Both the position numbers and the translations under genes were made by a program. This document shows positions 1 to 64,000 of a DNA stretch of 64,000 bases, piece after piece. This DNA is from an uncultured Bacteroidales bacterium. Its GTDB lineage: Bacteria; Bacteroidota; Bacteroidia; Bacteroidales; F082. How positions within the stretch are numbered: the first letter of the stretch is position 1; every line of letters starts with the position of its first letter. The DNA is taken from NCBI GenBank assembly GCA_900318265.1, contig ONKA01000001.1, positions 62,001-126,000 on the forward strand. Reading direction: 5' to 3'. Under the pieces are notes generated by a model that saw only the letters and a list, made by a program, of their open reading frames with translations, searched no databases and was not told where the DNA came from.

Positions 1-60
1 GCCGCCGAAGCCCAGCACGCCGATTTTCACGAAGACCCAAAGCAGCTGCAAGTAGATCAT
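1..60 (-). CDS. Chromate transporter ChrA, second half-gene (partial, runs off left edge)
   Basis: Only the first 20 codons are present; the gene continues beyond the left edge. The visible N-terminus reads MIYLQLLWVFVKIGVLGFGG, which has the FxKIGxxxFGG signature that opens each ChrA half-domain. Its ATG (60-58) overlaps the TGA (59-57) of the preceding ChrA half-gene as ATGA, so the two are translationally coupled. Two short ChrA proteins encoded side by side, working as a heteromeric chromate or anion exporter, is a known arrangement for short-chain ChrA. The substrate is inferred from the family name only. Confidence 0.8.
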   Translation of the reverse strand, partial: MIYLQLLWVFVKIGVLGFGG

Positions 61-722
61 GGCTTAGCCTCCTCTTCTTTTTGACTTTTGGACTTCGAGA
101 CTTCGGGCCCTTCGACCCTTCGAGGGGCCTCAGGGACCGCGGGCTCAGGGACCCTCTCGCTGTTTTGTGTCCCGTGTTTTGCAGTCTTACGTCTGATGAT
201 CAGCGCATAGATAAGGCTTCCCGCGATGGCGGCAAGGATGACGTAGGCGGGCGAGATCTTGAGCCACCAGATGAGGAACACCGTGGCGATGGGGATGATG
301 GCGGTCTTCCAGGTCACCTTGGCCGACTTGATCATCCGCAGCGAAGGGGCGAGGATGAGGGCCACCACGCAGGGACGGATGCCCTTGAAGATGCGTTCCA
401 CCACGGGTTGGTCGCGGTACTCGCGAAACACCGTGGCCAAGAGCAGGATGATGGTGATGGATGGGATGATGGCACCCAGCATGGCGGCAAAGGCACCTTT
501 CGTGCCTGCCACACGATGTCCGACGTACAAGGCCGTATTGACAGCGAACACGCCCGGAAGCGACTGAACCACAGCAATCATGTCCCAAAACTCGTCGTTG
601 GGAATCCACTTCTTTTGGTCGACGACGGCCTTCTCCACCATCGAGAGCATGGCGTAGCCGCCCCCCAGGGTAAAGGCCCCGATCTTGAAGAAAGAGAAGA
701 ACAGTTCAAACGCTTTTTTCAT
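57..722 (-). CDS. Chromate transporter ChrA, first half-gene
   Basis: This is a 221-residue hydrophobic protein of the short-chain ChrA family of inner-membrane anion transporters. The N-terminus carries the family signature (FFKIGAFTLGGGYAMLSMVE, about residues 10-29), a PGVFAVNTA segment follows near residue 56, and several membrane helices continue to about residue 175. The last 45 residues form a hydrophilic Pro/Glu/Lys-rich tail that is not part of the usual short ChrA fold. The gene overlaps the next ChrA half-gene by ATGA. A minus-strand TAATTTTG lies at 734-727, only five bases before the ATG, so if it is the promoter the message would be almost leaderless. Real substrate is unknown. 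Confidence 0.85.
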   Translation of the reverse strand: MKKAFELFFSFFKIGAFTLGGGYAMLSMVEKAVVDQKKWIPNDEFWDMIAVVQSLPGVFAVNTALYVGHRVAGTKGAFAAMLGAIIPSITIILLLATVFREYRDQPVVERIFKGIRPCVVALILAPSLRMIKSAKVTWKTAIIPIATVFLIWWLKISPAYVILAAIAGSLIYALIIRRKTAKHGTQNSERVPEPAVPEAPRRVEGPEVSKSKSQKEEEAKP

Positions 723-740
723 GCCGCAAAATTACGGAAT

Positions 741-772
741 TTTGTTCACCATATAAAAAATACATATATTTG
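741..772 (+). promoter_or_regulatory. Bacteroidetes-type promoter for the YbjQ-family gene
   Basis: TTTG (741-744), a 20-bp spacer and TATATTTG (765-772) match the -33/-7 consensus of the Bacteroidetes primary sigma factor. The expected transcription start is near 778-780, which favours the start codon at 805 over the in-frame ATG at 781. Confidence 0.7.
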
Positions 773-804
773 CAGGCAAAATGGATAAACAAAATCAATG
801 TATT

Positions 805-1128
805 ATGATACTTACAACTACACCAAACATTGAAGGCTGTACCATCTTGGAGTATAAAGGCGTTGTCTTTGGTGAAGTGATTGCTGGAGTGAATTTTATC
901 AAAGACTTTGGCGCCAGTATTAGAAACTTTATTGGCGGGCGTTCGAGTTCATACGAATCAGAGCTTATCAATGCTCGTTCACAAGCATTGAATGAATTGC
1001 AGGAACGCGCAATGCAAATGGGCGCAGATGCTGTTATTGGTATTGATATTGATTATGAGGTCCTTGGTGAGAATAGTGGAATGTTGATGGTTTCTGCATC
1101 GGGTACGGCGGTCAAGCTCAGACGTTGA
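805..1128 (+). CDS. YbjQ/UPF0145 family protein
   Basis: This 107-residue cytosolic protein matches the YbjQ (UPF0145, 'heavy-metal-binding domain') family. It starts [11 protein letters not shown], has [20 protein letters not shown] in the first third, then the ARxxALxELxxxAxxMGADAV helix-strand near residues 64-84, and ends in a V(S)ASGTAVKL strand, all typical for this pentameric fold. Family length is about 105 residues, so the start at 805 gives the expected size; the in-frame ATG at 781 would add eight non-conserved residues and sits on the predicted transcription start. Molecular function of the family is not established. Confidence 0.85.
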
Positions 1129-1178
1129 AATTGTTGGTAGAAATCTATTTTGAATAGTTTTTTATAAAATCATTTGAT

Positions 1179-2597
1179 ATGACATTACTTGATGCTTCTG
1201 TAATGACTTTCGACCAGCCCATAGCTTGGAACTGGCTGGTGCAATTCTGCATTTTGGCAACGGCCTTATTGTTTGGTAATGTACTGAGGACCAAGATTCC
1301 CTTCTTGCGCAAGAGCCTGATTCCTTCGGCTTTGATCGGCGGTTTGTTGCTCTTGATCTTTAAGGCGATTCCTGGGTGCAAGGAACTTATCAACAAGCCT
1401 GTGATGGAGGTTGTGACCTATCATGCCTTGGGCTTGGGTTTTGTGGCATTGGCATTGAAAAACAACAAGATAGAATCGAAGTCCACGCCGATGAAGGTGA
1501 TCGAGACGGGTGCTTTGACGGCCTCCACATACGTCATACAAGGCATCGTGGGTCTCATCGTATCCATCCTGTTTTTCTATCTTGGCGGAAAGCTGTTTTA
1601 TGCTGCGGGTTTGTTGCTGCCCATGGGCTACGGCCAAGGACCGGGCCAGGCCTTGAATTTCGGAAAGATTTTCACGACTTGGGCCGATAAACAAGGCATT
1701 CCTTTCTCAGGGGCTGACTTTGGTTTGTCCATTGCGGCCACGGGCTTCATCGTGGGTAGCGTGGTGGGCGTCATCTATATGAACATCCTGCGTCGCAAGG
1801 GCTTACTTTCGAGAAAGAAGCTTGCCGATGCCCAGGTGAACAAGTTGGAGGACTATGAAGGCAAGGGCGAGATTCCCGATGCCGAGTCCATCGACAAGCT
1901 CTCGGTGCAGATTTGCATGGTACTGTTCGTCTATTTCCTCGTTTTCCTGTTCACCAACTGGATCCAAGGGATGGATTTGGGCAATTTTGGCACTAACACC
2001 TTGAAACCTATGCTTTGGGGCTTCAACTTCCTGATCGGTACGCTGTTCGGCATTTTCTTCAAGTGGCTCTTGACGCGTTTCAAGAAGGCCAAGCTGATGA
2101 GCCGCGAGTATATCAACAACTACATGCTCAATCGCATCAGCGGTTTCTGTTTCGATGTCATGATTGTGGCAGGTACTGCTGCTATCAGCTTGGAGAATTT
2201 TGGGTCGTTCATCTTGCCCTTCATCATCATCTGCACTTTGGGAGCGGCAGTGACTTTCATTTATGTGCTGATCATCTCAAAACACCTTTACCCGAATTAC
2301 AAGTACGAGGGCTTCTTCTCGATGTTCGGTATGCTGACGGGTACGGCCAGCAACGGTATGATTCTGTTGCGCGAGATCGACCCGAAGTTTGAGACCCCTG
2401 CCGCCAACAACCTGGTGCTGCAGACCCTCTCGGCCATCGTCTTGGGCTTCCCCGTGCTGCTCTTGGTGGGCTATGCCCCGCAGAGTCCCAAGGCTACCTT
2501 TATCACTTTGGGCATTTTGGTCGTCTTCTGGGCCGCGCTCACAGTCTTTATGCTGAGGACAAAGATTTTCAAGCGGAAGAAAAAGACGGAAGAATGA
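1179..2597 (+). CDS. Sodium/glutamate symporter, GltS-like
   Basis: This 472-residue polytopic membrane protein resembles the GltS sodium:glutamate symporter family, which imports glutamate with Na+ across the inner membrane. About ten to twelve hydrophobic segments are visible. The GQGPGQALNFGKIF region (about residues 152-165) and the TGTASNGMILLREIDP region (about 388-403) correspond to the two inverted glycine-rich re-entrant regions of the fold. It is longer than typical GltS (about 400 residues) because of a charged cytoplasmic loop near residues 210-240. The gene begins 50 bp after the YbjQ-family gene with no clear promoter between, so the two may be co-transcribed. Substrate is inferred from family only. 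Confidence 0.75.
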   Translation: MTLLDASVMTFDQPIAWNWLVQFCILATALLFGNVLRTKIPFLRKSLIPSALIGGLLLLIFKAIPGCKELINKPVMEVVTYHALGLGFVALALKNNKIESKSTPMKVIETGALTASTYVIQGIVGLIVSILFFYLGGKLFYAAGLLLPMGYGQGPGQALNFGKIFTTWADKQGIPFSGADFGLSIAATGFIVGSVVGVIYMNILRRKGLLSRKKLADAQVNKLEDYEGKGEIPDAESIDKLSVQICMVLFVYFLVFLFTNWIQGMDLGNFGTNTLKPMLWGFNFLIGTLFGIFFKWLLTRFKKAKLMSREYINNYMLNRISGFCFDVMIVAGTAAISLENFGSFILPFIIICTLGAAVTFIYVLIISKHLYPNYKYEGFFSMFGMLTGTASNGMILLREIDPKFETPAANNLVLQTLSAIVLGFPVLLLVGYAPQSPKATFITLGILVVFWAALTVFMLRTKIFKRKKKTEE

Positions 2598-2648
2598 CGG
2601 CTTTTCTAAACAGGAAAATGAATGTGTTTTAGTATCAGTTATATACTT

Positions 2649-3386
2649 ATGACTATGAAAAAAGTAATTCTTTGTTTGGCTATCGTGTCTTTGTGTTTTA
2701 CACAAACAGGTTGTCTTACAATTCTTGAAAATGTATTTCCCAACAATAAAACCATTCAATATTGGTCTGATGCTAAATTGGATCGGCTTGAGAATACTTT
2801 GCCTATCAGGAACAAAGAATGTGTGATTGATGGTGTCAGTATGTGTTACAGTTGTGATACCATAAGTACTGATGGGAAAATTAGAATAGACGGGTTTTAT
2901 TATTGTCCTAAAATAGCAGTTGATATTGATGGCAATCGTTTCTATGATCATGGTTCTGATGATCCATTTGGTGAGGCAACATATCGGATTGCCTTTTATC
3001 CTGACAAGACATACTGTGGCTCATTATGGATGTACGACGGTTTGGTTGGTGCAGCTGAATGGGGTATGTATGAAATCCGTAATGATACCATTGTGACGGA
3101 ATGTTTTGTGATAGGCAATGCAAACACTCCATCATACGGCATCCGTGATACTTTAGTTGTTAAATCTCTTGATACACTGGTTCTGTTAAGTAGAAGTCCA
3201 ATTTGTCCGGAATACGACTTTTTTCATGCTCAGCATTACAAAATAGAGTCGGGTGATAAGTTTTATTTTGTTCCCTCTGACCGACTGCCTGACTCAAAAA
3301 AGGCTTGGGTAAAAAGGAAAAAATGGTTCTGGTGCGATGAAGATGAATGGAAACAGTATAAAAAAGCACTGAAGAAGATGTACTAA
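2649..3386 (+). CDS. Hypothetical lipoprotein
   Basis: This 245-residue protein has an N-terminal signal segment (MTMKKVILCLAIVSLCFTQ) followed by TGC, a weak lipobox that suggests lipid attachment at the cysteine near residue 22. The rest is a soluble, mixed alpha/beta protein with many aromatic residues and a lysine-rich C-terminus (KKAWVKRKKWFWCDEDEWKQ). I do not recognise a domain. Two ATGs (2649, 2655) are equally possible starts; both keep the signal sequence. The gene is more AT-rich than its neighbours. It is followed by a strong bidirectional terminator. Confidence 0.6.
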   Translation: MTMKKVILCLAIVSLCFTQTGCLTILENVFPNNKTIQYWSDAKLDRLENTLPIRNKECVIDGVSMCYSCDTISTDGKIRIDGFYYCPKIAVDIDGNRFYDHGSDDPFGEATYRIAFYPDKTYCGSLWMYDGLVGAAEWGMYEIRNDTIVTECFVIGNANTPSYGIRDTLVVKSLDTLVLLSRSPICPEYDFFHAQHYKIESGDKFYFVPSDRLPDSKKAWVKRKKWFWCDEDEWKQYKKALKKMY

Positions 3387-3425
3387 TCCATCAAACGAAT
3401 GCTAAATTCAAAATACTGCAAAAAA

Positions 3426-3458
3426 AAGCTCCGAGCAAACGCTCGGAGCTTCTTTTTT
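3426..3458. terminator. Bidirectional intrinsic terminator
   Basis: An 11-bp perfect stem (3426-3436 with 3441-3451) closes a 4-base AAAC loop. A T-run follows on the plus strand (3453-3458) and an A-run precedes it (3421-3427), so it can end both the plus-strand lipoprotein transcript and the minus-strand trmD-rplS transcript. Confidence 0.9.
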
Positions 3459-3475
3459 CGTTGTGGCTGAAGGAA

Positions 3476-3829
3476 TTAGTCCTTGAGCTCCTTGATACGG
3501 GCTTTCTTGCCGCGGAGGCCGCGCAGATAGTAGATGCGTGACTTGCGGACAGCGCCCTTCTTGTTCACCTCAATGTTCTCAATCATAGGAGAGGCAATGG
3601 GGAAACATCTCTCAACACCGATGTTGTTCGAAATCTTGCGGATGGTGAAAGTACCCACCTTGCCTTGGCCGCTGCGCTTCAGGACGATGCCCTGGAACTT
3701 CTGCAGACGCTCTTTTTGTCCTTCAACAATCTTGTAGGTCACCGTGATGGTGTCGCCTGTCTTGAACTTCGGAAAATCTTTTACAACGATTTGATCTTCA
3801 ACGAATTGAATTAATGCTTGTTTGCTCAT
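3476..3829 (-). CDS. rplS: 50S ribosomal protein L19
   Basis: This 117-residue protein is L19, located at the 30S-50S interface. Diagnostic stretches are FKTGDTITVTYKIVEGQKER near the N-terminus, QGIVLKRSGQGKVGTFTIRK in the middle, and SRIYYLRGLRGKKARIKE at the C-terminus. The start at 3829 (MSKQALIQFVEDQ) fits family length; upstream in-frame codons lie in non-coding sequence. It follows trmD by 77 bp on the same strand, the conserved trmD-rplS order. A minus-strand TATTTTTG (3877-3870) in that gap suggests an extra promoter for rplS alone. Confidence 0.97.
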   Translation of the reverse strand: MSKQALIQFVEDQIVVKDFPKFKTGDTITVTYKIVEGQKERLQKFQGIVLKRSGQGKVGTFTIRKISNNIGVERCFPIASPMIENIEVNKKGAVRKSRIYYLRGLRGKKARIKELKD

Positions 3830-3869
3830 TTTATATGATTTTTGTATATTTTTCTCCAAAAAGTGGGTG

Positions 3870-3877
3870 CAAAAATA
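3870..3877 (-). promoter_or_regulatory. Candidate -7 element for rplS
   Basis: Reading the minus strand, TATTTTTG matches TAnnTTTG about 40 bases upstream of the rplS start. No good -33 TTTG is present at the right distance, so confidence is limited. Confidence 0.45.
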
Positions 3878-3906
3878 CAAATAATTTCAATACGTGACGA
3901 AGATTT

Positions 3907-4596
3907 TCAGCTTTTTTTGAAATTTTCATACATTTCAGGCCGGCGCACCTTGGTGCGCTCGATGGCTTGCTCCAACCGCCAATCGTTGATTAGCTTGTCG
4001 TTACCCGACAAAAGTACCTCGGGAACTTCCCATCCTTTGTAGTTTCTGGGACGCGTGTATACCGGAGGCGACACCAAGCCGTCCTGGAACGAGTCGGAGA
4101 GGGCAGAGGTCTCATCACCCAAAGCACCTGGGATGAGGCGCACCAGGCTGTCGACCAACACGGCTGCACCGAGCTCACCGCCCGAAAGGACGTAGTTGCC
4201 GATGCTTATCTCTTTGGTAATCAGGTGCTCTCGGATGCGTTCGTCGATGCCTTTGTAGTGACCGCAAAGGATGATGATGTTTTCTTTCATCGAGAGTTGG
4301 TTGCACAAAGGTTGGTCCAAAAGCTCGCCGTCGGGGCTCATGTAGATGACCTCGTCGTAGTCGCGCTGGCTTTTCAGTTGGCTGATGCAATTGTCGACAG
4401 GCTCGATCATCATCACCATGCCCGCTCCGGCGGCAAAGGAGTAGTCGTCCACCTTGTGGTGCTTGTCGGTGGTATAGTCGCGGAGGTTGTGCAAGCCAAT
4501 CTCCACAATGCCTTTGTTTACAGCGCGTTTGATGATGGACTCGGTGAAAGGCCCTTCAAACATTTCGGGGAAAACGGCGATGATGTCGATGCGCAT
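3907..4596 (-). CDS. trmD: tRNA (guanine-N1-)-methyltransferase
   Basis: This 229-residue enzyme methylates G37 of tRNAs that read CNN codons, using S-adenosylmethionine in the trefoil-knot fold of SPOUT enzymes. Visible signatures are [20 protein letters not shown] at the N-terminus, [23 protein letters not shown] in the knot, [14 protein letters not shown] for cofactor binding, and the C-terminal [20 protein letters not shown]. Length matches the family (about 225-250). It leads a minus-strand unit with rplS. A minus-strand TACTTTTG at 4626-4619 is a likely -7 element. Confidence 0.97.
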
Positions 4597-4668
4597 ATTC
4601 TGTTTCTTGAATTTTCGGCAAAAGTAGGCATTTTGTATGAAACTGTGTTTGGTGTTGGGAAAAATCGT

Positions 4669-4676
4669 TATTTTTG
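4669..4676 (+). promoter_or_regulatory. Candidate -7 element for the T9SS subtilase
   Basis: TATTTTTG matches TAnnTTTG 50 bases upstream of the subtilase ATG. A TTTG at 4648-4651 gives a 17-bp spacer, shorter than the usual 19-21, so the -33 assignment is uncertain. Confidence 0.5.
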
Positions 4677-4726
4677 CCCGACTTTTGTCACCTATTTATT
4701 AAGTTCATGATCTAAATCCAATAACA

Positions 4727-6379
4727 ATGAGAAAGCTTTCTTTTTTACTTATGTTTCTTGTGGCCACGATGTTTGCCCAGGCGCAAATCGCGACCAACAT
4801 CTACTGGGTACAGTTTAAAGACAAGGACAATTCTCCTTATTCCATCGACAACCCTGAGGCCTACTTGAGCGATCGTGCTTTGCAACGTCGTGCCAACCTT
4901 GGCATTGCCATCGACGAATACGACATCCCCGTCAACCCACAGTATCTTCAGGCGGTGGCCGGCTGTGGTGCCGAGCTGATCAACCCATCGAAATGGCTGA
5001 ATGGCGTCACGGTTCACGTCACCGACCCAGCCGTGATCGATGCCATCAACGCTCTCGATTGTGTGAGCGCGGTGCGCAACTGCCCCAACGACCTCAAGGC
5101 TCAGGAACAAAAGGAGCGTTGGCTGGCCAACGAGATGAAGCCTGCGGCAGCCCATCGTGGTGGCTCAAAGGGCTTTTATGGTGGTGCTGAAGACCAAGTC
5201 AAGCAGCTGAATGTCCATGTGTTGCATGAGTTGGGATTTGATGGAACAGGTGTCGTGATTGCGGTCCTCGATGGTGGTTTCGAAGGTGCTGAAGAGACAT
5301 CATGCTTCGATAATATGCGTGAGGAAGGTCGTCTTCTTGGTACCCGCGATTTCGTTTATGGTTCCAACTCGGTGTATACGCAGAGCACTCACGGCACATC
5401 CTGCTTGAGCACGATGGGCGCCTATGACCCCAACAATATGGTAGGCACGGCTTATAAGGCTTCCTATTATTTGATCCATACTGAGGATGGCGACAGTGAG
5501 AATATCGTTGAGGAATACAACTGGGTGTCGGGCGCTGAATATGCCGACAGCCTAGGTGTTGACGTTTGCTCCACTTCTTTGGGCTATATTGATTTTGACA
5601 TGCCGCAATGGGACCATCCTTTCGAGCATTATGACGGCCAAACCGCTCCGATGTCGATAGGTTGTGAGATTGCCGCCAGCCGTGGCATGATTTGCATGAA
5701 TGCCGCGGGCAACGAAGGCGATGGCACCTGCACCTTAGGTATCCCCGCCGATGCCGAGCACATCGTGACTGTTGGCGCTGTCGATTCCAACGGCAACCGT
5801 GCCAGCTTCAGTTCAGTGGGTCCCACCTACGATGGTCGCATCAAACCCGATGTGATGGCTATGGGCGAAGGCACATACGTGGCTTCGGGTTATGGAAACT
5901 GGTGGCCTTACTATAATGGTAACGGTACGTCCTTTGCCACTCCGGTTCTCGCTGGTGCCGTGGCATGTTTGCGTCAGGCACGCCCCTACGCCTCGGTGCA
6001 GGAGATCTGCGACGCCATCCGTGCTTGTGGCAACCGTGCTGACCATCCCGACAGCAAATACGGCTTTGGCATCCCCGATTTTTCGCAGGCCATGGAAATC
6101 TTGAGCGTGGAAGAGCCAATAGGGAACACCCCTGAACATATCATCACTGTGTATCCCAATCCTTCCAACGGTGAGGTGCATGTGGTGATGAATGCGCTCC
6201 ACAAGGCAGAATTGACGGTCTGCGACATCATGGGCCGCGCTTTGTTTGCCTATAGCTTCAACGGTCTGAACCACACTTCGTTTGAGCGTTACCTCAATAC
6301 GCTGAGCGAAGGCGTGTATTTCATCAACGCCGTGTCGGAGTCGGGCAGCGAAACGCTGAAGCTCGTGATAACCAAGTAA
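4727..6379 (+). CDS. Secreted subtilisin-like serine protease with T9SS sorting domain
   Basis: This 550-residue S8-family peptidase begins with a signal peptide (MRKLSFLLMFLVATMFAQAQ). A propeptide-like region follows to about residue 150. The catalytic triad is intact: Asp182 (VLDGG), His222 (HGTS) and Ser402 (NGTSFATP), with an oxyanion-hole Asn in NAAGNEGDG. From about residue 470 a type A T9SS C-terminal sorting domain follows (VYPNPSNGEVHV ... GVYFINAVSESG ... KLVITK). The protein should cross the outer membrane through the type IX secretion system and be anchored or released there. It stands alone, with its own promoter and a strong terminator. Substrate is unknown; a proteolytic surface enzyme is the likely role. 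Confidence 0.93.
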   Translation: MRKLSFLLMFLVATMFAQAQIATNIYWVQFKDKDNSPYSIDNPEAYLSDRALQRRANLGIAIDEYDIPVNPQYLQAVAGCGAELINPSKWLNGVTVHVTDPAVIDAINALDCVSAVRNCPNDLKAQEQKERWLANEMKPAAAHRGGSKGFYGGAEDQVKQLNVHVLHELGFDGTGVVIAVLDGGFEGAEETSCFDNMREEGRLLGTRDFVYGSNSVYTQSTHGTSCLSTMGAYDPNNMVGTAYKASYYLIHTEDGDSENIVEEYNWVSGAEYADSLGVDVCSTSLGYIDFDMPQWDHPFEHYDGQTAPMSIGCEIAASRGMICMNAAGNEGDGTCTLGIPADAEHIVTVGAVDSNGNRASFSSVGPTYDGRIKPDVMAMGEGTYVASGYGNWWPYYNGNGTSFATPVLAGAVACLRQARPYASVQEICDAIRACGNRADHPDSKYGFGIPDFSQAMEILSVEEPIGNTPEHIITVYPNPSNGEVHVVMNALHKAELTVCDIMGRALFAYSFNGLNHTSFERYLNTLSEGVYFINAVSESGSETLKLVITK

Positions 6380-6395
6380 GGCGAAAAGGCCTATA

Positions 6396-6433
6396 AAACG
6401 AAGAAAGCCGACATTTGTCGGCTTTCTTCGTTT
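6396..6433. terminator. Bidirectional intrinsic terminator
   Basis: A 17-bp stem (6396-6412 with 6417-6433) closes a 4-base loop between the plus-strand subtilase gene and the minus-strand genes to its right. A/T-rich stem ends allow function in both directions. Confidence 0.85.
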
Positions 6434-6450
6434 CTGTGGGAGGATATGGA

Positions 6451-6849
6451 TTACTCTCCATCCGTATCTCCTTCTCCTTCAGGTTCACATCCCCATTTCT
6501 GTTGCATTTTTTGCGCCTCGATCTCCAAACGGTTCATTCTTTCTTGGATCTCCTTGCCCTCTTCTGGAGTCGCATCTTCGGAATACTCGTTTTCAGTCAA
6601 TGCCATCAGTTTAAATAACATTGCTAACTCGGCATTGTCCAATTCTTCACATGTAGTTGCTTTCTTGATCGCTTCTTCGTATTCATCAAGAATCTTTTTA
6701 ATATCATCGTACTGTTTGGTGTGCGGGTCGGCAATTTCGATGGCGATATTGCTGCCATTGCTGTTGAACTGCGTGGCGTTTGCGTTGCTGGCAAATGAAG
6801 CCAATGACATTGATAACACTACGATTACAGTTAACATGAGCTTTTTCAT
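6451..6849 (-). CDS. Small secreted hypothetical protein
   Basis: This 132-residue protein has a signal peptide (MKKLMLTVIVVLSMSLASFA then SNANA) and a mature part that is helical and acidic (KKILDEYEEAIKKATTCEEL; NRLEIEAQKMQQKWGCEPEG). The start at 6849 is chosen because an AAGGGAAG purine run lies just upstream and the signal peptide begins there. It lies 50 bp downstream of the giant T9SS gene on the same strand and may be its co-transcribed partner. Two cysteines remain after cleavage. No family recognised. Confidence 0.65.
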   Translation of the reverse strand: MKKLMLTVIVVLSMSLASFASNANATQFNSNGSNIAIEIADPHTKQYDDIKKILDEYEEAIKKATTCEELDNAELAMLFKLMALTENEYSEDATPEEGKEIQERMNRLEIEAQKMQQKWGCEPEGEGDTDGE

Positions 6850-6899
6850 TTTTTCTTCCCTTGTTCGTGTCGGGCGCAACTTTTAGTTATGATGATTTG

Positions 6900-9734
6900 T
6901 TACTTGTTTTCCTTGATGAATTTCACGGCGCGATGGTTGTCGATGCGCATCAGGTAGTAGCCTGTGGGCAGGTCGCTGATGTTGATTTCGGAGTCGCCTT
7001 CCAGGGTCGTGGTCATGACCAGCATGCCGAAAGCATTGTAAATTTGGATCTCATGCTCGCCTTCCAGACCTTCAATGTGGATCTTGTCGTTTGCTGGGTT
7101 GGGGTAGAGGTTGATGGTCTCAAAGCCATCCTCATCCACGCCTGTGCCTTCGAAGAAGGCGGCCAGCACGATGTCGTGGTCGACCAAGACTTCCTTGGGG
7201 TTGTCGGTGGTGCCGTCGCCCCATTTCTTGAAGTAGAAGCCGTCGGCGGGGATGGCAGCAATCGAAGCGATGGCGCCAGCCTGATAGGTGCCTGCACCGA
7301 GGATGAAGCCTTCGCTTTCGTCATAATACACGGTCACGGTGTAGGTCTCGACGGGGTCTTGTGAGAACGAGGCGATGTATTCGGCGGCGCCCGTGACGAT
7401 GATGGTGCGCGGGTTGTTCATGTCGCCGTCCTGCCAGCCCGAGAAGTAGTAGCCGGGGCGAGGTACGGCACCGATGGAAACCTCTTGATTGAGCTGGTAT
7501 TGACCGCTACCGTAGGTGGAGCCTTGCAGCGGGTTCTCGGGTCTCACCGTGATGAGGTAAGTCTCCACAGCAGTGAAGATAGCCATGAATGTCATGTCTT
7601 GTGTGACGGTGACGCTACGTGGGTTGTCGGTGTTGCCATCGTCCCAACTCGTGAAGACGGCGCCCGAGAAAGGTCTCGCTTCGATGTCAATGCTGGTGCC
7701 GCTGGGGTAGGTGCCGCTGCCAGTAACGGAGCCCAACAACGTATCGTTAGCCACCACGGTGATGGTGTATTGCGGTGTGCCGTTGAGGTGGAACAGGGCT
7801 TTGTAGTTGGCGTTGCTGGTCACGGTGACGTTACGCGGATTGCTGGCGATGCCGTCGCTCCAGCAGAGGAAGATGTAGTTCTCGTTGGGCGTGGCCGTCA
7901 GCGTGGCGGTGCTGCCGTAGTCGTAGGTGCCTGCACCGGTCACCGTGCCGCCTTCCACAGGATCGCATTCGGTGGTGATTTCATATTGCAGCGGGGTGAA
8001 TACGGCGGTGTAGGTGGCGTTGCCTTCGACAAAGACGCTACGCGGGTTGGTGATGTTACCGTCGTTCCATTGGGTGAAGGTATAACCCGTGTTGCTGTGG
8101 GCCGTCAGGTGTATCGTGGTGCCATAGTCGTAGGTGCCACCGCCATTCACCGTACCAGCGCCTTCGGGGATGACCTCAGTCTTGATGAGGCATTGTTGTA
8201 CGCCAAAAAGGCCGAGGTAGCGAAGGTCATCCGTGACGATGATGGTACGCGGGTTGTCGGTGTTGCCGTCGTCCCAGCCGTTGAATTGGAAACCGAGGTA
8301 GGCCGTTGCCGAAATCTGTATGGTGTCGCCATAATAATAGGTGCCGCCGCCTGCCACCGTGCCCCAGCCGGGATGGTCGCTCTCGACGGTGATGGTGTAT
8401 TGGCGTGGGCTGAACATGGCGATGAATGTGCTGTCTTGGGTGACGACGACCTCGCGCGGGTTGTCGGTGACGCTGTCGGTCCATCTTTCAAAGATGAAGC
8501 CGGGGTTGGCGACGGCCTCAAGGGTGATGGTGTCGCCGTAAGGGTAATTGCCACCTCCTGTCACCGTGCCCGAATTGAGCGGAATGACCGCGGTCTCGAT
8601 GGTGTAATTGAAACGGTTGAAATGTGCAATGAAGGTGGTGTCTTGTGTGATGATGATGTCGCGCGGGTTGGTGACGATGCCGTCGTTCCAGAAGAGGAAT
8701 TCGCAGCCCATGTCGGGGATGGCCTCGATGGTGGCCGTGTCACCATAATGGTAGATGCCTCCTCCGGTGACGGTGCCGCCGCCGATGCTGTCGACCTCGA
8801 CGGTGAGGGTGTACTCGGGTTGCGGTGGGGCAGGTTTCACAATGAGGTCGGAGATGATGCATTCTTCGGGCTGATAGAGGACTTCGCCGTCTTTATAAAC
8901 CGTTTGTGCATCTGTATAATAGACTCCGCTCTCGTTGACGACCAAATTGCTGATTCCAGAGAGTTCAGGCAGGTCGAAGAGTACCTCGCCGTCTTGCCAA
9001 ATATAGACAATGATATCCGTCAAGGAAATCCCTGTCCAATAGAGGCTGCCTTCAAATGCTGCGATGTGTCCGAAGTTGGCGTTTTCCAATTGGTAGATGA
9101 TGGAGTCGTTTTGCCAAATGACACCGTAGGTAAGGGAGTCGTTTTCAACCATGAATCCCGCTGCATAGAGGTTGTCGCCATCGAAGCAGATGCTTTGAAT
9201 GCTCGAAGTGCTATCGGCCATCCAAAGCAGCAAGTCGTTTTTCCAGATGCTGGCATGGTAGAGGGAGTCGCTATTGAAGGAGATGGCACCGCCTGCATAA
9301 ATGTCGCCCGTCGTTGCGTCGACGGCTAGGCTGTGAATGTGGCACTCGTCTTCGTTGTGGTCGTAGGAATAGAGGAGCTCGCCGTTTTGCCAGATGTTGT
9401 TGAAGCCAGCCACTATCCAGTCGTTGCCGTTGAGGGCGATGTGGTCGAAATAGGTGCCATTGTCGGAGACGAACACGCAAGAGTCGTTCATCCAAACACG
9501 GCCATAGACGCCATCGGAGTTGAAGGCGGATCCGGCTCCATAAACAGTTCCGTCTTCCGCGACTTGTATGCCTCTCAGCTGGATGTCAAGGCTGTCGGTG
9601 AGACTGTAAAGCAGTGTATTGTTTTTCAATACCTTGCCCGTGGTAAAGTGGTTTCCTGCGACATAAACGTCTTGTGCTTGAGCCAGTCCAAGGCAGAGGA
9701 ACAAGGCGGCGAAAAGGGTGGTTATTTTTTTCAT
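6900..9734 (-). CDS. Giant T9SS surface protein: beta-propeller plus eight InlB-like B-repeats
   Basis: This 944-residue protein has a signal peptide (MKKITTLFAALFLCLGLAQA). Residues about 21-310 carry WD/Kelch-like repeats of the type YAGGxx...IWKNxxLLY, suggesting a beta-propeller. Eight tandem units of about 70 residues follow (roughly 312-865), each with the pattern GTVTGGGTYxYGDTxxxxA, then FxxWxDGxxxNPR and a terminal xFxAxF strand: divergent InlB B-repeats, usual in adhesin stalks. A T9SS sorting domain (NLYPNPANDKIHIEG ... YYLMRIDN) ends the protein. The propeller is related to that of the protein at 34239-36074. It is probably a surface adhesin or reporter-binding scaffold; ligand unknown. 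The N-terminal extension in frame (to 9785) is rejected because the signal peptide starts at 9734. Confidence 0.85.
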   Translation of the reverse strand: MKKITTLFAALFLCLGLAQAQDVYVAGNHFTTGKVLKNNTLLYSLTDSLDIQLRGIQVAEDGTVYGAGSAFNSDGVYGRVWMNDSCVFVSDNGTYFDHIALNGNDWIVAGFNNIWQNGELLYSYDHNEDECHIHSLAVDATTGDIYAGGAISFNSDSLYHASIWKNDLLLWMADSTSSIQSICFDGDNLYAAGFMVENDSLTYGVIWQNDSIIYQLENANFGHIAAFEGSLYWTGISLTDIIVYIWQDGEVLFDLPELSGISNLVVNESGVYYTDAQTVYKDGEVLYQPEECIISDLIVKPAPPQPEYTLTVEVDSIGGGTVTGGGIYHYGDTATIEAIPDMGCEFLFWNDGIVTNPRDIIITQDTTFIAHFNRFNYTIETAVIPLNSGTVTGGGNYPYGDTITLEAVANPGFIFERWTDSVTDNPREVVVTQDSTFIAMFSPRQYTITVESDHPGWGTVAGGGTYYYGDTIQISATAYLGFQFNGWDDGNTDNPRTIIVTDDLRYLGLFGVQQCLIKTEVIPEGAGTVNGGGTYDYGTTIHLTAHSNTGYTFTQWNDGNITNPRSVFVEGNATYTAVFTPLQYEITTECDPVEGGTVTGAGTYDYGSTATLTATPNENYIFLCWSDGIASNPRNVTVTSNANYKALFHLNGTPQYTITVVANDTLLGSVTGSGTYPSGTSIDIEARPFSGAVFTSWDDGNTDNPRSVTVTQDMTFMAIFTAVETYLITVRPENPLQGSTYGSGQYQLNQEVSIGAVPRPGYYFSGWQDGDMNNPRTIIVTGAAEYIASFSQDPVETYTVTVYYDESEGFILGAGTYQAGAIASIAAIPADGFYFKKWGDGTTDNPKEVLVDHDIVLAAFFEGTGVDEDGFETINLYPNPANDKIHIEGLEGEHEIQIYNAFGMLVMTTTLEGDSEINISDLPTGYYLMRIDNHRAVKFIKENK

Positions 9735-9824
9735 TGTATTTGAATTTCTAGATACTAATACGGTTTGAGTGGGCAAAAATAGCAACTTTTTCTTGAAGAG
9801 TGTATAAATGACAAAGAAAATACC

Positions 9825-9832
9825 TATCTTTG
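9825..9832 (+). promoter_or_regulatory. -7 element driving the cobalamin-riboswitch operon
   Basis: TATCTTTG matches TAnnTTTG immediately upstream of the riboswitch aptamer, placing the transcription start near 9838-9840. A properly spaced -33 TTTG is not obvious. Confidence 0.6.
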
Positions 9833-9837
9833 CGGCC

Positions 9838-10000
9838 GATAAGCGGTGCCGCGAGGCTCAATAGGGAATCGGGTGCAAATCCCGGACAGTTCCCGCTGCT
9901 GTAAGCTCTTCACGCTGGTCACTATGCCACTGAAAACATTGTTTTTCGGGAAGGCGGCCAGAACAAAGGAGTAAGTCAGAAGACCTGCCGCCTGTCGCTG
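9838..10000 (+). ncRNA. Cobalamin (vitamin B12) riboswitch
   Basis: The region has the conserved features of the adenosylcobalamin aptamer in order: GCCGCGAGGCTCAATAGGGA (P3 region), GGGTGCAAATCCCGGACAG (about 9890-9909), CCCGCTGCTGTAAG (9893-9906 region), GCCACTG (9926-9932), GGGAAGGCGGCC (9948-9959) and AGTCAGAAGACCTGCC (9974-9989). It is on the plus strand, starts just after a promoter -7 element and ends about 115 bases before the first start codon. No U-tailed terminator follows, so control is probably at translation of the first gene, by analogy with other Bacteroidetes cobalamin leaders. In low B12 the downstream surface genes should be expressed. Confidence 0.93.
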
Positions 10001-10114
10001 AAACAAGGCTTTCGGGACAAGAGCTGGCTTTCCTTATATAGATTAAGGTGTACCCTCATCTCCCCAAGCATTTTAATGTAATGGATTGAATGTCAAACCT
10101 AAAATTATATTATT

Positions 10115-11740
10115 ATGCGTAAAAACTTTACCCTTTTATTCCTTATGGGAATCTTTGGTCTGTTTACGACCAACCTGTTTGCACAACAGGACGCTACCAT
10201 TGACCCTGCTGACATCCGCTATTGGATTGGCGAGGGCGAGAATCAAGCTGTCCTTATCGTCAACTGGGCCGAGCCCGACACGGCACTGGCTTGGGGCTAT
10301 CGCTTCGAAGGAGAGACGGTCACGGTGCAAGAGATGATGGACAAGATCACTGAGGTCGACTCCCGTTTGTCCTACACGCCTGGTCCTTGGGGTCTTGGCG
10401 ACATCCTCTTCAACGATGGTGCACTCGAAATGGGCATCACCGCTGGTGGTTACTGGATGTTTAACGTCGATGGCGAGATGGCTCAAGTTGGCTACGACCA
10501 GCAGACCGTCGCCAACGGCAACTATGTGAAATGGGGCGACACGAACTGCGGCACCATGGTGGATCCTGAGACGTGGGCATACGTCTGGGAAGCTCCCGTT
10601 GCGGCTATTTATCCTTTGGCTGACGAGGCCACAATCGAATTCTCTGCCATCCGTTATTGGATTGGTGAGGGCGAAAATGAAGTGGTCTTAGCCGTAAACT
10701 GGAACGAACCCGACACCTGCCTGGCATGGGGCTATCGCTTCAGCGAAGAGAACGTGACCGTGAAGAACGTCATGGATGCCATCAAGGCCGCCGATCCGCG
10801 TTTCGACTATGTCGACATCGGTTGGGGTATAGGCGATATCTATTACACTGAAGGTGACCTCGACCTTGCACTCTACGGGACCTATTGGCTGTATAACGTC
10901 AACGGCAGCATGGCCATGCTCGGCTTCGACCAACAAACGGTCGTGGACGGCGACTTCATCAAGTGGGGCGACGAGTCATGCGGCACCGAGATTGCTCCTT
11001 GGACCTACGTCTGGGAGTCACCGGTGGCTGCCGTTTATACCTACGCCGAAGAAGCCATGATCGATTTCTCCGAAATCCAGTATTGGGTTGGTGAAGGCCA
11101 TAACGAGATTGTCTTTGCCGTCAACTGGAACGAGCCCAACAGATGCCTAGCTTGGGGCTATCGCTTCGAAGAGGAAACCGTGACGGTGAAGGAAGTGATG
11201 GATGCCATCGCTGCCACTGACATCCGTTTCTCATACGTAGCTGGCGAGTGGGGCGTTGAAGACATCATCTTCAATGTTGATTCAGAAGAAACGCACTATG
11301 CCCTTGCTGGCCAATGGTGGCTGTTCAACGTGAACGGCGCAATGGCTTGGTACGGCTATGAGGAGCAGACCCTCCAGGACGGCGATTTCATTAAGTGGGG
11401 CGACGAGTCATGCGCTACTGAGATTGCCGAATGGTCTTACGTCTGGACGCAAGAAGTTGAGCCTGTTTGGATGAACACGGGTGTTATGGAGAACCAAGGC
11501 AACACCTTGAGCATCTATCCTAATCCCGCCGTCAACGAGACCTTCGTGAGTGTCGAAAACGCTGGCATGACCACGATTTCGGTGTACGACATGCAAGGCC
11601 GTATGGTCAGCACGGTAAGCACCGACGTTATGGCGGGTGAACAAGTCCGCATCAGCACCGAGATGCTGAACAGCGGTGTGTATTTCGTCACTGTGAACAA
11701 CGAGGGTGCCGTGCGTACCGCTAAACTCGTGGTGAAATGA
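10115..11740 (+). CDS. T9SS surface protein with three tandem transcobalamin-like repeats (candidate B12-binding protein)
   Basis: This 541-residue protein has a signal peptide (MRKNFTLLFLMGIFGLFTTN). Three repeats of about 140 residues follow (about 27-165, 168-310, 312-455). Each starts with the block I-x-YWVGEGxNE..A-VNWNEPD..LAWGYRF. It continues with V..VMDAI.A.DxRF, a W/G-x-G..DI strand, YW.FNVNG, and ends with QT..DGDFIKWGDESC. The second part of each unit resembles the C-terminal beta domain of transcobalamin/intrinsic factor (DUF4430-like): a helix with DPRF, then YWxF, then DGDxIxW. A T9SS sorting domain ends the protein. It is the first gene behind a cobalamin riboswitch and overlaps the next gene by ATGA. 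B12 binding is an inference from domain pattern plus regulation. Confidence 0.75.
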   Translation: MRKNFTLLFLMGIFGLFTTNLFAQQDATIDPADIRYWIGEGENQAVLIVNWAEPDTALAWGYRFEGETVTVQEMMDKITEVDSRLSYTPGPWGLGDILFNDGALEMGITAGGYWMFNVDGEMAQVGYDQQTVANGNYVKWGDTNCGTMVDPETWAYVWEAPVAAIYPLADEATIEFSAIRYWIGEGENEVVLAVNWNEPDTCLAWGYRFSEENVTVKNVMDAIKAADPRFDYVDIGWGIGDIYYTEGDLDLALYGTYWLYNVNGSMAMLGFDQQTVVDGDFIKWGDESCGTEIAPWTYVWESPVAAVYTYAEEAMIDFSEIQYWVGEGHNEIVFAVNWNEPNRCLAWGYRFEEETVTVKEVMDAIAATDIRFSYVAGEWGVEDIIFNVDSEETHYALAGQWWLFNVNGAMAWYGYEEQTLQDGDFIKWGDESCATEIAEWSYVWTQEVEPVWMNTGVMENQGNTLSIYPNPAVNETFVSVENAGMTTISVYDMQGRMVSTVSTDVMAGEQVRISTEMLNSGVYFVTVNNEGAVRTAKLVVK

Positions 11741-12702
11741 TTAAAAGGATTTCCATCCTGCTGATGGCTTTGGTGCCGACGATGCTTTGGGCGCAGTTTG
11801 CTCCCGAGGCGGGTGTCGCCGGCACCACGGCCATGCATGCCGACTCTTCGGCCTTCGTGGCTTGGGCTACGGGCTGCACTGTCGACCGTGGGCCGCAACA
11901 GATTGACGACCTCAGCTTGGGTCTGGTCAGCTATGGCGCCGATGACGACGCCCTTGGCAAGGCCGACAACATGGTGGTCAGCTTGGGCGATGGTGGCACG
12001 GCAGTGTTGACCTTTGCTTCACCAATCTGCAATGCCCAGGGTCCCGACTTCGCCGTGTTCGAGAATCCCTTCCACAACACGCCGCATTGCTTCTTGGAGT
12101 TGGCTTTTGTGGAGGTGAGCTCCGATGGTGAGAATTATTTCCAATTCCCCGCCGTCACCAACGTGCCTTCCGATGTGCAGATGGGCGGTTTTGGTGTCAT
12201 GGAAGCCTCGCTGATCCATAACTTCGCTGGAAAATACGAAGTGATGTACGGCACGCCTTTCGACCTTGATGAGTTGGAGGATGATGCCAAACTCGATAAA
12301 AGTCACATCACCCATATCCGTTTGGTCGATGTGATTGGCACCATCAACCCGGAATATGCCACCTATGATTCAGAAGGCCATATCGTCAACGACCCGTGGC
12401 CGACCCCGTTCTGGTCGAGCGGCTTCGACTTGGATGCCGTCGGCGTGATCCACGATGCCGCCCATAACGACGTTGCGGAAAACGCAGAGAAGGTCATCAG
12501 CATGTATCCCAACCCAGTGAAGGACTGTCTTACGGTGAAAGTCGAGAACCTGCAATCAGTTGAAGTGTACAATCTGATGGGCCAACAGGTGATGGCTGCG
12601 ACAACGCCAATCATCGACTTCGGAAGCCTGAACCAAGGCATCTATTTCGTCCGTGTCAAGGCTGGCGGGAAGACCGTTACGGAACGTATTGTGAAACAAT
12701 AA
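11737..12702 (+). CDS. T9SS-sorted cell-surface protein of the cobalamin locus
   Basis: This 321-residue protein begins MIKRISILLMALVPTMLWAQ (signal peptide). Residues about 25-235 form one beta-rich domain with the conserved run SLGDGGTAVLTF, GPDFAVFENPF, LELAFVEVSSDGENYFQFP, GGFG, AGKYEVMYGTPFDL, IRLVDVIGTI and DPWPTPFWSSGFDLDAVGV. This family is found in many bacterial surface proteins. A C-terminal T9SS domain follows (MYPNPVKDCLTVKVE ... GIYFVRVKAGG). Its ATG overlaps the stop of the upstream triple-repeat gene (ATGA), so the two are coupled and should both be B12-regulated. Its exact role is unknown; a structural or B12-binding surface component is the simplest reading. Confidence 0.8.
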   Translation: MIKRISILLMALVPTMLWAQFAPEAGVAGTTAMHADSSAFVAWATGCTVDRGPQQIDDLSLGLVSYGADDDALGKADNMVVSLGDGGTAVLTFASPICNAQGPDFAVFENPFHNTPHCFLELAFVEVSSDGENYFQFPAVTNVPSDVQMGGFGVMEASLIHNFAGKYEVMYGTPFDLDELEDDAKLDKSHITHIRLVDVIGTINPEYATYDSEGHIVNDPWPTPFWSSGFDLDAVGVIHDAAHNDVAENAEKVISMYPNPVKDCLTVKVENLQSVEVYNLMGQQVMAATTPIIDFGSLNQGIYFVRVKAGGKTVTERIVKQ

Positions 12703-12712
12703 CAACCCTAAT

Positions 12713-13792
12713 ATGAAAAGACTTAACTTATTCCTGCTGGCTGTCCTGGCCGTCTCGCTGTTCTCCTGCAAGCCGAACCAACCTGAGGATCCGAATGCCT
12801 TTACCGTAGGCTCGGGAGTGTTGTTGCTCAACGAAGGCAATTATCAGTCCTCCAACGCCTCGCTGACGTTTTATGACCCAGTGGCCGACACGGTGGCCAA
12901 CAACCTTTTCTATAAGGTGAACAACGCTCCTCTCGGCGATGTGGCTCAGAGCATGGCCTTGGTCGACGGACAGTTGTATATCGTTGTCAACAACAGCAAC
13001 TACATCTACAAGGTGAATGCCAACACGATGGTGTGCGACACCGCCAAGCCTTTCAAACTCACCGACTTTTATTCGCCTCGTGAAATGCACTTCGTGGCAC
13101 CCAACAAGGCCTATGTCAGTGACTTGATGGGTTCTGGTTTGTGGATCGTCAACCCGGAGGACATGACCCATACGGGCTTTGTCGAGACCGGAAATACCAC
13201 CGAGAAGATGGTGCAAGTAGGCAATGAGCTGTATGTCAGCAATTGGTCCTATTACTATATCAACGCTGCCTCGCACGACAGCTATAATACCGTCCAGGTC
13301 ATCGACGTCAACAACGACGTGATGGTGGCCGAGGTCGAGGTGGGCAAGGAGCCCAATACCATGGTGGTCGACAAGAACGGTCACGTGTGGGTGCTCTGTG
13401 AAGGTCGCTCTTGGGATGCGGCTTATGGCGAACAGCCCTCTTTGTGGGAAATCGACCCGATGTTGAAGACAGCACAGCGCCGCTATGAATTCGACGGCAC
13501 GGCACAGGTCCTCAAGTCCAATCCTGCCGGCGACCAGTTCTATATGATCTATAACAACGAAGTGCGTCGCTTCGACTTGTCAAGCATGGCCTTGTCGGAG
13601 ACCTTCGGCATCACCGCCGAGTCAGGGACTCTGTTCTATAACATGGCCGTGGATCCCAGGACGGGCGACGTCTACGTCACCGACGCGAAGAACTACGTCA
13701 TGAACGGTACCGTGTATCGTTATACCAACGATGGTGTGCTGTTGAACTCGTTTGAGGCAGGCATCATTCCTAGTGCAATGTTGTTTAAATAA
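12713..13792 (+). CDS. BtuG-like beta-propeller lipoprotein
   Basis: This 359-residue lipoprotein has a signal peptide ending in the lipobox LFSC (Cys19). The mature part is a YncE-type propeller with repeated blade motifs such as GQLYIVVNNSNYIYKVNANT, NKAYVSDLMGSGLWIVNPED, NELYVSNWSYYY and GHVWVLCEGRSW. BtuG of gut Bacteroides is a surface-exposed propeller lipoprotein of about this length that captures cobalamin and hands it to BtuB. Position in the riboswitch operon, 10 bp after the preceding gene, supports that role. No BtuB receptor is adjacent or present in this window. The assignment is by architecture and context, not by a verified residue-level match. Confidence 0.75.
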   Translation: MKRLNLFLLAVLAVSLFSCKPNQPEDPNAFTVGSGVLLLNEGNYQSSNASLTFYDPVADTVANNLFYKVNNAPLGDVAQSMALVDGQLYIVVNNSNYIYKVNANTMVCDTAKPFKLTDFYSPREMHFVAPNKAYVSDLMGSGLWIVNPEDMTHTGFVETGNTTEKMVQVGNELYVSNWSYYYINAASHDSYNTVQVIDVNNDVMVAEVEVGKEPNTMVVDKNGHVWVLCEGRSWDAAYGEQPSLWEIDPMLKTAQRRYEFDGTAQVLKSNPAGDQFYMIYNNEVRRFDLSSMALSETFGITAESGTLFYNMAVDPRTGDVYVTDAKNYVMNGTVYRYTNDGVLLNSFEAGIIPSAMLFK

Positions 13793-13812
13793 TTGATATT
13801 CATTTTTGTTTT

Positions 13813-13844
13813 GCGAGGCCTCCGCAAGGAGGTCTCGCGTTTTT
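13813..13844 (+). terminator. Intra-operon terminator-like hairpin
   Basis: An 11-bp stem with one G-U pair (13813-13823 with 13828-13838) and a GCAA tetraloop is followed by GTTTTT (13839-13844). It lies between the BtuG-like gene and the CWC-BtuF pair, so it could end or attenuate the riboswitch transcript before the binding-protein genes. Confidence 0.75.
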
Positions 13845-13848
13845 GACT

Positions 13849-14013
13849 ATGAAAAAGACCTGTCCCCGTTGCGGAAAAGAATTCGAATGCGTGCATTCCA
13901 TCGACTGCTGGTGTGTGAAAGTGCAGCTCAAAGACGCCACCAAAGCCTATTTGAAGGAACACTACAGCGACTGCCTGTGCAAGGAGTGTCTCGAAAAACT
14001 GAATGGCCAATGA
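13849..14013 (+). CDS. Small cysteine-rich CWC protein
   Basis: This 54-residue protein contains eight cysteines in the order CPRCG, FECxxxxxxCWC and CLCKEC, the pattern of the bacterial Cysteine-rich CWC family (short probable metal-binding proteins). It starts at 13849, five bases after the T-run of the terminator-like hairpin, and its TGA overlaps the ATG of the BtuF-like gene (ATGA at 14010-14013). Co-translation with BtuF suggests a shared regulon, but the function of CWC proteins is not established. There is no signal peptide, so it should be cytosolic. Confidence 0.8.
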   Translation: MKKTCPRCGKEFECVHSIDCWCVKVQLKDATKAYLKEHYSDCLCKECLEKLNGQ

Positions 14014-15137
14014 GAAAGCTATGGATCTTGTTACTGGTGGCTCTGACGGCATGTAGGTTCAACCACCAAGTCAAGGAAGAGAAGACCGAGGTTGACAACC
14101 TCATGCGCTATGCGCATAACGTCGTCGTCAGCGAGAAAGACTACGGCTATCTGATGGAAGTGATTTGTCCATGGGATACGACCTTGTCATTAGGCAAGTT
14201 CGCCATGGTCAAGGACACGACGAAGGCCGTCGACACGGACGTGAAAGGCGTCCTTCGCGTTCCCGTGAAGTCCGTGATCTCGTTCTCGGCCACGCAATGG
14301 GCAGTCTTCCTTCGCTTGGGTGAGATCGACCGCGTGAAGGGCATCCTCGAGGGCCGATTTGTCACCGACACCACCATGCGAGCCTTGCTGGCGGAGGAGA
14401 AGGTCTACGACATCGGCACGGAGGCTGCTGCCGACGTGGAGCGGATGATACAGCTGCAGCCCGACGCCTTGTTGTATTCGCCTTATTTCGATGGTAACCA
14501 AGGCGGGCTCAACGTCACGGGTGCCGTGTTGTTCCCCTTTGCCGATTATATGGAGAACACGCCCTTGGGTCGTGCCGAATGGATCCGTGTCATCGGCATC
14601 ATGGCGGGCTGCGAGGACAAGGCCAATGCTTGGTTCGACGACATCGAGCGGCGTTACAACGCCCTCTCGGGGCTCTGCGCCGGGGTGGAGCACCGTCCCA
14701 CGGTGTTTTCCGACCTGGCCTTCAACGGGCAGTGGTACGTGGCAGGTGGTCGCAGCTATATCGCCAAGCTCTTTGCCGATGCCGGTGCCGACTACATCTG
14801 GAAAGACAACCCGTCGACCGCCAGCGTCCCTATGGACGCCGAGAGTATCCTCGCCAAGGCGCAGCATGCCGATTATTGGCGCGTCATCAACTCCAATCCT
14901 TTCCCGATGACCTACGAGTCGTTATCGAAAGAGAGTCCCGTCTATCCGCTTTTCGACGCCTTCAAGAACCATCAAATCATCGTCTGCGACATCCTCTCGA
15001 CGGGCTATTTCGAGCAGTCGCAGTGCGAGCCCGACCTGTTGTTGGCCGACTTCATCCATTTCTTCCATCCCGAGCTGTTGACAGGGGAGTGGGAGGGATA
15101 CCGGACGAGGTATTATCATTTGATGGAGGGAGAATAA
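14010..15137 (+). CDS. ABC transporter substrate-binding lipoprotein, BtuF-like
   Basis: This 375-residue lipoprotein starts MRKLWILLLVALTAC (lipobox ending at Cys15). The fold follows the class III periplasmic binding protein family (iron-siderophore/cobalamin): an N-terminal lobe with VPVKSVISFSATQWAVFLRL and IGTEAAADVERMIQLQPDAL, a long linker helix, and a C-terminal lobe with VFSDLAFNGQWYVAGGRSYIAKLFADAG. Under a B12 riboswitch the likely ligand is cobalamin delivered to BtuCD, which is not in this window. It is coupled to the CWC gene by ATGA. A longer in-frame extension to 13806 overlaps the CWC gene and the hairpin and is rejected. Confidence 0.8.
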   Translation: MRKLWILLLVALTACRFNHQVKEEKTEVDNLMRYAHNVVVSEKDYGYLMEVICPWDTTLSLGKFAMVKDTTKAVDTDVKGVLRVPVKSVISFSATQWAVFLRLGEIDRVKGILEGRFVTDTTMRALLAEEKVYDIGTEAAADVERMIQLQPDALLYSPYFDGNQGGLNVTGAVLFPFADYMENTPLGRAEWIRVIGIMAGCEDKANAWFDDIERRYNALSGLCAGVEHRPTVFSDLAFNGQWYVAGGRSYIAKLFADAGADYIWKDNPSTASVPMDAESILAKAQHADYWRVINSNPFPMTYESLSKESPVYPLFDAFKNHQIIVCDILSTGYFEQSQCEPDLLLADFIHFFHPELLTGEWEGYRTRYYHLMEGE

Positions 15138-15149
15138 AGCATATTTGGG

Positions 15150-15200
15150 GCAAATCTGGTGCAAATCTGGTGCAAATCTGGTGCAAATCTGGTGCAAAAG
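15150..15200 (+). repeat. 11-bp tandem repeat, four copies plus a partial
   Basis: The unit GCAAATCTGGT is repeated exactly four times (15150-15193) and followed by a partial GCAAAAG. It begins 13 bases after the BtuF-like stop codon and ends just before a terminator. It is too short and spacer-free to be CRISPR. Copy number would be expected to vary by slippage. Confidence 0.9.
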
Positions 15201-15203
15201 AAA

Positions 15204-15243
15204 AATCCGCAGCTTGATTTTGAACAAGTTGCGGATTGTTTTT
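15204..15243 (+). terminator. Intrinsic terminator of the cobalamin operon
   Basis: A 13-bp stem with one G-U pair (15204-15216 with 15225-15237) closes an 8-base loop and is followed by GTTTTTG. It separates the plus-strand B12 genes from the minus-strand tRNA genes. Confidence 0.85.
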
Positions 15244-15244
15244 G

Positions 15245-15316
15245 TAGCCCATAGCGGAATCGAACCGCTGTTTTAAGTGTGAGAAACTTACGACCTAACC
15301 GCTAGTCGAATGGGCC
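15245..15316 (-). tRNA. tRNA-Glu (anticodon CUC)
   Basis: The 72-nt minus-strand sequence folds as a cloverleaf. The acceptor stem pairs GGCCCAT with ATGGGCT (one G-U pair at 1-72), the anticodon stem TAAGT/ACTTA holds the loop TTCTCAC with anticodon CTC, and the T-arm is CAGCGGTTCGATTCCGCT. The D-arm contains AGCGGTTAG. No CCA is encoded. It lies downstream of tRNA-Arg on the same strand, 31 bp apart, and probably shares its transcript. Confidence 0.93.
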
Positions 15317-15347
15317 AAAAAAAGGTTCTTTTTGCGGAACCTTTGTG

Positions 15348-15421
15348 TGAACTAGGCGGGAGTCGAACCCACAACCGCCTGATCCGTAGTCAGGGACTCT
15401 ATCCAATTGAGCTACTAGTCC
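15348..15421 (-). tRNA. tRNA-Arg (anticodon ACG)
   Basis: The 74-nt minus-strand sequence forms a cloverleaf. The acceptor stem pairs GGACTAG with CTAGTTC, the anticodon stem CCTGA/TCAGG holds loop CTACGGA with anticodon ACG (read as ICG after deamination), and the T-arm is TGTGGGTTCGACTCCCGC. No encoded CCA. It is the first gene of a two-tRNA unit. Confidence 0.95.
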
Positions 15422-15438
15422 AGTCGTTTTTGACACTG

Positions 15439-15446
15439 CAAAAGTA
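15439..15446 (-). promoter_or_regulatory. -7 element for the tRNA pair
   Basis: Reading the minus strand, TACTTTTG matches TAnnTTTG 17 bases before the 5' end of tRNA-Arg. TTTGC and TTGC motifs (15472-15464) lie about 18-22 bases further upstream as a possible -33 element. Confidence 0.65.
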
Positions 15447-15559
15447 CAGCTTTTTTTATTTATGCAAGCAAAAAATCATGAAAATTTTTGCAGATTATTG
15501 CAATTGTTTGATAATCAAATGAATAATTTTCAAGCGACGCGTGTGATTTCGCCGCTTTC

Positions 15560-15591
15560 TTGTGAAGGCATTCTTTTTTTTACTATCTTTG
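15560..15591 (+). promoter_or_regulatory. Promoter for the YD-like lipoprotein
   Basis: TTG at 15560-15562, a 21-bp spacer and TATCTTTG at 15584-15591 fit the Bacteroidetes consensus, 25 bases before the start codon. Confidence 0.55.
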
Positions 15592-15616
15592 CCATCAAAT
15601 CTCCAAATCAGTAACC

Positions 15617-16438
15617 ATGAGACACATCATTTCGCTATCCGTGATGGCTTTTGCAATGCTGCTTGCCGCTTGCAACAATACGCCTAAGCCTGTCGCAACA
15701 AATGAGAACCAACAGCCCGCCGTCGATTGGGACACGCCCCTCTATGAACTCGACGCCGAGGGCGACACCAACTGCGTGTGGACCTATCAGGTGACCGATG
15801 AAGGCCGCACCGTCGTCCAGTATTCGGAAGACGAAGACTCGTATTATGATCGTTATGAGTATCAGTACAGCCCTGACGGACGTCTGGCCAAAATGAAAGT
15901 GGAAAACGGCCCTTGGAAAGTCCGTTATCGCGAAGTGACCTACGAAATCGACCTCGACATGAAGACGCGCGTGGGCGAAGGACAGGAACACGCGGAAGGC
16001 GACCCGCAGTATTATGAAGTCCGGGAACAGTCATGGTGCCTGGATGACAACTACCTATACGATACCGTGTCGTACTATTACTCCGCTGTGGTGTCGTGGG
16101 ATGAACTGGATCAGGACGGCGATGGTGTACAAGACCATTGGCCGACACCGGTGTGGGAAGACTATACCCTCCAACGGACACGCTATGAACAGACGGCAAG
16201 AGGCTGGCAGCCGGTGGAAAAAAAGTATTATGCCGACTTTGACGATGCTGGAAATATCCTGCTCAATGCCAGGGTCGAATATACCTACGACGAAGAAGGC
16301 CGGTTGTCAAGCGAAACCACCTATTATCAGAGTGGCAGCTCGGAAACGAAAAACTATACCTACGAGGGCAACGTCAGGACGATGCAAGCCACACCTTACT
16401 CCGCCGAGATAAAGACCTATTACAAGATTAATCCATAA
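15617..16438 (+). CDS. Lipoprotein with YD/RHS-like repeats
   Basis: This 273-residue lipoprotein has a signal peptide and lipobox LLAAC (Cys19). The mature part has repeated tyrosine-rich motifs like those of YD/RHS proteins: YEYQYSPDGRLAKMKVENG near residue 80 and VEYTYDEEGRLSSETTYYQS near residue 220. Segments between them are acidic. It is far shorter than RHS toxins and has no toxin domain, so a simple surface or periplasmic beta protein is more likely. It lies 11 bp before pepE and may share its message. Confidence 0.65.
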   Translation: MRHIISLSVMAFAMLLAACNNTPKPVATNENQQPAVDWDTPLYELDAEGDTNCVWTYQVTDEGRTVVQYSEDEDSYYDRYEYQYSPDGRLAKMKVENGPWKVRYREVTYEIDLDMKTRVGEGQEHAEGDPQYYEVREQSWCLDDNYLYDTVSYYYSAVVSWDELDQDGDGVQDHWPTPVWEDYTLQRTRYEQTARGWQPVEKKYYADFDDAGNILLNARVEYTYDEEGRLSSETTYYQSGSSETKNYTYEGNVRTMQATPYSAEIKTYYKINP

Positions 16439-16449
16439 AACATAACGTC

Positions 16450-17223
16450 ATGAGACTTCTTTTAATCAGTAACTCCACTAACTTTGGGGAGAACTATCTG
16501 GCTTGGGCCACGACCCAAATCGAGTTGTTCTGCATGCAGAACCATATTAATAAGGATAGCCGCATCATCTTCGTGCCCTTCGCGGGCGTCAACATCGGCG
16601 GCATGGTCTATCCCGAGAGCTACGACGCCTACGAGTCGAAGGTGAGGAACGTTTTCCGCACCAAGTTCGGCTTGGAGAACTTTACTTCCGTGCATCATTT
16701 CGACGACAAAGTGAAAGCCGTCCGTGAAGCCGACTGCATCGTGGTGGGTGGTGGCAACACCTTCCATCTGGTGGCTGAGATGCACCGCTACGGCCTGATG
16801 GACGCCATCCGCGAGCGCGCCCTCGCCGGTGTGCCTTACATGGGCTGGAGCGCAGGCTCCAACGTGGCTTGCCCCACGCTGTGCACGACCAACGACATGC
16901 CTATCGTGCAACCCGCTTCGTTCAAGTGCCTCAACCTGGTGCCGTTCCAAATCAACCCGCACTACCTCGACCCGCATCCCGAAATCGACAAGATGATCAA
17001 GCACGGTGGCGAGACGCGTCAGGACCGCATCAACGAGTATCTGGCCGTCAACCAGGACATGACGGTGGTCGGTCTGCGCGAGGCCACTGCCCTTTGGGTG
17101 GTCGACGACAAGATGTGGCTCAAGGGTGGCAAGAAGATGATTGTGATGCGCTACGGCAAGGAATCGGTCGAGATTGACCCGAATTCCGATGTGACTTTCC
17201 TTTTAGGCGGACAAATGGCTTGA
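16450..17223 (+). CDS. pepE: Peptidase E (alpha-aspartyl dipeptidase, family S51)
   Basis: This 257-residue cytosolic enzyme hydrolyses dipeptides with N-terminal aspartate. The catalytic Ser134 is in MGWSAGSN, the glycine-rich GGGNTFHL lies at 100-107, and the other likely triad members are Asp149 (TTNDMP) and His171 (INPHYLD). The N-terminus (MRLLLISNSTNFGENYL) is also typical. It is about 25 residues longer than the enteric enzyme. The 3' end carries one copy of a 13-bp direct repeat that flanks a small repeat element; both copies encode the same last residues and a stop, so the protein is intact. Confidence 0.92.
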   Translation: MRLLLISNSTNFGENYLAWATTQIELFCMQNHINKDSRIIFVPFAGVNIGGMVYPESYDAYESKVRNVFRTKFGLENFTSVHHFDDKVKAVREADCIVVGGGNTFHLVAEMHRYGLMDAIRERALAGVPYMGWSAGSNVACPTLCTTNDMPIVQPASFKCLNLVPFQINPHYLDPHPEIDKMIKHGGETRQDRINEYLAVNQDMTVVGLREATALWVVDDKMWLKGGKKMIVMRYGKESVEIDPNSDVTFLLGGQMA

Positions 17224-17302
17224 TGTGGTATTGAAAACCAACATAATCCCACTCTAGATTGTTTCGTTCCTCGCAATGACGAGTGGGGAGGACAAATGGC
17301 TT
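17209..17302. repeat. Small palindromic element flanked by 13-bp direct repeats
   Basis: The 13-mer GGACAAATGGCTT occurs at 17209-17221 (end of pepE) and again at 17290-17302. Between them lie inverted repeats CCCACTC (17248-17254) and GAGTGGG (17281-17287) bracketing a core with GTTTCGTTCCTCGCAATGAC, a type of dispersed intergenic repeat seen in many bacteria. The arrangement looks like insertion of a non-coding element with target duplication. Confidence 0.7.
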
Positions 17303-17310
17303 AAAAGAGA

Positions 17311-18681
17311 TTATTCAAAGGCTTTGCGGTCTTCGAAGACCACAAGACGACGTTCAAGGTGGATGGTTTTCCGTCCACCTTTTTCGCCTTGTATGAGGTA
17401 GCGTGAGGCGTCCTCGCCAAGGATGTCGGTGAAGGCCTTCTTGATGCGCGACAGGGTGGCGTTCAAGGTGTTGCCCACGAAGTCGGTGAGGTTGTCGACG
17501 GCGCGCTCCAAAATAGCATCGTCGCCGTAGGTGGAAATCTGGCGGTAGATCCTGTAGAGTTCAGGCTTGTAGTCGCTCAGATAGTTCAGCGAGATGCCTT
17601 CCTCGTGGAAGAGGAAAAGGAGGTATAAGGCCTTGCTGAGGGTGGGCATCTTCACCTCGGTGTTGTTGCGGTCGGTAAGGAACAGGTCTCCGCGTTTGGT
17701 GACGTATAGTCGACTGACTTCATGTGTCCCGGTGTGTTTCAGCACGATGTCGATGAGCACCTTGTGAAATCCCGTGTATTGCAGCTCGTTGTTGTCATCG
17801 TCGGAGGTAGGCCTGATCTGTTTCAGCAGGCGTTCCTCTTTTGCGCTGAGGCCGTTGGGCTTGAGGCTGACGATGCTGTTTTTCAACACGTAGAACTGTC
17901 GCAAGGTGGCGAGGGGCTGTCCGTTGATCTCCAGGATGAGGTAGTCGTGGTAGTCGTCGGCCTCCATGTCGCCGATCTTGAAAAAGAAAGCTGGTTTGTT
18001 GATTTCCAATCCATTGATGTTCAGGTAATTGAGAAATATCTCTTTGGAAAGGAAGGCACTGTCCATCTTAGGGAGGTGGGTGTCGATCAAGTCGAGTTGT
18101 TCCTCCGAGAGGGTGGGCTCGATGTAGTTGAGCGTCTGTCGGAAGGTGGCTTGTTTCGTGCCGAGGTCGCGGAGCACCATGGGCAGGTAAAACAACTCGC
18201 GGTGGTCGGCTTTCAGTAGCCGGCAGATGTCGCGGTAATCGTTGAGGATGCTTTGGTTAGTCAGGCTGTCGTATTCCGGCTCGACGTAGAGCACGGCGTT
18301 ACGCGTGTCGAAGTTGAGGTGGGGGATGGACACGAGATGGGCCTTGATGCCTTTTGTCGCCGCTAGCCTCATGTCGAGTGAGAGGATGAGGGCGGTGATG
18401 AGCAGCGATTCGTTAGGACTCAGGTTGTTGTCGGCCAAGGAGAGGGATTGGAACAGGCAGAGCAGGATGTTCTTTTCCCTGTCGCCCAGCGTTTTCAGTA
18501 TGCCCACGGCATCGGAGAGGATGAGCGAGGTGGCTTTTTTGCGACTTGCCGAGGTGATGCCAAAGGCTTCGTTGACGCGATGCAGGAAATCGATCTCACC
18601 TTGGTTGACGATGCCGTCGCATTGCACGAGGTCTGAAAGTACCTTTGAAAGCGCTGTTTTATGGTTTTCCTTGAATTTCAT
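17311..18681 (-). CDS. TerB-like N-terminus with winged-helix-like C-terminus; unknown function
   Basis: This 456-residue soluble protein begins MKFKENHKTALSKVLSDLVQ. Residues about 1-115 resemble a TerB/helical-bundle domain (VQCDGIVNQGEIDFLHRVNE; LSPNESLLITALILSLD). The central part contains VLYVEPEYDSLTNQSIL and FYLPMVL. The C-terminal 110 residues (PTLSKALYLLFLFHEEGI ... LSRIKKAFTDIL ... IQGEKG) look like a winged-helix domain. The central and C-terminal parts are clearly homologous to the membrane-anchored protein at 49832-51253. A regulatory or stress role is possible, but I do not recognise the family. Start 18681 is chosen over the upstream in-frame ATG because of better spacing from the minus-strand -7 element (18778-18771). 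Confidence 0.65.
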   Translation of the reverse strand: MKFKENHKTALSKVLSDLVQCDGIVNQGEIDFLHRVNEAFGITSASRKKATSLILSDAVGILKTLGDREKNILLCLFQSLSLADNNLSPNESLLITALILSLDMRLAATKGIKAHLVSIPHLNFDTRNAVLYVEPEYDSLTNQSILNDYRDICRLLKADHRELFYLPMVLRDLGTKQATFRQTLNYIEPTLSEEQLDLIDTHLPKMDSAFLSKEIFLNYLNINGLEINKPAFFFKIGDMEADDYHDYLILEINGQPLATLRQFYVLKNSIVSLKPNGLSAKEERLLKQIRPTSDDDNNELQYTGFHKVLIDIVLKHTGTHEVSRLYVTKRGDLFLTDRNNTEVKMPTLSKALYLLFLFHEEGISLNYLSDYKPELYRIYRQISTYGDDAILERAVDNLTDFVGNTLNATLSRIKKAFTDILGEDASRYLIQGEKGGRKTIHLERRLVVFEDRKAFE

Positions 18682-18745
18682 GTATTTACAATTTTTTATT
18701 TTGGGTTGCAACCTTGCAACCTCTTCGCGATTTCATGAAGGGTTG

Positions 18746-18778
18746 TATTTTTGCCGCGTTTTTTACAATGCAAAAATA
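18746..18778. promoter_or_regulatory. Back-to-back -7 elements between the TerB-like gene and the Ca2+ ATPase gene
   Basis: TATTTTTG occurs on the plus strand at 18746-18753, pointing at the P-type ATPase gene, and on the minus strand at 18778-18771, pointing at the TerB-like gene. The two promoters overlap, so their expression may interfere. No clear -33 TTTG is seen for either. Confidence 0.55.
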
Positions 18779-18816
18779 GAAAAATCCGTTAGACTAATAA
18801 AACCCACAACTAAAAG

Positions 18817-21588
18817 ATGAAGCGAAACTATAGAAACGGCTTGACGAAGGAGGAAGTGGAGAAGAGTAGACTCAAGCATGGCGACAATGTGTTGACGCCG
18901 CCCAAGAAGGATCCGCTGTGGAAGCAGTTTTTGGAGAAGTTTTCCGACCCTATCATACGTATCTTGTTGATTGCCTTGTTGCTATCGATAGGCGTCTCGG
19001 TCTATCAATTGGCCACAGGTGCGGAGGGCTGGAGCGTTATGCTTGAGCCTTTGGGCATTTTCGTGGCGGTAATGCTGGCCACGACGGTGGGCTTCGTCTT
19101 CGAGTTGAGTGCAAACAAGAAGTTCGACATCCTCAACCAGACCGAGGACGAGACGATGGTGACGGTGTTCCGTGACGGACTGATTCAGCGCATTGAGCGT
19201 AAGGACGTGGTGGTGGGCGACACGGTGGTGCTCAATACGGGTGACGAGGTGCCTGCCGACGGCGTGCTGATGGAAGCCATGGCTATGCGCGTCAACGAGT
19301 CAGACCTGACGGGCGAACCTTCGTGCAGCAAGACCACTAATAAGTCAGAGTTCAAGCCCGATGCCACTTATCCTTCCAACTACGTTTGCCGTGGCAGTTC
19401 GGTGATGGAAGGCCATGGAGTTTTCGTGGTCGACAAGGTGGGTGATGAGACGGAATGGGGCAAGGTGTATCGTGGTGCGCAGATCGACAATAAGGTGAAA
19501 ACGCCGCTCAACGAGCAGCTCGACAAACTCAGCAATGGCATCACCATAGCCAGTTATGTCATCGCCGGACTGATTGTCGTGCTTCGTCTGCTGATGTATT
19601 TCATCTATGGCGACCACATGCCCTTTGAATGGATGGACTTTGCGCGTTATCTGCTCAACACCTTTATGATTGCCGTCACGCTGATTGTGGTGGCCGTGCC
19701 TGAAGGCCTGCCGATGAGTGTGACGCTGAGTCTGGCCTTGAGTATGCGCAGGATGCTGGAGACCAATAACCTGGTGCGTAAGATGCATGCCTGCGAGACC
19801 ATGGGCGCGGCTACGGTGATTTGTACCGACAAGACTGGCACGCTTACCAAAAACCGCATGAGTTTGGGCGATAGCTTCATCTACGGCTTAAAGGACGGCC
19901 ATATTGATGATTCGGAGGTGGCCCGCTTGATGGCGGAGGGCATAGCGGTCAATTCGACGGCGTTCCTGGATTACAGCGACAAGCAAAAGGTGAAGGTCAT
20001 CGGTAACCCCACTGAGGGCGCGTTGTTGCTGTGGCTTTTCGATAACAATGTCGACTTTGTGCGGATTCGCGATGAAGTGAAGATTGTCCGTCAACTGCCG
20101 TTTACGCCGAGGTACAAATACATGTGTACCGTGGTCAAGGCCCCGTTCGCAGGCGAGTATATTTTGTATGTGAAAGGTGCGCCCGAGATGCTACTGAAGC
20201 GTTGTGCCACGGTGAGGAAACGCGACGGTGAAGCGGGCATCATTTGGGCCAAGCAGGAGGTTGAAAGCAAGCTCTTGGAGTATCAGAGCAAGGCCATGCG
20301 TACCTTGGGCTTTGCCTACAAATACATCACCGAGGAGGAGGTGAAGACGGTGTTCGTCAACAACAAGCTGACGATGGAGGACTTGTGTTTCCTAGGTATT
20401 GTCGGCATCATCGATCCCATCCGCGACGATGTGGCCGGTTCCGTGCAGGACTGCCTCGACGCAGGCATAGGCATCAAGATTGTGACGGGCGACACGCCTG
20501 GAACGGCACGCGAGATTGGTCGTCAGGTAGGCTTATGGCATGAGGATGACGACCCAGAACGGCAGATGATTACTGGTAAACAGTTCAACCTGATGACCGA
20601 CGATGAACTTAAGGAACGCATTGGCGACCTGAAAATCATGTCGCGCGCCAGACCCGTCGACAAGGAACGCCTTGTGCGGCTGTTGCAGGAAACGGGAGAG
20701 GTGGTGGCTGTGACGGGCGATGGCACCAACGACGCGCCCGCCTTGAACCGTGCACAGATCGGCCTCTCGATGGGTGACGGCACCTCGGTGGCCAAGGAAG
20801 CCAGCGACATCACCATCCTCGACAACTCGTTCAAGAGCATCGCCCGCGCCGTGATGTGGGGACGCTCATTGTACCATAACATCCAGCGTTTTATCTTGTT
20901 CCAGATGACTATCAACGTGGCGGCATGCCTCATTGTCCTTCTGGGTGCCGTGATGGGAACGGATTCTCCGCTCACCGTGACGCAGATGCTGTGGATCAAC
21001 CTCATTATGGACACCTTCGCTGCCATGGCCTTGGCTTCGTTGCCGCCCGATCATAGCGTTTTGAATGAGAAGCCGCGTTCGCGCGATGCGTTCATCATCA
21101 CGAAGGACATGGGCAGACGCATCTTTGGCTTGGGCTTGCTGTTTGTGGCGGTGCTGTTCGGCTTCATCCAGTATTTCATGCACTGCCATGTGGATTCTTT
21201 GGCAGAGTTTTCCTTCCGCGACTATTTCGTCAACTATTTTAATTTCAACCATGTCGGAGGGGGCTTTACGCCCAAGGAACTGTCACTGCTTTTCACCATT
21301 TTTGTTTTCATGCAATTCTGGAACATTTTTAATGCCAAGGCGTATCATACCAAGGACTCCGCGCTTAAGGGCTTGCTTAACAAGGATATATTGCGTGGTT
21401 TTGGCGTCACCGTGTTAATAATTGCAATCGGCCAAGTGCTCATCATTACTTTTGGTGGCGAGATGTTCAACGTGGTGCCTTTGTCTTTGGGTGAATGGGT
21501 GCGCATTGTCATTGGAACTTCGTTGATTTTGTGGCTTGGCGAGATCGAGAGATGGGTGCATAGGGTGAAAACAGCCAAAAAGAATTGA
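18817..21588 (+). CDS. Calcium-transporting P-type ATPase (P2-type)
   Basis: This 923-residue inner-membrane pump exports Ca2+ at the expense of ATP. It has the N-terminal cation ATPase domain, about ten membrane helices, the ion-site PEGLP motif, the phosphorylated Asp338 in CTDKTGTLTKNRM, the nucleotide-domain KGAPE motif, TGDTPGTA and the hinge TGDGTNDAPALN near residue 633. The C-terminal helices include LWINLIMDTFAAMALA, typical of PMCA-type (P2B) pumps. It has no calmodulin-binding tail. It stands alone behind a TATTTTTG promoter element shared divergently with the TerB-like gene. Calcium is the family's usual ion but was not tested by residue comparison. Confidence 0.9.
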   Translation: MKRNYRNGLTKEEVEKSRLKHGDNVLTPPKKDPLWKQFLEKFSDPIIRILLIALLLSIGVSVYQLATGAEGWSVMLEPLGIFVAVMLATTVGFVFELSANKKFDILNQTEDETMVTVFRDGLIQRIERKDVVVGDTVVLNTGDEVPADGVLMEAMAMRVNESDLTGEPSCSKTTNKSEFKPDATYPSNYVCRGSSVMEGHGVFVVDKVGDETEWGKVYRGAQIDNKVKTPLNEQLDKLSNGITIASYVIAGLIVVLRLLMYFIYGDHMPFEWMDFARYLLNTFMIAVTLIVVAVPEGLPMSVTLSLALSMRRMLETNNLVRKMHACETMGAATVICTDKTGTLTKNRMSLGDSFIYGLKDGHIDDSEVARLMAEGIAVNSTAFLDYSDKQKVKVIGNPTEGALLLWLFDNNVDFVRIRDEVKIVRQLPFTPRYKYMCTVVKAPFAGEYILYVKGAPEMLLKRCATVRKRDGEAGIIWAKQEVESKLLEYQSKAMRTLGFAYKYITEEEVKTVFVNNKLTMEDLCFLGIVGIIDPIRDDVAGSVQDCLDAGIGIKIVTGDTPGTAREIGRQVGLWHEDDDPERQMITGKQFNLMTDDELKERIGDLKIMSRARPVDKERLVRLLQETGEVVAVTGDGTNDAPALNRAQIGLSMGDGTSVAKEASDITILDNSFKSIARAVMWGRSLYHNIQRFILFQMTINVAACLIVLLGAVMGTDSPLTVTQMLWINLIMDTFAAMALASLPPDHSVLNEKPRSRDAFIITKDMGRRIFGLGLLFVAVLFGFIQYFMHCHVDSLAEFSFRDYFVNYFNFNHVGGGFTPKELSLLFTIFVFMQFWNIFNAKAYHTKDSALKGLLNKDILRGFGVTVLIIAIGQVLIITFGGEMFNVVPLSLGEWVRIVIGTSLILWLGEIERWVHRVKTAKKN

Positions 21589-21617
21589 AAATCTTGTTTT
21601 TGTGCTTTAAAAAGTTG

Positions 21618-21625
21618 TATCTTTG
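21618..21625 (+). promoter_or_regulatory. -7 element for the lipocalin-like lipoprotein
   Basis: TATCTTTG lies 27 bases before the start codon; a TTG at 21593-21595 gives a 22-bp spacer. Confidence 0.5.
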
Positions 21626-21652
21626 CCGCTCCAAATCAAAAAGGAATAAGAA

Positions 21653-22000
21653 ATGAACAAAAACTTGATTATCATTGTTTTATGCGGATTGATGGGCCTT
21701 GCTTTTGCTTCGTGTTCCCGTCCTTCCATCGTTGGTACCTGGGTTGAACCTGCCGCTGAAGGCAGTCTTCTTGGCGAGGTGGGCTTCACTTTGCTCGAAA
21801 ACGGCGAGGTGGTGAGCATCAACACGGGTTTTAGGGAATACAAGACTTGGGAGAAGGTGGGTGATAAGCTGATCCTCAACGGTGTGACGATTGGTTCCAA
21901 TCCGACCAGCTTTGCCGACACCAACAACATCATCTCTCTTGACGAAGCCCAATTGGTCATCGGCCAAGACGGTTATTCCGTGACTTATCAGAGAAAGTAA
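21653..22000 (+). CDS. Small lipocalin-like lipoprotein
   Basis: This 115-residue lipoprotein has a signal peptide with lipobox FASC (Cys21). The mature part starts SIVGTWVEP, then LLENGEVVSIN, WEKVGDKLILNG, and ends DGYSVTYQRK, the order of beta strands seen in Bacteroidetes lipocalin-like proteins that begin with GTW. It is single-copy, follows the Ca2+ ATPase gene by 64 bp with its own promoter, and is followed by a repeat-rich gap. The ligand is unknown. Confidence 0.7.
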   Translation: MNKNLIIIVLCGLMGLAFASCSRPSIVGTWVEPAAEGSLLGEVGFTLLENGEVVSINTGFREYKTWEKVGDKLILNGVTIGSNPTSFADTNNIISLDEAQLVIGQDGYSVTYQRK

Positions 22001-22004
22001 ATAC

Positions 22005-22080
22005 TCTGGCTTCTGGCCTTTGGCAACTGGCAATTAGCTATTAGCAGTTGGCCAAGAGCCAGTAGCCAGTAGCCAGAAGC
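22005..22080. repeat. Intergenic repeat of GGC-rich pentamer units with inverted ends
   Basis: The gap between the lipocalin-like gene and arcC is built of near-repeats of CTGGC and its complement GCCAG (GCTTCTGGCC at the left, GCCAGTAGCCAG and GCCAGAAGC at the right), so the ends can pair. It has the same style as the repeat at 40031-40111 but a different unit. Confidence 0.7.
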
Positions 22081-22116
22081 AAAATTTCAATAGATAACAA
22101 CCTTAAATACCTAATA

Positions 22117-23058
22117 ATGAAGAAATTAGCAGTCATCGCCTTTGGCGGAAACGCCCTGTTGAGAGGCGGTCAGAAAGGAACTTACAAGGAGCAGATGGAG
22201 AACGTCACCGAGACGTGCCATTCGTTGCTTCCCTTCCTTAAAAACGATTATAATCTGGTCATCGGACACGGCAACGGTCCTCAAGTGGGCAACGTCATGC
22301 TGCAGCATGAGGCAGGCCACCATCAGTTTGGCGTGCCGGGCATGCCCATCGATTTCTGTGTGGCTGAGACACAAGGTCTGATTGGTTTCATGATTGAGAT
22401 GGGACTGGGCAAGACCTTTGCCAAGGAAGGCCTCAAGCGCAATGTGGTCACCCTGGTGACGCAGGTGGTGGTCGACAAGAACGACCCGATGTTTGAGAAC
22501 CCGACCAAGCCGGTTGGCCCTTATTATTCCAAGGAAGAGGCTGAGAAATATGCTGCCGAGACCGGCGCCATCTATAAGGAAGACCCCAAGGGTCGTGGCT
22601 GGCGTAAGGTGGTGGCTTCGCCCAAACCGATCGCCATTCAAAACGTCGACCTCGTGAAGCAGCTTGCCGAGCAGGGCAACATCGTCATCACCGTCGGCGG
22701 TGGCGGCATCCCTGTCATCGAGAAGGCTGACGGTAGCTTGGGTGGTGTTGAGGCTGTCATCGACAAGGACCTCGCATCGGCCATGACTGCCATCAACATC
22801 CATGCTGATGAGTTCTACATCCTCACCGACGTGCCGAAGGTCTACATCAACTTCCGCAAGGAGAACGAGCAGGCTTTGGATACCATCACCGTTGCTGAAG
22901 CCAAGAAACACCTGGCCGACGGTCAGTTCACCGAGGGTAGCATGGCTCCCAAGGTGCGTGCCGCCATCCTCTTCGTGGAGGCCACGGGTCACGAGGCTAT
23001 CATCACCGAAGCCACCAGACTTGGCGACCCGACTTGTGGAACGAGAATCATCGCGTAA
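22117..23058 (+). CDS. arcC: Carbamate kinase
   Basis: This 313-residue cytosolic enzyme makes ATP from carbamoyl phosphate, or the reverse. The amino acid kinase fold is evident: MKKLAVIAFGGNALLRGGQK at the N-terminus, VIGHGNGPQVGNV, ITVGGGGIPVIE, VEAVIDKDLASA, YILTDVPKV and the C-terminal GSMAPKVRAAI. Length matches the family. No arginine deiminase or ornithine carbamoyltransferase gene is next to it, so the source of carbamoyl phosphate is not shown by this window. Confidence 0.95.
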   Translation: MKKLAVIAFGGNALLRGGQKGTYKEQMENVTETCHSLLPFLKNDYNLVIGHGNGPQVGNVMLQHEAGHHQFGVPGMPIDFCVAETQGLIGFMIEMGLGKTFAKEGLKRNVVTLVTQVVVDKNDPMFENPTKPVGPYYSKEEAEKYAAETGAIYKEDPKGRGWRKVVASPKPIAIQNVDLVKQLAEQGNIVITVGGGGIPVIEKADGSLGGVEAVIDKDLASAMTAINIHADEFYILTDVPKVYINFRKENEQALDTITVAEAKKHLADGQFTEGSMAPKVRAAILFVEATGHEAIITEATRLGDPTCGTRIIA

Positions 23059-23082
23059 GAAATAAGTGGTTATGAACTTTAT

Positions 23083-23110
23083 GAACTGCGAGGCTTAAGC
23101 TTCGCAGTTC
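23083..23110. terminator. Hairpin between convergent arcC and phosphopantetheinyl transferase genes
   Basis: A 9-bp outer stem (23083-23091 with 23102-23110) surrounds GGCTTAAGCT, which can extend the pairing. TTATTTT follows on the plus strand, overlapping the stop codon of the minus-strand gene. Confidence 0.7.
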
Positions 23111-23677
23111 TTATTTTGTGTAGGCCACACTCCATGCATAGCCTTTCTCGCGGTTGAGGTGCGTCTCCATCCGATAGCCTTCACCGTTGAGGGCATGGTG
23201 CAGGTCGTCGACGATGCCTGTGCCACGTAGCTTCACCACGGCTTCTTTCTTGGTCCAGTATTGGGTGAAGGTCTCGATTGGGTCGGAAGAGGAAAGGATC
23301 CATTCAGCCTCAACGGGGTTCATCGTCCGGTTGATGAGGGCGAGGTTGCCTTTGCGAAAGCTCTCGATGTCGATGCCGACAGGGGAGGAGTCGACCACCA
23401 CAGCAATGCCGTTCTTGCAGTGGCTGAGGTTGAAATGTACCTCGGGATGGTTCGCCAGGAAAGGCTTGCCGTGTTCGTTGAAAGCCATTTTCAAATCATG
23501 GATATCCAAAGGTGCAAGAAGCTCTTTCAGCATGAGCCATGACTTGAGGCAAGCAAACTGCCCAAAGAGGTGCTTGTAGCGCAAGGCCTCGTCGCGCCGT
23601 TGCCCGTCAACCAAAGGCAGCAAGCGCTGCACTTCGGCTTCGGTGACTTGGGTCATATCGTCGAAAATGGAAACCAT
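23111..23677 (-). CDS. 4'-phosphopantetheinyl transferase superfamily protein
   Basis: This 188-residue enzyme transfers 4'-phosphopantetheine from coenzyme A to a carrier protein serine. The two signature motifs are present: VGIDIES (Mg2+-binding Asp/Glu, near residue 98) and QYWTKKEAVVKLRGTGI (near 139-155). FNEHGKPFL upstream is also typical of the Sfp/AcpT group. It is convergent with arcC and divergent from the acyl-CoA ligase gene. No polyketide or peptide synthetase is nearby, so fatty acid acyl carrier protein or an unlinked pathway is the likely target. A minus-strand TATTTTTG (23695-23688) is the likely -7 element. Confidence 0.88.
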   Translation of the reverse strand: MVSIFDDMTQVTEAEVQRLLPLVDGQRRDEALRYKHLFGQFACLKSWLMLKELLAPLDIHDLKMAFNEHGKPFLANHPEVHFNLSHCKNGIAVVVDSSPVGIDIESFRKGNLALINRTMNPVEAEWILSSSDPIETFTQYWTKKEAVVKLRGTGIVDDLHHALNGEGYRMETHLNREKGYAWSVAYTK

Positions 23678-23794
23678 AATTACGCTGCAAAAATACGAAA
23701 AACGTTTAAATGGTTTTCGGTGAGGAAATCGCCTCTTTTGTAGCTAAAAAAGTGGGTCGGTTGGATAAAAAAAACAATCGTATGGTTTTAGTTT

Positions 23795-23802
23795 TATTTT
23801 TG
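23795..23802 (+). promoter_or_regulatory. -7 element for the acyl-CoA ligase gene
   Basis: TATTTTTG lies 16 bases before the start codon; no clear -33 element at 20 bp. Confidence 0.5.
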
Positions 23803-23818
23803 CATCAATTATTCTGAT

Positions 23819-25642
23819 ATGGAAAACGTTGCATCAACCGGGAAAATGGTTCAGCCTTTTCCCGACATACCATCCCGCACCTTCGACCTCCTGCCGAGGT
23901 TCGTGGAGAAATTTGGCAAGAAAAAGACCATGTTTGCCTGTAAGGTGGATGGTGAATGGAAAAAATACATCAGCCGCGATTTCGTGAAGATGACGGACAC
24001 CATCAGTCAGGGACTGATAGGTTTGGGTGTGGGGCATGGTGACCGCGTGGCTGTGATTTCCAACAATTGCCCGCAATGGAACATGGTGGACTTTGCCGTT
24101 CAGCAGATAGGTGCCATCTTGGTGCCCATCTATCCCACGGTGCGCCAGAGCGATTTTGAGCATATCCTCAACCATGCCGAGCCTAAGATCGTTTTCGTGG
24201 AAGGCGCGTTGTTGCACAATAAGGTCAAGGACATCCTCAATGCGATGCCAGTGCGTCCCAAGGAGTTCGCCTTCAACCCGGTGGTGGGCATGATGACCTT
24301 GCGCGGTCTGATGGTCTCGGTCAAAATCGACAAGAAGAGCCAGGCAGCCCTGCATGCCGCAAAATATGCCGTCGACCCTGAAGACATAGCCACCATTATC
24401 TATACCTCTGGTACTTTGGGCACCCCGAAAGGTGTCATGCTGACCCATCACAACCTGATGAGTTGTGTGGCCTATTATGGCCCGCATTATCCTGTGCCGC
24501 CCAGCCATAAAGTGGTGAGTTTCTTGCCTTTGTCGCATATCTACGAACGTTCGGTGCTGTATACTCACCTATATCTTGGCAACTCGACCTATTACGTGGA
24601 GAACTTCGGTACTATCATGCGCGACATCGCCGACATTAAGCCGGAACATTTCACCACAGTGCCTCGTGTCATCGAGAAGGTGTATAACGGCATCATCCGC
24701 AAGGGCGACAAGCTGAAGGGCATGAAGAAACGCATTTTCCTGTGGGCTTTCAAACTGGCCGAGCGTTACGACGAGACGGGCAAGAAGAACGGAAGAACAT
24801 ACCGATTCAAACTTTATATTGCCAACAGATTGGTGTTCAAGGATGTGCGTAAGGCCTTCGGCGGACGCCTGGAGTTCATCATCTCCGGTGGTGCCAGCCT
24901 GCAACCCCGATTGGTGCGCTTGTTTGCAGCCATGAATATCCCCATCATCGAAGGCTATGGCCTGACGGAGACCTCGCCCGTGATTTGCACCAACAGCCTC
25001 GCCTTGAAGATCATCAAAGCGGGAACGGTGGGTGTGCCTTGTAGGAGTGTGCGTTTCAAGATTGACCCGGAGTCGGGCGAAATCCTCGTGAAGGGCTCAC
25101 CCGTGATGAAAGGTTACTACAAGGATGAGGAGCAGACCAAGATTGCCATCGATGCGGAGGGCTTCTTCCATACAGGCGACATCGGCGAGTTTGACGAGGA
25201 TGGCTTGCTGAAGATCACTGGTCGTATGAAGGAAATCTTCAAGGACTCGATGGGCAAGTACATCTCACCCGCCTTGATTGAGAACCGTTTTATGGAATCA
25301 CCATTCGTCAACAGCATCATGGTGGTGGGCGAGAACCAGAAGTTTGCCGCCGCCTTGATTGTGCCCAACTTTGAGCATCTGAAGACATGGTGCGAGGAGA
25401 ATCACATTCCTTATACCACAAATACCGAAATGGTGAAGAACAAGGCTGTCAACGAACGCTATCGCAAGGAGGTGGACAACTACAACAAATACTTTGGCGA
25501 CTTTGAGAAAGTGAAACGCTTTGAGCTGGTCGACCGCGAGTGGACCATCGATGAAGGCGAGGTGACGCCCAGCCTGAAGATCCGCCGCAAAATCATCGCC
25601 GAGCATTTCAAAGATTTGATTGACGGAATGTTTGCGGAATAA
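23819..25642 (+). CDS. Long-chain fatty acid--CoA ligase (AMP-forming)
   Basis: This 607-residue enzyme activates fatty acids with ATP and coenzyme A. The ANL-superfamily motifs are intact: YTSGTLGTPKGVMLTH (P-loop, about residues 195-210), LPLSHIYERS, EGYGLTETSP (adenine-binding), GEILVKGSPVMKGYY, and FFHTGDIGEFDEDGLLKITGR followed by the catalytic-lysine region LKIRRKII. The N-terminal VAVISNNCPQW and extended linker fit the long-chain group common in Bacteroidetes. It has its own promoter and a terminator at the 3' end. Chain-length preference cannot be read from the sequence. Confidence 0.93.
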   Translation: MENVASTGKMVQPFPDIPSRTFDLLPRFVEKFGKKKTMFACKVDGEWKKYISRDFVKMTDTISQGLIGLGVGHGDRVAVISNNCPQWNMVDFAVQQIGAILVPIYPTVRQSDFEHILNHAEPKIVFVEGALLHNKVKDILNAMPVRPKEFAFNPVVGMMTLRGLMVSVKIDKKSQAALHAAKYAVDPEDIATIIYTSGTLGTPKGVMLTHHNLMSCVAYYGPHYPVPPSHKVVSFLPLSHIYERSVLYTHLYLGNSTYYVENFGTIMRDIADIKPEHFTTVPRVIEKVYNGIIRKGDKLKGMKKRIFLWAFKLAERYDETGKKNGRTYRFKLYIANRLVFKDVRKAFGGRLEFIISGGASLQPRLVRLFAAMNIPIIEGYGLTETSPVICTNSLALKIIKAGTVGVPCRSVRFKIDPESGEILVKGSPVMKGYYKDEEQTKIAIDAEGFFHTGDIGEFDEDGLLKITGRMKEIFKDSMGKYISPALIENRFMESPFVNSIMVVGENQKFAAALIVPNFEHLKTWCEENHIPYTTNTEMVKNKAVNERYRKEVDNYNKYFGDFEKVKRFELVDREWTIDEGEVTPSLKIRRKIIAEHFKDLIDGMFAE

Positions 25643-25646
25643 ATAC

Positions 25647-25678
25647 AAAAGTGACTTCAATTGAGGTCACTTTTTTTT
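25647..25678 (+). terminator. Intrinsic terminator of the acyl-CoA ligase gene
   Basis: A 12-bp stem with one G-U pair (25647-25658 with 25663-25674), loop AATT, and a run of eight Ts. The next gene's -7 element (TATCTTTG, 25680-25687) begins directly behind it. Confidence 0.85.
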
Positions 25679-25679
25679 G

Positions 25680-25687
25680 TATCTTTG
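25680..25687 (+). promoter_or_regulatory. -7 element for the Kef-type antiporter
   Basis: TATCTTTG lies 17 bases before the chosen start codon at 25704 and rules out the in-frame ATG at 25677, which would precede the transcription start. Confidence 0.6.
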
Positions 25688-25703
25688 CGCCAAACATTTT
25701 TCT

Positions 25704-27992
25704 ATGGAATCTTTACCTGCGCTATTCTCCGATCTTGCCTTAATACTTGTCACGGCAGGTATAACAACAGTGATTTTCAAATGGTTGAAGCAGCCTGTGG
25801 TACTGGGTTATATCATAGCTGGTTTCCTCATTGGCCCCAACTTCGAGTGGTTTCCCGTGATCAACGACCATACCAGCGTGGAGACCTGGAGCGAAATCGG
25901 TATGGTGTTTATGCTTTTCGGTATCGGCTTGGAGTTCAGTTTCAAGAAACTGAAGAAAGTGGGAGGGACGGTCGGCATCACTGCTTTAACCGAGTTGGTG
26001 ACGATGTGCCTGGTGGGTTTCCTGCTGGGTAAGTTGTTGGGCTGGTCGCAGATGGACTGCATCTTCCTTGGCGCTATGCTGTCGATTTCTTCAACAACGA
26101 TCATCGCCAAAGCCTTCGACGACATGAAGTTGAACCGAGAAAAATTCAGCGGCAATGTCATCGGTGAGCTGGTGGTGGAAGACTTGGAGGCTGTCTTGCT
26201 GATGGTGATTCTTTCCACCTTGGCGGTGAGTAAGACCTTCGATGGCATGCAGTTGGTTACTAGCATGCTGAAACTAGGTTTCTTCCTGCTGATTTGGTTC
26301 ATTGGTGGCATTTTCATCGTGCCGACCGTGTTGCGTTGGTCACGTAAGTTCATGTCGGAAGAGACGCTGACCGTGTTTGCGGTGGGCTTGTGTTTCATGA
26401 TGGTCGTCTTGGCCAACGTGGCAGGCTTCTCTTCGGCCTTGGGTGCGTTCATCATGGGCTCCATCTTGGCTGAAACCCTTGAAGCTGAGATGATCCATAA
26501 GCTGACGACACCTATCAAGAACCTGTTTGGAGCCATCTTCTTCGTCTCGGTCGGTATGTTGGTCGACCCGAAGATTTTGGTGGATTATTGGTGGCAGATT
26601 CTGGTGGTGACGATGGTCTTGCTGCTCTTCAAACCCTTGAGCAATGTGATTGGTCGCTTGTTGGCCGGTTTGGGCCTCAAGCAATCCATACAAGGCGGCT
26701 TCTGCTTCTGCCAGATTGGTGAGTTTTCCTTCATCATCGCCTCGTTGGGATTGAGTTACGGCGTCATCGACGAGTTCTTGTATCCCATCATCGTTTCGGT
26801 ATCCATCATCACGACCTTTATTACGCCATACGCCATCAAGGCGTCGCTTCCGACCTACAAGTGGCTGAGTGGGCATTTCCCCGAGCGATGGCTCAACCAT
26901 TTGGAGAGCAACGACCGTGGCATCAAAGTGAAGAGTGGCAAGAAGGTGAGCATGGCCAGCTTCATGGGTAGGCAGGTCAAGCATATACTCATCAATGTTG
27001 CCATCGTCATCGCAGTGTTGTTTATCTGCTTCTGGATAGGCTCTGAAGTGGTCATGAAATACGTGCAGGGCATTGGAGGCGTTGCCATCAGCGCGGCCAT
27101 CACCTTGGTACTGGTCTCGCCCTTCCTATGGGCCATCGGTTTTAGGCATACCTTGGTCAAGACCACGCACAAGCTGATGGAACACAGCCGTTTCAACAAA
27201 ACAATGATTTTGATCATCTTCATCCTTCGCTTCATCATTGTGTGGGTGGTGGCCACTGCTGTCATGCATCATTTCTTCAATGGAGCGTTCTGGTCGCATC
27301 TGGGCATCGGCTCACCCTATTTCCGCTTCATCAACGTCGCCATGGCTTTGGTTTACACCTTCTTGCTTCGTGTTATGAGTCCCGCGATGAAGTTCTACAA
27401 GCGCATCGAGGACAACTTCCAAGGCAATCTTAACAAGCGACAGTCGACGCAGGTGTTTGCCATCCCCGAGATCTTGCAGGAGAACTGCCATTTGCAGAAG
27501 ATGACCTTGAGTCCCGACAGCGAGTATTCGGGAAAACTGATCAAGGAGACCGACTTCCGTGACAACTATAACGTGAGTGTGGTCAGCGTGGAGCGTGGCA
27601 AACAGCTGTTTGAGTTGCCCAAGTCCGACTTCCAGTTGTATCCTTTTGATAAGATCACCTTTGTGGGACACGAAGATCACCTCCGACTGCTGGTAGGCAA
27701 GGTTGAGGTCTTTGATGACACACTCATCCAGGAACACGAGGAGAGTGAGGTGGACCTGTTTAATGTGCAGGTGCGTCCCAATAGTCCGTACGTGGGCATT
27801 GCCCTAAAGGATTCGGGCTTGGCCGAGAATTTCGATGCCATGATTATCGCCATCGAGCGTGACGGCCATTTCATCTTGAATCCGTCGGCGCGAATTGCCT
27901 TCCAAGCCGATGACTTGGTATGGTTTGTGGCGCAGAAAGACAAGGCAGAAACCTTGATGAAATATAATCCGGAGGCGATTCAAAACGCATAA
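25704..27992 (+). CDS. Kef-type cation:proton antiporter with two RCK_C domains
   Basis: This 762-residue inner-membrane protein starts MESLPALFSDLALILVTAG. Residues about 5-385 form a CPA2-type Na+/H+ exchanger domain (GYIIAGFLIGPN; GIGLEFSFKKL; SISSTTIIAKAFDD; GAFIMGSILAET; FVSVGMLVDP). Further membrane helices follow to about residue 570. Two TrkA_C/RCK_C-type ligand domains end the protein (LSPDSEYSGKLIKETDF and VRPNSPYVGIALKDSGL). No Rossmann RCK_N domain is evident between them. It probably exchanges K+ or Na+ for protons under ligand control. Ion specificity is not determined. Confidence 0.88.
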   Translation: MESLPALFSDLALILVTAGITTVIFKWLKQPVVLGYIIAGFLIGPNFEWFPVINDHTSVETWSEIGMVFMLFGIGLEFSFKKLKKVGGTVGITALTELVTMCLVGFLLGKLLGWSQMDCIFLGAMLSISSTTIIAKAFDDMKLNREKFSGNVIGELVVEDLEAVLLMVILSTLAVSKTFDGMQLVTSMLKLGFFLLIWFIGGIFIVPTVLRWSRKFMSEETLTVFAVGLCFMMVVLANVAGFSSALGAFIMGSILAETLEAEMIHKLTTPIKNLFGAIFFVSVGMLVDPKILVDYWWQILVVTMVLLLFKPLSNVIGRLLAGLGLKQSIQGGFCFCQIGEFSFIIASLGLSYGVIDEFLYPIIVSVSIITTFITPYAIKASLPTYKWLSGHFPERWLNHLESNDRGIKVKSGKKVSMASFMGRQVKHILINVAIVIAVLFICFWIGSEVVMKYVQGIGGVAISAAITLVLVSPFLWAIGFRHTLVKTTHKLMEHSRFNKTMILIIFILRFIIVWVVATAVMHHFFNGAFWSHLGIGSPYFRFINVAMALVYTFLLRVMSPAMKFYKRIEDNFQGNLNKRQSTQVFAIPEILQENCHLQKMTLSPDSEYSGKLIKETDFRDNYNVSVVSVERGKQLFELPKSDFQLYPFDKITFVGHEDHLRLLVGKVEVFDDTLIQEHEESEVDLFNVQVRPNSPYVGIALKDSGLAENFDAMIIAIERDGHFILNPSARIAFQADDLVWFVAQKDKAETLMKYNPEAIQNA

Positions 27993-28007
27993 TACTATTT
28001 TGTTAGG

Positions 28008-28067
28008 CTGACACACGGGTCAGTCCCTACACACAACTTTAAACTCTAAACACTAAACTCTCAACTA
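28008..28067 (+). repeat. Hairpin element and 7-bp tandem array before topB
   Basis: An inverted repeat CTGAC (28008-28012) / GTCAG (28019-28023) lies in a segment of the dispersed type GACACACGGGTCAGTCC. It is followed by a 7-bp tandem array with units TAAACTC, TAAACAC, TAAACTC and TCAACTA (28040-28067) that ends directly at the topB start codon. No ribosome binding site or -7 element is recognisable between them. Confidence 0.65.
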
Positions 28068-30119
28068 ATGATAGTCTGTATAGCCGAAAAGCCAAGCGTC
28101 GCCCGCGACATCGCCAAGGTGCTGGGAGCCAACACTGCCCATGAGGGTTACATGGAAGGTAACGGCTATCAGGTGACTTGGACTTTCGGACATCTCTGTA
28201 CTCTCAAGGAGCCTCACGACTACACCGACCAATGGAAGGCATGGGCATTGAGTCGTCTGCCGATGATACCGCCCCGTTTTGGCATCAAACTCATTGTCGA
28301 CAAAGGCGTGGAGAAACAGTTCAAGGTTATTGAATCTTTGTTTCAGAAAGCCGACGAGATTGTGAACTGCGGTGATGCTGGGCAGGAGGGCGAACTCATC
28401 CAACGTTGGGTGATGCAGAAGGCCGCCGTAAAGTGTCCTGTGAAGCGTCTCTGGATTTCCTCGTTGACTGAGGAATCCATCAAGGAGGGCTTCAAGACCT
28501 TGAAAGACCAGGCCGATTATCAGTCGCTTTACGAGGCGGGTCTTTCGCGTGCCATTGGTGACTGGCTCCTGGGCATGAACGCCACCAGGCTCTACACATT
28601 GAAATACGGTCAAAACAGGCAAGTCCTTTCTATCGGACGTGTGCAGACGCCTACGTTGGCGCTGATTGTCAACCGTTACCACGAAATCGTCAACTTCAAG
28701 CCAGAGGCCTATTGGGTGCTGTCGACCATTTACAGGGATACCACCTTTACAGCTTCCAAGGGCAAATATGGCTCCGTGGAAGACGGCCAAAAGGACTTGC
28801 AAAGCGTGGAAGGTAAAGAGTTCACAGTGACCGACATCTCCACCAAGAAAGGCACGGAAGCCCCGCCGAGGCTGTACGACTTGACTTCGTTGCAGGTGGA
28901 ATGCAACAAGAAGTACAACATGTCGGCCGAACAGACCTTGCAGACCATCCAGAGCCTCTACGAAAAGAAATATACCACCTATCCCCGTGTGGATACCACT
29001 TATCTGAGCGACGATATTTACCCGAAGTGTCCCGACATTTTGGCGAAACTGACCAACTACGCCGAATACACTGCTCCCTTGGCGGGCAAGAAGCTGCCCA
29101 AGAGCAAGAAGGTGTTCGACAACAGCAAGGTCACCGACCACCATGCCATAATCCCGACGGGTGTGGTGCCGACGGGACTGAGTTTTGCCGAGCAGCAGGT
29201 CTACGATGAGGTCTGCCGCCATTTCATCGCCGTGTTCTATCCTGATTGCCAGTTTGCTACCACTACGGTTTTAGGCAAAGTGGAGGAGGTGGAGTTCAAG
29301 ACCTCTGGAAAGCAGATCTTGGTGCCAGGCTGGCGTGAGGTTATCAAGCCTCAGAAACAACAAGACGAGGAAAAGAAAGAAGGGCAGGAGGACGAGGAGA
29401 AGACCTTGCCCATCTTTGAGAAAGGCGAGCATGGACCGCATCAGCCTTCATTGGCCGAGAAGTGGACCACACCGCCGAAGCCATACACCGAAGCGACCTT
29501 GTTGCGCGCCATGGAAACGGCAGGTAAGCTCGTCGATGACGAGTCGTTGCGTGAGGTGATGAAGGAAAATGGCATCGGGCGGCCTTCCACACGAGCGGCC
29601 ATCATCGAGACGCTGTTCAAGCGCAACTATATAAGAAAGGTGCGCAAGAGCCTGGAACCCACGCCGACGGGCATCGAACTCATCGGCCTCATCCACGAGG
29701 ATCTGCTAAAGAGTGCCGAGTTGACGGGCATCTGGGAAAAGAAACTCCGTGAGATCGAGCAGCACAAATATGAGGCGCGGCAGTTCCTTGACGAACTGAA
29801 ACAGATGGTGACCGAGATTGTCACAACGGTGATGCTGGACAACAGCAACCGGCGCGTGGCGGCAGCAGTGGTAGAACAGAAGCCGAAGAAGGCGGCGCCT
29901 AAGAAAAGCACGACACCAAAAGCTAAGAAAACCTCGGAAGGCATAGATCCCAACCAACGCACTACCCCTCGCAAGGATGAAATGCCTTCCCAGACCAATC
30001 CTGATGCCATCATAGGTCAGCCCTGTCCGCTTTGTGGCAAAGGACATATAATAAAAGGTAAAACTGCCTACGGCTGTTCCGAGTGGCGGAATGGCTGTGG
30101 TTGGCGGAAGGCGTTTTGA
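28068..30119 (+). CDS. topB: DNA topoisomerase III
   Basis: This 683-residue type IA topoisomerase relaxes and decatenates DNA. The Toprim domain starts MIVCIAEKPSVARDIAKVL, with NCGDAGQEGELI carrying the acidic cluster. The catalytic tyrosine is Tyr305 in TTYPRVDTTYL. GRVQTPTLALIV and AMETAGKLVDDE...GIGRPSTRA are family motifs. A lysine-rich linker (residues 605-640) leads to a C-terminal zinc ribbon (CPLCGKGHIIKGKTAYGCSE). Its last 52 bp overlap the 3' end of the convergent HD gene. Several Bacteroidetes carry more than one topB, often on mobile elements; nothing here shows mobility. Confidence 0.95.
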   Translation: MIVCIAEKPSVARDIAKVLGANTAHEGYMEGNGYQVTWTFGHLCTLKEPHDYTDQWKAWALSRLPMIPPRFGIKLIVDKGVEKQFKVIESLFQKADEIVNCGDAGQEGELIQRWVMQKAAVKCPVKRLWISSLTEESIKEGFKTLKDQADYQSLYEAGLSRAIGDWLLGMNATRLYTLKYGQNRQVLSIGRVQTPTLALIVNRYHEIVNFKPEAYWVLSTIYRDTTFTASKGKYGSVEDGQKDLQSVEGKEFTVTDISTKKGTEAPPRLYDLTSLQVECNKKYNMSAEQTLQTIQSLYEKKYTTYPRVDTTYLSDDIYPKCPDILAKLTNYAEYTAPLAGKKLPKSKKVFDNSKVTDHHAIIPTGVVPTGLSFAEQQVYDEVCRHFIAVFYPDCQFATTTVLGKVEEVEFKTSGKQILVPGWREVIKPQKQQDEEKKEGQEDEEKTLPIFEKGEHGPHQPSLAEKWTTPPKPYTEATLLRAMETAGKLVDDESLREVMKENGIGRPSTRAAIIETLFKRNYIRKVRKSLEPTPTGIELIGLIHEDLLKSAELTGIWEKKLREIEQHKYEARQFLDELKQMVTEIVTTVMLDNSNRRVAAAVVEQKPKKAAPKKSTTPKAKKTSEGIDPNQRTTPRKDEMPSQTNPDAIIGQPCPLCGKGHIIKGKTAYGCSEWRNGCGWRKAF

Positions 30120-30619
30120 TTATCCTCCAGCCATTCCCTGAAACTTTCCGGTTTAACATTCGCATCCAAAGATTTTTGAGCAATCCTTGCCCCGAAGGCG
30201 GTTGCCATCTTGTTGGGGTCGAGTTTGATTCCGACGCGACCCAGGTCGAGGCGGTCGGCATCGTAGCAGGTGTCGATGGTGGCATCGCCTGAGTGGGGTT
30301 CCGTCGTGTGGAACTTGCATGCGTGGTACAGCTTGTCGAATTGTTCCTGCGTGATGTCGAAACGATGCTCCTCAAAACAGGTCTTGGCGAATTCGGCGCC
30401 ACGTGGACCATGCTCTTTGTCGAAGCCATCGTCGGCGCGCTTGCTGTCGTGAAACAGCGCGAACAGCCGCACTATGGTGACGTCGGCGCCCGTCTCTGTG
30501 GCGAGTAGCAGGCCATTGCGTTCCACTTGCTTCCAATGTTCGATGCCGTGCAGCTCCGACTCGAAGATACGGTGGGAGAGGACGTGCTTTTGTAGCGTGG
30601 GGTAGTCTGGTTCTTTCAT
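30068..30619 (-). CDS. HD-domain protein (probable phosphohydrolase)
   Basis: This 183-residue protein starts MKEPDYPTLQKHVLSHRIFE. HGIEHWKQVERNGLLLA gives the first metal-binding His, FALFHDSKRADDGFDKEHG the HD pair, and HACKFHTTE a later His, followed by DTCYDADRLDLGRVGI with a conserved Asp. This is the order of an HD metal-dependent phosphohydrolase. Substrate unknown. A minus-strand TATCTTTG (30644-30637) 18 bases upstream supports the chosen start rather than the longer frame to 30727. The last 17 codons lie antisense to the zinc ribbon of topB. Confidence 0.8.
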   Translation of the reverse strand: MKEPDYPTLQKHVLSHRIFESELHGIEHWKQVERNGLLLATETGADVTIVRLFALFHDSKRADDGFDKEHGPRGAEFAKTCFEEHRFDITQEQFDKLYHACKFHTTEPHSGDATIDTCYDADRLDLGRVGIKLDPNKMATAFGARIAQKSLDANVKPESFREWLEDNQNAFRQPQPFRHSEQP

Positions 30620-30715
30620 GGGGAGGTTTTTCGAGGCAAAGATACGTTTTTTATTATAGGGAATGGATGATGAGGGAGAAAAGGTTTGGCGCATTTTTTT
30701 GTTCATTTTTCTATG

Positions 30716-30749
30716 TTTGATGTGCACAAACGAAAAAGTATTATCTTTG
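30716..30749 (+). promoter_or_regulatory. Promoter for the DUF3142-like/helical-repeat pair
   Basis: TTTG (30716-30719), a 22-bp spacer and TATCTTTG (30742-30749) lie 23 bases before the start codon. The spacer is slightly longer than usual. Confidence 0.55.
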
Positions 30750-30771
30750 CCACTTTATATTGCTTGATGAA

Positions 30772-31770
30772 ATGAAACGCTCATTGCTCATTATAGCCCT
30801 CTTGTCGCTTTTGTTCTGCGCCTGCACCACCAAGCGCAGCCACGACGTGGACTTCTATTACTGGAAGTCGAAGTGTGCGATAGGGGAGACGGAGCGTGAC
30901 TATTTCAACCAGCTTGGGAGCAAACGGCTGTTTGTACGTCTGTTCGACGTGGACATTGAAGGCGGTAGGGCCGTACCTGTTGGGCCAATTCAAGGCTTTG
31001 GTAAGGACCAACTCCCCAACGACAGCACCACGGTGATTCCCGTGGTGTTCATCACGAACCAGACTTTTCTGAATTATGTGAACGATACCATGGTAGATAA
31101 GCTGGCGGGCAATGTCGCTACTACCATTGAGCACATCATGGCTTCGGCAAACATTGCCTATGACGAAATTCAGATCGACTGCGACTGGACCGAACGCACG
31201 AAAAGGGCTTATTTCCGATTTTTGGAACAGCTTGCCACGCAGTCGGGACGCGACATCAGTTGCACACTACGTCTGCATCAGATTCGTGACCGCAAGAAGA
31301 CCGGTGTGCCTCCCGTCAGTCGCGGCAGCCTGATGTGCTACGCCACCTCCAACCCGATGGAAGGCGACACGCGCAACTCCATCCTCGACATGGAGCTGCT
31401 CAAAGCCTATACCACCAACATCAACGACTATCCGCTCGATTTTGACGTCATCCTGCCCATCTACTCGTGGGGCATCGTCACCAACCATCTGAACAAGGTG
31501 AAGCTCGTCAACGGACTCACCGAGGCCGACCTCCAGACGCCCATGTTTGAGAAGACTGGCGATAACCTCTACCTCGTGAAGGAAGACGGTTTCCTGCAGG
31601 GCTTGTATGTCAACGCTGGCTTCACCGTTAAGATCGAAACCATCACGCCAGAGCTGCTTGCCGAGGCGAAACAATACCTTGACCATCAGATTGATAGGGA
31701 CTTCCCCTGGGTTTATTTCCATCTGAGTCAAGGCTTCCTGTCACGCTATTCAATTAACAATCTAAAATAA
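30772..31770 (+). CDS. DUF3142-like lipoprotein
   Basis: This 332-residue lipoprotein starts MKRSLLIIALLSLLFCAC, with lipid attachment at one of the two cysteines. The mature part starts with HDVDFYYWKSKCAIGETERD, then LFVRLFDVDI, PVVFITNQTFL, and DEIQIDCDWTERTKRAYFRF, the order seen in DUF3142 proteins, which resemble glycoside-hydrolase-type (beta/alpha) barrels. VILPIYSWGIV near the C-terminus would be a late barrel strand. Catalytic function is not established. It precedes a 749-residue helical-repeat protein by 6 bp, so the two form an operon. Confidence 0.7.
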   Translation: MKRSLLIIALLSLLFCACTTKRSHDVDFYYWKSKCAIGETERDYFNQLGSKRLFVRLFDVDIEGGRAVPVGPIQGFGKDQLPNDSTTVIPVVFITNQTFLNYVNDTMVDKLAGNVATTIEHIMASANIAYDEIQIDCDWTERTKRAYFRFLEQLATQSGRDISCTLRLHQIRDRKKTGVPPVSRGSLMCYATSNPMEGDTRNSILDMELLKAYTTNINDYPLDFDVILPIYSWGIVTNHLNKVKLVNGLTEADLQTPMFEKTGDNLYLVKEDGFLQGLYVNAGFTVKIETITPELLAEAKQYLDHQIDRDFPWVYFHLSQGFLSRYSINNLK

Positions 31771-31776
31771 ACAAAT

Positions 31777-34026
31777 ATGCGAAAGAAACTCTTACTCGCT
31801 GCCGTCATACTGACGGCATTCATGGGCAAATCCTTTGCCTGTGGATGGGATGACGGAGATTGGTATTACTACAATCTCTTCTCCCAGGAAATCATGAACG
31901 ACCCGATTTACCGCCCGTTCCTGTTGACGTACGAAACCAAGTATTACTGTGACACCACGCTTCGCAACGGCAACCTTGAGGAATGGCAGAAGTATCTGGG
32001 CCTGAGCTATGAAGACACCAAATATTTGGTGTTTGAATCTTCGCGCGAAGACTTGCAGAGCCTCACTAAAGGCAAGTCTGCTGCCGACAGGAAGCTGTCC
32101 TTCGCCACGCCCGAGTTTGTGAAGAAGCACAAGCAGGCATTACTCTATTTGGCTTACACCAAATACCTTGAGCCCTACATGCGCATCATTCCCGACCCCA
32201 ATCTCGAAGTTTACAATTGGTGGTGGGACGAGCCGTATGAACACAATGCCGGCGAATTGGACTACAACAAGGTGAAGAACGTGCTTGTCACAAGCTGGAA
32301 AGCCGAGAAGGACGACGAGCTCAAGCTGCGCTATGGCTATCAATTGGTTAGACTGGCCCATTATACGCGTCGTTTCAAAGAGGCCGTGCAACTGTTCGAC
32401 CAGTATGTGAAGCCTTTGAACATGCGCACCGAGATGTATTATTACGCCTTGAGCCAGAAGGCTGGTGCTTTGCGTGGCATGGGCGAGACCGAGCAAGCCA
32501 ATCGTGAGTTCATTCACGTGTTCACCAATTCCAGCGACTTGAAGACGGTGGCCTATACCTCGATGACGTTTGGCGAGGAAAATGACATCAACTTTGCCGA
32601 TTTCGTGGCTGGTGCAGCCGACGACAAGGAACGCAACGAGATCTATTTCATGATGGGTTACAGCGACTTCAACAATCCCGTCAACGAAATCGAGAAGATT
32701 GTGGCCAACGATCCTAATGCCATTCAAGCCAAGGTGCTGATGGTGCGTGCGGTCAACCTGATTGAGCGTGCACTGCTCACCACCTCGCTGAGTGCTGATG
32801 ACAACGAGGCCCTCTATCCCTCATGGAATGCCAGCGAGTCCGAGACAATGGCCTTCTTCGAGCAAGCCGTTCGCCTGAGCGACAAGCAGCTTGACAATTC
32901 CTCCGACAAGAACTTCTGGAACCTCATCTCATCTTACCTCCATTTCCTCGACCAGGACTTTGAAAAAGCCAGCAATTGCCTCGCCAAAGTGAAGTCGAAC
33001 GACGAACTTTACATGAAGACGGTGGACTGCTTGACCGCCTATATCGACCTCTGCCGTCAACCCACGATCGATTCCAAAACTGAAGACTATCTATTGGGCA
33101 AATACCCGGACCTCTTCTACAAACCTTGTTGCAACAATCTCTCTGACTATAACTTTGTCAGTCTGGTGCTGCACAACCGCTATGCCCGTCAGGATGAACA
33201 TGCTAAATCATACTTGGTGCTGCACTCACTGCAGAGATTGGAAGACAATCCTGATGAGAAACTACTTGATGAGATCCAAACCTTCCTAAACAAGAAAAAG
33301 AAGACCGCACTGGAGCAAAGCATTGCCGAAAACGGGACTATAGATTGGACCGACTATAACAATTACATCGCCTATTTCAAGGGCGTGTTGCGTCTCACCG
33401 ATGGTAACTTCAAGGAAGCCAAGAAGCAGTTTGAAAAGCAAACCCGTCTCAAGGTGTCGAAGCGCATCTTCGGCCACAATATTGAGGTGTATTACAGCGG
33501 CGACGAAAAAGACATCATGCGCGACGACTACCTCAGCGAGTTCCCCTTCATCCACGACAACATGACCGAGCTCGATGTGGCCGATGCCTTGATGCAACTT
33601 GAAAAGATTGGAAATAAGAAAGGTGACGAGGCCGCCAAGGCCAACTACCTGATTGCCAACTTCTACTACAACGTCAGCGTCACGGGTTATTATCGTCACT
33701 ATCTGCGTTTCGACAACAACAATGGTTTCTGCTACGACAAGTATGGCTCATACGGCGACGAGCCTTATAAGAATACCTTGCAGCTGTCGAGTAACTATTT
33801 GGAGAAGGCCATGAAGACTGCCAGCGATAACGAACTGAAGGCTCATATCGTGTTTGCGCAGGCTAAGAATGCACAACAGGAGATGGAAGCATCGGCAGTG
33901 TCAGCATGGGAACTCACCCGCGTGGTTCCGCAAGACCAACTTTATATTTTGGACCAGTTCAAGGGTACCGCGTATCAAAAGGATGTGTATTCCAACTGCT
34001 TGTATTACAGCGATTACCACAACTAA
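31777..34026 (+). CDS. Secreted helical-repeat (TPR-like) protein, partner of the DUF3142-like lipoprotein
   Basis: This 749-residue protein has a signal peptide (MRKKLLLAAVILTAFMGKSFA) and then CGWDDGDWYYYNLFSQE. Most of the rest is predicted helical with TPR-like pairs, for example ARxYTRRFKEAVQLFDQYV, ALSQKAGALRGMGETEQANR and YFKGVLRLTDGNFKEAKKQF. The end contains KTASDNELKAHIVFAQAKNA. I recognise no enzyme motif. It follows the DUF3142-like gene by 6 bp and ends at a strong terminator, so a two-gene unit for an envelope function is likely. A scaffold for glycan or protein partners is possible, but not shown. Confidence 0.65.
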   Translation: MRKKLLLAAVILTAFMGKSFACGWDDGDWYYYNLFSQEIMNDPIYRPFLLTYETKYYCDTTLRNGNLEEWQKYLGLSYEDTKYLVFESSREDLQSLTKGKSAADRKLSFATPEFVKKHKQALLYLAYTKYLEPYMRIIPDPNLEVYNWWWDEPYEHNAGELDYNKVKNVLVTSWKAEKDDELKLRYGYQLVRLAHYTRRFKEAVQLFDQYVKPLNMRTEMYYYALSQKAGALRGMGETEQANREFIHVFTNSSDLKTVAYTSMTFGEENDINFADFVAGAADDKERNEIYFMMGYSDFNNPVNEIEKIVANDPNAIQAKVLMVRAVNLIERALLTTSLSADDNEALYPSWNASESETMAFFEQAVRLSDKQLDNSSDKNFWNLISSYLHFLDQDFEKASNCLAKVKSNDELYMKTVDCLTAYIDLCRQPTIDSKTEDYLLGKYPDLFYKPCCNNLSDYNFVSLVLHNRYARQDEHAKSYLVLHSLQRLEDNPDEKLLDEIQTFLNKKKKTALEQSIAENGTIDWTDYNNYIAYFKGVLRLTDGNFKEAKKQFEKQTRLKVSKRIFGHNIEVYYSGDEKDIMRDDYLSEFPFIHDNMTELDVADALMQLEKIGNKKGDEAAKANYLIANFYYNVSVTGYYRHYLRFDNNNGFCYDKYGSYGDEPYKNTLQLSSNYLEKAMKTASDNELKAHIVFAQAKNAQQEMEASAVSAWELTRVVPQDQLYILDQFKGTAYQKDVYSNCLYYSDYHN

Positions 34027-34050
34027 TCCATAAATACCGCCACTAAACAA

Positions 34051-34084
34051 AAAGCAGGTTGCCTGTAGGCAACCTGCTTTTTTT
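34051..34084 (+). terminator. Intrinsic terminator after the helical-repeat gene
   Basis: A 13-bp perfect stem (34051-34063 with 34068-34080) with loop TGTA, followed by TTTT (34081-34084). Confidence 0.92.
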
Positions 34085-34238
34085 GTTTTGTTTTGGAACC
34101 GAGGAACATGAAATAGGAGGTGAGAGACAATTTTTTTTAGACTATCTGATAAAAATGGGTGTTTACACCCACATTAATTCGTTTTTTTTACTATATTTTT
34201 GTGGCGTGAAATTGTTTAACCTTTAAAATCGTAACGCT

Positions 34239-36074
34239 ATGAAAAAGTATTTGCTTACACTTGCTTTGACGCTAGCCATGGCTGGCGCGACATTGGCCCA
34301 GGATGTATGGTCGGTGGGCTATTTCAATGAAGAAGGCAACCAGAAGGCTGCCATTTATAAGAACGACCAAATGTACCATTATGCCTATTATCCAGGTATA
34401 ACAAACGTTGCGACCAGTGTGGTGCAAGACCCCACCAACGGCGATGTGTATTGGTCGAACTGCAGTTCACAAAGCGGTACTCCTTACAAAGCCGCTATCT
34501 ATTGTAACAGACAGCAAGCTGTATCTATTGATGATGCTTACATCCACAACATGTTTTGGTATGATGACGGCAGCAACTATCAACCGATGCCTAGTCGTTT
34601 GTATTCTGCTGGTTATCGGATGGGAACAGATAACCGAAAGTATGCCACGGTTTGGATTGGAACTTCAAGCATTCCCTTGTTTTCTCCAGACTATATGAGT
34701 TACTACGAGTCGGAAGCCTACGGCATTTGCGTGACGCTAGAAGAGATTGATCACAGCGGCGAAGCCTATGCACGATACTACTGCGGCTATGCCCAGAACT
34801 CAGAGGGTGGCGGTAGCCCCGTCCCAACTGTATGGAAAAACGACGAAGTGCTCTACGAACTCGGCGATCACTACGGCTATGCCTACGGCCTCGACTATTA
34901 CTCAGGCGATGTCTACACGGTAGGTTGTGAAATCATTAACGACAATTATGTGGCCAAGGTTTGGAAAAATAACTCCGAGCTTTACGCCTTGACTAGTGAC
35001 TTGTTTAATGCGCGTGCGTGGAAGATTAAGGTGGTGGATGGCGATGTCTATGTGTGCGGATGGGCTTGGGGGGGCACAACGCTCTGCATCTGGAAGAACG
35101 GAGAGCTCATGCACATCGAAAATAGTGGTTCCCCTACCAACCTCCGGAGCTTTGCAGTGAACGAGAATGGTGTGTACTATGCTGTTGTAAAAGGACCGTC
35201 AAGCAATAACTATACGGGATACATCTATAAGGACGGAGTGCAACTCTATGCACCCGAGAGCTGTGACTATTTGTATGACCTCTGTGTCGAGAAGGTGGAA
35301 TGTGGAACGTCGAATGCACAATCTACGCCCTATTTCGAGGGTTTTGAGAGGTGTTTTACCGACTGGGCCTGCTGGGAAAAGATTGATGTCGATGACGACA
35401 ATTATTCCTATTGGAGCGGTAATATTGGCTATGAAGTGCCTTCCTATTGGATGCGCTTTGGAAATAGCAACGACGATCCTTACCAAGGCGATTACTGCGC
35501 CAGGCATCGGTTTGGCGAAGACTATCAACATGGCGTACTCATTACTCCGCAAATTCATCTACAGTGTGGTGCCGAAGAGTCGTATCTGACCTTCCAAACT
35601 AGGGAACAGTATCCTGAGGATCTTTACATTGAAACAGTCCTGATCTCCACTACAGGCAACAATGCGGGTGATTTCAATCCCATTTGGAACCAAGAGAACC
35701 CATCCAACGAATGGAAAGAGGTCAAGATTGACTTATCCGCCTATGAATGTGAAGACATCTACATTGCTTTCGAGTATGGAGGGGAAAATGGACACACATG
35801 GTTTATCGACAATGTGTTGGTGGATCAAAGCCCTGTCAGTGTGAGTGAAGAATATGAAGATGCGTTTGCCGTTAGTCCTAATCCGGCCAATGCTAGCATC
35901 CGCATCAATGGCCTTGATGCCGTTAGTGAGGTGTGCATCTACAACATGCTTGGTGAGCGAATCATGACAGTTCGCGTTGGGGACAAACAGGAAATCGACA
36001 TCAGTGAACTGAGCGATGGGTTGTACTTCTTGCGTTGCGGCAATAAGACGGCTCGTTTTGTGAAAGCTTTGTGA
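34239..36074 (+). CDS. T9SS surface protein: beta-propeller and choice-of-anchor J domain
   Basis: This 611-residue protein has a signal peptide (MKKYLLTLALTLAMAGATLA). Residues about 22-355 carry propeller repeats related to those of the 6900-9734 protein (VWKNDEVLYELG, VWKNNSELYALT, IWKNGELMHIE, IYKDGVQLYAPESC). Residues about 365-535 match a choice-of-anchor J/cleaved-adhesin domain (YFEGFERCFTDWACWEKIDVD; LYIETVLISTTG; GENGHTWFIDNVLVD). A T9SS sorting domain (VSPNPANASIRING ... GLYFLRCGNK) ends it. A surface adhesin or carbohydrate-binding role is plausible; ligand unknown. A candidate -7 TATTTTTG lies at 34194-34201. Confidence 0.82.
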   Translation: MKKYLLTLALTLAMAGATLAQDVWSVGYFNEEGNQKAAIYKNDQMYHYAYYPGITNVATSVVQDPTNGDVYWSNCSSQSGTPYKAAIYCNRQQAVSIDDAYIHNMFWYDDGSNYQPMPSRLYSAGYRMGTDNRKYATVWIGTSSIPLFSPDYMSYYESEAYGICVTLEEIDHSGEAYARYYCGYAQNSEGGGSPVPTVWKNDEVLYELGDHYGYAYGLDYYSGDVYTVGCEIINDNYVAKVWKNNSELYALTSDLFNARAWKIKVVDGDVYVCGWAWGGTTLCIWKNGELMHIENSGSPTNLRSFAVNENGVYYAVVKGPSSNNYTGYIYKDGVQLYAPESCDYLYDLCVEKVECGTSNAQSTPYFEGFERCFTDWACWEKIDVDDDNYSYWSGNIGYEVPSYWMRFGNSNDDPYQGDYCARHRFGEDYQHGVLITPQIHLQCGAEESYLTFQTREQYPEDLYIETVLISTTGNNAGDFNPIWNQENPSNEWKEVKIDLSAYECEDIYIAFEYGGENGHTWFIDNVLVDQSPVSVSEEYEDAFAVSPNPANASIRINGLDAVSEVCIYNMLGERIMTVRVGDKQEIDISELSDGLYFLRCGNKTARFVKAL

Positions 36075-36097
36075 TATTGGTTATAAAACGATTCATT

Positions 36098-36138
36098 AAC
36101 CACAATCCCGTATTTCGGTACGAGATTGTGGTTTTTTT
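36098..36138 (+). terminator. Terminator of the choice-of-anchor J gene
   Basis: A 10-bp perfect stem (36098-36107 with 36124-36133) with a partly paired loop, followed by a T-run to 36138. The T-run also supplies the TTTG -33 element of the next promoter. Confidence 0.8.
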
Positions 36139-36168
36139 GTGCTGCAAAAAGAAAAACAATTATATTTG
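36136..36168 (+). promoter_or_regulatory. Promoter for the TPR histidine kinase
   Basis: TTTG (36136-36139), a 21-bp spacer and TATATTTG (36161-36168). The first downstream ATG is at 36177, which fixes the start. Confidence 0.75.
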
Positions 36169-36176
36169 CATCGATT

Positions 36177-38048
36177 ATGAAAAGAATTGTCATCATATTC
36201 CTGCTTGTGTTGAACGTGATTGCAGCAAAGGCACAAGATTCCGACACGACCATGTCGTTGAAAGAACGTATCTTTTACCATTATGATCGGTCGGAGTTCG
36301 AGGAAGTGGTGCGTTTCGGCAAAGAAGCCCTCGCCGTTTATGAGTCCGAAGGCGACCTTTTCGAAATGGCGGGCTGCTACAACGTGCTTGGCGTGGCCTA
36401 TCAGCGACTTGGGCGCTTCGAAGAATCTATCGAGAACTACGAACATTGCGCTGATGTGATGGAGCAACTGAAGGCTGGCGAGGGCGAAAAAGAACAGAAA
36501 CAGACAGCGCGGTTCTACGATAAGAACATCCGCTACACGCGCAACAATATGGCTAAGGTGTTTCTAGTGATGGAGGAGTTTGACCAAGCAGAGAAACTCT
36601 ATCTTGATTGTATCCAAATGCTTGGTGAACCCATTGACACCATCGACTTCCAAGACTTGGCCACTTATTGGCAGAATCTTTCAGAGGTATACATGAAGCA
36701 GGCAAAGGGCGAAGTGGGCGAGGAGAAGGCTACCTTCTTGCAGGCATCGGTAGATTATGCCGAGCGGTCAGTGGCGTTGTCCGAACAATATGATGTGTTG
36801 CCGTTCAAGCGGGTGACTAAGGTTGTGATGTTGGCACAGGCCTATCGTGCCGCAGGGCGGACGGATGAAGCATTGGCTGTGGCTCAAGAAGCCCTCGCTT
36901 CGGCAGAGGTTATCGACGACCCCTATTTGTTAGCCGAAGCATATGCCGTTTTGGGAGGTTGTGAAGCCGATTTGGGTCAGAACAAGATTGCAGAAGGCCA
37001 TCTTCGACAAGCTTTGGATTTGGCCACCGAAAACCATTTCGACGAGCTGCAAATAGACCTCCTCAAGAGTGCCTGCACAGTAGCAAGGCATTTCGACAAA
37101 GGATTGGCCTTAGACTATTTTGAGCAATATACTGCCATAAAGGACTCCGTTTTCAATGAAAGGCAACAACAACTTATCCGCGACTATCAGGTGAAATATG
37201 ACCTCGCCGAAAAGGAACACCAAATCGCCTTTCAAACGGCAAAGAATGAGTCTAATAAGATGATAATCATATTGTTGACTATTCTTGCGGTTTTGTTGCT
37301 TATTCTTTTTGCCATGGGTATGTATATCAGCAGGGTCAGGAAACTGAAAAACAAAACTCTTGAACAAAACAGTTGGGTCAAAGACCGCGTTTTCTCCATA
37401 GTCTCGCATGACTTTAAGACCTCTGTGCTGTCGCAAAACCTTTTGCTCGACGTGATGGAGAAGCATTTCGACGAAATGCAGCCCAGTGGCATTAAGGAAA
37501 AGGTGTCGACACTGAAGACTTCGTCGGACATGCTGAAAGAGAACATGCTCAATATGATAGAATGGATGAAAATGGAGATGAGTGGTGGCATTGGCAAGAA
37601 GAGTGGTTTCAATGTGCGGACATTGGTTGAGGAGAGTGTCGAATCGCAGTGGGTCGATGTGTCAAAGAAGCGTTTACACATCGTCAATGATGTGGATGAG
37701 GGCTTCGAAGCGTGCGACGATGTCGATTTGGCGAGACTCATCTTGCGTAATCTTATCAACAATGCGGTCAAGTTTTCGTTGCCCGACGGTACCATCCGCA
37801 TTTGGGCCGAAGAGGAAAGCGGACGCATTTGGCTCGTCGTGGCTGACCAAGGCAAGGGAATGAAGCGAGACCATCTAGAAAGACTGTCGAACGAACCTGT
37901 TTCACCCAAGTCAAGGGCGCAAGGCGATGGCAGCTCGGGTATTGGTTTGGCGTTATGTAAGGATTTGTTGGAACTCAATGGCGAAAAAATCGACATACAG
38001 AGCGAGGAAGACAAAGGCACTACAGTAAGATTCTCTCTAAAGAAATGA
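36177..38048 (+). CDS. TPR-containing sensor histidine kinase
   Basis: This 623-residue kinase has a signal peptide (MKRIVIIFLLVLNVIAAKAQ), then an extracytoplasmic TPR region (about residues 25-340; e.g. CYNVLGVAYQRLGRFEESIE), one membrane segment (MIIILLTILAVLLLILFAMG), and the cytosolic HisKA and HATPase domains. The phosphorylated His is in VSHDFKTSV. The ATPase boxes are NLINNAVKFSLPDG (N), VVADQGKGM (G1), and GSSGIGLALCKDL (G2). The TPR region should sense a peptide or envelope protein. It is followed after 4 bp by a LuxR-type response regulator. The in-frame ATG 51 bp upstream lies before the promoter and is rejected. Confidence 0.92.
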   Translation: MKRIVIIFLLVLNVIAAKAQDSDTTMSLKERIFYHYDRSEFEEVVRFGKEALAVYESEGDLFEMAGCYNVLGVAYQRLGRFEESIENYEHCADVMEQLKAGEGEKEQKQTARFYDKNIRYTRNNMAKVFLVMEEFDQAEKLYLDCIQMLGEPIDTIDFQDLATYWQNLSEVYMKQAKGEVGEEKATFLQASVDYAERSVALSEQYDVLPFKRVTKVVMLAQAYRAAGRTDEALAVAQEALASAEVIDDPYLLAEAYAVLGGCEADLGQNKIAEGHLRQALDLATENHFDELQIDLLKSACTVARHFDKGLALDYFEQYTAIKDSVFNERQQQLIRDYQVKYDLAEKEHQIAFQTAKNESNKMIIILLTILAVLLLILFAMGMYISRVRKLKNKTLEQNSWVKDRVFSIVSHDFKTSVLSQNLLLDVMEKHFDEMQPSGIKEKVSTLKTSSDMLKENMLNMIEWMKMEMSGGIGKKSGFNVRTLVEESVESQWVDVSKKRLHIVNDVDEGFEACDDVDLARLILRNLINNAVKFSLPDGTIRIWAEEESGRIWLVVADQGKGMKRDHLERLSNEPVSPKSRAQGDGSSGIGLALCKDLLELNGEKIDIQSEEDKGTTVRFSLKK

Positions 38049-38052
38049 TTAT

Positions 38053-38691
38053 ATGACAAAACAATTCAATAAACCCATTAGGATATTGCTCGTTGAGGAT
38101 CATCCGATTTACCGCGAAGGATTGCAATTGGCGCTTTCGTTTTCAGGCATTGATTGTATCGTTGTGGCCTCCACGGCCAACGTGCAAGAGGCTGTCTCAT
38201 TCATAGAGAGCCATCCCGAGGGGATAGACCTTGTCATGCTCGACTTTTTCCTTCCTGACGGCAATGGAAATGATGTCACAGAGGCACTAAAGAAGCACGG
38301 CTCAAACGTGAAAGTGTTGGTTGTTACCAGCGCCACCGATGCTCCCGAGGTGGTTCGACTAGCTGGTCAAGGCATACATGGTGTCATTGGCAAGGAGGTC
38401 GAGTCGTCGGATTTGGGCAATATCATTTTGTCGATCATGAATGACGAGTATTGTTTCGGATTCAATCGCATGCGGAAGAGTCCCAATGATGACGAAGACC
38501 TCGACCTGACACCGCGCGAAGCCGAAGTCATGCGTCTTTTCGTGCAAGGGAAAAGCGCGAAACAAATCGCCAATGAGTTATGTGTCAGCCTGCGAACCGT
38601 TGAAAGGCATAGGGAAAACATCTATCGTAAGTTCAACCTCAATTCCATCACCGACATGATCAAGTTCGCCCTCATAAGAGGAATAGTGTAG
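38053..38691 (+). CDS. LuxR-family response regulator
   Basis: This 212-residue regulator has a REC domain (ILLVEDHPIYREGLQLAL; phosphorylated Asp in LVMLDFFLPDGNG; VLVVTSATDA; GVIGKE) and a C-terminal NarL/LuxR-type HTH (LTPREAEVMRLFVQGKSAKQ; VSLRTVERHRENIYRKFNLN). The gene starts 4 bp after the kinase stop codon, which indicates a cognate pair. Target genes are unknown; adjacent T9SS surface genes are a reasonable guess only. A short hairpin (38692-38712) follows without a good T-run. Confidence 0.93.
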   Translation: MTKQFNKPIRILLVEDHPIYREGLQLALSFSGIDCIVVASTANVQEAVSFIESHPEGIDLVMLDFFLPDGNGNDVTEALKKHGSNVKVLVVTSATDAPEVVRLAGQGIHGVIGKEVESSDLGNIILSIMNDEYCFGFNRMRKSPNDDEDLDLTPREAEVMRLFVQGKSAKQIANELCVSLRTVERHRENIYRKFNLNSITDMIKFALIRGIV

Positions 38692-38822
38692 AGACACCAA
38701 TTTGTCGTGTCTAGAAACCAACGATACTATCCCCAAACGCCGATTTGTCTTGTCTCAAAATTGTATTGGAAACGCTTTGAAATGATAATTCTACGGAGTC
38801 AATGGCGTCTCCACATGCATAG

Positions 38823-40016
38823 TCATTCAATCTCCAAGGTCTTCTTGCAGATTTCGATTTCGCCTGGGTCGCCGGTGTACTTGCCGAGGTCGTCGCTGAG
38901 CTTGACCACCTTCTTCCATGTACGTTTCTCGGTGATCTTGGCAGCCGTGAGTTTCACTACGATGTTCATGGCCTTTACGTTGTCGACGTCGCAGGTGAGG
39001 TGGGTGCCGATACCGAATGAGTCTTGCATGCGGCCGGCAACCGCCTCATGGATGGCGATGGCTTCGTCTACGTTCAAGCCGTTGCTGAAGATGATGGACT
39101 TCTGTGCCGGGTCGACGCCGAGTTCCTTGTATTTCTCGATGATTTCTTCCAAGGCCTCGTAGTTGTCGCCGCTGTCGACGCGCAAGCCGTCAAACAACTT
39201 GGCATGCAGCTGTGTGAAGTTCTGGAAGAAGGCCTTGCGTGTGTAGGTGTCGTAGAGGAACACGCCCAAGCTGCCAGCATAAACATCTTGCCAGTAATCC
39301 ATGGCGAGGTAGTTGGCCTCATTGTAACCGTAGAGCGAGCAAGTCTCGATGAACTGGTGGCTCATGGTGCCGATGGGGGTGAGGTCGTACTTCATGGCCA
39401 ACAATACGTTGCTGGTACCCACGAAGCAGGTCTTGGTGAATTGCTTTTGCGCCTCGATGAAGCTGCGGATGACCAGGTCTTGATGCTCGAAGGAGAAGCG
39501 GCGGCGTGTGCCAAAGTCGCTGAACTTGACGCCGTTGCCAATGAGACGGATGCCCTTGGCGTAAGATTTCTGGTATTCCTTTTCGGCATCGTATGTCTCA
39601 AACTCACCTTTCAGCTCGTGCATTAGTTCGGAGACGGTGGCCAGGATGGGCATCTCCCAAAAGACGGTGCGCCACAGCAGGCCGGTCACGGTGATGTGAA
39701 GATGACCTTCCTCGTCTTGGCTCACCTCGACCTCGGAGGGGCGCATGTGGAAGCCTTTCAGGAAGGTGAAGAACCACAGCGGGAAGTAGTAGCATTTCCG
39801 CTTCATGAACCGCACTTCTTCGTTGGTGATTTTGATGTCGCCATAGAGGTCGAATTGTTCTCTAAGTTTCTCGGCGAAGCCAGGGGGATAGACCGTGTTG
39901 TTGCGGTCGACGAAGGTATATTGTCCCATGGCGCGGGGGAACTTCTGCAGATAGGCGTAGCACACGCTGAAGGTGTAGAGGTCGTTGTCTAACAGGCTGG
40001 TGATGATTTGTCTCAT
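38823..40016 (-). CDS. pncB: Nicotinate phosphoribosyltransferase
   Basis: This 397-residue enzyme makes nicotinate mononucleotide from nicotinate, PRPP and ATP for NAD salvage. Recognised stretches are SLLDNDLYTFSVCYAYLQKF at the N-terminus, ENSRRRFSFEHQ-type region (DFGTRRRFSFEHQD), FVGTSNVLLAMKYDLTPIGT containing the conserved nucleotide-site loop, HQFIETCSLYGYNEANYLAM, GLRVDSGDNYEALEE and GIGTHLTCD. Length matches PncB. It lies last in a run of minus-strand genes; the upstream gap to the DUF47 gene is filled by a hairpin-forming repeat. Confidence 0.95.
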   Translation of the reverse strand: MRQIITSLLDNDLYTFSVCYAYLQKFPRAMGQYTFVDRNNTVYPPGFAEKLREQFDLYGDIKITNEEVRFMKRKCYYFPLWFFTFLKGFHMRPSEVEVSQDEEGHLHITVTGLLWRTVFWEMPILATVSELMHELKGEFETYDAEKEYQKSYAKGIRLIGNGVKFSDFGTRRRFSFEHQDLVIRSFIEAQKQFTKTCFVGTSNVLLAMKYDLTPIGTMSHQFIETCSLYGYNEANYLAMDYWQDVYAGSLGVFLYDTYTRKAFFQNFTQLHAKLFDGLRVDSGDNYEALEEIIEKYKELGVDPAQKSIIFSNGLNVDEAIAIHEAVAGRMQDSFGIGTHLTCDVDNVKAMNIVVKLTAAKITEKRTWKKVVKLSDDLGKYTGDPGEIEICKKTLEIE

Positions 40017-40030
40017 GGTGTATTCTTTTT

Positions 40031-40111
40031 TGGCTTTCAGCTTTCAGCAGTCAGCTTTCAGCTTGGTCGTACTGTGGCTGATAGCTGACAGCTGATGGCT
40101 GATAGCTGATT
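40031..40111. repeat. Hairpin-forming intergenic repeat of AGCTGA/TCAGCT units
   Basis: The left arm is a run of GCTTTCAGCTTTCAGC-type units (40033-40063) and the right arm a run of GCTGATAGCTGACAGC-type units (40077-40110). The arms are roughly complementary, so a long imperfect hairpin can form between pncB and the upstream DUF47 gene. Confidence 0.7.
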
Positions 40112-40758
40112 CATAACTTACTAATTATACTTCTAATCTTATCCGAAATATATTTCACTGAATTTGTTGTATTTTCAAGCACTTGCACGAGGTCCTTGCG
40201 CTTGATGATCTCGGTGAGGCTGTAATTCTGCTGGAAGAGTTTGCTGATGTAGCTGCCATAAAGCACATCGCTTTCGTTTTCCAAAGTCTTGATTTCCTGA
40301 CAGAGGCGGTTGATTTCCTTGCGTTTGTCCAACATCTGAGGCATGTCGACGATGATGTTGCTGAGGTTTTGGGCAGCAAACATGATGTTGTCTGCCATGG
40401 TAGTGAGGTCTTCATCAACGGCGAGGAAACGGCGCGTGAGGATAATGTTGGCCGAGTCGTCGATGCGGTCGAGGAAGGTGTCCATCATCTCGGCGAGTTC
40501 ATGCACGTCGTCACGGTCAAAAGGGGTGAGCACGGTAGCGAAGAGTTGGCTGTAGAAGTCGCGCAGTACCTGATCGCCTTCGGTCTCGCAGACCTTGATG
40601 TCTTTTCTCAAGGCTTCAAGCTGATCGAGGTCGGTCTCCATTAGCATCTGCCTCAGAAGCGTAGCAGCTTTGTCAATGTATGCTGCCTGCTGCTGGTAGA
40701 GCGGATAGAACTTAGTCTCCTTGGGGACGAAAAACTGGAAGAAACTGTTGAGACTCAT
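40111..40758 (-). CDS. DUF47/PhoU-like protein (second of two)
   Basis: This 215-residue helical protein belongs to the DUF47 family of PhoU-like regulators of inorganic phosphate transporters. Typical motifs are FKDFFQFF-like MSLNSFFQFFVPKETKFYPL, DRDDVHELAEMMDTFLDRID and the C-terminal RKDLVQVLENTTNSVKYISD. It is the last gene of a DUF47-PiT-DUF47 unit, starting 4 bp after the PiT stop. It shares the same layout with the protein at 41830-42480 (DREDMNALAMDLDKFLDFI; VEDTTDRAKEVTST), so they are paralogues. Confidence 0.88.
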   Translation of the reverse strand: MSLNSFFQFFVPKETKFYPLYQQQAAYIDKAATLLRQMLMETDLDQLEALRKDIKVCETEGDQVLRDFYSQLFATVLTPFDRDDVHELAEMMDTFLDRIDDSANIILTRRFLAVDEDLTTMADNIMFAAQNLSNIIVDMPQMLDKRKEINRLCQEIKTLENESDVLYGSYISKLFQQNYSLTEIIKRKDLVQVLENTTNSVKYISDKIRSIISKL

Positions 40759-40762
40759 GGTG

Positions 40763-41830
40763 TTACTTGACTAAGAGGTGAAACAACAGGTTCAAGACTC
40801 CGCCGATGATGAGCGGAACGGGTATGGTGAGAATCCATGACAGGACAATGCGTTTGGCGGTGACCCATTTCACGGACTTCATGCCGTCGGTAAGGCCAAC
40901 GCCGATGACGCCGCCGGTGATGGTGTGTGTCGTGCTTACGGGAATGCCCATGAAGGAGGTGGCTATCAAGGTGGTGGCACCTGCAAACTCGGCAGAAAAG
41001 CCGCGAACGGGTGTAATCTTAGCCAAGCCGCCGCCCATGGTCTTGATGACGTTCTTGCCGCCAATCAGGATGCCTAAAGACATGATGATATAGCACACGA
41101 CAGCAAGGATGTCAGGGATGTGGAAGCCCTGGCTGCTGTCGTAGAAATTGCTGATGAACTCTTGCATCTGTGGGCTGACCCCTTTTGTGGTAAACACGCT
41201 GGCCATCAGCACGGCGATGATACCCATGGTCTTAGGCGCGTCATTGGAGCCGTGACCGATACAGAAGGCCGCTGTGGAGAAATGCTGTAAAACCTTGAAA
41301 AGCTTGTCTACTTTCTTGCGAGGCTTGTTCTTGAATAACTTCAAGAAGATGCATTCGAGGAAGAAGCCTAAGAACAGGCCGATAAGCGGCGACAGCACGA
41401 TGAATGCCAAGGTGATGAGTATGGGTTTCATGTGCAGCACCGCGCTACCGTTGACAAACCATGCCGCCCCAATGATACCACCGATAAGGGCGTGGGAGGT
41501 AGAAATAGGCATGCCGCTCTTGGTGCATACGGCCACCCAGATGGCTGCACCGACGAGGGCGGATAGGATAAGGTAGGGGTCGATGACACTTTGTTCAGCG
41601 AAGTTGGCCATGGTGTTACCTACTGCAAACTGCTGGTTGAGCACCAAGCGGATGAGGAGGAAAGCGGCGAACTCCCAGAAAGAGGCCCATAGGATGGCTT
41701 GCACGGGCGTCATCACCTTGGTGGCAATGATGGTCGAGATGGAGTTGGCCGCGTCGTTCATGCCGTTCAAGAAGGTGAAGACGAAGGCAAGGACGATGGA
41801 CAGGATGATGGCTATGGTAAGGAGGTTCAT
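40763..41830 (-). CDS. Inorganic phosphate transporter, PiT family
   Basis: This 355-residue inner-membrane protein imports phosphate using the proton or metal-phosphate gradient. The duplicated PiT signature is present: FLNGMNDAANSISTIIATKV (about residues 20-39) and GHGSNDAPKTMGIIAVLMA in the second half, each with the GxNDAxK/N motif. GMPISTSHALIGGIIGA and GIPVSTTHTITGGVIGVG are the paired PVSTTH motifs. Its ATG overlaps the stop of the upstream DUF47 gene by one base (TAATG), and the other DUF47 gene follows after 4 bp. Confidence 0.94.
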   Translation of the reverse strand: MNLLTIAIILSIVLAFVFTFLNGMNDAANSISTIIATKVMTPVQAILWASFWEFAAFLLIRLVLNQQFAVGNTMANFAEQSVIDPYLILSALVGAAIWVAVCTKSGMPISTSHALIGGIIGAAWFVNGSAVLHMKPILITLAFIVLSPLIGLFLGFFLECIFLKLFKNKPRKKVDKLFKVLQHFSTAAFCIGHGSNDAPKTMGIIAVLMASVFTTKGVSPQMQEFISNFYDSSQGFHIPDILAVVCYIIMSLGILIGGKNVIKTMGGGLAKITPVRGFSAEFAGATTLIATSFMGIPVSTTHTITGGVIGVGLTDGMKSVKWVTAKRIVLSWILTIPVPLIIGGVLNLLFHLLVK

Positions 41831-42480
41831 TACGATTCTTTTATTAAGAGACTTTTAACGGTGCTGGTCACCTCCTTGGCGCGGTCGGTGGTATCTTCCA
41901 CCACTTGTGCTATTTCCTTGTATTTCAGCAGCTCAATCTCGTCCTTCTCGTTCTCGAAAAGGTAGGAGATGTAGTCGCCATAGATGTCGTCAACGGCATG
42001 CTCGATGAGGGTGACTTTTTGGCACAAGTCACTGATCTGTTGATGGTTCTTGCCGAGGTCCTCGAGCAGGTCGAATACTTGCATGATGGTGGTGGCGTCT
42101 TCATGGATGTTGTCCACGATTTCCTTGATCTGCTTGTCGATCTTCTTGGGGTTGTACATGAGGATGGTCTTGGCCGAGTGGTTGATGAAGTCAAGGAACT
42201 TGTCCAAGTCCATGGCCAGGGCGTTCATGTCCTCGCGGTCGAAGGGCGTGACGAAGGCCTCGTTGAGCTCAATATAGAAATCGCGCAGCAGCTCGTCGCC
42301 GGTGGTTTCTTGTTTCTTGATCATGCGGGTGAGCAGCTTACGCTCTTCGGGGTCGTCGCTTTTGACCAACTCCTTGAGGTATTTGGCGGCTATCTGTGCC
42401 GTCTCAGCCTGTTTGCTGTAAGTGGGGAAGAAGTGCTTCTCGCGGCTGCTTCCTCGGGTGAAAAGGTTGTTCAGTGCCAT
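41830..42480 (-). CDS. DUF47/PhoU-like protein (first of two)
   Basis: This 216-residue helical protein leads the phosphate transport unit. It has the DUF47 features: NNLFTRGSSREKHFFPTYSK at the N-terminus, then DREDMNALAMDLDKFLDFIN and AQVVEDTTDRAKEVTSTVKS. DUF47 proteins usually sit beside a PiT gene and are thought to modulate its activity. Having one on each side, both coupled to the same transporter, is unusual and suggests a heteromeric regulator or two regulatory inputs. Confidence 0.9.
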   Translation of the reverse strand: MALNNLFTRGSSREKHFFPTYSKQAETAQIAAKYLKELVKSDDPEERKLLTRMIKKQETTGDELLRDFYIELNEAFVTPFDREDMNALAMDLDKFLDFINHSAKTILMYNPKKIDKQIKEIVDNIHEDATTIMQVFDLLEDLGKNHQQISDLCQKVTLIEHAVDDIYGDYISYLFENEKDEIELLKYKEIAQVVEDTTDRAKEVTSTVKSLLIKES

Positions 42481-42537
42481 TGGTTAGATGGGTTTGAAAT
42501 CGTTACAACGATGTTAATTTTGGGGCAAATATACGGT

Positions 42538-43569
42538 TTATTTCGATGCTACACCACATAAATGGAATAAAACTCGTGCGCCAACATTGCCGTCCCAGTC
42601 GCCGCCGTCGGGGGCAGGGGAGGCCTCGCAGAGGTCGAAGCCGATGATGTCCTTGCCCGCCTCGCGGATGCGGTTGAGCAGGTACATCAGCTCTTCGTAT
42701 TCCAAACCGCCGGGAACGGGCGTTCCCGTGTTGGGACAGAGCTTAGGATCCAACGCATCGATATCGATAGAGAGGTAGACCTTCTCGGGCAAGGCGGCGA
42801 TCATCTCATCCACGATGTCTTTCCATTTGGCGCCTTCATACATCCGGCGGCGGCAGTCACGGTCGAAGAACACCTTTATTCTATTAGGTTGGCTCTCGGC
42901 TAAGGCTTTCTCCTGATGGCAATAGTCGCGGATGCCGACTTGAACGAGCTTCTTCACATTGTCGTATTTCAAGGTGTTGAAGAAAATGGAAGCGTGCGAG
43001 TACTTGAAACCCTCAAAAGCCTCGCGCAGGTCGCAGTGGGCGTCGGCATGAAGGATGCCGTATTCCACACTGAGTTGGTTGAGGTATTGGTGATAGGCGA
43101 GGGGACAGCTGTGGTCGCCACCTAAGAGGCCTACGACCTTTCCTTGCTGTTTCCAATAGGCGATGCGTTCGCGCAGCCAGACGTTTTTCTTTTCGGTGGC
43201 GGTTTCGATGCGGGCGTATAGCTCGGCATATTTCTCGGGTTCGTCGTCGATGGTGCCTTCATACAGCGCGTTGATGATGTCTTCGCTTAAGGGCGCCATC
43301 TCGTCGTGCAGTTCGCGCAGTTCTTTAGGGAATTCGTCCATCCAGATGCCTTTCTGCCACAGGTCGGGGTAGTCGTGATGACAAAGGTCGACTTGCAGTG
43401 AAGCTTCCATGATGGTGGCAGGTCCGTCGACGGTGCCACGGTTGTAGCTCGTGGTGAGTTCCCATTCAACGGGTATGATGATGATCTGTGCCTCTTTGGC
43501 GGTGCAGGGCAGACCGTAGATGCCGGAATCGGCTACGGCTGCAGCATTGGGGTCAAAGTTGTTTTCCAT
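42538..43569 (-). CDS. Agmatinase/arginase family ureohydrolase
   Basis: This 343-residue enzyme belongs to the manganese-dependent ureohydrolase family. The metal-binding motifs are GGDHS (LLGGDHSCPLAYHQ), DAHCD (LHADAHCDLREAFEG) and DIDALDP (LSIDIDALDPKLCPNTGTP), followed by GGLEYEELMYLL and GFDLCEASP. All expected His/Asp ligands are visible. Whether the substrate is agmatine, arginine, formimidoylglutamate or another guanidine cannot be settled from motifs. A minus-strand TATTTTTG (43595-43588) supports the start at 43569 (MENNFDPN) over the in-frame ATG at 43632. Confidence 0.88.
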   Translation of the reverse strand: MENNFDPNAAAVADSGIYGLPCTAKEAQIIIIPVEWELTTSYNRGTVDGPATIMEASLQVDLCHHDYPDLWQKGIWMDEFPKELRELHDEMAPLSEDIINALYEGTIDDEPEKYAELYARIETATEKKNVWLRERIAYWKQQGKVVGLLGGDHSCPLAYHQYLNQLSVEYGILHADAHCDLREAFEGFKYSHASIFFNTLKYDNVKKLVQVGIRDYCHQEKALAESQPNRIKVFFDRDCRRRMYEGAKWKDIVDEMIAALPEKVYLSIDIDALDPKLCPNTGTPVPGGLEYEELMYLLNRIREAGKDIIGFDLCEASPAPDGGDWDGNVGARVLFHLCGVASK

Positions 43570-43587
43570 TGTTGATAAATTTGGGGT

Positions 43588-43625
43588 CAAAAATAAGGAA
43601 AAAACCAATTTAATTTCTACTTTTG
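43588..43625. promoter_or_regulatory. Divergent promoter region, ureohydrolase and MBL-fold genes
   Basis: TATTTTTG on the minus strand (43595-43588) and TACTTTTG on the plus strand (43618-43625) form two outward-facing -7 elements 22 bp apart. Confidence 0.6.
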
Positions 43626-43643
43626 CGGCCAAAATGATTTGAA

Positions 43644-44465
43644 ATGGATCTTTTCTCCTGCCTTTCGCCCTTTGTCTTTTGCAGCTTTGCCTCAGGCAGT
43701 AGCGGCAATTGCTACTATGTGGGCAAGCAGGACGAAGGCGTCATCGTCGATGTGGGCATCACTGCACAACAAGTGGTTTTGGGGCTGAAAAAGAACGACT
43801 TACGCATTGGCGACATCAAGGCCATTCTCGTCACCCACGACCATATCGACCACGTGAAAGGCTTGGAAGTGCTTACAAAAAACACACCCATCCCCATCTA
43901 CGCCCATTCCGATTGTCTTCAAGGTCTCGTTGAAGGTAAGGCGACGAAAAACGTGGATCCGAAGTTGTTCCACGAAATAGAGCCCTTGCAGCCTTTCGAG
44001 ATTTGTGGCATCACTGTGGAAGCCTTCCCCGTGATGCACGATGGAAGAGGAGCGGTGGGTTATCACTTTAATTATGAAGGACATACCTTGACCATCGCCA
44101 CCGACATTGGAATGCTCGACAAAGTAGTGAAGGAACAAATCCGCAGGGCCGATAACCTCGTCATCGAAGCCAACTATGATGTGGAAATGTTGGAGAAAGG
44201 GTCGTATCCTTATATCTTGAAGCAACGCATTGCCGGCCCCTTCGGCCATCTGAGCAATGAGGAGTCGGCGCGTTTTGTTGCCGATGCCTATCACTCGGGC
44301 ATGAAAAACATCATGTTGTGCCACCTCAGCGAAAACAACAACACCCCGGAGCGTGCCATGCAATGCCTTTATCACCAGTTCAGGAAGAAGCATGTGCACC
44401 CCGACGTGAACACCTCCATCTTCCCCTTGCCGCGCCACAAAAGCACGGGCTTTGTATATCTGTAG
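43644..44465 (+). CDS. MBL-fold metallo-hydrolase, YycJ/WalJ-like
   Basis: This 273-residue protein has the metallo-beta-lactamase fold with CSFASGSSGNCYYVG at the N-terminus, VDVGIT, THDHIDHVKGLEVL (the HxHxDH metal motif), FPVMHDGRGAVGYHF, ATDIGM and LCHLSENNNTPE. This order is that of YycJ/WalJ-type hydrolases, cytosolic enzymes proposed to act as nucleases or phosphodiesterases. Substrate unproven. It is divergent from the ureohydrolase gene and followed by a gap with DnaA-box-like sites. Confidence 0.88.
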   Translation: MDLFSCLSPFVFCSFASGSSGNCYYVGKQDEGVIVDVGITAQQVVLGLKKNDLRIGDIKAILVTHDHIDHVKGLEVLTKNTPIPIYAHSDCLQGLVEGKATKNVDPKLFHEIEPLQPFEICGITVEAFPVMHDGRGAVGYHFNYEGHTLTIATDIGMLDKVVKEQIRRADNLVIEANYDVEMLEKGSYPYILKQRIAGPFGHLSNEESARFVADAYHSGMKNIMLCHLSENNNTPERAMQCLYHQFRKKHVHPDVNTSIFPLPRHKSTGFVYL

Positions 44466-44638
44466 ATTCCCCACTTTTCCACGATAGTCGAGGGTTGTTG
44501 TGGTTTTCCACATTTTTCCACAACTTGTGAGAGGTGTGGAAATCAACATAAAGTGTTGATAACCTTTGCGTTTGATGGAAGCCGTTATTGTGGCACGCAT
44601 TGTGCTATAATAAGGTGATTCAAAAACAAAAATCTATC
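44466..44638. other. Cluster of DnaA-box-like 9-mers (candidate DnaA-binding region)
   Basis: Five 9-mers close to the DnaA box TTATCCACA lie within 88 bp. Forward sites: TTTTCCACG (44475-44483), TTTTCCACA (44504-44512) and TTTTCCACA (44514-44522). Reverse sites: ATTTCCACA (44543-44535) and TTATCAACA (44562-44554). The gap is non-coding and the only place in the window where I saw such clustering. It could be an origin, a DnaA titration site or a DnaA-controlled promoter. Gene orientation over the whole window does not support an origin strongly. Confidence 0.45.
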
Positions 44639-45526
44639 ATGCATCACAAAATGACATTGGTTTCACTGCTTTTCGTGGCTTTGTTGGCCACTTCTTGCGA
44701 TGTGGAACGTTCTGAAAAGTACCAAGCTCTAGTGGCGGAACGCGACTCCTTGTATACTGAGGCCGTGGCTGCCAAAGGTGGTTTCGACAATGCGTTGAAC
44801 ACCATTAATGAGATTGAGGCCGCTCTCGAATCGGTGCGTGCCCAAGAGAACATCATTTTGATGGAGAACCAGGAAGGCAATACCAACAAGGCTGTAAACG
44901 AAATCAACGCCATTCAGCAGACCTTGCAGGAAAACCGCCAAAAGATTGAGAAGCTGGAGAAGCAACTGGCTGAACAAGGTGCCAACTCGAAGGCTTTGAA
45001 TCAAACCGTGAGTCGCTTGAAGAAGCAACTGGAAGAAAAAGACACTTATATCACCAACCTGAAGGACGAACTGCAACAAAGCCGCAAGCAGATTGCCACC
45101 TTGAACGAACAAGTCTCTGATTTGAGCGAGAACATCAACGAGTTGAACTCCAACTTGGATGTGATGGCAGTGCAGAATGCAGCTCAGCAGGCAACCATCG
45201 AGAGCCAAGACGTCATGCTGAACACGGTGTGGGTTTGCATCGCCACGCAGCAGGCCTTGGTCGAGAAGGGCATCGTCAGCAAGGGCGGTTTGTTCCAATC
45301 CAGCGAGATCTCGAAACAAGGCTTCGACAAGAGCCAGTTCTTGCAAGGCAATAAGCGTGATTTGGAGATCATCCCGCTGAATACCAAAAAGGCCAAAATC
45401 ATGACCAACCATCCGGAAGGAAGCTATCAGATCAATGAAGTCGACGGTGGCTCTCTGACCCTGCAAATCCTCGACAAGGACGCCTTCTGGAGTATGTCGA
45501 ATTATTTGGTAGTATCCATCAAATAA
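44639..45526 (+). CDS. Coiled-coil lipoprotein
   Basis: This 295-residue lipoprotein has a signal peptide with lipobox LLATSC (Cys near residue 19). Residues about 35-190 form a long heptad-repeat coiled coil (QENRQKIEKLEKQLAEQGAN; LKKQLEEKDTYITNLKDELQ; NEQVSDLSENINELNSNLDV). A C-terminal globular part (about 200-295) contains LFQSSEISKQGFDKSQFLQG. The coiled coil suggests a trimeric or dimeric envelope spacer, but the family is not recognised. The gene is preceded by the DnaA-box-like cluster and followed by a strong terminator. The ATG at 44651 is an alternative start. Confidence 0.75.
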   Translation: MHHKMTLVSLLFVALLATSCDVERSEKYQALVAERDSLYTEAVAAKGGFDNALNTINEIEAALESVRAQENIILMENQEGNTNKAVNEINAIQQTLQENRQKIEKLEKQLAEQGANSKALNQTVSRLKKQLEEKDTYITNLKDELQQSRKQIATLNEQVSDLSENINELNSNLDVMAVQNAAQQATIESQDVMLNTVWVCIATQQALVEKGIVSKGGLFQSSEISKQGFDKSQFLQGNKRDLEIIPLNTKKAKIMTNHPEGSYQINEVDGGSLTLQILDKDAFWSMSNYLVVSIK

Positions 45527-45571
45527 AATCCGTTTATAACGGAACTGCTCGTTTTCAATTTTTTTAAAATC

Positions 45572-45604
45572 GCCTCACATTTCCCCAATGTGAGGCTTTT
45601 TTTG
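45572..45604 (+). terminator. Terminator of the coiled-coil lipoprotein gene
   Basis: A 10-bp perfect stem (45572-45581 with 45587-45596) with loop TCCCC, followed by eight Ts. Confidence 0.92.
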
Positions 45605-45612
45605 TGTGTATT

Positions 45613-45644
45613 TTTGTGGAATTGTCGAAAAAATGTTATTTTTG
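45613..45644 (+). promoter_or_regulatory. Promoter of the NtrC-like regulator, nearly leaderless
   Basis: TTTG (45613-45616), a 20-bp spacer and TATTTTTG (45637-45644) match the consensus. The start codon (45649) is only four bases after the -7 element, so the transcript is expected to start at or very near the ATG. Confidence 0.65.
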
Positions 45645-45648
45645 CACC

Positions 45649-46986
45649 ATGAAATGTAGAATTCTTGTTGTAGAAGACGATGCCTCCTTCGGCATGATGA
45701 TCCAGACCTGGCTGAAGAAGAACGGCTATGAGGCTGTGCTCGCCTCGCGGTATGAACAGGCCAAGATTGAGATTACCAATGGTAATTTCGGCTTGATACT
45801 TACCGATTTGCGTCTTCCCGACGGCGACGGCATCATCCTGATGACATGGGTGCGCGAAAAGCTGAAGAGCAAGGTGCCCATCATCGTGATGACGGGCTAT
45901 GCCGAGGTGCAGACCGCGGTGTCGGCAATGAAGCTTGGCGCCTTCGACTACCTCAAGAAACCCATCAACCCGAGTGTGCTTGAAGAAAAGATCGCCGCCG
46001 CGTTGGCGTCCACCGACGAGGAAGTGGAGGATACCTTTGTCCCGGGCAACAAGCAATGGGTGAAGGGCAACAGCCCCGCCATGGTGCGACTCTACAAACA
46101 TGTGGAATTGGTGGCTCCCACCAAGTTCTCCGTGCTGATCCTCGGCGAAAGCGGCACAGGCAAGGAATACATCGCCCGCATGATCCACGAAAAGAGTCAG
46201 TTCAAGGAAGGCCCCTTCATCCCTGTGGATTGTGGAAGCCTGTCCAAAGAGTTGGCGCCCAGCGAGCTGTTTGGCCACCTGAAAGGCTCTTTCACTTCGG
46301 CCATCGCCGACAAGAAAGGCGTCTTCGAGCAAGCCAAGGGTGGTACGGTATTTCTCGACGAGGTGGGCAACCTGCCATACGAAGTGCAGATGCAGCTGTT
46401 GCGCGCCTTGCAGGAGCAGAAGGTGAGACCCGTGGGCTCGGCTACCGACATCCATGTGGACGTGCGCATCATCGCTGCCACCAACGAGAATTTGGAGCAG
46501 GCCATTGAGGAAGGGCGTTTCCGTCAGGATTTGTTCCACCGCATCAACGAGTTTGCCATCGAGGTGCCGCCGTTGCGCGACCGATTGGAGGACTTCGACG
46601 AGCTGACGGCTTTCTTCATCCGTCAGGCCAACGAGGAGCTGGGCAAGAACGTGAAGGGTATCTCCGATGATGCTTTGCAGCGAATGAAGGAACAGCGATG
46701 GAACGGCAACCTGCGCGAGTTGCGCAATGTGTTGCGCCGTTGCGTGTTGTTTGCCGAGGGCGAGAACATCGAGATGGACGACCTGCCAGTGTTCAGCGCG
46801 CCCAACAAGAAGACCGTCATCGCCACCGATGAAGACGACTGGGCCTTGCGTCCCGAGCACGAGAAGGAGCAGATCGAAGCCGCCTTGCAGAAGGCGAGGG
46901 GCAACAAGACCGTGGCTGCCAAACTGCTGCAAATCGACAGGAAGACCTTGTATAACAAGATGCATCTTTACGGAATAGAGCTTTGA
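45649..46986 (+). CDS. NtrC/AtoC-like response regulator with AAA+ and Fis-type HTH
   Basis: This 445-residue regulator has an N-terminal REC domain (ILVVEDDASFGMMIQTWLKK; phosphorylated Asp in ILTDLRLPDGDG; MTGYAEVQTAVSAMKLGAFD), an AAA+ domain with Walker A GESGTGKEYIA and Walker B GGTVFLDEVGN, and a C-terminal Fis-like HTH (GNKTVAAKLLQIDRKTLYNK). The sigma-54 contact loop, normally GAFTGA, reads GSFTSA here. No histidine kinase lies next to it, so its partner is elsewhere. It presumably activates sigma-54 promoters if the altered loop still works. Confidence 0.93.
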   Translation: MKCRILVVEDDASFGMMIQTWLKKNGYEAVLASRYEQAKIEITNGNFGLILTDLRLPDGDGIILMTWVREKLKSKVPIIVMTGYAEVQTAVSAMKLGAFDYLKKPINPSVLEEKIAAALASTDEEVEDTFVPGNKQWVKGNSPAMVRLYKHVELVAPTKFSVLILGESGTGKEYIARMIHEKSQFKEGPFIPVDCGSLSKELAPSELFGHLKGSFTSAIADKKGVFEQAKGGTVFLDEVGNLPYEVQMQLLRALQEQKVRPVGSATDIHVDVRIIAATNENLEQAIEEGRFRQDLFHRINEFAIEVPPLRDRLEDFDELTAFFIRQANEELGKNVKGISDDALQRMKEQRWNGNLRELRNVLRRCVLFAEGENIEMDDLPVFSAPNKKTVIATDEDDWALRPEHEKEQIEAALQKARGNKTVAAKLLQIDRKTLYNKMHLYGIEL

Positions 46987-47394
46987 TTTTGATTAACTAT
47001 TGTCATGAAAAAAGCGGTATTTTGCTTTTAGGCTAGCTAATCGTCGCCTATTCAATTGGAGTGACAGATGGCTCGAGGGATACTTTTGCATTCACTTACA
47101 AAAAGTGTCCATATTTCCGATTTTTGAAAAACCAAAGCCCATGAACGTAGCCACTTACAAAACCACAGCCGAAATTCCAGAGGAACTGCGGAGAGCCTTG
47201 CCGGATATTGAGGAGTTGAAGAAATTGCTGTGAAAAACGGAAACGGGGAATTGATTATTTATGAGATAGTGTAAACGACAGTATGCACTGAATAGTTTAA
47301 CTTTTGATGGCCTGTTTATGTCTCCCTATTGTTAGAGCTATAGGGACGACTGGGGAATGGTCCAACTAGTAACAATGCTGAAAAAAGATAGATA
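46987..47394. other. 408-bp gap with no confident gene
   Basis: The gap between the NtrC-like gene and the WG-repeat gene holds a TACTTTTG -7-like element (47080-47087) and one 30-codon frame (47141-47233, plus). That frame encodes MNVATYKTTAEIPEELRRAL followed by PDIEELKKLL and may be the tail of a decayed gene. No transposase, tRNA or strong hairpin is visible. The left end is where base composition becomes more AT-rich. Confidence 0.5.
47141..47233 (+). pseudogene. Possible gene remnant, 30 codons
   Basis: The frame encodes a 30-residue helical peptide with IPEELRRALPDIEELKKLL at its end. It looks like the C-terminus of a larger protein rather than a free small gene, because there is no clear ribosome-binding site and the leading sequence is non-coding. 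Family not identified. Confidence 0.3.
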
Positions 47395-48609
47395 TTATAT
47401 TCCAAAACCGATTGTATCATAATCAACGCCAGAACCAGGAAAATCTCCATACATTCCGTCTGTCATTGCATACCAAGTTTCTTCTTCGTAATTGATACGA
47501 TTGCTTCTATCATAATCATAAGCATCGTCGATATTTCTCCATTTATATTTTCTGTCACAATAAATACCATCTTTGCTGATATATCCATAATCAATCGGTT
47601 CGCTGAGACGATCAAATGGGTTGTTATTATACTTTGCTAGTCCTTCAATAAAAGGGCCCGCTTCGACAAATTGAAAATCAATAATAACTCTATTGTTATA
47701 ATCAATATACCCCCATAAATTACCTTTTTTTACTGCGGCTAATCCGTCTGTAAAAGGATTGGCATCATCATATTCAAATGGAATTATTACTATTCCCTTC
47801 TCGTTAAGATACCCCCACTTAAAACCAGAACCCTCAGACTTTCTAATTGCAGAAAACCCTTCACGAAAGACGATGTTATCTCCGATTTGCTCATTGTTTT
47901 GTTGTTGCTTTTGTTGAATTTGGGAATTATCATCATGAATTATTGGACAATAATCAGAATTTTGCAATTCTGTCGCAGTTTCACATGCAGAATACTTCTG
48001 CATTTTCTCTTTTGATGAATTTCCATTACTATGGGTCTTGTCAGGTAATCGGACTGGAATTTTAATAACAGATCCATCATAGGTCGTTATCTCAATTCTT
48101 TGAGGATAACACGAAATCCTGTATGATGAGTATGAGTCAAGCAACTCAAATGTGCTATCTGTGAGACGTTCTGCTTTGTATGAAAAGAGTGTACAATCCA
48201 TGTAGGCACTTTTTACCCCTTTTTCCGTATCAACACAAATGTGTTTATTACTACACCACAAAACACCACCAAAATCAATAATATATTTATATTGTAACGG
48301 AATCTTTATGTTAAGTTGTTTGTCCATAACGCCCAAATAACCATTCGATTCAATTACATACCATTCCTTATCAGTTTCAGAGTCATGTATAAAATCAAAA
48401 AGATATGGTAGTTTTTCGTCATCCACATAAAACTTTTTTCCTTTGAATCTAGCCCAAATACGGCCTTCTTGGTCAATTGAAATGTAATCATATAGTGGAC
48501 GCATCAAAATGCAACCTTCATCATTATACAGTCCCCATTTATACCCAATTCTTTTGGCATTAAAGCCGTGTTTTAATGTCTTTACCTCGGCAAAAAAAAC
48601 ATTCTCCAT
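47395..48609 (-). CDS. WG-repeat protein
   Basis: This 404-residue protein contains WG-type beta repeats, clearest at GYKWGLYNDEGCILMRPLYD (residues about 22-41), GFKWGYLNEKGIVIIPFEYD (about 258-277), NLWGYIDYNNRVIIDFQFVE and IDYGYISKDGIYCD. The middle (about 170-240) is low-complexity and rich in Gln/Asn/Ser. No signal peptide is present, so it is probably cytosolic. WG repeats are thought to bind proteins or ligands, without an enzyme role. It is AT-rich against the backbone. A minus-strand TAATTTTG (48643-48636) is the likely -7 element. Confidence 0.75.
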   Translation of the reverse strand: MENVFFAEVKTLKHGFNAKRIGYKWGLYNDEGCILMRPLYDYISIDQEGRIWARFKGKKFYVDDEKLPYLFDFIHDSETDKEWYVIESNGYLGVMDKQLNIKIPLQYKYIIDFGGVLWCSNKHICVDTEKGVKSAYMDCTLFSYKAERLTDSTFELLDSYSSYRISCYPQRIEITTYDGSVIKIPVRLPDKTHSNGNSSKEKMQKYSACETATELQNSDYCPIIHDDNSQIQQKQQQNNEQIGDNIVFREGFSAIRKSEGSGFKWGYLNEKGIVIIPFEYDDANPFTDGLAAVKKGNLWGYIDYNNRVIIDFQFVEAGPFIEGLAKYNNNPFDRLSEPIDYGYISKDGIYCDRKYKWRNIDDAYDYDRSNRINYEEETWYAMTDGMYGDFPGSGVDYDTIGFGI

Positions 48610-48698
48610 TGCTTTCTATTTATTGATTACAATTGCAAAATTATAAAACCATTCACGACAATGCAACATTCCTTATCGGATAAGCCTGATATTATAAT

Positions 48699-49727
48699 CT
48701 ATTTACAAGAAATAAAATCCTTACTTTCAACAAGTTGAATTTCTTCTTTTTTTGTTTGTCCGTTATAATAACAATACGCCGAAAAAGATAATAACCCTTT
48801 TTTTGAAATACTTAAAGATGCCTTAAACTTTATTCTGCCATCCGGCAGCGGAGGTAAATCCTCAAATCGTAATAATGTCAACGAATCCCATGAACTTCCC
48901 GACCACATGTCAATGATAAACTCTTCGTTGGTATCGCTTTCCTCGTTCACTACAATAATGTTCCCTTTGGAAAAAGGCAGCTGCTCCCCTCGTTTTACTA
49001 ATTCCAAACTGCCATTCGCCAATCTTAATGCAATTGCTTTCAGCATGATACTTTCCCCTTGCTTTAATTGACGGCCATCGTAATACACGGGAAATACGGG
49101 ACTTAAAGGTGGCATTACAGGCTTTGCAATTTTAGCAACTTCGGCATTCGCGTTGTCTTTTGTCTTTGTCAGTATATTTATTGCATCTTGCGGTGTCATG
49201 TCACTCTTTACCATCGCCTCTACTTCATCTTTAATAAATGGGAAATCCTGCATCACATCTTCAGAACTGATTTCAACATTTGGAATAGTTTCTTCAGCGA
49301 ATGATTCTTCCCAAAGCCGATCAAAATAGTCATCAAAACGAGAGCAAACATTATCATCATCCGTTGCAATCACATTTTCAGCGTTTCTTGTCTCAGCAGA
49401 ATAGGTCCAATTGTATGAGCCAGAGATGACCATGCTGTTATCAAACAAACAGAACTTGTTGTGCATTGTCCAGCATCGGCTTGTCACGAAATGAAGATTG
49501 CCCCCATTATCAACAAAGCTTTGCAACGGCAAGCCATAAATGCCGCAATTGATGAAGTCCTTCATCATTATCAATGAAACTTTGACATCTCTTTTCAAAG
49601 CATCCAATACTGCATCATACAACTGCCTTTGAGTGAACCATGCCACTGCTATCTTGATTTCAGATTTTGAAGCTCTAATATTGTCAATAATGAGGTTGCG
49701 AATATTATCAAAATGTGCCTCTATCAT
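48699..49727 (-). CDS. Phospholipase D-like protein with Hsp70 substrate-binding-like C-terminus
   Basis: This 342-residue soluble protein starts MIEAHFDNIRNLIIDNIRAS. Residues about 5-140 form one phospholipase D-like domain with a single HKD motif (His89, Lys91, Asp96 in HNKFCLFDNSMVISGSYNWT); such single-HKD proteins act as dimers on nucleic acid or phospholipid. A helical linker (about 150-205) follows. Residues about 235-335 align in pattern with the beta-sandwich of DnaK/Hsp70: GEQLPFSKGN, then LRFEDLPPLPDGRIKFKASL and ISKKGLLSFSAYC. This fusion is unusual and is my inference by eye. It lacks a signal peptide. A minus-strand TACTTTTG (49756-49749) is the likely -7 element. Confidence 0.75.
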   Translation of the reverse strand: MIEAHFDNIRNLIIDNIRASKSEIKIAVAWFTQRQLYDAVLDALKRDVKVSLIMMKDFINCGIYGLPLQSFVDNGGNLHFVTSRCWTMHNKFCLFDNSMVISGSYNWTYSAETRNAENVIATDDDNVCSRFDDYFDRLWEESFAEETIPNVEISSEDVMQDFPFIKDEVEAMVKSDMTPQDAINILTKTKDNANAEVAKIAKPVMPPLSPVFPVYYDGRQLKQGESIMLKAIALRLANGSLELVKRGEQLPFSKGNIIVVNEESDTNEEFIIDMWSGSSWDSLTLLRFEDLPPLPDGRIKFKASLSISKKGLLSFSAYCYYNGQTKKEEIQLVESKDFISCK

Positions 49728-49800
49728 AATTGCTGAGTTTTGTTTCTGCAAAAGTAAACAAAAATGTTGTGCCATTTGTGTTTTGCAACCTTGCAAATCC

Positions 49801-49808
49801 TATCTTTG
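49801..49808 (+). promoter_or_regulatory. -7 element for the membrane-anchored winged-helix-like gene
   Basis: TATCTTTG with TTTG at 49775-49778 (22-bp spacer) lies 23 bases before the ATG at 49832. It is divergent from the phospholipase D-like gene. Confidence 0.55.
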
Positions 49809-49831
49809 CTTCGTCAATACAATGCAGCCTA

Positions 49832-51253
49832 ATGACAACGCTTATCATAATCATCTGTGCTTACATAGCTGTTAATCTTGCCATGCTGGTGTTCAAGCCA
49901 GTGAGGAAGAGTTGGAAGAGGTGGCTTTCTTGGTGTTGCAGTCTTTCAGACCTTTGGACTGAATTGCTTAGTCACGAGGTGATTGGGGAAGAGAAGTGGT
50001 GGAAAAGGCCCGTGATTCTCGTGCTGTTTGTCCTTGTAGTGCCTGCTTTTCTGCTAGTTGTCGTGGTATTTACTTTGGCACCTTTCTTTGTTTATCGCAA
50101 TGCAATAGATGGTTACAAATGGGAAATAGAAAAGACTCAAAAAGAAGCTGCCAAAGAGCCGCCATGTACCATTCCTTCCCCGAAGAATTGGGGCGCCAAG
50201 ACGGATCTGACCTCTGTTCAAATAAGTCTTGACCTGCCATTTCAGCCTGATATTCATGATGTGTTTTATGTGGAGAACGAGTATGATACTGTCGTAAACA
50301 ACTTTATTATGGAGCATTACGAAGAACTTCGCTGCAAATTTGTCAATAGGGATATGAATCTGGTGTATTTGCCAAAGTTGAGCGGACTTGAGGTCTCACA
50401 CGAAGTACTCCAGTACATGTTCCCATACCTATCACCAAATACTTCATTTAAGAATGACGTTACTGCTGTTGAGATGTTGAAGCAACATATCATTTCCGGT
50501 GCCGGGGTAGGTCCAGCATTGTTGCATCGAATACGACAAAGAACAGATCGTGAGTATTACTATTTCTCCTATTGCCCTCTGGTTCCTGATTCAGAAATAA
50601 CCTTGTCTGACCAATTTGAATGGTATGTGCGTCATACCACCTTTGCTTTTGAAGGCAACCATGATTGCATGTATCATCTTGAAAGCGAACGAACAGATGA
50701 AATTGCAGATAGGGATTTTGTTGATGACGTAGACCCTTTAGCAACAAAAAGCAATAAAGATTTGGCTGAGGAGATTCGTGAGAGAATCAAAGAATTACGT
50801 AGAAGAGGAGTTCAGCTGAATATGTTGAACGAATTTGTGGAAGAGAAGCCTACTTTAAGCCGCATGGTCATCACAAAGGATTATAGGATTTACTTGCCCG
50901 ATTACAATAATATTGAGATTACCATGTCTCCGCTACCTAAATCGGTGTATCTTCTATTCCTGAGACATCCCGAGGGCATCCCTTTCAAGCAGTTGGCCAA
51001 CTACCGCGAAGAATTGCTCAACATTTACAAGGAAGTTGGCAACCGTGTGGTGGAAAGAAATGTCAGAAACAGCATCCGTGACATTACCGACCCGACCAGC
51101 AACTCCATCAACGAAAAATGTGCCCGCATCCGCGAAGCTTTTCTTAAACACTTTGACACTCCTTATGCCCAAAACTACTACATCACTGGCTTGCGCGGTG
51201 AACCAAAGAAAATCACCTTGCCCCGCGAATTGGTAGATTTGCAAGGCTTGTAA
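49832..51253 (+). CDS. Membrane-anchored relative of the 17311-18681 protein; unknown function
   Basis: This 473-residue protein starts MTTLIIIICAYIAVNLAMLV and has a second membrane segment near residues 63-90 (PVILVLFVLVVPAFLLVVVV). The cytosolic part carries DVFYVENEYDTVVNNFIMEH and a C-terminal winged-helix-like region (PLPKSVYLLFLRHPEGIPFK ... CARIREAFLKHF ... ITGLRG). Both blocks are homologous to those in the TerB-headed protein at 17311-18681. The N-terminal module therefore differs while the rest is conserved. A membrane-tethered regulator is one possibility; no enzymatic motif is seen. The longer frame to 49730 overlaps the promoter and is rejected. Confidence 0.65.
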   Translation: MTTLIIIICAYIAVNLAMLVFKPVRKSWKRWLSWCCSLSDLWTELLSHEVIGEEKWWKRPVILVLFVLVVPAFLLVVVVFTLAPFFVYRNAIDGYKWEIEKTQKEAAKEPPCTIPSPKNWGAKTDLTSVQISLDLPFQPDIHDVFYVENEYDTVVNNFIMEHYEELRCKFVNRDMNLVYLPKLSGLEVSHEVLQYMFPYLSPNTSFKNDVTAVEMLKQHIISGAGVGPALLHRIRQRTDREYYYFSYCPLVPDSEITLSDQFEWYVRHTTFAFEGNHDCMYHLESERTDEIADRDFVDDVDPLATKSNKDLAEEIRERIKELRRRGVQLNMLNEFVEEKPTLSRMVITKDYRIYLPDYNNIEITMSPLPKSVYLLFLRHPEGIPFKQLANYREELLNIYKEVGNRVVERNVRNSIRDITDPTSNSINEKCARIREAFLKHFDTPYAQNYYITGLRGEPKKITLPRELVDLQGL

Positions 51254-51280
51254 AAATCAATGGTGCATTATTGGCTGTAG

Positions 51281-51288
51281 TATTTTTG
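51281..51288 (+). promoter_or_regulatory. -7 element for the two-TM protein
   Basis: TATTTTTG lies 30 bases before the ATG at 51319; no -33 TTTG at the usual distance. Confidence 0.45.
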
Positions 51289-51318
51289 CCCTTGAAAGAA
51301 ACGCATAATATAACAGTC

Positions 51319-51984
51319 ATGGAAGAATACAAAGACGAATACACCTCATTTGATAAAGAATCGAAAACACAAGAGATTATTGGTATGGTCGTGGCCGTTT
51401 GCTTTTGTGTGGCAATATGCGGATATTTTGTTTACGACCTTATCACTTCGGTCCCTGTTTTTTCCTCGGTTATGGGATTTGTTTTTGTGGCGGCAGTCGC
51501 GTTATATTTCCTTTTATGCCGACCATTGAAAAACATAGATGTTTTGGAGCGATGTATTTGCAAGCGACTCGACAAGCAAGGCTACCCACATGAAAAAAGG
51601 GAAGGCACGTTGTACGTCACGAAAAACGACAATCATTTCCGCGTGTTTATCAGGGACAGTTTCGACAGAAGGATTAAGCATCTGTACTTCCTTTATGATT
51701 TCTATGATGACAACTTCGGAAAAGTGAGCCTGGAAGGCTGGACACGAGCGGCAAATTGCATCAATACGAACAACACCCTTACTACTTTTGTCGTGCTTGA
51801 CAACCAATTCTGCTGTTCCTATCAGACCGCCATCGCAAATGCAAAGGACTTCATGAAAGAATTTGATTGTGCCTATCGTGTCATTGGCGAAGCGATGAAT
51901 GACTACAATAGGATTTATCCTCACATTGAGCAGGATTATCCCAACGCAGCATCGGAAAACAAAGGTAGCATTGGGTTCAGATGA
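51319..51984 (+). CDS. Hypothetical protein with two membrane segments
   Basis: This 221-residue protein starts MEEYKDEYTSFDKESKTQEI. Two membrane segments follow (about residues 21-40 and 48-66), then a soluble C-terminal region of about 150 residues with NHFRVFIRDSFDRRIKHLYF and DFYDDNFGKVSLEGWTRAAN. No recognised family. The C-terminal region, with a long strand-turn-helix pattern, may be a small sensory or binding domain. It lies 65 bp after the winged-helix-like gene and has its own -7 element. Confidence 0.6.
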   Translation: MEEYKDEYTSFDKESKTQEIIGMVVAVCFCVAICGYFVYDLITSVPVFSSVMGFVFVAAVALYFLLCRPLKNIDVLERCICKRLDKQGYPHEKREGTLYVTKNDNHFRVFIRDSFDRRIKHLYFLYDFYDDNFGKVSLEGWTRAANCINTNNTLTTFVVLDNQFCCSYQTAIANAKDFMKEFDCAYRVIGEAMNDYNRIYPHIEQDYPNAASENKGSIGFR

Positions 51985-51991
51985 AGTTTGG

Positions 51992-52047
51992 AAAAAGTTA
52001 TCAACACATCTTGCGGAATGCAAGTAATCATCATTAACTTTGCAAGG
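51992..52047 (+). repeat. 56-bp promoter cassette, copy A
   Basis: Copy A of a 56-bp direct repeat (51 of 56 positions identical to copy B at 52925-52980). It contains TTATCAACA near its start, TTG (52011-52013), a 21-bp spacer and TAACTTTG (52035-52042), so it is a complete promoter in front of the ADP-ribosylglycohydrolase gene. Confidence 0.85.
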
Positions 52048-52088
52048 ATACAAGACAATTCAATAATAAGCTTAATATCAACATTTTA

Positions 52089-52110
52089 ATATATATATAT
52101 ATATATATAT
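52089..52110. repeat. (AT)11 dinucleotide tract directly before a start codon
   Basis: Eleven perfect AT units (52089-52110) end one base before the ATG at 52112. The tract lies in the 5' untranslated region, 47 bases after the -7 element of copy A, so changes in unit number would shift spacing in the leader but not the reading frame. Confidence 0.9.
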
Positions 52111-52111
52111 C

Positions 52112-52921
52112 ATGTTCGGATCAATCATTGGAGATATTATAGGCTCGAAACATGAAGGTTACTACAACCGAATCAAGACTACGGATTTTGAGCTGTTCGA
52201 TAAAAGCAGCAAGTTCACTGACGACACCGTGCTGACCATCGCTGTAGCCGATTGGTTGATGCGTGACCCTAAGCATCAACACGCAACTTTGGTCAAGATC
52301 ATGCAAACATACGGGAGGATGTATCCCAGTACGGGCTTCAGTCATGCCACAAAAGCATGGCTCAACAGCGATGAGCCTCAGCCATACGGTTCATTCACCA
52401 ATGGAGCCGCCATGCGTGTCAGTCCAATAGGATGGGCTTTCGAAAGCATGGAGGAGACTTTGGATGTCGCGAAACGGTCAGCCGAAGTGTCGCACAACAG
52501 CGAGCAAGGCATCACTGCCGCCCAAGCCGTTTCGGCTGCCATATTCATGGCTCGCCATCATGCGAGCAAGGCGGAAATAAAGACTTACATCGTGCAGAAC
52601 TTCCACTACGACCTGGGTCATACGATTGAGGGAATCCGCCCAGACTACAGTTTTGATTGTTCCTGTGAAGGCAGCGTTCCCGAAGCCATAATGGCTTTCA
52701 TGGACGGCGAAGACTATGAGACTGTCATCCGTCTGGCCGTTTCACTGGGTGGCGACAGCGATACGCAGGCCTGCATTGCGGGTGGCATCGCTGAAGCATA
52801 TTATGGTAGTATTCCGAAAGAGATCATCAAAAACGCCGTGCATCATCTGCCGAGCCACTTCCGTAAAGTCATCACTGACTTTGCCATTGCAACGGAATAT
52901 AGATTGCCAAAGTTCATTTAA
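52112..52921 (+). CDS. ADP-ribosylglycohydrolase family protein
   Basis: This 269-residue cytosolic enzyme removes ADP-ribose from modified substrates. Signatures are MFGSIIGDIIGSKHEGYYNR at the N-terminus, SSKFTDDTVLTIAVADW with the metal-binding TDDT motif, and GGDSDTQACIAGGIAEAYYG with the second metal motif. These are the two key sites of the DraG/ARH family. The target (protein, DNA or a small molecule) is not shown; no ART-type transferase is nearby. The gene sits between two copies of a 56-bp promoter cassette and behind an (AT)11 tract. Confidence 0.93.
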   Translation: MFGSIIGDIIGSKHEGYYNRIKTTDFELFDKSSKFTDDTVLTIAVADWLMRDPKHQHATLVKIMQTYGRMYPSTGFSHATKAWLNSDEPQPYGSFTNGAAMRVSPIGWAFESMEETLDVAKRSAEVSHNSEQGITAAQAVSAAIFMARHHASKAEIKTYIVQNFHYDLGHTIEGIRPDYSFDCSCEGSVPEAIMAFMDGEDYETVIRLAVSLGGDSDTQACIAGGIAEAYYGSIPKEIIKNAVHHLPSHFRKVITDFAIATEYRLPKFI

Positions 52922-52924
52922 ATA

Positions 52925-52980
52925 AAAAAGTTATCAACACCTCTTGCGGGATGCATGTATTCAGCATTAACTTTGCAAGG
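52925..52980 (+). repeat. 56-bp promoter cassette, copy B
   Basis: Copy B of the 56-bp direct repeat, with TTG (52944-52946), a 21-bp spacer and TAACTTTG (52968-52975). It begins three bases after the stop codon of the ADP-ribosylglycohydrolase gene and would drive the lipoprotein gene at 53120. Confidence 0.85.
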
Positions 52981-53119
52981 TCGCTGTGCCTGTATCATGC
53001 TGAAAGGTCTGCCGAAGCTTATTTTTTTTGATTCATGGGAGTTAAATATGCAAACAATGCTTAAGCCACAGCTAAAACGACGTGGAAAGTGTTGAAACAA
53101 ACGAAAAAGTAGTGATGGT

Positions 53120-54379
53120 ATGAAAAAGACAATTGGCAAAATGACCGCCTTGGTACTTTGCAGCTTGGTTTTTGCCTCATGTGGCGGCAAAAAAATCGAG
53201 AATCCTTACGTTTATTACGATGAGCTTGTTAATGGCAATAAGGTTGTTATTGTATTAGACCGCCATGTAATAGATGGGAATTTTGCAGATGCTCGTATTC
53301 TTCTTTTTAATGATTCAAATACATGGATTGTCAGGCAACCAATTTATATTGGTGGGTTTCTGGAATTGTTCGGCAAAGACTTTAAGAATGCTTTAGCCTG
53401 GAATTATTATTATGACGAAACCAATGGGCCACACTTGGATTGGAGGACGATTGTGGCATTTGATGACTATGATTTTGATGGAGAAAAGGAGCTTGCGGTT
53501 TGTGGCCATCCACGACCTTTTCGGGAAGGTGTTGGGCGTCATTGGTTGGATTGCGAGGACTTTACTTTTTATAAACCTACGCAATACGGATATGCGGAAA
53601 TAAAAAACAAAGCATTTGATGAATTGGCCAGCGGCTTATGCAGGACACATTACGATTTTGACACAATCAATCGTACACTAACACTGATAAGTGTTGAGAG
53701 TGCGTCAGAGGTCGACACATCCATCTATTATTTTCAAGACGGTGAAATTGTGGATGTAATAACTAATACTGTTGAGGATGAAAAGGATTTATATAATGCG
53801 GTTTTAAAAGCAGAGAGCAGCGAAGATTATCATGAAAACATGAAAAGCAGTGTAATAGAGGCGGTTTTACCGTTCTGTAAGAGTAAAACAAATTCTGCTG
53901 CGGCACAAGCCATCTTGGAGTCAGCACGACATGATGATTTAGATTCAGTCGAGGCTATTCTGAGAGAAACGATTGACGATTTCATTAGTGACAAAAACAT
54001 TTGCGGAAACAAAGAATTGCTTTCTCTGTTGAAATGCCTTTACGTTGTTTATGCTACATATATCGGTGAGCAATTTGCGGCATATATGGCTTGTGAGCGT
54101 TGTGGAGAATTAGTAGATTATATGCTGAGACCTAATGGTGACGCGAAGGAAAAACTAAGCATGGCAGACTGGAGATTTGTCATTTCGGTTCATGCTAAGA
54201 ATGGAGAGGTGGATGCCTATACAAAACTGCTTGACGAATACTATAACTGGATCATCCTCAAATATGGAGAATACAGTATTGAAGCCAAGAAAACTGAAGC
54301 CATAAGAGTAATAGCCAATGACGAATACTTATATTGGCTGAGGTATTATGGGCCGATTGATGACAGTTTATGTGAATAA
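53120..54379 (+). CDS. Hypothetical lipoprotein
   Basis: This 419-residue lipoprotein has a signal peptide with lipobox LVFASC (Cys21). The first half is rich in aromatic and acidic residues (FDDYDFDGEKELAVCGHPRP), a pattern like that of FG-GAP/XAC2610-type beta proteins with an Asp-rich calcium-binding-like turn (DDYDFDGEKE). The second half (about 230-419) is helical (SVIEAVLPFCKSKTNSAAAQ; ILRETIDDFISDKNICG). I do not recognise a family. It is AT-rich and lies 22 bp before the next lipoprotein, so the two form a likely operon under promoter cassette B. Confidence 0.6.
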   Translation: MKKTIGKMTALVLCSLVFASCGGKKIENPYVYYDELVNGNKVVIVLDRHVIDGNFADARILLFNDSNTWIVRQPIYIGGFLELFGKDFKNALAWNYYYDETNGPHLDWRTIVAFDDYDFDGEKELAVCGHPRPFREGVGRHWLDCEDFTFYKPTQYGYAEIKNKAFDELASGLCRTHYDFDTINRTLTLISVESASEVDTSIYYFQDGEIVDVITNTVEDEKDLYNAVLKAESSEDYHENMKSSVIEAVLPFCKSKTNSAAAQAILESARHDDLDSVEAILRETIDDFISDKNICGNKELLSLLKCLYVVYATYIGEQFAAYMACERCGELVDYMLRPNGDAKEKLSMADWRFVISVHAKNGEVDAYTKLLDEYYNWIILKYGEYSIEAKKTEAIRVIANDEYLYWLRYYGPIDDSLCE

Positions 54380-54401
54380 ACCATACAATACACGTTGAAA
54401 T

Positions 54402-55349
54402 ATGAATAAACAATGTTTGGCCATTATTTTGGCAATGTTGGTCACGGCATCATTCTATGGATGCGCCAACGATAGAAAGCAGGGAGAAGAAGTTCAGGAC
54501 ATCAGTCTTAGACAAAAGCCCAAGGAAACATGGGATGATTTTCAGAGGCGGAAAGATTCTCTTTGGACTGTGTTCAATGAATCGACTGACGAAGCGGAGG
54601 TTGATAAGGCGAGGGTTATGCTCTTCGATATGGGTTGTAATGCTGACTGGGGCGCGATTGTTTCGACAGATTATGAAAGGCGTAAAGCACGTGTCGAAAA
54701 GGAGTTTCAACAATTAATCTCAACTCATCCAAAGCAGGAGGCGCTTTTCCGCAAAGAAAAAGAAAGATGGGAGAATTACCATGAAGCAGTTTTGGCGGTG
54801 GCGGAGCTTGAGGACCACGGAAGTAGTGGTGCTTTGTATATCGTTGGTGTTTTGGAACAAAGCGTGGATCTTTGGTTGGCTTCCTTTCATAACATGTGGC
54901 TATTCGAACAAAAACAAGACATCTCATTTCCCGAAACAGTATTTACTTCAAGTATGATTGACGATGCCTATTCGGCATATATCAAACAGGAAGACGAAGA
55001 TTGGTGTAACGCATTTAGTGATAACGAGAAAGACGGGATGGAGGAGCATCATAAAGCTATTGAGCACGAATGGCAACTTTGGAACGAGTGGATGGCTTTT
55101 CGCAAGACGGTTTCAAAGTTTTTACCAAAGGATATCCGTGAGATTTATGATGGTTGTACAAACCTTACTATGAGGACTAAACTGCACCAATTAAAAAACC
55201 AAAATAAGGGACTTGGTTTGATTAGCGCTGATATGGATTGTTGTCTATTGTCCGACAGTTGTGCCGATAAGGAATTGCTTGAATATCCAGGGTTTAATGT
55301 TGCAATGGAACAATATGTTATAGAGTTGTTTAACGCCGACAATAAATGA
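54402..55349 (+). CDS. Hypothetical lipoprotein, possibly with an LprI-like region
   Basis: This 315-residue lipoprotein has a signal peptide ending at Cys21 (ASFYGC). The mature part is helical and charged. Residues about 110-165 (KERWENYHEAVLAVAELEDH then GSSGALYIVGV) and about 205-235 have W-x-x-Y/W and acidic spacing slightly like lysozyme-inhibitor LprI (DUF1311) domains, but the cysteine pattern does not fit well, so this is only a weak suggestion. It follows the preceding lipoprotein by 22 bp and precedes the next gene by 6 bp. Confidence 0.55.
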   Translation: MNKQCLAIILAMLVTASFYGCANDRKQGEEVQDISLRQKPKETWDDFQRRKDSLWTVFNESTDEAEVDKARVMLFDMGCNADWGAIVSTDYERRKARVEKEFQQLISTHPKQEALFRKEKERWENYHEAVLAVAELEDHGSSGALYIVGVLEQSVDLWLASFHNMWLFEQKQDISFPETVFTSSMIDDAYSAYIKQEDEDWCNAFSDNEKDGMEEHHKAIEHEWQLWNEWMAFRKTVSKFLPKDIREIYDGCTNLTMRTKLHQLKNQNKGLGLISADMDCCLLSDSCADKELLEYPGFNVAMEQYVIELFNADNK

Positions 55350-55355
55350 ATTGTC

Positions 55356-56549
55356 ATGCAATCAAAAAAGAAATCCATGAAAGTCCTACTTGTCTGCTTG
55401 GCCATCATAGTTGCCATTATCGTGGTGAAAGCCATCTGGGTCGGCATCGCCACAAGGCATAACGGCGACTTTGAGAGCGAGAAGGCAGACATCATGGCGC
55501 GGCTGGACTTCCTGATAGAGAAGGTAGTGACCAGCCCGCAAAAGCTTATCGATGAAATGCCCGCCATCGTCGGGCCTCAGTTCCAAGGGGAGTGGGCGTT
55601 GTATTCTTGCTCGATGCTGTCGGCAGCGTTGGTGAATACCACCTTGATATACGATGAGGATAGGGAAGCGAACATTGCCCGTATCGACAGCCTCATCCAG
55701 ATGGTCATGTCGCCAGAACTACGGGCTTACGACCGTGAGCGATGGGGCGAAGACCCGCTGGAAACGTTGGATGGCAAAGAGAGCCATGTTTCTTATCTCA
55801 GTCATTTGGCTTGGATGATTGGCGGTTACAAGCACATCGGTGGAGGCGACAAATACGATGAACTTTATCATCGGCTATGCGAGACCATGAACCGCCGCAT
55901 CCTTGAAAGCCCAAACATGAACCTGCCGACTTATCCGGGTGAGTGCGTGTATGTGCCGGATATGCTAGTGGCCATTGTGGCTCTTTCGGTTTATTCTCAG
56001 CAGTATGAAGGCAAGTATTACTCAACCGTTTACCAATGGCTTGCCGAGGCCAAACAGCATTGGCTTGATAAGGATACTGGGATGCTCGCATCGTTCTTGC
56101 CCGACGATAGAGAAGAGATGTATGAGGAAGCACCCGTCAAAGGCTCTTACTCGGCGTTGAGTTGCTATTACTTGACCTTCGTTGATGAGGAGTTTGCCCG
56201 CGACCAGTATGAGAGGCTGAAGACAAACTTCTTGCAGAAGCGCCCTATTACAGGCTTCAAGGAATACCATGACAGAAGATGTTGGCTTGGGATGGATATC
56301 GATGCTGGTCCCATTGTGTGTAACCTCAGCCCAACGGGAACAGCCTTTGCCGTTGGTAGTGTGACCTTTTTTGAGGATTGGGCTTTAAGAAAGAAACTTC
56401 TGAAGACGGGAGAACTTGCGGGAACTACCTGGCGCAGTGGAGGCAAAAGCCATTATCTGCTTGCCGATGTGGCCTTGGTTGGGGAGGCCATCATGCTGGC
56501 CATGCGGACGGCGGTGGAGTGGGAGTCTACATTAACTCCACCGGATTGA
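55356..56549 (+). CDS. Membrane-anchored (alpha/alpha)-barrel-like protein
   Basis: This 397-residue protein has one N-terminal membrane segment (MKVLLVCLAIIVAIIVVKAI) and a large outer domain. The domain has alternating helices with motifs such as HLAWMIGGYKHIGGGDKYDE, YVPDMLVAIVALSVYSQQY, and MDIDAGPIVCNLSPTGTAFA. This resembles the (alpha/alpha)6 barrels of linalool dehydratase-isomerase-like and glycosidase-like proteins. A catalytic role cannot be read off. It is 6 bp after the preceding lipoprotein gene and is less AT-rich. Its 3' end overlaps the convergent DUF4143 ATPase gene by 23 bp. Confidence 0.6.
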   Translation: MQSKKKSMKVLLVCLAIIVAIIVVKAIWVGIATRHNGDFESEKADIMARLDFLIEKVVTSPQKLIDEMPAIVGPQFQGEWALYSCSMLSAALVNTTLIYDEDREANIARIDSLIQMVMSPELRAYDRERWGEDPLETLDGKESHVSYLSHLAWMIGGYKHIGGGDKYDELYHRLCETMNRRILESPNMNLPTYPGECVYVPDMLVAIVALSVYSQQYEGKYYSTVYQWLAEAKQHWLDKDTGMLASFLPDDREEMYEEAPVKGSYSALSCYYLTFVDEEFARDQYERLKTNFLQKRPITGFKEYHDRRCWLGMDIDAGPIVCNLSPTGTAFAVGSVTFFEDWALRKKLLKTGELAGTTWRSGGKSHYLLADVALVGEAIMLAMRTAVEWESTLTPPD

Positions 56550-57714
56550 TTTGCAGGAAATCTTCTGCCTTGAGGCCTCCTTCACCGACAACGAGGGCTT
56601 TCGCATTCTTGAACTGTTTGCGGAACTCGCCCAAGCCCGAATTGCTGTCGTCAGTGTTGCTTTTCACCTCAATGGCAAGAAGTTGCCCGTTTTTCTCCAA
56701 CACATAGTCCACCTCGCGGCCAGTCTTGTCGCGCCAATAGTAGGTTTTATAACGTCCTGCAGTGGCGCCATTAATAATATAGGCACCGATGGCCGACTCG
56801 AACAGCCTTCCCCACAGACGCGAATCAGCAATCGCCTCACCAAAACGCTTCCCGCAATAGATGTTCTTCAACGCATTGTTGAAAACCTGATACTTCGGCA
56901 CACTGTTTCGCTTCCTCGCAACATCGGCGGAATACTTGCCCAAGGTGCGCACCAAGCCCGCCTCGCCCAACAGTTCGAGATAAACAGCCAAGGTGGTCAC
57001 ATTTCCTGCGTCTTGCAACTGCCCCATCATCTTTGTCAACGACAATTCCATGCCCGAATAGGCCGAAGCCAATTCAAAAGCCTGCCGAAGCAAGGCTGGT
57101 TTCATCACTTTCACTCCCTGCAAGATGTCTTTGTTGATGGTGGCCTCTATGATGGAGCCCGTGATGTATTCTAACCATCGGTTCTCGTCATCAATCAAAG
57201 GTGCAGCACCTGGATAGGCACCGAAATATATGTACTGCTCCAAACTAAAACCAAAAGCCTCACGCATCTCGGGATACGACCAATGCGGCATCACGATGCG
57301 CTCAAAACGCCCCATCAGGCTGTCGGCCAATCCATAGTCGAGCATCACCCGAGATGAGCCAAGCAACACCACCTTGATGTTCACATCGTTGAAGGTGTCG
57401 GCATCCCATTCTTTCTTAACGGCTTCGCTCCACGAATCAATCTTCTGCACCTCGTCGATAACAAGTATGTATTCCTCGGCACCTTCCGTCTTCATCTTTC
57501 GCCGCGCCGTTTCCCAACACTCACTGATCCAAAACAGATTGCCTGCTGGTACTGCATCGGCCGTAAACATGGAATAAGGTTGTGAAATATCGGCCAAAAC
57601 CTGCCTCACCACTGTGGATTTACCTACCTGACGCGGCCCCATAACCACCTGAATGAACTTTCTCGGTTCTTCAATTCTTTTCTTTATTATTTGATATTCA
57701 GACCTTTGAAACAT
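56527..57714 (-). CDS. AAA-family ATPase with DUF4143 domain
   Basis: This 395-residue cytosolic protein has the AAA_14-type ATPase core: Walker A in VMGPRQVGKSTVVRQVL (about residues 24-40), Walker B in YILVIDEVQKIDSWSE, then VVLLGSSRVMLDYG. The C-terminal DUF4143 part has DLGKYSADVARKRNSVPKYQ-like region, then LWGRLFESAIGAYIING, YYWRDKTGREVDYVLEKNGQ and LLAIEVKSN, a PD-(D/E)xK-like nuclease pattern. Function is not established for the family. Two palindromes lie just upstream and a decayed copy of its 3' end lies beyond them. Its last codons overlap the convergent barrel-like gene. Confidence 0.9.
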   Translation of the reverse strand: MFQRSEYQIIKKRIEEPRKFIQVVMGPRQVGKSTVVRQVLADISQPYSMFTADAVPAGNLFWISECWETARRKMKTEGAEEYILVIDEVQKIDSWSEAVKKEWDADTFNDVNIKVVLLGSSRVMLDYGLADSLMGRFERIVMPHWSYPEMREAFGFSLEQYIYFGAYPGAAPLIDDENRWLEYITGSIIEATINKDILQGVKVMKPALLRQAFELASAYSGMELSLTKMMGQLQDAGNVTTLAVYLELLGEAGLVRTLGKYSADVARKRNSVPKYQVFNNALKNIYCGKRFGEAIADSRLWGRLFESAIGAYIINGATAGRYKTYYWRDKTGREVDYVLEKNGQLLAIEVKSNTDDSNSGLGEFRKQFKNAKALVVGEGGLKAEDFLQINPVELM

Positions 57715-57725
57715 ATTATATCTTT

Positions 57726-57767
57726 TTACTCAATGGATTGAGTAATTTTACTCAACAGATTGAGTAA
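57726..57767 (-). promoter_or_regulatory. Tandem palindromic operator-like sites upstream of the DUF4143 ATPase
   Basis: Two perfect palindromes TTACTCAA-N4-TTGAGTAA lie at 57726-57745 (spacer TGGA) and 57748-57767 (spacer CAGA). Their centres are 22 bp apart, about two helical turns, as expected for cooperative binding of a dimeric repressor. They start 12 bp upstream of the ATPase start codon on the minus strand. Confidence 0.7.
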
Positions 57768-57800
57768 TTTTACTTCATGGGGCAAAATTACACATTTTTT

Positions 57801-57921
57801 TCAAACTGCAAGAGGTAAAAGGGAAAACTTAAACGCCGCAGGCATACTTTTCGGGGTGACTTTCAGGAAATCTTCTGCTTTCAAGCCTATCGCCAACAAT
57901 GAGGGTCTTCGCATCCATAGA
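57801..57921 (-). pseudogene. Decayed 3' fragment of a second DUF4143 ATPase gene
   Basis: Minus-strand sequence from about 57918 to 57855 matches the 3' end of the intact DUF4143 gene (56541-56610): both encode a run like AKxLIVG followed by AEDFL. A two-base deletion breaks the frame between these blocks. The frame then continues to a TGA at 57801-57803 without matching the intact gene. It lies between the palindromes and the stop codon of the hybrid kinase gene. Confidence 0.65.
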
Positions 57922-57924
57922 GCC

Positions 57925-60378
57925 TCACCCAATCCCATACTTCTCCGCCAGCAAGTCCATCAATTCGTCGGTTTGGGCCATGAATTGGGTGGCGTCTTCT
58001 TTCCAGTTGGGATAGTCTTCTTCCGTCTCGTCCTTGCCGCGCATGGCGTTCATCCTGGCAAGGAAGGTGGTGTCGCGCTCCAGCTGGATGAACATGGGCA
58101 GCATCTTGTGGCAAAGCGCTTGCATCTCCACGAAATCAGACTGCTCGATCAAGGTGTTCATCGAAACCAGATCGTTGGCCGTCGACTGTACAAAGACGGT
58201 CAAGATGTCGGTCATGGCTTCCTTGTCGTTGCCCATCATTTCGCTGAAGGCCGGGAAGTCGGGGAAGGCGGTGTCTTCTTCGTTCTCGCTTGTGGCGACG
58301 CTGCCGAAGAGGCTCTCCAACTGTTTCAGGTTGAACGGCTTTTGGAGGAATCCGTCAAAACCTTCTTTTTTGGCTTTCTCGTTGGTGTATTCGATGCGCC
58401 CGGTCATTAGGATGACGGGCTTGTTGGCGTCAGCCTCCTTGAAGATGTGGAGGATGTCGTTGCCAGTGAGGGCACCCATCTCACGGTCGGTGAGGATGTA
58501 GTCGTAATCGGCAATCTGCGCTACGGCACCCTCGACGTCGCTTTTCGACCTGCAGGGGATGGCTTGGTGCCCGAGGCGGTGCAACATGGTGTCGATGACG
58601 GAAAGAAGGGTGTTGTCGTCGTCAATAATCAGGATGTTCAGGCTCTTTTTGTTGTCCACAAGCTCTTCTTTGGCTTCGGGCGACGACTCCACGACGCCTA
58701 CTGGAATCCTAACCTCGAAATGCGAGCCTTTGTCGACTTCGGATTCGATTTGGATCTGGCCTCCGAGGAGGTCGACAAGACCCTTGACGACCGACATGCC
58801 ATAGCCGCTACCTTCGGCGAACTGGTTGTAGGTTTCGATACGTACGAAGGGCTTGAATACCTCTTCCAGCTTGTCGGACGGAATGCCTACACCCGTGTCG
58901 GTGATGTCGAAAACAATCAGGTTGCGCCCCATGCGTGCCTTGAAGGTGACGCTGCCTTCCAAGGTGTATTTGACACCATTGGAAATCAGGTTACTGAGTA
59001 TCTGTTTGATTTTCAGTCGGTCGGAAAGGATGGTGCAGTCCTCTTCGATGGAAGGCTCGTAGATAAACTGCAGGTTCTTGTGGCGGGCAATGGGCTCAAA
59101 CATCTCGGCGGTCTCGTCGCAGAGTTGGCGCAGGTTGAAGGCTTCGTTGCTGACCTTCAGCTTGCCTTGTTCGAGGCTCGAGAACTCCAAGAGGTTGGTC
59201 AGCAGGTTGAGGATGTGGTCGGCGGATTGCTGTATGGAGCTGAATTCTTTCTCGTTCTTCGACTTGTCCATGAGCTCCACGTTGCCCATGATGGAACTCA
59301 GCGGGGTCTTGATGTCGTGGGTGACGGAGAGCAGCAGCTTGTGGCGGCTCTCCATGATTTCCTCGGTCTTCCGTTTGGCTTCCTCGGCGGCGCGACGGGC
59401 ACGATAACCTTTGTTTACATCACTGATTATCAGTATAATGAATATAATGATAAGTCCAAGCGTGACGGCACCGATGAGGATGGAGTAACGTGTGTTTTCT
59501 TGGATGATTTCCTCGCTTTTTTCGATTTCCTTGATGGTGGAGTCGAGGATCTCTTGGTTAAGGCGAATGAGCAAGGAGGAGATTTGTTCAGAGAGTTCGT
59601 TGTCGGCCTTCACCAGTTCCTGCGTTTTTTTCTCATATTGCTTGATCTTGGTCCAATACTCTGTCTTGGCCTTGTCGGAGAGCACGCGCAGGTCGGCGAG
59701 GATGTTGACGGAGTCTTGGCCTTGGTGCTGTATGCGTAGCGTGTCGCTCCGTTCGATGGAGACATGTACCAGGCTGTCTCCCTGCTCCTCCGAAGAGTCG
59801 AAGACCTGGCCGACGCGTTGCCAGAAGCTCTTTTTCTCCGCTTTCTTTGGCACGTGGATGATGGTGTCTTTCGACACGGTGGTGACCACAATCTCCTCTT
59901 CGGGCTTCGGGGGCCGGTAGTCGTCGATGGTGCGGTCGAATTCGGCCAAGGGGTTGAAGTCGTGGAACTGTTTCGACAACTCGTTGCTAAGTCTGCCTTT
60001 GCTCCTGATGAGGTTGTCTATCTCGTTTACCATCAATTTGTTGTCTTCGCTGATTTCAAACAATAGCAGCGAATCGGTTTGGTTCTTGATGGCATCGCGG
60101 TAAGCGTTGAATTCACGTCTGTATTTGGCCTGTTCGGTGAAGGCGTAAAGGTTGGCCGCATTTTGTGCGGCATGCACGTTCTTGGTGAAGTTGTTGACCC
60201 AGTTGAGGGCGTCGTGTTGCGTGTTGATGTTGGAGCGTTGGTTATCGATGCTCTTTCTCAGGTTGAAGATATAGTAGAACAAGGCCGCGCAAAGGGCAAT
60301 GACGAACAGGTAGGTGATGACCACCTTCCAACTTGTCCTGCTCCCGCTGGGGTATTCGTTTTGGCTTTTCTTCGACAT
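57925..60378 (-). CDS. Hybrid sensor histidine kinase with REC and HPt domains
   Basis: This 817-residue inner-membrane kinase has two membrane segments (VVITYLFVIALCAALFYYIF near residue 20, and SILIGAVTLGLIIIFIILII near 300) around a periplasmic helical sensor of about 260 residues. The cytosolic part has HisKA (phosphorylated His in SVTHDIKTPLSS), HATPase (NLISNGVKYTLEG; DTGVGIP; GSGYGMSVVKGL), a REC domain (LNILIIDDDNTL; Asp in DYILTDREMGAL), and a C-terminal HPt domain (ALCHKMLPMF). All phosphotransfer residues are present. No separate response regulator is adjacent, so a final output regulator must lie elsewhere. A minus-strand TATTTTTG (60393-60386) is the likely -7 element. Confidence 0.93.
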   Translation of the reverse strand: MSKKSQNEYPSGSRTSWKVVITYLFVIALCAALFYYIFNLRKSIDNQRSNINTQHDALNWVNNFTKNVHAAQNAANLYAFTEQAKYRREFNAYRDAIKNQTDSLLLFEISEDNKLMVNEIDNLIRSKGRLSNELSKQFHDFNPLAEFDRTIDDYRPPKPEEEIVVTTVSKDTIIHVPKKAEKKSFWQRVGQVFDSSEEQGDSLVHVSIERSDTLRIQHQGQDSVNILADLRVLSDKAKTEYWTKIKQYEKKTQELVKADNELSEQISSLLIRLNQEILDSTIKEIEKSEEIIQENTRYSILIGAVTLGLIIIFIILIISDVNKGYRARRAAEEAKRKTEEIMESRHKLLLSVTHDIKTPLSSIMGNVELMDKSKNEKEFSSIQQSADHILNLLTNLLEFSSLEQGKLKVSNEAFNLRQLCDETAEMFEPIARHKNLQFIYEPSIEEDCTILSDRLKIKQILSNLISNGVKYTLEGSVTFKARMGRNLIVFDITDTGVGIPSDKLEEVFKPFVRIETYNQFAEGSGYGMSVVKGLVDLLGGQIQIESEVDKGSHFEVRIPVGVVESSPEAKEELVDNKKSLNILIIDDDNTLLSVIDTMLHRLGHQAIPCRSKSDVEGAVAQIADYDYILTDREMGALTGNDILHIFKEADANKPVILMTGRIEYTNEKAKKEGFDGFLQKPFNLKQLESLFGSVATSENEEDTAFPDFPAFSEMMGNDKEAMTDILTVFVQSTANDLVSMNTLIEQSDFVEMQALCHKMLPMFIQLERDTTFLARMNAMRGKDETEEDYPNWKEDATQFMAQTDELMDLLAEKYGIG

Positions 60379-60385
60379 GATGCCG

Positions 60386-60413
60386 CAAAAATAGAACTTT
60401 TTTCATAAATTTG
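60386..60413. promoter_or_regulatory. Divergent promoter region, hybrid kinase and 5'-nucleotidase
   Basis: TATTTTTG on the minus strand (60393-60386) and TAAATTTG on the plus strand (60406-60413) point outward 12 bp apart. No -33 TTTG element was recognised for either. Confidence 0.5.
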
Positions 60414-60436
60414 CCGCACTTTTAATCACTTAACCT

Positions 60437-61903
60437 ATGAACAAAAAGAAGTTGTTCCTGCTGCTTGGCCTTTTGGCTGTGGTTTTATGGCTTACGCTTT
60501 GTAATCGCTCCAAAAAAGAGCCCCAGCAAGCTGAAACGAGAAAAACCGAAAAGGCCACAACGGCGGGCGATGCCGAAATCGTCATCCTGTCGGTCAACGA
60601 CATGCATTCCAGCATCGACATGTTCCCCAAGTTTGCTACGATGGTCGACAGCTTGCGTGCCGTTTATCCTGACCTGCTGCTCTTTTCGGCAGGCGACAAC
60701 CGCACGGGCAATCCTGTCAACGACCAATACGAGCCCGTCAACTATCCCATGATCGAGCTGATGAACCGCATGGGCTTCGACCTTTGTACTGTGGGCAATC
60801 ATGAGTGGGACGGTGATGTCGACAATTTAAGGAACGACCTTGAAAGGGCCAAGTTTCCCTTCCTCTGCGCCAATGTGTACGACTTCCAGAAGGTCGGCCT
60901 CGATTTCAAGCCTTTTGTGACCATCGAGCAACAAGGTGTGAAAATGGCTGTGGTGGGCATGATTGAAATACGCCACGACGGCATCCCCGGGACGCACCCG
61001 GATAGGGTAAAAGATGTGAGGTTTAAGAATGCCAAAGTGGTGTTGCCCGAATACAAATATCTTAGGAACGAAAATGATGTGGTAGTTCTGCTTTCGCATT
61101 GTGGTTTAGAGGACGACATGGAACTTGCCCAGGCCAATCCTTGGCTCGATGCCATCATCGGAGGCCATTCCCACACTTTGATTGAAAGGCCGTCTGAGAC
61201 CAATGGCGTGCTCATCACCCAGTCGGGTTCGCACTTGAAATATGCCACTTTGGTGAAGCTGAAGGTGAAAAACCATAAGGTGATATGGAAGGAAGCTGTG
61301 GTCCTTGATGTCAATAAGGTGCGCAAGGAGAAACCAGAGATCAAGAAACTGGTGGACGAGTTTAATGACACGCCCGCCTTGAACGAGCCTCTCGCCGTGG
61401 CAAAAACGAAGTTCGAGACGCCGCAGGAGCTGGGCTGCATGATGACCGATGCCATGCGTGAGATGAGTGGCGCCGATTTTGCCTTCCAAAACACTGGCGG
61501 CGTGCGTATCAACTTCCTGAAGAAAGGCCCCATCACCGTGAAAGACGTCTACAGCATCGACCCGTTTAACAATGAAGTGGTGGTGTTTGAGATGACAGGT
61601 GCCCAGGTAAAGAGGTTCATCGTGAACAGTTTCCGCAAAAACGGCGGATTCCCTTCGTTCGTGTCGGGCATGACCTATTCCGTCGACGATGACGGCCGCA
61701 ACGTCTGGATTGAAATGGAAGGGGAAAACTTCTCAACGAAGAAAGTATATAAGGTGGCGATGAACAGCTACATGGCCTCTACGGTTGAGATTGAGAGCGA
61801 GGACGATGGCCAAAGCATGTTCATGACCTCAGAGGAGATGATGATCGAGTTTTTGCGTAAGCATAAGGCAGTTGATTATCAAGGTGTTGTGAGAACTAAA
61901 TAA
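60437..61903 (+). CDS. 5'-nucleotidase/UshA-like metallophosphoesterase
   Basis: This 488-residue envelope enzyme has an N-terminal hydrophobic segment ending in a cysteine (LLAVVLWLTLC), perhaps a lipoprotein signal or anchor. The metallophosphatase core has the usual metal ligands: SVNDMHSS, FSAGDNRTGNP, VGNHEWDGD, LLSHCGLEDD and IIGGHSHT. The C-terminal 5_nucleotid_C domain follows (MTDAMREMSGADFAFQNTGG; VKDVYSIDPFNNEVVVFEMT). It should hydrolyse nucleotides or related phosphoesters outside the inner membrane. It is divergent from the kinase gene and 61 bp before the aldose epimerase gene, which has its own promoter. Confidence 0.92.
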   Translation: MNKKKLFLLLGLLAVVLWLTLCNRSKKEPQQAETRKTEKATTAGDAEIVILSVNDMHSSIDMFPKFATMVDSLRAVYPDLLLFSAGDNRTGNPVNDQYEPVNYPMIELMNRMGFDLCTVGNHEWDGDVDNLRNDLERAKFPFLCANVYDFQKVGLDFKPFVTIEQQGVKMAVVGMIEIRHDGIPGTHPDRVKDVRFKNAKVVLPEYKYLRNENDVVVLLSHCGLEDDMELAQANPWLDAIIGGHSHTLIERPSETNGVLITQSGSHLKYATLVKLKVKNHKVIWKEAVVLDVNKVRKEKPEIKKLVDEFNDTPALNEPLAVAKTKFETPQELGCMMTDAMREMSGADFAFQNTGGVRINFLKKGPITVKDVYSIDPFNNEVVVFEMTGAQVKRFIVNSFRKNGGFPSFVSGMTYSVDDDGRNVWIEMEGENFSTKKVYKVAMNSYMASTVEIESEDDGQSMFMTSEEMMIEFLRKHKAVDYQGVVRTK

Positions 61904-61910
61904 AAATGTG

Positions 61911-61942
61911 TTTGCAGGAAAAAAAGAGTTTTTGTATTTTTG
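61911..61942 (+). promoter_or_regulatory. Promoter of the aldose epimerase lipoprotein
   Basis: TTTG (61911-61914), a 20-bp spacer and TATTTTTG (61935-61942), 22 bases before the ATG at 61965. The in-frame ATG at 61908 lies upstream of the promoter and is rejected. Confidence 0.75.
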
Positions 61943-61964
61943 CCGCTTGATTTTTGAAGAATTG

Positions 61965-63119
61965 ATGTCAAAAAAGATGAAAAAAGCATTAGTTGTTTTT
62001 GCAATTGCCTTATTATTAGTCGGTTGCAATCGTAAGAAAGAAGTCAAATTGATTCCTGCCGAAAACTTCAACACGGAAGTGGAGGGCAAGAAGGTGTCGC
62101 TTTATACCTTGCACAATGGTTTTTTGACGATGCAGGTGACCAATTATGGTGGCCGTGTGGTAGCCCTTTGGATGCCCGACAGACGCGACAGCTTTGAGGA
62201 CATCGTCCTGGGTTACGACCATATCGACAAGTATTTGAACAACAACGGCGAACGTTATCTTGGTGCCGTGGTCGGACGTTGCGCCAACCGCATCTCCAAT
62301 GGTTCGTTCACATTGGATAGTGTTGCCTATCAACTGACCAAGAACGACGGAGAGAACACGCTTCACGGTGGTCTCATTGGTGCCGACAAGCGCGTTTGGG
62401 ATGTGACTTCGGCCAACGACAGCGTCATCGAGATGCATACGGTTTTTGCCGATGGTGAAGACGGTTTCCCTGGCAACCTCGATGTGACGATGAGCTACAC
62501 GCTGACGCATGACAATCAATTCCAGATCCGTTACAGCGCCACTACCGATGCGCCTACGTTGTGCAACTTCTCCCACCATTCCTTCTTCAACCTTTTGGGT
62601 GAGGGCAATGGCAGCATCCTCGACCACGAGCTGCAGATCAACTCACGTTATATGACTACCATTGACGAGCACTTAATTCCCAATGGCAAGTTCTCTGGCG
62701 TGAAGGAGACTCCGTTCGATTTCCGCGAGAAGCACCGTATCGGCGACAACATCGCTACCGACGACGAGCAGCTGAGAAACGCCAAGGGTTACGACCACAA
62801 CTGGATTGTGGACAAGACCGACGTCAAGGCCTACACTTGGAACGCCACGTTGACCGAGCCAAAGAGCGGCCGCGAGATGCAGCTGTGGAGTGACCAGGTG
62901 GGCATGCAGTTCTATAGTGGCAACTTCTTCAACGGTAAGGGTACGGGCAAGTGCGGCAAGTCGTTGAACTACCGTGAAGGTCTGGCTCTTGAGCCTCAGT
63001 TCTTCCCGGATGCCATCAACCACGAGACCTTGTCGCCCAAGCCGATTTTGAGACCTGGTGAGGAGTACCACCAACTCTGCATCTACAAGTTTGCGGTGCT
63101 GCCCAAGGAGAAGAAATAA
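61965..63119 (+). CDS. Aldose 1-epimerase (galactose mutarotase-like), lipoprotein
   Basis: This 384-residue lipoprotein starts MSKKMKKALVVFAIALLLVG with lipid attachment at the following Cys21. The mature part is a GalM-type beta-sandwich: NYGGRVVALWMPDRRDSFED, GRCANRISNGSFTLD, NLLGEGNGSILDHEL preceded by HHSFF (catalytic His), GYDHNWIVDK, and ALEPQFFPDAINH with the catalytic Glu. Export as a lipoprotein is common for Bacteroidetes mutarotases that act on sugars in the periplasm. It has its own promoter and a terminator. Sugar specificity is unknown; MKK at 61977 is an alternative start. Confidence 0.93.
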   Translation: MSKKMKKALVVFAIALLLVGCNRKKEVKLIPAENFNTEVEGKKVSLYTLHNGFLTMQVTNYGGRVVALWMPDRRDSFEDIVLGYDHIDKYLNNNGERYLGAVVGRCANRISNGSFTLDSVAYQLTKNDGENTLHGGLIGADKRVWDVTSANDSVIEMHTVFADGEDGFPGNLDVTMSYTLTHDNQFQIRYSATTDAPTLCNFSHHSFFNLLGEGNGSILDHELQINSRYMTTIDEHLIPNGKFSGVKETPFDFREKHRIGDNIATDDEQLRNAKGYDHNWIVDKTDVKAYTWNATLTEPKSGREMQLWSDQVGMQFYSGNFFNGKGTGKCGKSLNYREGLALEPQFFPDAINHETLSPKPILRPGEEYHQLCIYKFAVLPKEKK

Positions 63120-63141
63120 GCTTGTTGAAGACAAAAAGTTG

Positions 63142-63171
63142 AAGCCTCGTGTCTGCAGATGCGAGGCTTTT
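63142..63171 (+). terminator. Terminator of the aldose epimerase gene
   Basis: An 8-bp stem (63142-63149 with 63162-63169) around a CTGCAG-containing loop, followed by TT-C-TT. The T-run is short, so efficiency may be moderate. Confidence 0.6.
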
Positions 63172-63201
63172 CTTATTTTTGCGCTATCAAAACTACAAGC
63201 T

Positions 63202-63666
63202 ATGCTGAAATTCAAATGCCCGTTATTGGTGGTTACTGACATGGAGAAATCCATTAACTTCTATGAAGAGGTGATTGGCGACCGCGTTGAGATGAACTTT
63301 GGCGAGAACGTCCAGTTCAAAGGCGGCTTTGCGCTGCAGGAGATGAAGAAGTGGAAGAAGATGATCCATAACGCAAAGGTGCGCAGGAATGGCAACGACG
63401 CCGAGCTATACTTCGAAGAGGAGGACTTTGATGATTTCATCGATTATTTGAGAGGCTTTTCCGAAATCCTGTATGTCCATGGCGTGGAAGAAACGCCGTG
63501 GGGGCAACGTGTTGTCCGCTTCTATGACCCTGACTTCCACATCATCGAAGTCGGCGAGCCTATGGATGCCGTCATCAAGCGGTTGTTTGCATTGGGCATG
63601 ACGGTGGAGCAGGTGTCGGAGAAGTCGCAATATCCCATTGAATACGTCAAGCGTTTTGCGAAATGA
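63202..63666 (+). CDS. VOC/glyoxalase-family protein
   Basis: This 154-residue cytosolic protein has the vicinal oxygen chelate fold: FKCPLLVVTDMEKSINFYEE at the N-terminus, FKGGFALQEMKKW, NDAELYFEEEDFDDFIDYLR and GQRVVRFYDPDFHIIEVGEP. A C-terminal helical tail (ALGMTVEQVSEKSQYPIEYV) follows and is typical of a VOC subfamily in gut bacteria. Its TGA overlaps the ATG of the ABC-F gene (63663-63666). A TATTTTTG (63174-63181) is the likely -7 element. Substrate unknown; a stress or antibiotic-related role is possible but not shown. Confidence 0.85.
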   Translation: MLKFKCPLLVVTDMEKSINFYEEVIGDRVEMNFGENVQFKGGFALQEMKKWKKMIHNAKVRRNGNDAELYFEEEDFDDFIDYLRGFSEILYVHGVEETPWGQRVVRFYDPDFHIIEVGEPMDAVIKRLFALGMTVEQVSEKSQYPIEYVKRFAK

Positions 63667-64000
63667 ACTATCTGTCGGTCAACTCAATATCCAAGTCATA
63701 CGGCATCAAGACGCTGTTTGCCGATGTCACCTTTGGCATTGAAAAGGGTGACAAGACGGCACTGATTGCCACCAACGGCTCGGGCAAGTCGACGATGCTG
63801 AAGATTTTAGTGGGGCAGGAGTCGCCTGATTCGGGGACGATTACCTACGCCAATGACATCAAAATCGGCTATCTGGAGCAATTGCCCGTATATCCCGCTG
63901 GGACACGGATTTCCGACTTGTTGGCCGACCTCAGCGAGGAACAGCATCTTAAGGCGCGGCAATATCTGACGCGTTTTGCCATCACCAATCTGGAACAGTC
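63663..64000 (+). CDS. ABC-F family ATPase (partial, runs off right edge)
   Basis: The first 112 codons are present. The protein begins MNYLSVNSISKSYGIKTLFA and has a Walker A motif IATNGSGKSTMLKIL near residues 36-50 with no membrane segments, followed by GTITYANDIKIGYLEQLPVY (Q-loop region). This is the start of an ABC-F (Uup/EttA-like) ribosome-associated ATPase. The exact subgroup needs the missing second nucleotide-binding domain. It is coupled to the VOC gene by ATGA. Confidence 0.9.
   Translation, partial: MNYLSVNSISKSYGIKTLFADVTFGIEKGDKTALIATNGSGKSTMLKILVGQESPDSGTITYANDIKIGYLEQLPVYPAGTRISDLLADLSEEQHLKARQYLTRFAITNLEQ

What the first reader, a model, noticed from the sequence alone, without database searches (positions are those of the whole stretch)
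9838..15137. A B12-riboswitch operon built around T9SS-sorted surface proteins, without an adjacent BtuB
Seen directly: a cobalamin aptamer, then a triple-repeat T9SS protein, a second T9SS surface protein, a propeller lipoprotein, a CWC mini-protein and a BtuF-like lipoprotein, all on one strand with overlapping or 10-bp junctions except at one internal hairpin. Known: Bacteroides capture B12 with BtuG lipoproteins on BtuB. Inferred: this organism adds two T9SS-delivered surface proteins to that system, giving a cobalamin capture layer outside the receptor. No TonB-dependent receptor or BtuCD gene is present, so the transporter must be encoded elsewhere.
Basis: partly seen in the sequence, partly recalled or inferred. 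Interest (0 to 1): 0.85.

Follow-up and report, generated by a model that had tools for sequence, protein, structure and literature searches.

The report
T9SS-exported vitamin B12 capture operon

Summary
A cobalamin riboswitch (RF00174, 109.8 bits) at 9827-10006 precedes five same-strand genes: g1 (three DUF4430 domains, the transcobalamin/intrinsic-factor beta-domain family, plus a T9SS tail), g2 (an unnamed 222-aa domain plus a T9SS tail), g3 (BtuG), g4 (54-aa CWC protein), g5 (BtuF-type lipoprotein). The transporter is elsewhere in the genome: BtuB on another contig, the only FecCD permease with an ATPase about 85 kb away. The T9SS protein SprA is present. Another riboswitch of this genome precedes genes of the B12-binding DUF4465 family with T9SS tails. 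The design is not peculiar to this organism. g2 has at least 548 relatives; of the best 80 loci, 69 hold a riboswitch motif, BtuB or BtuG. Three of six other-family regions read RS-g1-g2-BtuB-BtuG, so 'no adjacent BtuB' is a trait of this genus. Most likely it is a B12-repressed, T9SS-delivered capture tier feeding BtuG-BtuB. Binding, surface location and hand-over are inferred; nothing was measured. Four full-text searches found no such tier described.

The parts
9827..10006 (+). Cobalamin riboswitch aptamer (RF00174)
   Evidence: 109.8 bits, E 1.3e-26, full model; same element upstream of the operon in 18 of 20 fetched relatives
10007..10114 (+). Leader between aptamer and g1 (108 bases); expression platform not resolved
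   Evidence: Stretch 9990-10117 does not fold unusually well, z -1.4
10115..11740 (+). g1: signal peptide, three DUF4430 (transcobalamin-beta-type) domains, T9SS type A sorting domain; 541 aa
   Evidence: DUF4430 3.2e-17 in three stretches, Por_Secre_tail 4.8e-14; TIGR04183 2.9e-15; model resembles transcobalamin beta domain
11737..12702 (+). g2: signal peptide, unnamed 222-aa domain, T9SS type A sorting domain; 321 aa
   Evidence: Por_Secre_tail 2.9e-12; no Pfam match of the N-terminal domain; at least 548 relatives in species genomes
12713..13792 (+). g3: BtuG, DUF5074 propeller lipoprotein; 359 aa
   Evidence: DUF5074 3.8e-22; phmmer 6.5e-61 to 8p97_B, the BtuG chain of a BtuB-BtuG structure
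13812..13839 (+). Terminator-like hairpin between g3 and g4
   Evidence: 12-pair stem, then TTTTT; z -5.3
13849..14013 (+). g4: Cys_rich_CWC mini-protein, 54 aa
   Evidence: PF14375 5.7e-13; found in 11 of 14 same-genus regions
14010..15137 (+). g5: BtuF-type substrate-binding lipoprotein, 375 aa
   Evidence: Peripla_BP_2 1.2e-21; the only PF01497 match in the genome

Best explanation
This is a B12-repressed operon for cobamide acquisition. When B12 is scarce the riboswitch lets the cell make two T9SS cargo proteins (g1, g2), the BtuG lid (g3) and the carrier BtuF (g5). g1 and g2 are exported through the T9SS translocon and stay on the outer surface. g1, an array of transcobalamin-beta-type domains, captures cobamide; g2 is the constant partner, either a second binder or a docking factor. 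Cobamide passes to BtuG on BtuB (another contig), then through BtuF to the single BtuCD-type transporter (same contig, about 85 kb away). Shown here: riboswitch, gene families, T9SS tails and SprA, transporter genes elsewhere, and conserved linkage of g1/g2 with BtuB and BtuG. Inferred: switching by B12, surface retention, ligand binding and hand-over.
For: Riboswitch, present in 18 of 20 relatives' operon regions. g1 is DUF4430 and its model resembles human transcobalamin beta domain, haptocorrin and intrinsic factor (Foldseek probability 0.97-1.00, TM 0.60 on 5no0 and 5np4). g3 is BtuG. BtuB on C17 matches solved Bacteroides BtuB at 1.2e-67. One Peripla_BP_2 and one FecCD in the genome. T9SS tails on g1 and g2 and SprA. 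In other families RS-g1-g2-BtuB-BtuG (L101, L102, L105) and RS-[g2+DUF4465]-BtuB-BtuG (L103). Of the best 80 named g2 loci, 69 have a riboswitch motif, BtuB or BtuG. Fusions of g2 with DUF4465 (L103, L151, L174) or with g1-type domains (L104, L157, L178).
Against: No binding, expression or localisation data. DUF4430 covers only about 30 of 72 positions per repeat; the g1 fold hits have E of 3e-3 or more; a repeat profile found no transcobalamin in the PDB. No sequence or fold result shows g2 to be a B12 binder. In this genome BtuB has no riboswitch within the 19.9 kb fetched. No MetH activation domain was found in the 89%-complete genome, so what B12 is used for is not established. 9 of 80 g2 loci show no B12 neighbour; 4 of these are loci under 7 kb.
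Confidence: 0.75

Rival explanations
1. g1 (or its DUF4465 or propeller substitute) binds B12, but g2 does not: g2 is a T9SS-delivered scaffold or docking partner for BtuB-BtuG, or has a vesicle-related role like BtuL of B. thetaiotaomicron.
For: g2 is the constant member while the binder type changes. BtuL, also encoded in a B12 operon, showed no cobalamin binding and promotes vesicle release (PMC12751083; abstract and passages). g2's fold hits include discoidin and CBM32 domains, which often bind other ligands.
Against: g2's best fold hit is the B12-binding BtuG1 chain. Fusion with proven binders is compatible with either role.
Confidence: 0.4
2. g1 and g2 bind something other than free cobamide, such as a protein-bound form of B12 or a surface glycan that positions the uptake complex, and do not feed BtuG directly.
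For: Jelly-roll/discoidin-like fold of g2. The top PDB fold hit of g1 is 3u7z, annotated as a putative metal-binding protein. In L097, L098 and L099 the riboswitch leads g1-g2-CWC with no BtuG or BtuF next to it.
Against: Next-best fold hits of g1 include transcobalamin, haptocorrin and intrinsic factor; DUF4465 takes the same place in other operons and is a proven B12-binding family (PMC13398666).
Confidence: 0.15
3. The T9SS genes are passengers that happen to lie behind a riboswitch serving BtuG and BtuF.
For: T9SS cargo genes are common around here: the neighbour at 6900-9728 on the other strand is one too.
Against: Linkage kept across families and orders, repeated fusions, and riboswitch-led g1-g2-CWC units without BtuG/BtuF.
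Confidence: 0.03

Closest known systems
BtuB-BtuG uptake systems of Bacteroides thetaiotaomicron with accessory surface lipoproteins BtuH, BtuJ, BtuK, BtuL
   Same: Cobalamin riboswitch control, BtuG, BtuB and BtuF-BtuCD type transporter, extra surface proteins in the operon (PMC12751083, PMC8941943, PMC10404256)
   Different: The extra proteins here carry T9SS tails, not lipoprotein signals; their domains are DUF4430 and an unnamed domain; BtuB is not in the operon in this genus
Transcobalamin-like SLBB/DUF4430 surface proteins of Gram-positive bacteria and the beta domain of human transcobalamin and intrinsic factor
   Same: DUF4430 domain and fold, exported protein, predicted B12 scavenging (PMC1796856)
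   Different: No alpha/alpha toroid partner seen by Pfam; one to four tandem copies; T9SS delivery; linked to BtuB-BtuG and a riboswitch, not CbiO/CbiQ
DUF4465 (BtuJ) B12-binding proteins
   Same: Occupy the place next to g2 in other genomes and are themselves T9SS-tailed there and in this genome
   Different: g1 and g2 do not match DUF4465
BtuH domain (fused in BtuG1 of B. thetaiotaomicron, 8blw)
   Same: 8blw_B, which contains a BtuH domain, is g2's best Foldseek hit, E 1.7e-4
   Different: TM only 0.40 and rmsd 11.8; aligned part not reported; BtuH2 itself (7BIZ) is not among the 50 rows listed; no sequence match to PDB chains of BtuH

Membership tests
Cobalamin riboswitch RF00174 | Score above the Rfam gathering threshold over the whole model | tested here: met
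   109.8 against 31.5 bits, model 1-189
Cobalamin riboswitch RF00174 | Binds cobalamin and changes expression | not testable with these tools
   Needs transcripts or in-line probing
T9SS type A cargo (g1, g2) | C-terminal sorting domain over curated cut-off | tested here: met
   TIGR04183 56.0 and 51.3 bits against 23; PF18962 52.8 and 47.1 against 27
T9SS type A cargo (g1, g2) | T9SS translocon in the same genome | tested here: met
   SprA_N 4.0e-164; other T9SS components not searched
DUF4430 / transcobalamin beta domain (g1) | Pfam score over cut-off | tested here: met
   63.2 bits for the whole protein against 23.8; each repeat 25.4-30.3 bits over about 30 of 72 positions
DUF4430 / transcobalamin beta domain (g1) | Fold of the beta domain | tested here: inconclusive
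   TM 0.60 and probability 1.00 to 5no0 and 5np4 but E 4e-3 and 9e-3; no hit at E 0.001 or better; repeat profile found no transcobalamin by sequence
DUF4430 / transcobalamin beta domain (g1) | Cobalamin-contacting residues | not tested
   No superposition was made
BtuG (g3) | DUF5074 propeller related to solved BtuG, lipoprotein signal | tested here: met
   DUF5074 79.3 bits against 27.2; 6.5e-61 to 8p97_B; lipobox LFSC read by eye
BtuF (g5) | Peripla_BP_2 domain | tested here: met
   77.6 bits against 27.5; sole member in the genome
BtuF (g5) | Cobalamin as the ligand | not testable with these tools
   No solved relative at E 0.01; assignment by operon and elimination
DUF4465 / BtuJ (considered for g2) | Pfam match | tested here: not met
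   0 of 26 g2 domains match DUF4465 at E up to 1
BtuH (considered for g2) | Sequence or fold relationship to solved BtuH | tested here: inconclusive
   No sequence hit; best fold hit is 8blw_B, weak and of unknown range
LIC_13355 lipoprotein NF033170 (considered for g2) | Score over NCBIfam cut-off | tested here: not met
   24.9 bits against 120 for the window's g2
Bacteroides-type BtuB-BtuG locus | BtuB gene in the same operon | tested here: not met
   BtuB candidate lies on C17, the operon on C15; adjacent in L101, L102, L103 and L105

The most novel reading that the evidence does not exclude
Bacteroidota with T9SS use a separate tier of B12 capture: secreted, surface-retained proteins whose binding module is interchangeable (tandem transcobalamin-beta domains, DUF4465 jelly rolls or BtuG-like propellers), paired with one constant, so far unnamed family (g2) that is itself a new B12-binding or B12-transfer protein docking to BtuG-BtuB.
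Probability: 0.5. Interest if true: 0.75.

Novelty: new variant of a known kind. Interest (0 to 1): 0.62.

Why it matters
Competition for B12 is known mainly from gut Bacteroides, where the accessory capture proteins described are lipoproteins. This points to a second delivery route, T9SS, in lineages named in the scan as Bacteroidales, Flavobacteriales and Chitinophagales. It places a domain of the human B12-carrier family on a bacterial surface protein under a B12 riboswitch, and gives an unnamed protein family with hundreds of members a directly testable function.

Tried and rejected
Passenger genes: rejected, because linkage is kept across families and fusions recur. g2 as DUF4465/BtuJ: rejected. 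g2 as BtuH: no sequence support; fold result weak. g1 repeat profile against the PDB: no transcobalamin hit, so that assignment rests on Pfam and fold. T9SS presence as a contrast for g2: uninformative, SprA_N matches in 95 of 100 relatives. DUF4430 as Bacteroides BtuK: not testable here; DUF4430 did not ring in the Bacteroides ihuae control. A covariance model of my own was not built: alignment A3 held L004 and L005 on the wrong strand. I used a motif pattern instead; it found 18 of 18 loci known from cmscan and only the 4 known sites in 160 kb of other sequence. The pattern was written after seeing the alignment, so this is no independent test.

Limits: the 80 named loci are the best-scoring of 548, not a random sample, and some are the same genomes as my G-handle relatives. 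Riboswitch counts there come from the motif pattern anywhere on the + strand of the locus. Neighbour labels are blastp hits (E 1e-4) to this genome's proteins and may include other TonB receptors or propellers. The ORF caller drops overlapping frames: g1 of L091 and L094 is absent but was found. 'Relatives' tallies include the window's own genome. I tested one of 11 PF00593 matches against solved BtuB; a search with that protein found only itself in this genome.
Full report
OBSERVATION. The aptamer is RF00174 at 9827-10006 (109.8 bits, E 1.3e-26). Five same-strand genes follow: g1 10115-11740, g2 11737-12702, g3 12713-13792, g4 13849-14013, g5 14010-15137. g1/g2 and g4/g5 overlap by four bases, and g2/g3 are 10 bases apart. 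A strong hairpin with a T run (13812-13839, z -5.3) separates g3 from g4, although the terminator scan as a whole gave 8 sites against 5.3 +/- 2.7 in shuffles. How the switch acts on expression was not resolved: the leader 9990-10117 folds with z -1.4.

GENE IDENTITIES. g1 has three DUF4430 stretches and a T9SS type A sorting domain; its repeats are 49-61% identical. Each repeat passes the DUF4430 cut-off alone, but over only about 30 of 72 positions. The AlphaFold2 model (mean pLDDT 88) matches 3u7z (Ruminococcus gnavus, annotated as putative metal-binding) first, then human transcobalamin beta domain (5no0, 5np4), haptocorrin and intrinsic factor, with probabilities of 0.97-1.00 and TM 0.60 on the beta-domain entries, but no E value below 3e-3; a poor USP7 match (probability 0.25) ranks second. 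A profile of the repeats found no transcobalamin in the PDB by sequence. g2 has a T9SS tail and a 222-residue domain without a Pfam match and without a PDB relative by sequence. Its model is confident (pLDDT 89, pTM 0.90). The best fold hit is 8blw_B, BtuG1 of B. thetaiotaomicron (E 1.7e-4, TM 0.40, rmsd 11.8), followed by discoidin and CBM32 domains. BtuG1 is a propeller plus a BtuH domain (PMC10404256, passages). Single-domain BtuG entries are not among the 50 rows, which suggests that the BtuH part is matched; but BtuH2 (7BIZ) is not among them either, and the tool gives no range. g3 is BtuG (6.5e-61 to 8p97_B). g4 is Cys_rich_CWC and g5 Peripla_BP_2; g5 matched no solved chain at E 0.01.

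THE REST OF THE SYSTEM. The genome has 2.98 Mb in 50 contigs, 89% complete. There are 11 PF00593 matches; one, on C17 (L084:12818-14749), matches solved Bacteroides BtuB at 1.2e-67, and a search with it found only itself in this genome. No RF00174 match lies in the 19.9 kb around it. The one FecCD permease is at C15:163212-164159 with an ABC ATPase beside it at about C15:162221-162985; the one Peripla_BP_2 protein is g5. By elimination I take these as BtuC, BtuD and BtuF. SprA is present. CbiC was not found, as expected of an auxotroph, and neither was the MetH activation domain; in an incomplete genome neither absence is proof, and the use of B12 here was not established.

B12 REGULON. Four other RF00174 matches were found. 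They lie about 95-140 bases before NrdD (C18), an acetyl-CoA hydrolase/transferase (C35), a 1929-residue fn3/MAM protein with a marginal T9SS tail (27.4 bits against 27; C35) and a DUF4465 gene group (C35). In that group a 1060-residue ORF carries DUF4465 and a T9SS tail, and a 271-residue DUF4465 ORF is followed in another frame by a 289-residue ORF with a T9SS tail. DUF4465 proteins are shown B12 binders with a conserved TPAY loop (PMC13398666; abstract, Results, Discussion read); both DUF4465 ORFs contain TPAYF. So three riboswitch-led units of this genome hold T9SS-tailed proteins.

CONSERVATION. In 100 genomes (own included), g2 has matches in 60 and g1 in 53. I fetched 20 operon regions. 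A riboswitch is present in 18; the exceptions are L095, where the contig ends, and L100, where g2 stands without known partners. Of the 14 same-genus regions, 10 include BtuG and BtuF, while L095, L097, L098 and L099 show g1-g2-CWC only; CWC was detected in 11 of 14 (with g1 of L091 and L094). Of the 6 other-family regions, three read RS-g1-g2-BtuB-BtuG (L101, L102, L105; g1 matches there are partial), one RS-[g2+DUF4465+T9SS]-BtuB-BtuG (L103), one RS-BtuG-[g1+g2] (L104), and one g2 alone (L100). The BtuB query matches in 92 of 100 genomes, 55 of 60 in the genus, though the weakest distant matches may be other receptors. Of 30 same-genus BtuB loci (own included), one has the riboswitch motif beside BtuB (L207). 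g1-type repeats per protein, by motif: 1 in 5, 2 in 30, 3 in 5, 4 in 1 of 41 proteins.

WIDER VIEW. Of the 80: riboswitch motif 52, BtuG 50, BtuB 48, g1-type 25, DUF4465 24, BtuF 14; riboswitch, BtuB or BtuG in 69; any of the six in 71; none in 9, of which 4 are loci under 7 kb. A T9SS tail on g2 was seen by BLAST in 56 of 80; of the other 24, two had no g2 ORF called, and the printed tails of the rest mostly look like T9SS domains to the eye. Fusions: g2 with DUF4465 in L103, L151 and L174; g2 with g1-type domains in L104, L157 and L178. A third partner, a T9SS-tailed protein of 422-445 residues, lies upstream of g2 in 11 of the 80 loci; its members are 29-76% identical, one (L153) hits BtuG by BLAST, and several align weakly with the DUF5074+T9SS protein of L175. 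I take it to be a BtuG-like propeller; a phmmer search of one member found only T9SS domains and weak kelch matches.

MECHANISM. I favour a B12-repressed, T9SS-delivered capture tier feeding BtuG on BtuB. In B. thetaiotaomicron BtuG is a lid on BtuB, and surface binders such as BtuH were proposed to help load it (PMC10404256, passages); reporter assays show repression of such operons by B12 (PMC12751083, Results part 1 of 3). Here g1, or a DUF4465 or propeller substitute, would be the binder and g2 the constant partner. That g2 itself binds cobamide is about even odds.

NOVELTY. Transcobalamin-like domains in bacterial surface proteins and a B12-scavenging role were predicted in 2007, with CbiO/CbiQ operons (PMC1796856; abstract, section 7 part 1, passages). 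Accessory B12 proteins of B. thetaiotaomicron are lipoproteins but for btuX (PMC12751083), and DUF4465 proteins were described as over 70% lipoproteins, the rest with periplasmic targeting signals (PMC13398666). Searches of the held library for type IX secretion + cobalamin riboswitch, T9SS + vitamin B12 + BtuB, transcobalamin + Bacteroidetes + T9SS, and type IX secretion + BtuG returned 1, 3, 0 and 1 papers. PMC9723704 and PMC12578637 were seen in passages and describe no T9SS-delivered B12 protein; two others were seen as listings only. Subscription papers and preprints are not covered. I file this as a new variant of BtuB-BtuG uptake.

Noticed in passing
window 15146-15198: Tandem array of 4.8 copies of TGGTGCAAATC just after g5; GGTGCAAATC occurs four times in the window: three here and once inside the riboswitch aptamer at 9872. 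Possibly chance.
   Followed up: partly
g2 domain, window 11791-12456: 45 of 50 g2 homologues show weak similarity to the LIC_13355 lipoprotein family (best 5.6e-8, far below its cut-off), hinting at a wider superfamily.
   Followed up: no
window 13849-14013 and L097, L098, L099: The 54-aa CWC mini-gene stays with g1-g2 even where BtuG and BtuF are absent, and also lies next to g2 in L141; its role is unknown.
   Followed up: partly
window 6900-9728 (-): Divergent T9SS-tailed protein with eight InlB-like repeats next to the riboswitch; T9SS-tailed ORFs of 958-1116 aa lie in the same position in several same-genus loci, e.g. L089, L107, L110, L111, L114.
   Followed up: no
L006:8903-15012 (C35): Cobalamin riboswitch before a 1929-residue fn3/MAM protein with a marginal T9SS tail; a possible further B12-regulated surface protein.
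   Followed up: no
L006:6599-8209 (C35): Cobalamin riboswitch before an acetyl-CoA hydrolase/transferase family gene followed by a MarC-family gene.
   Followed up: no
L007:9722-11428 (C35): A DUF4465 ORF is followed by a T9SS-tail ORF in a different frame; assembly error or real split not checked.
   Followed up: no
L207: One same-genus genome (G059) has a cobalamin riboswitch motif beside its separate BtuB gene, while the other 29 BtuB loci examined have none.
   Followed up: partly
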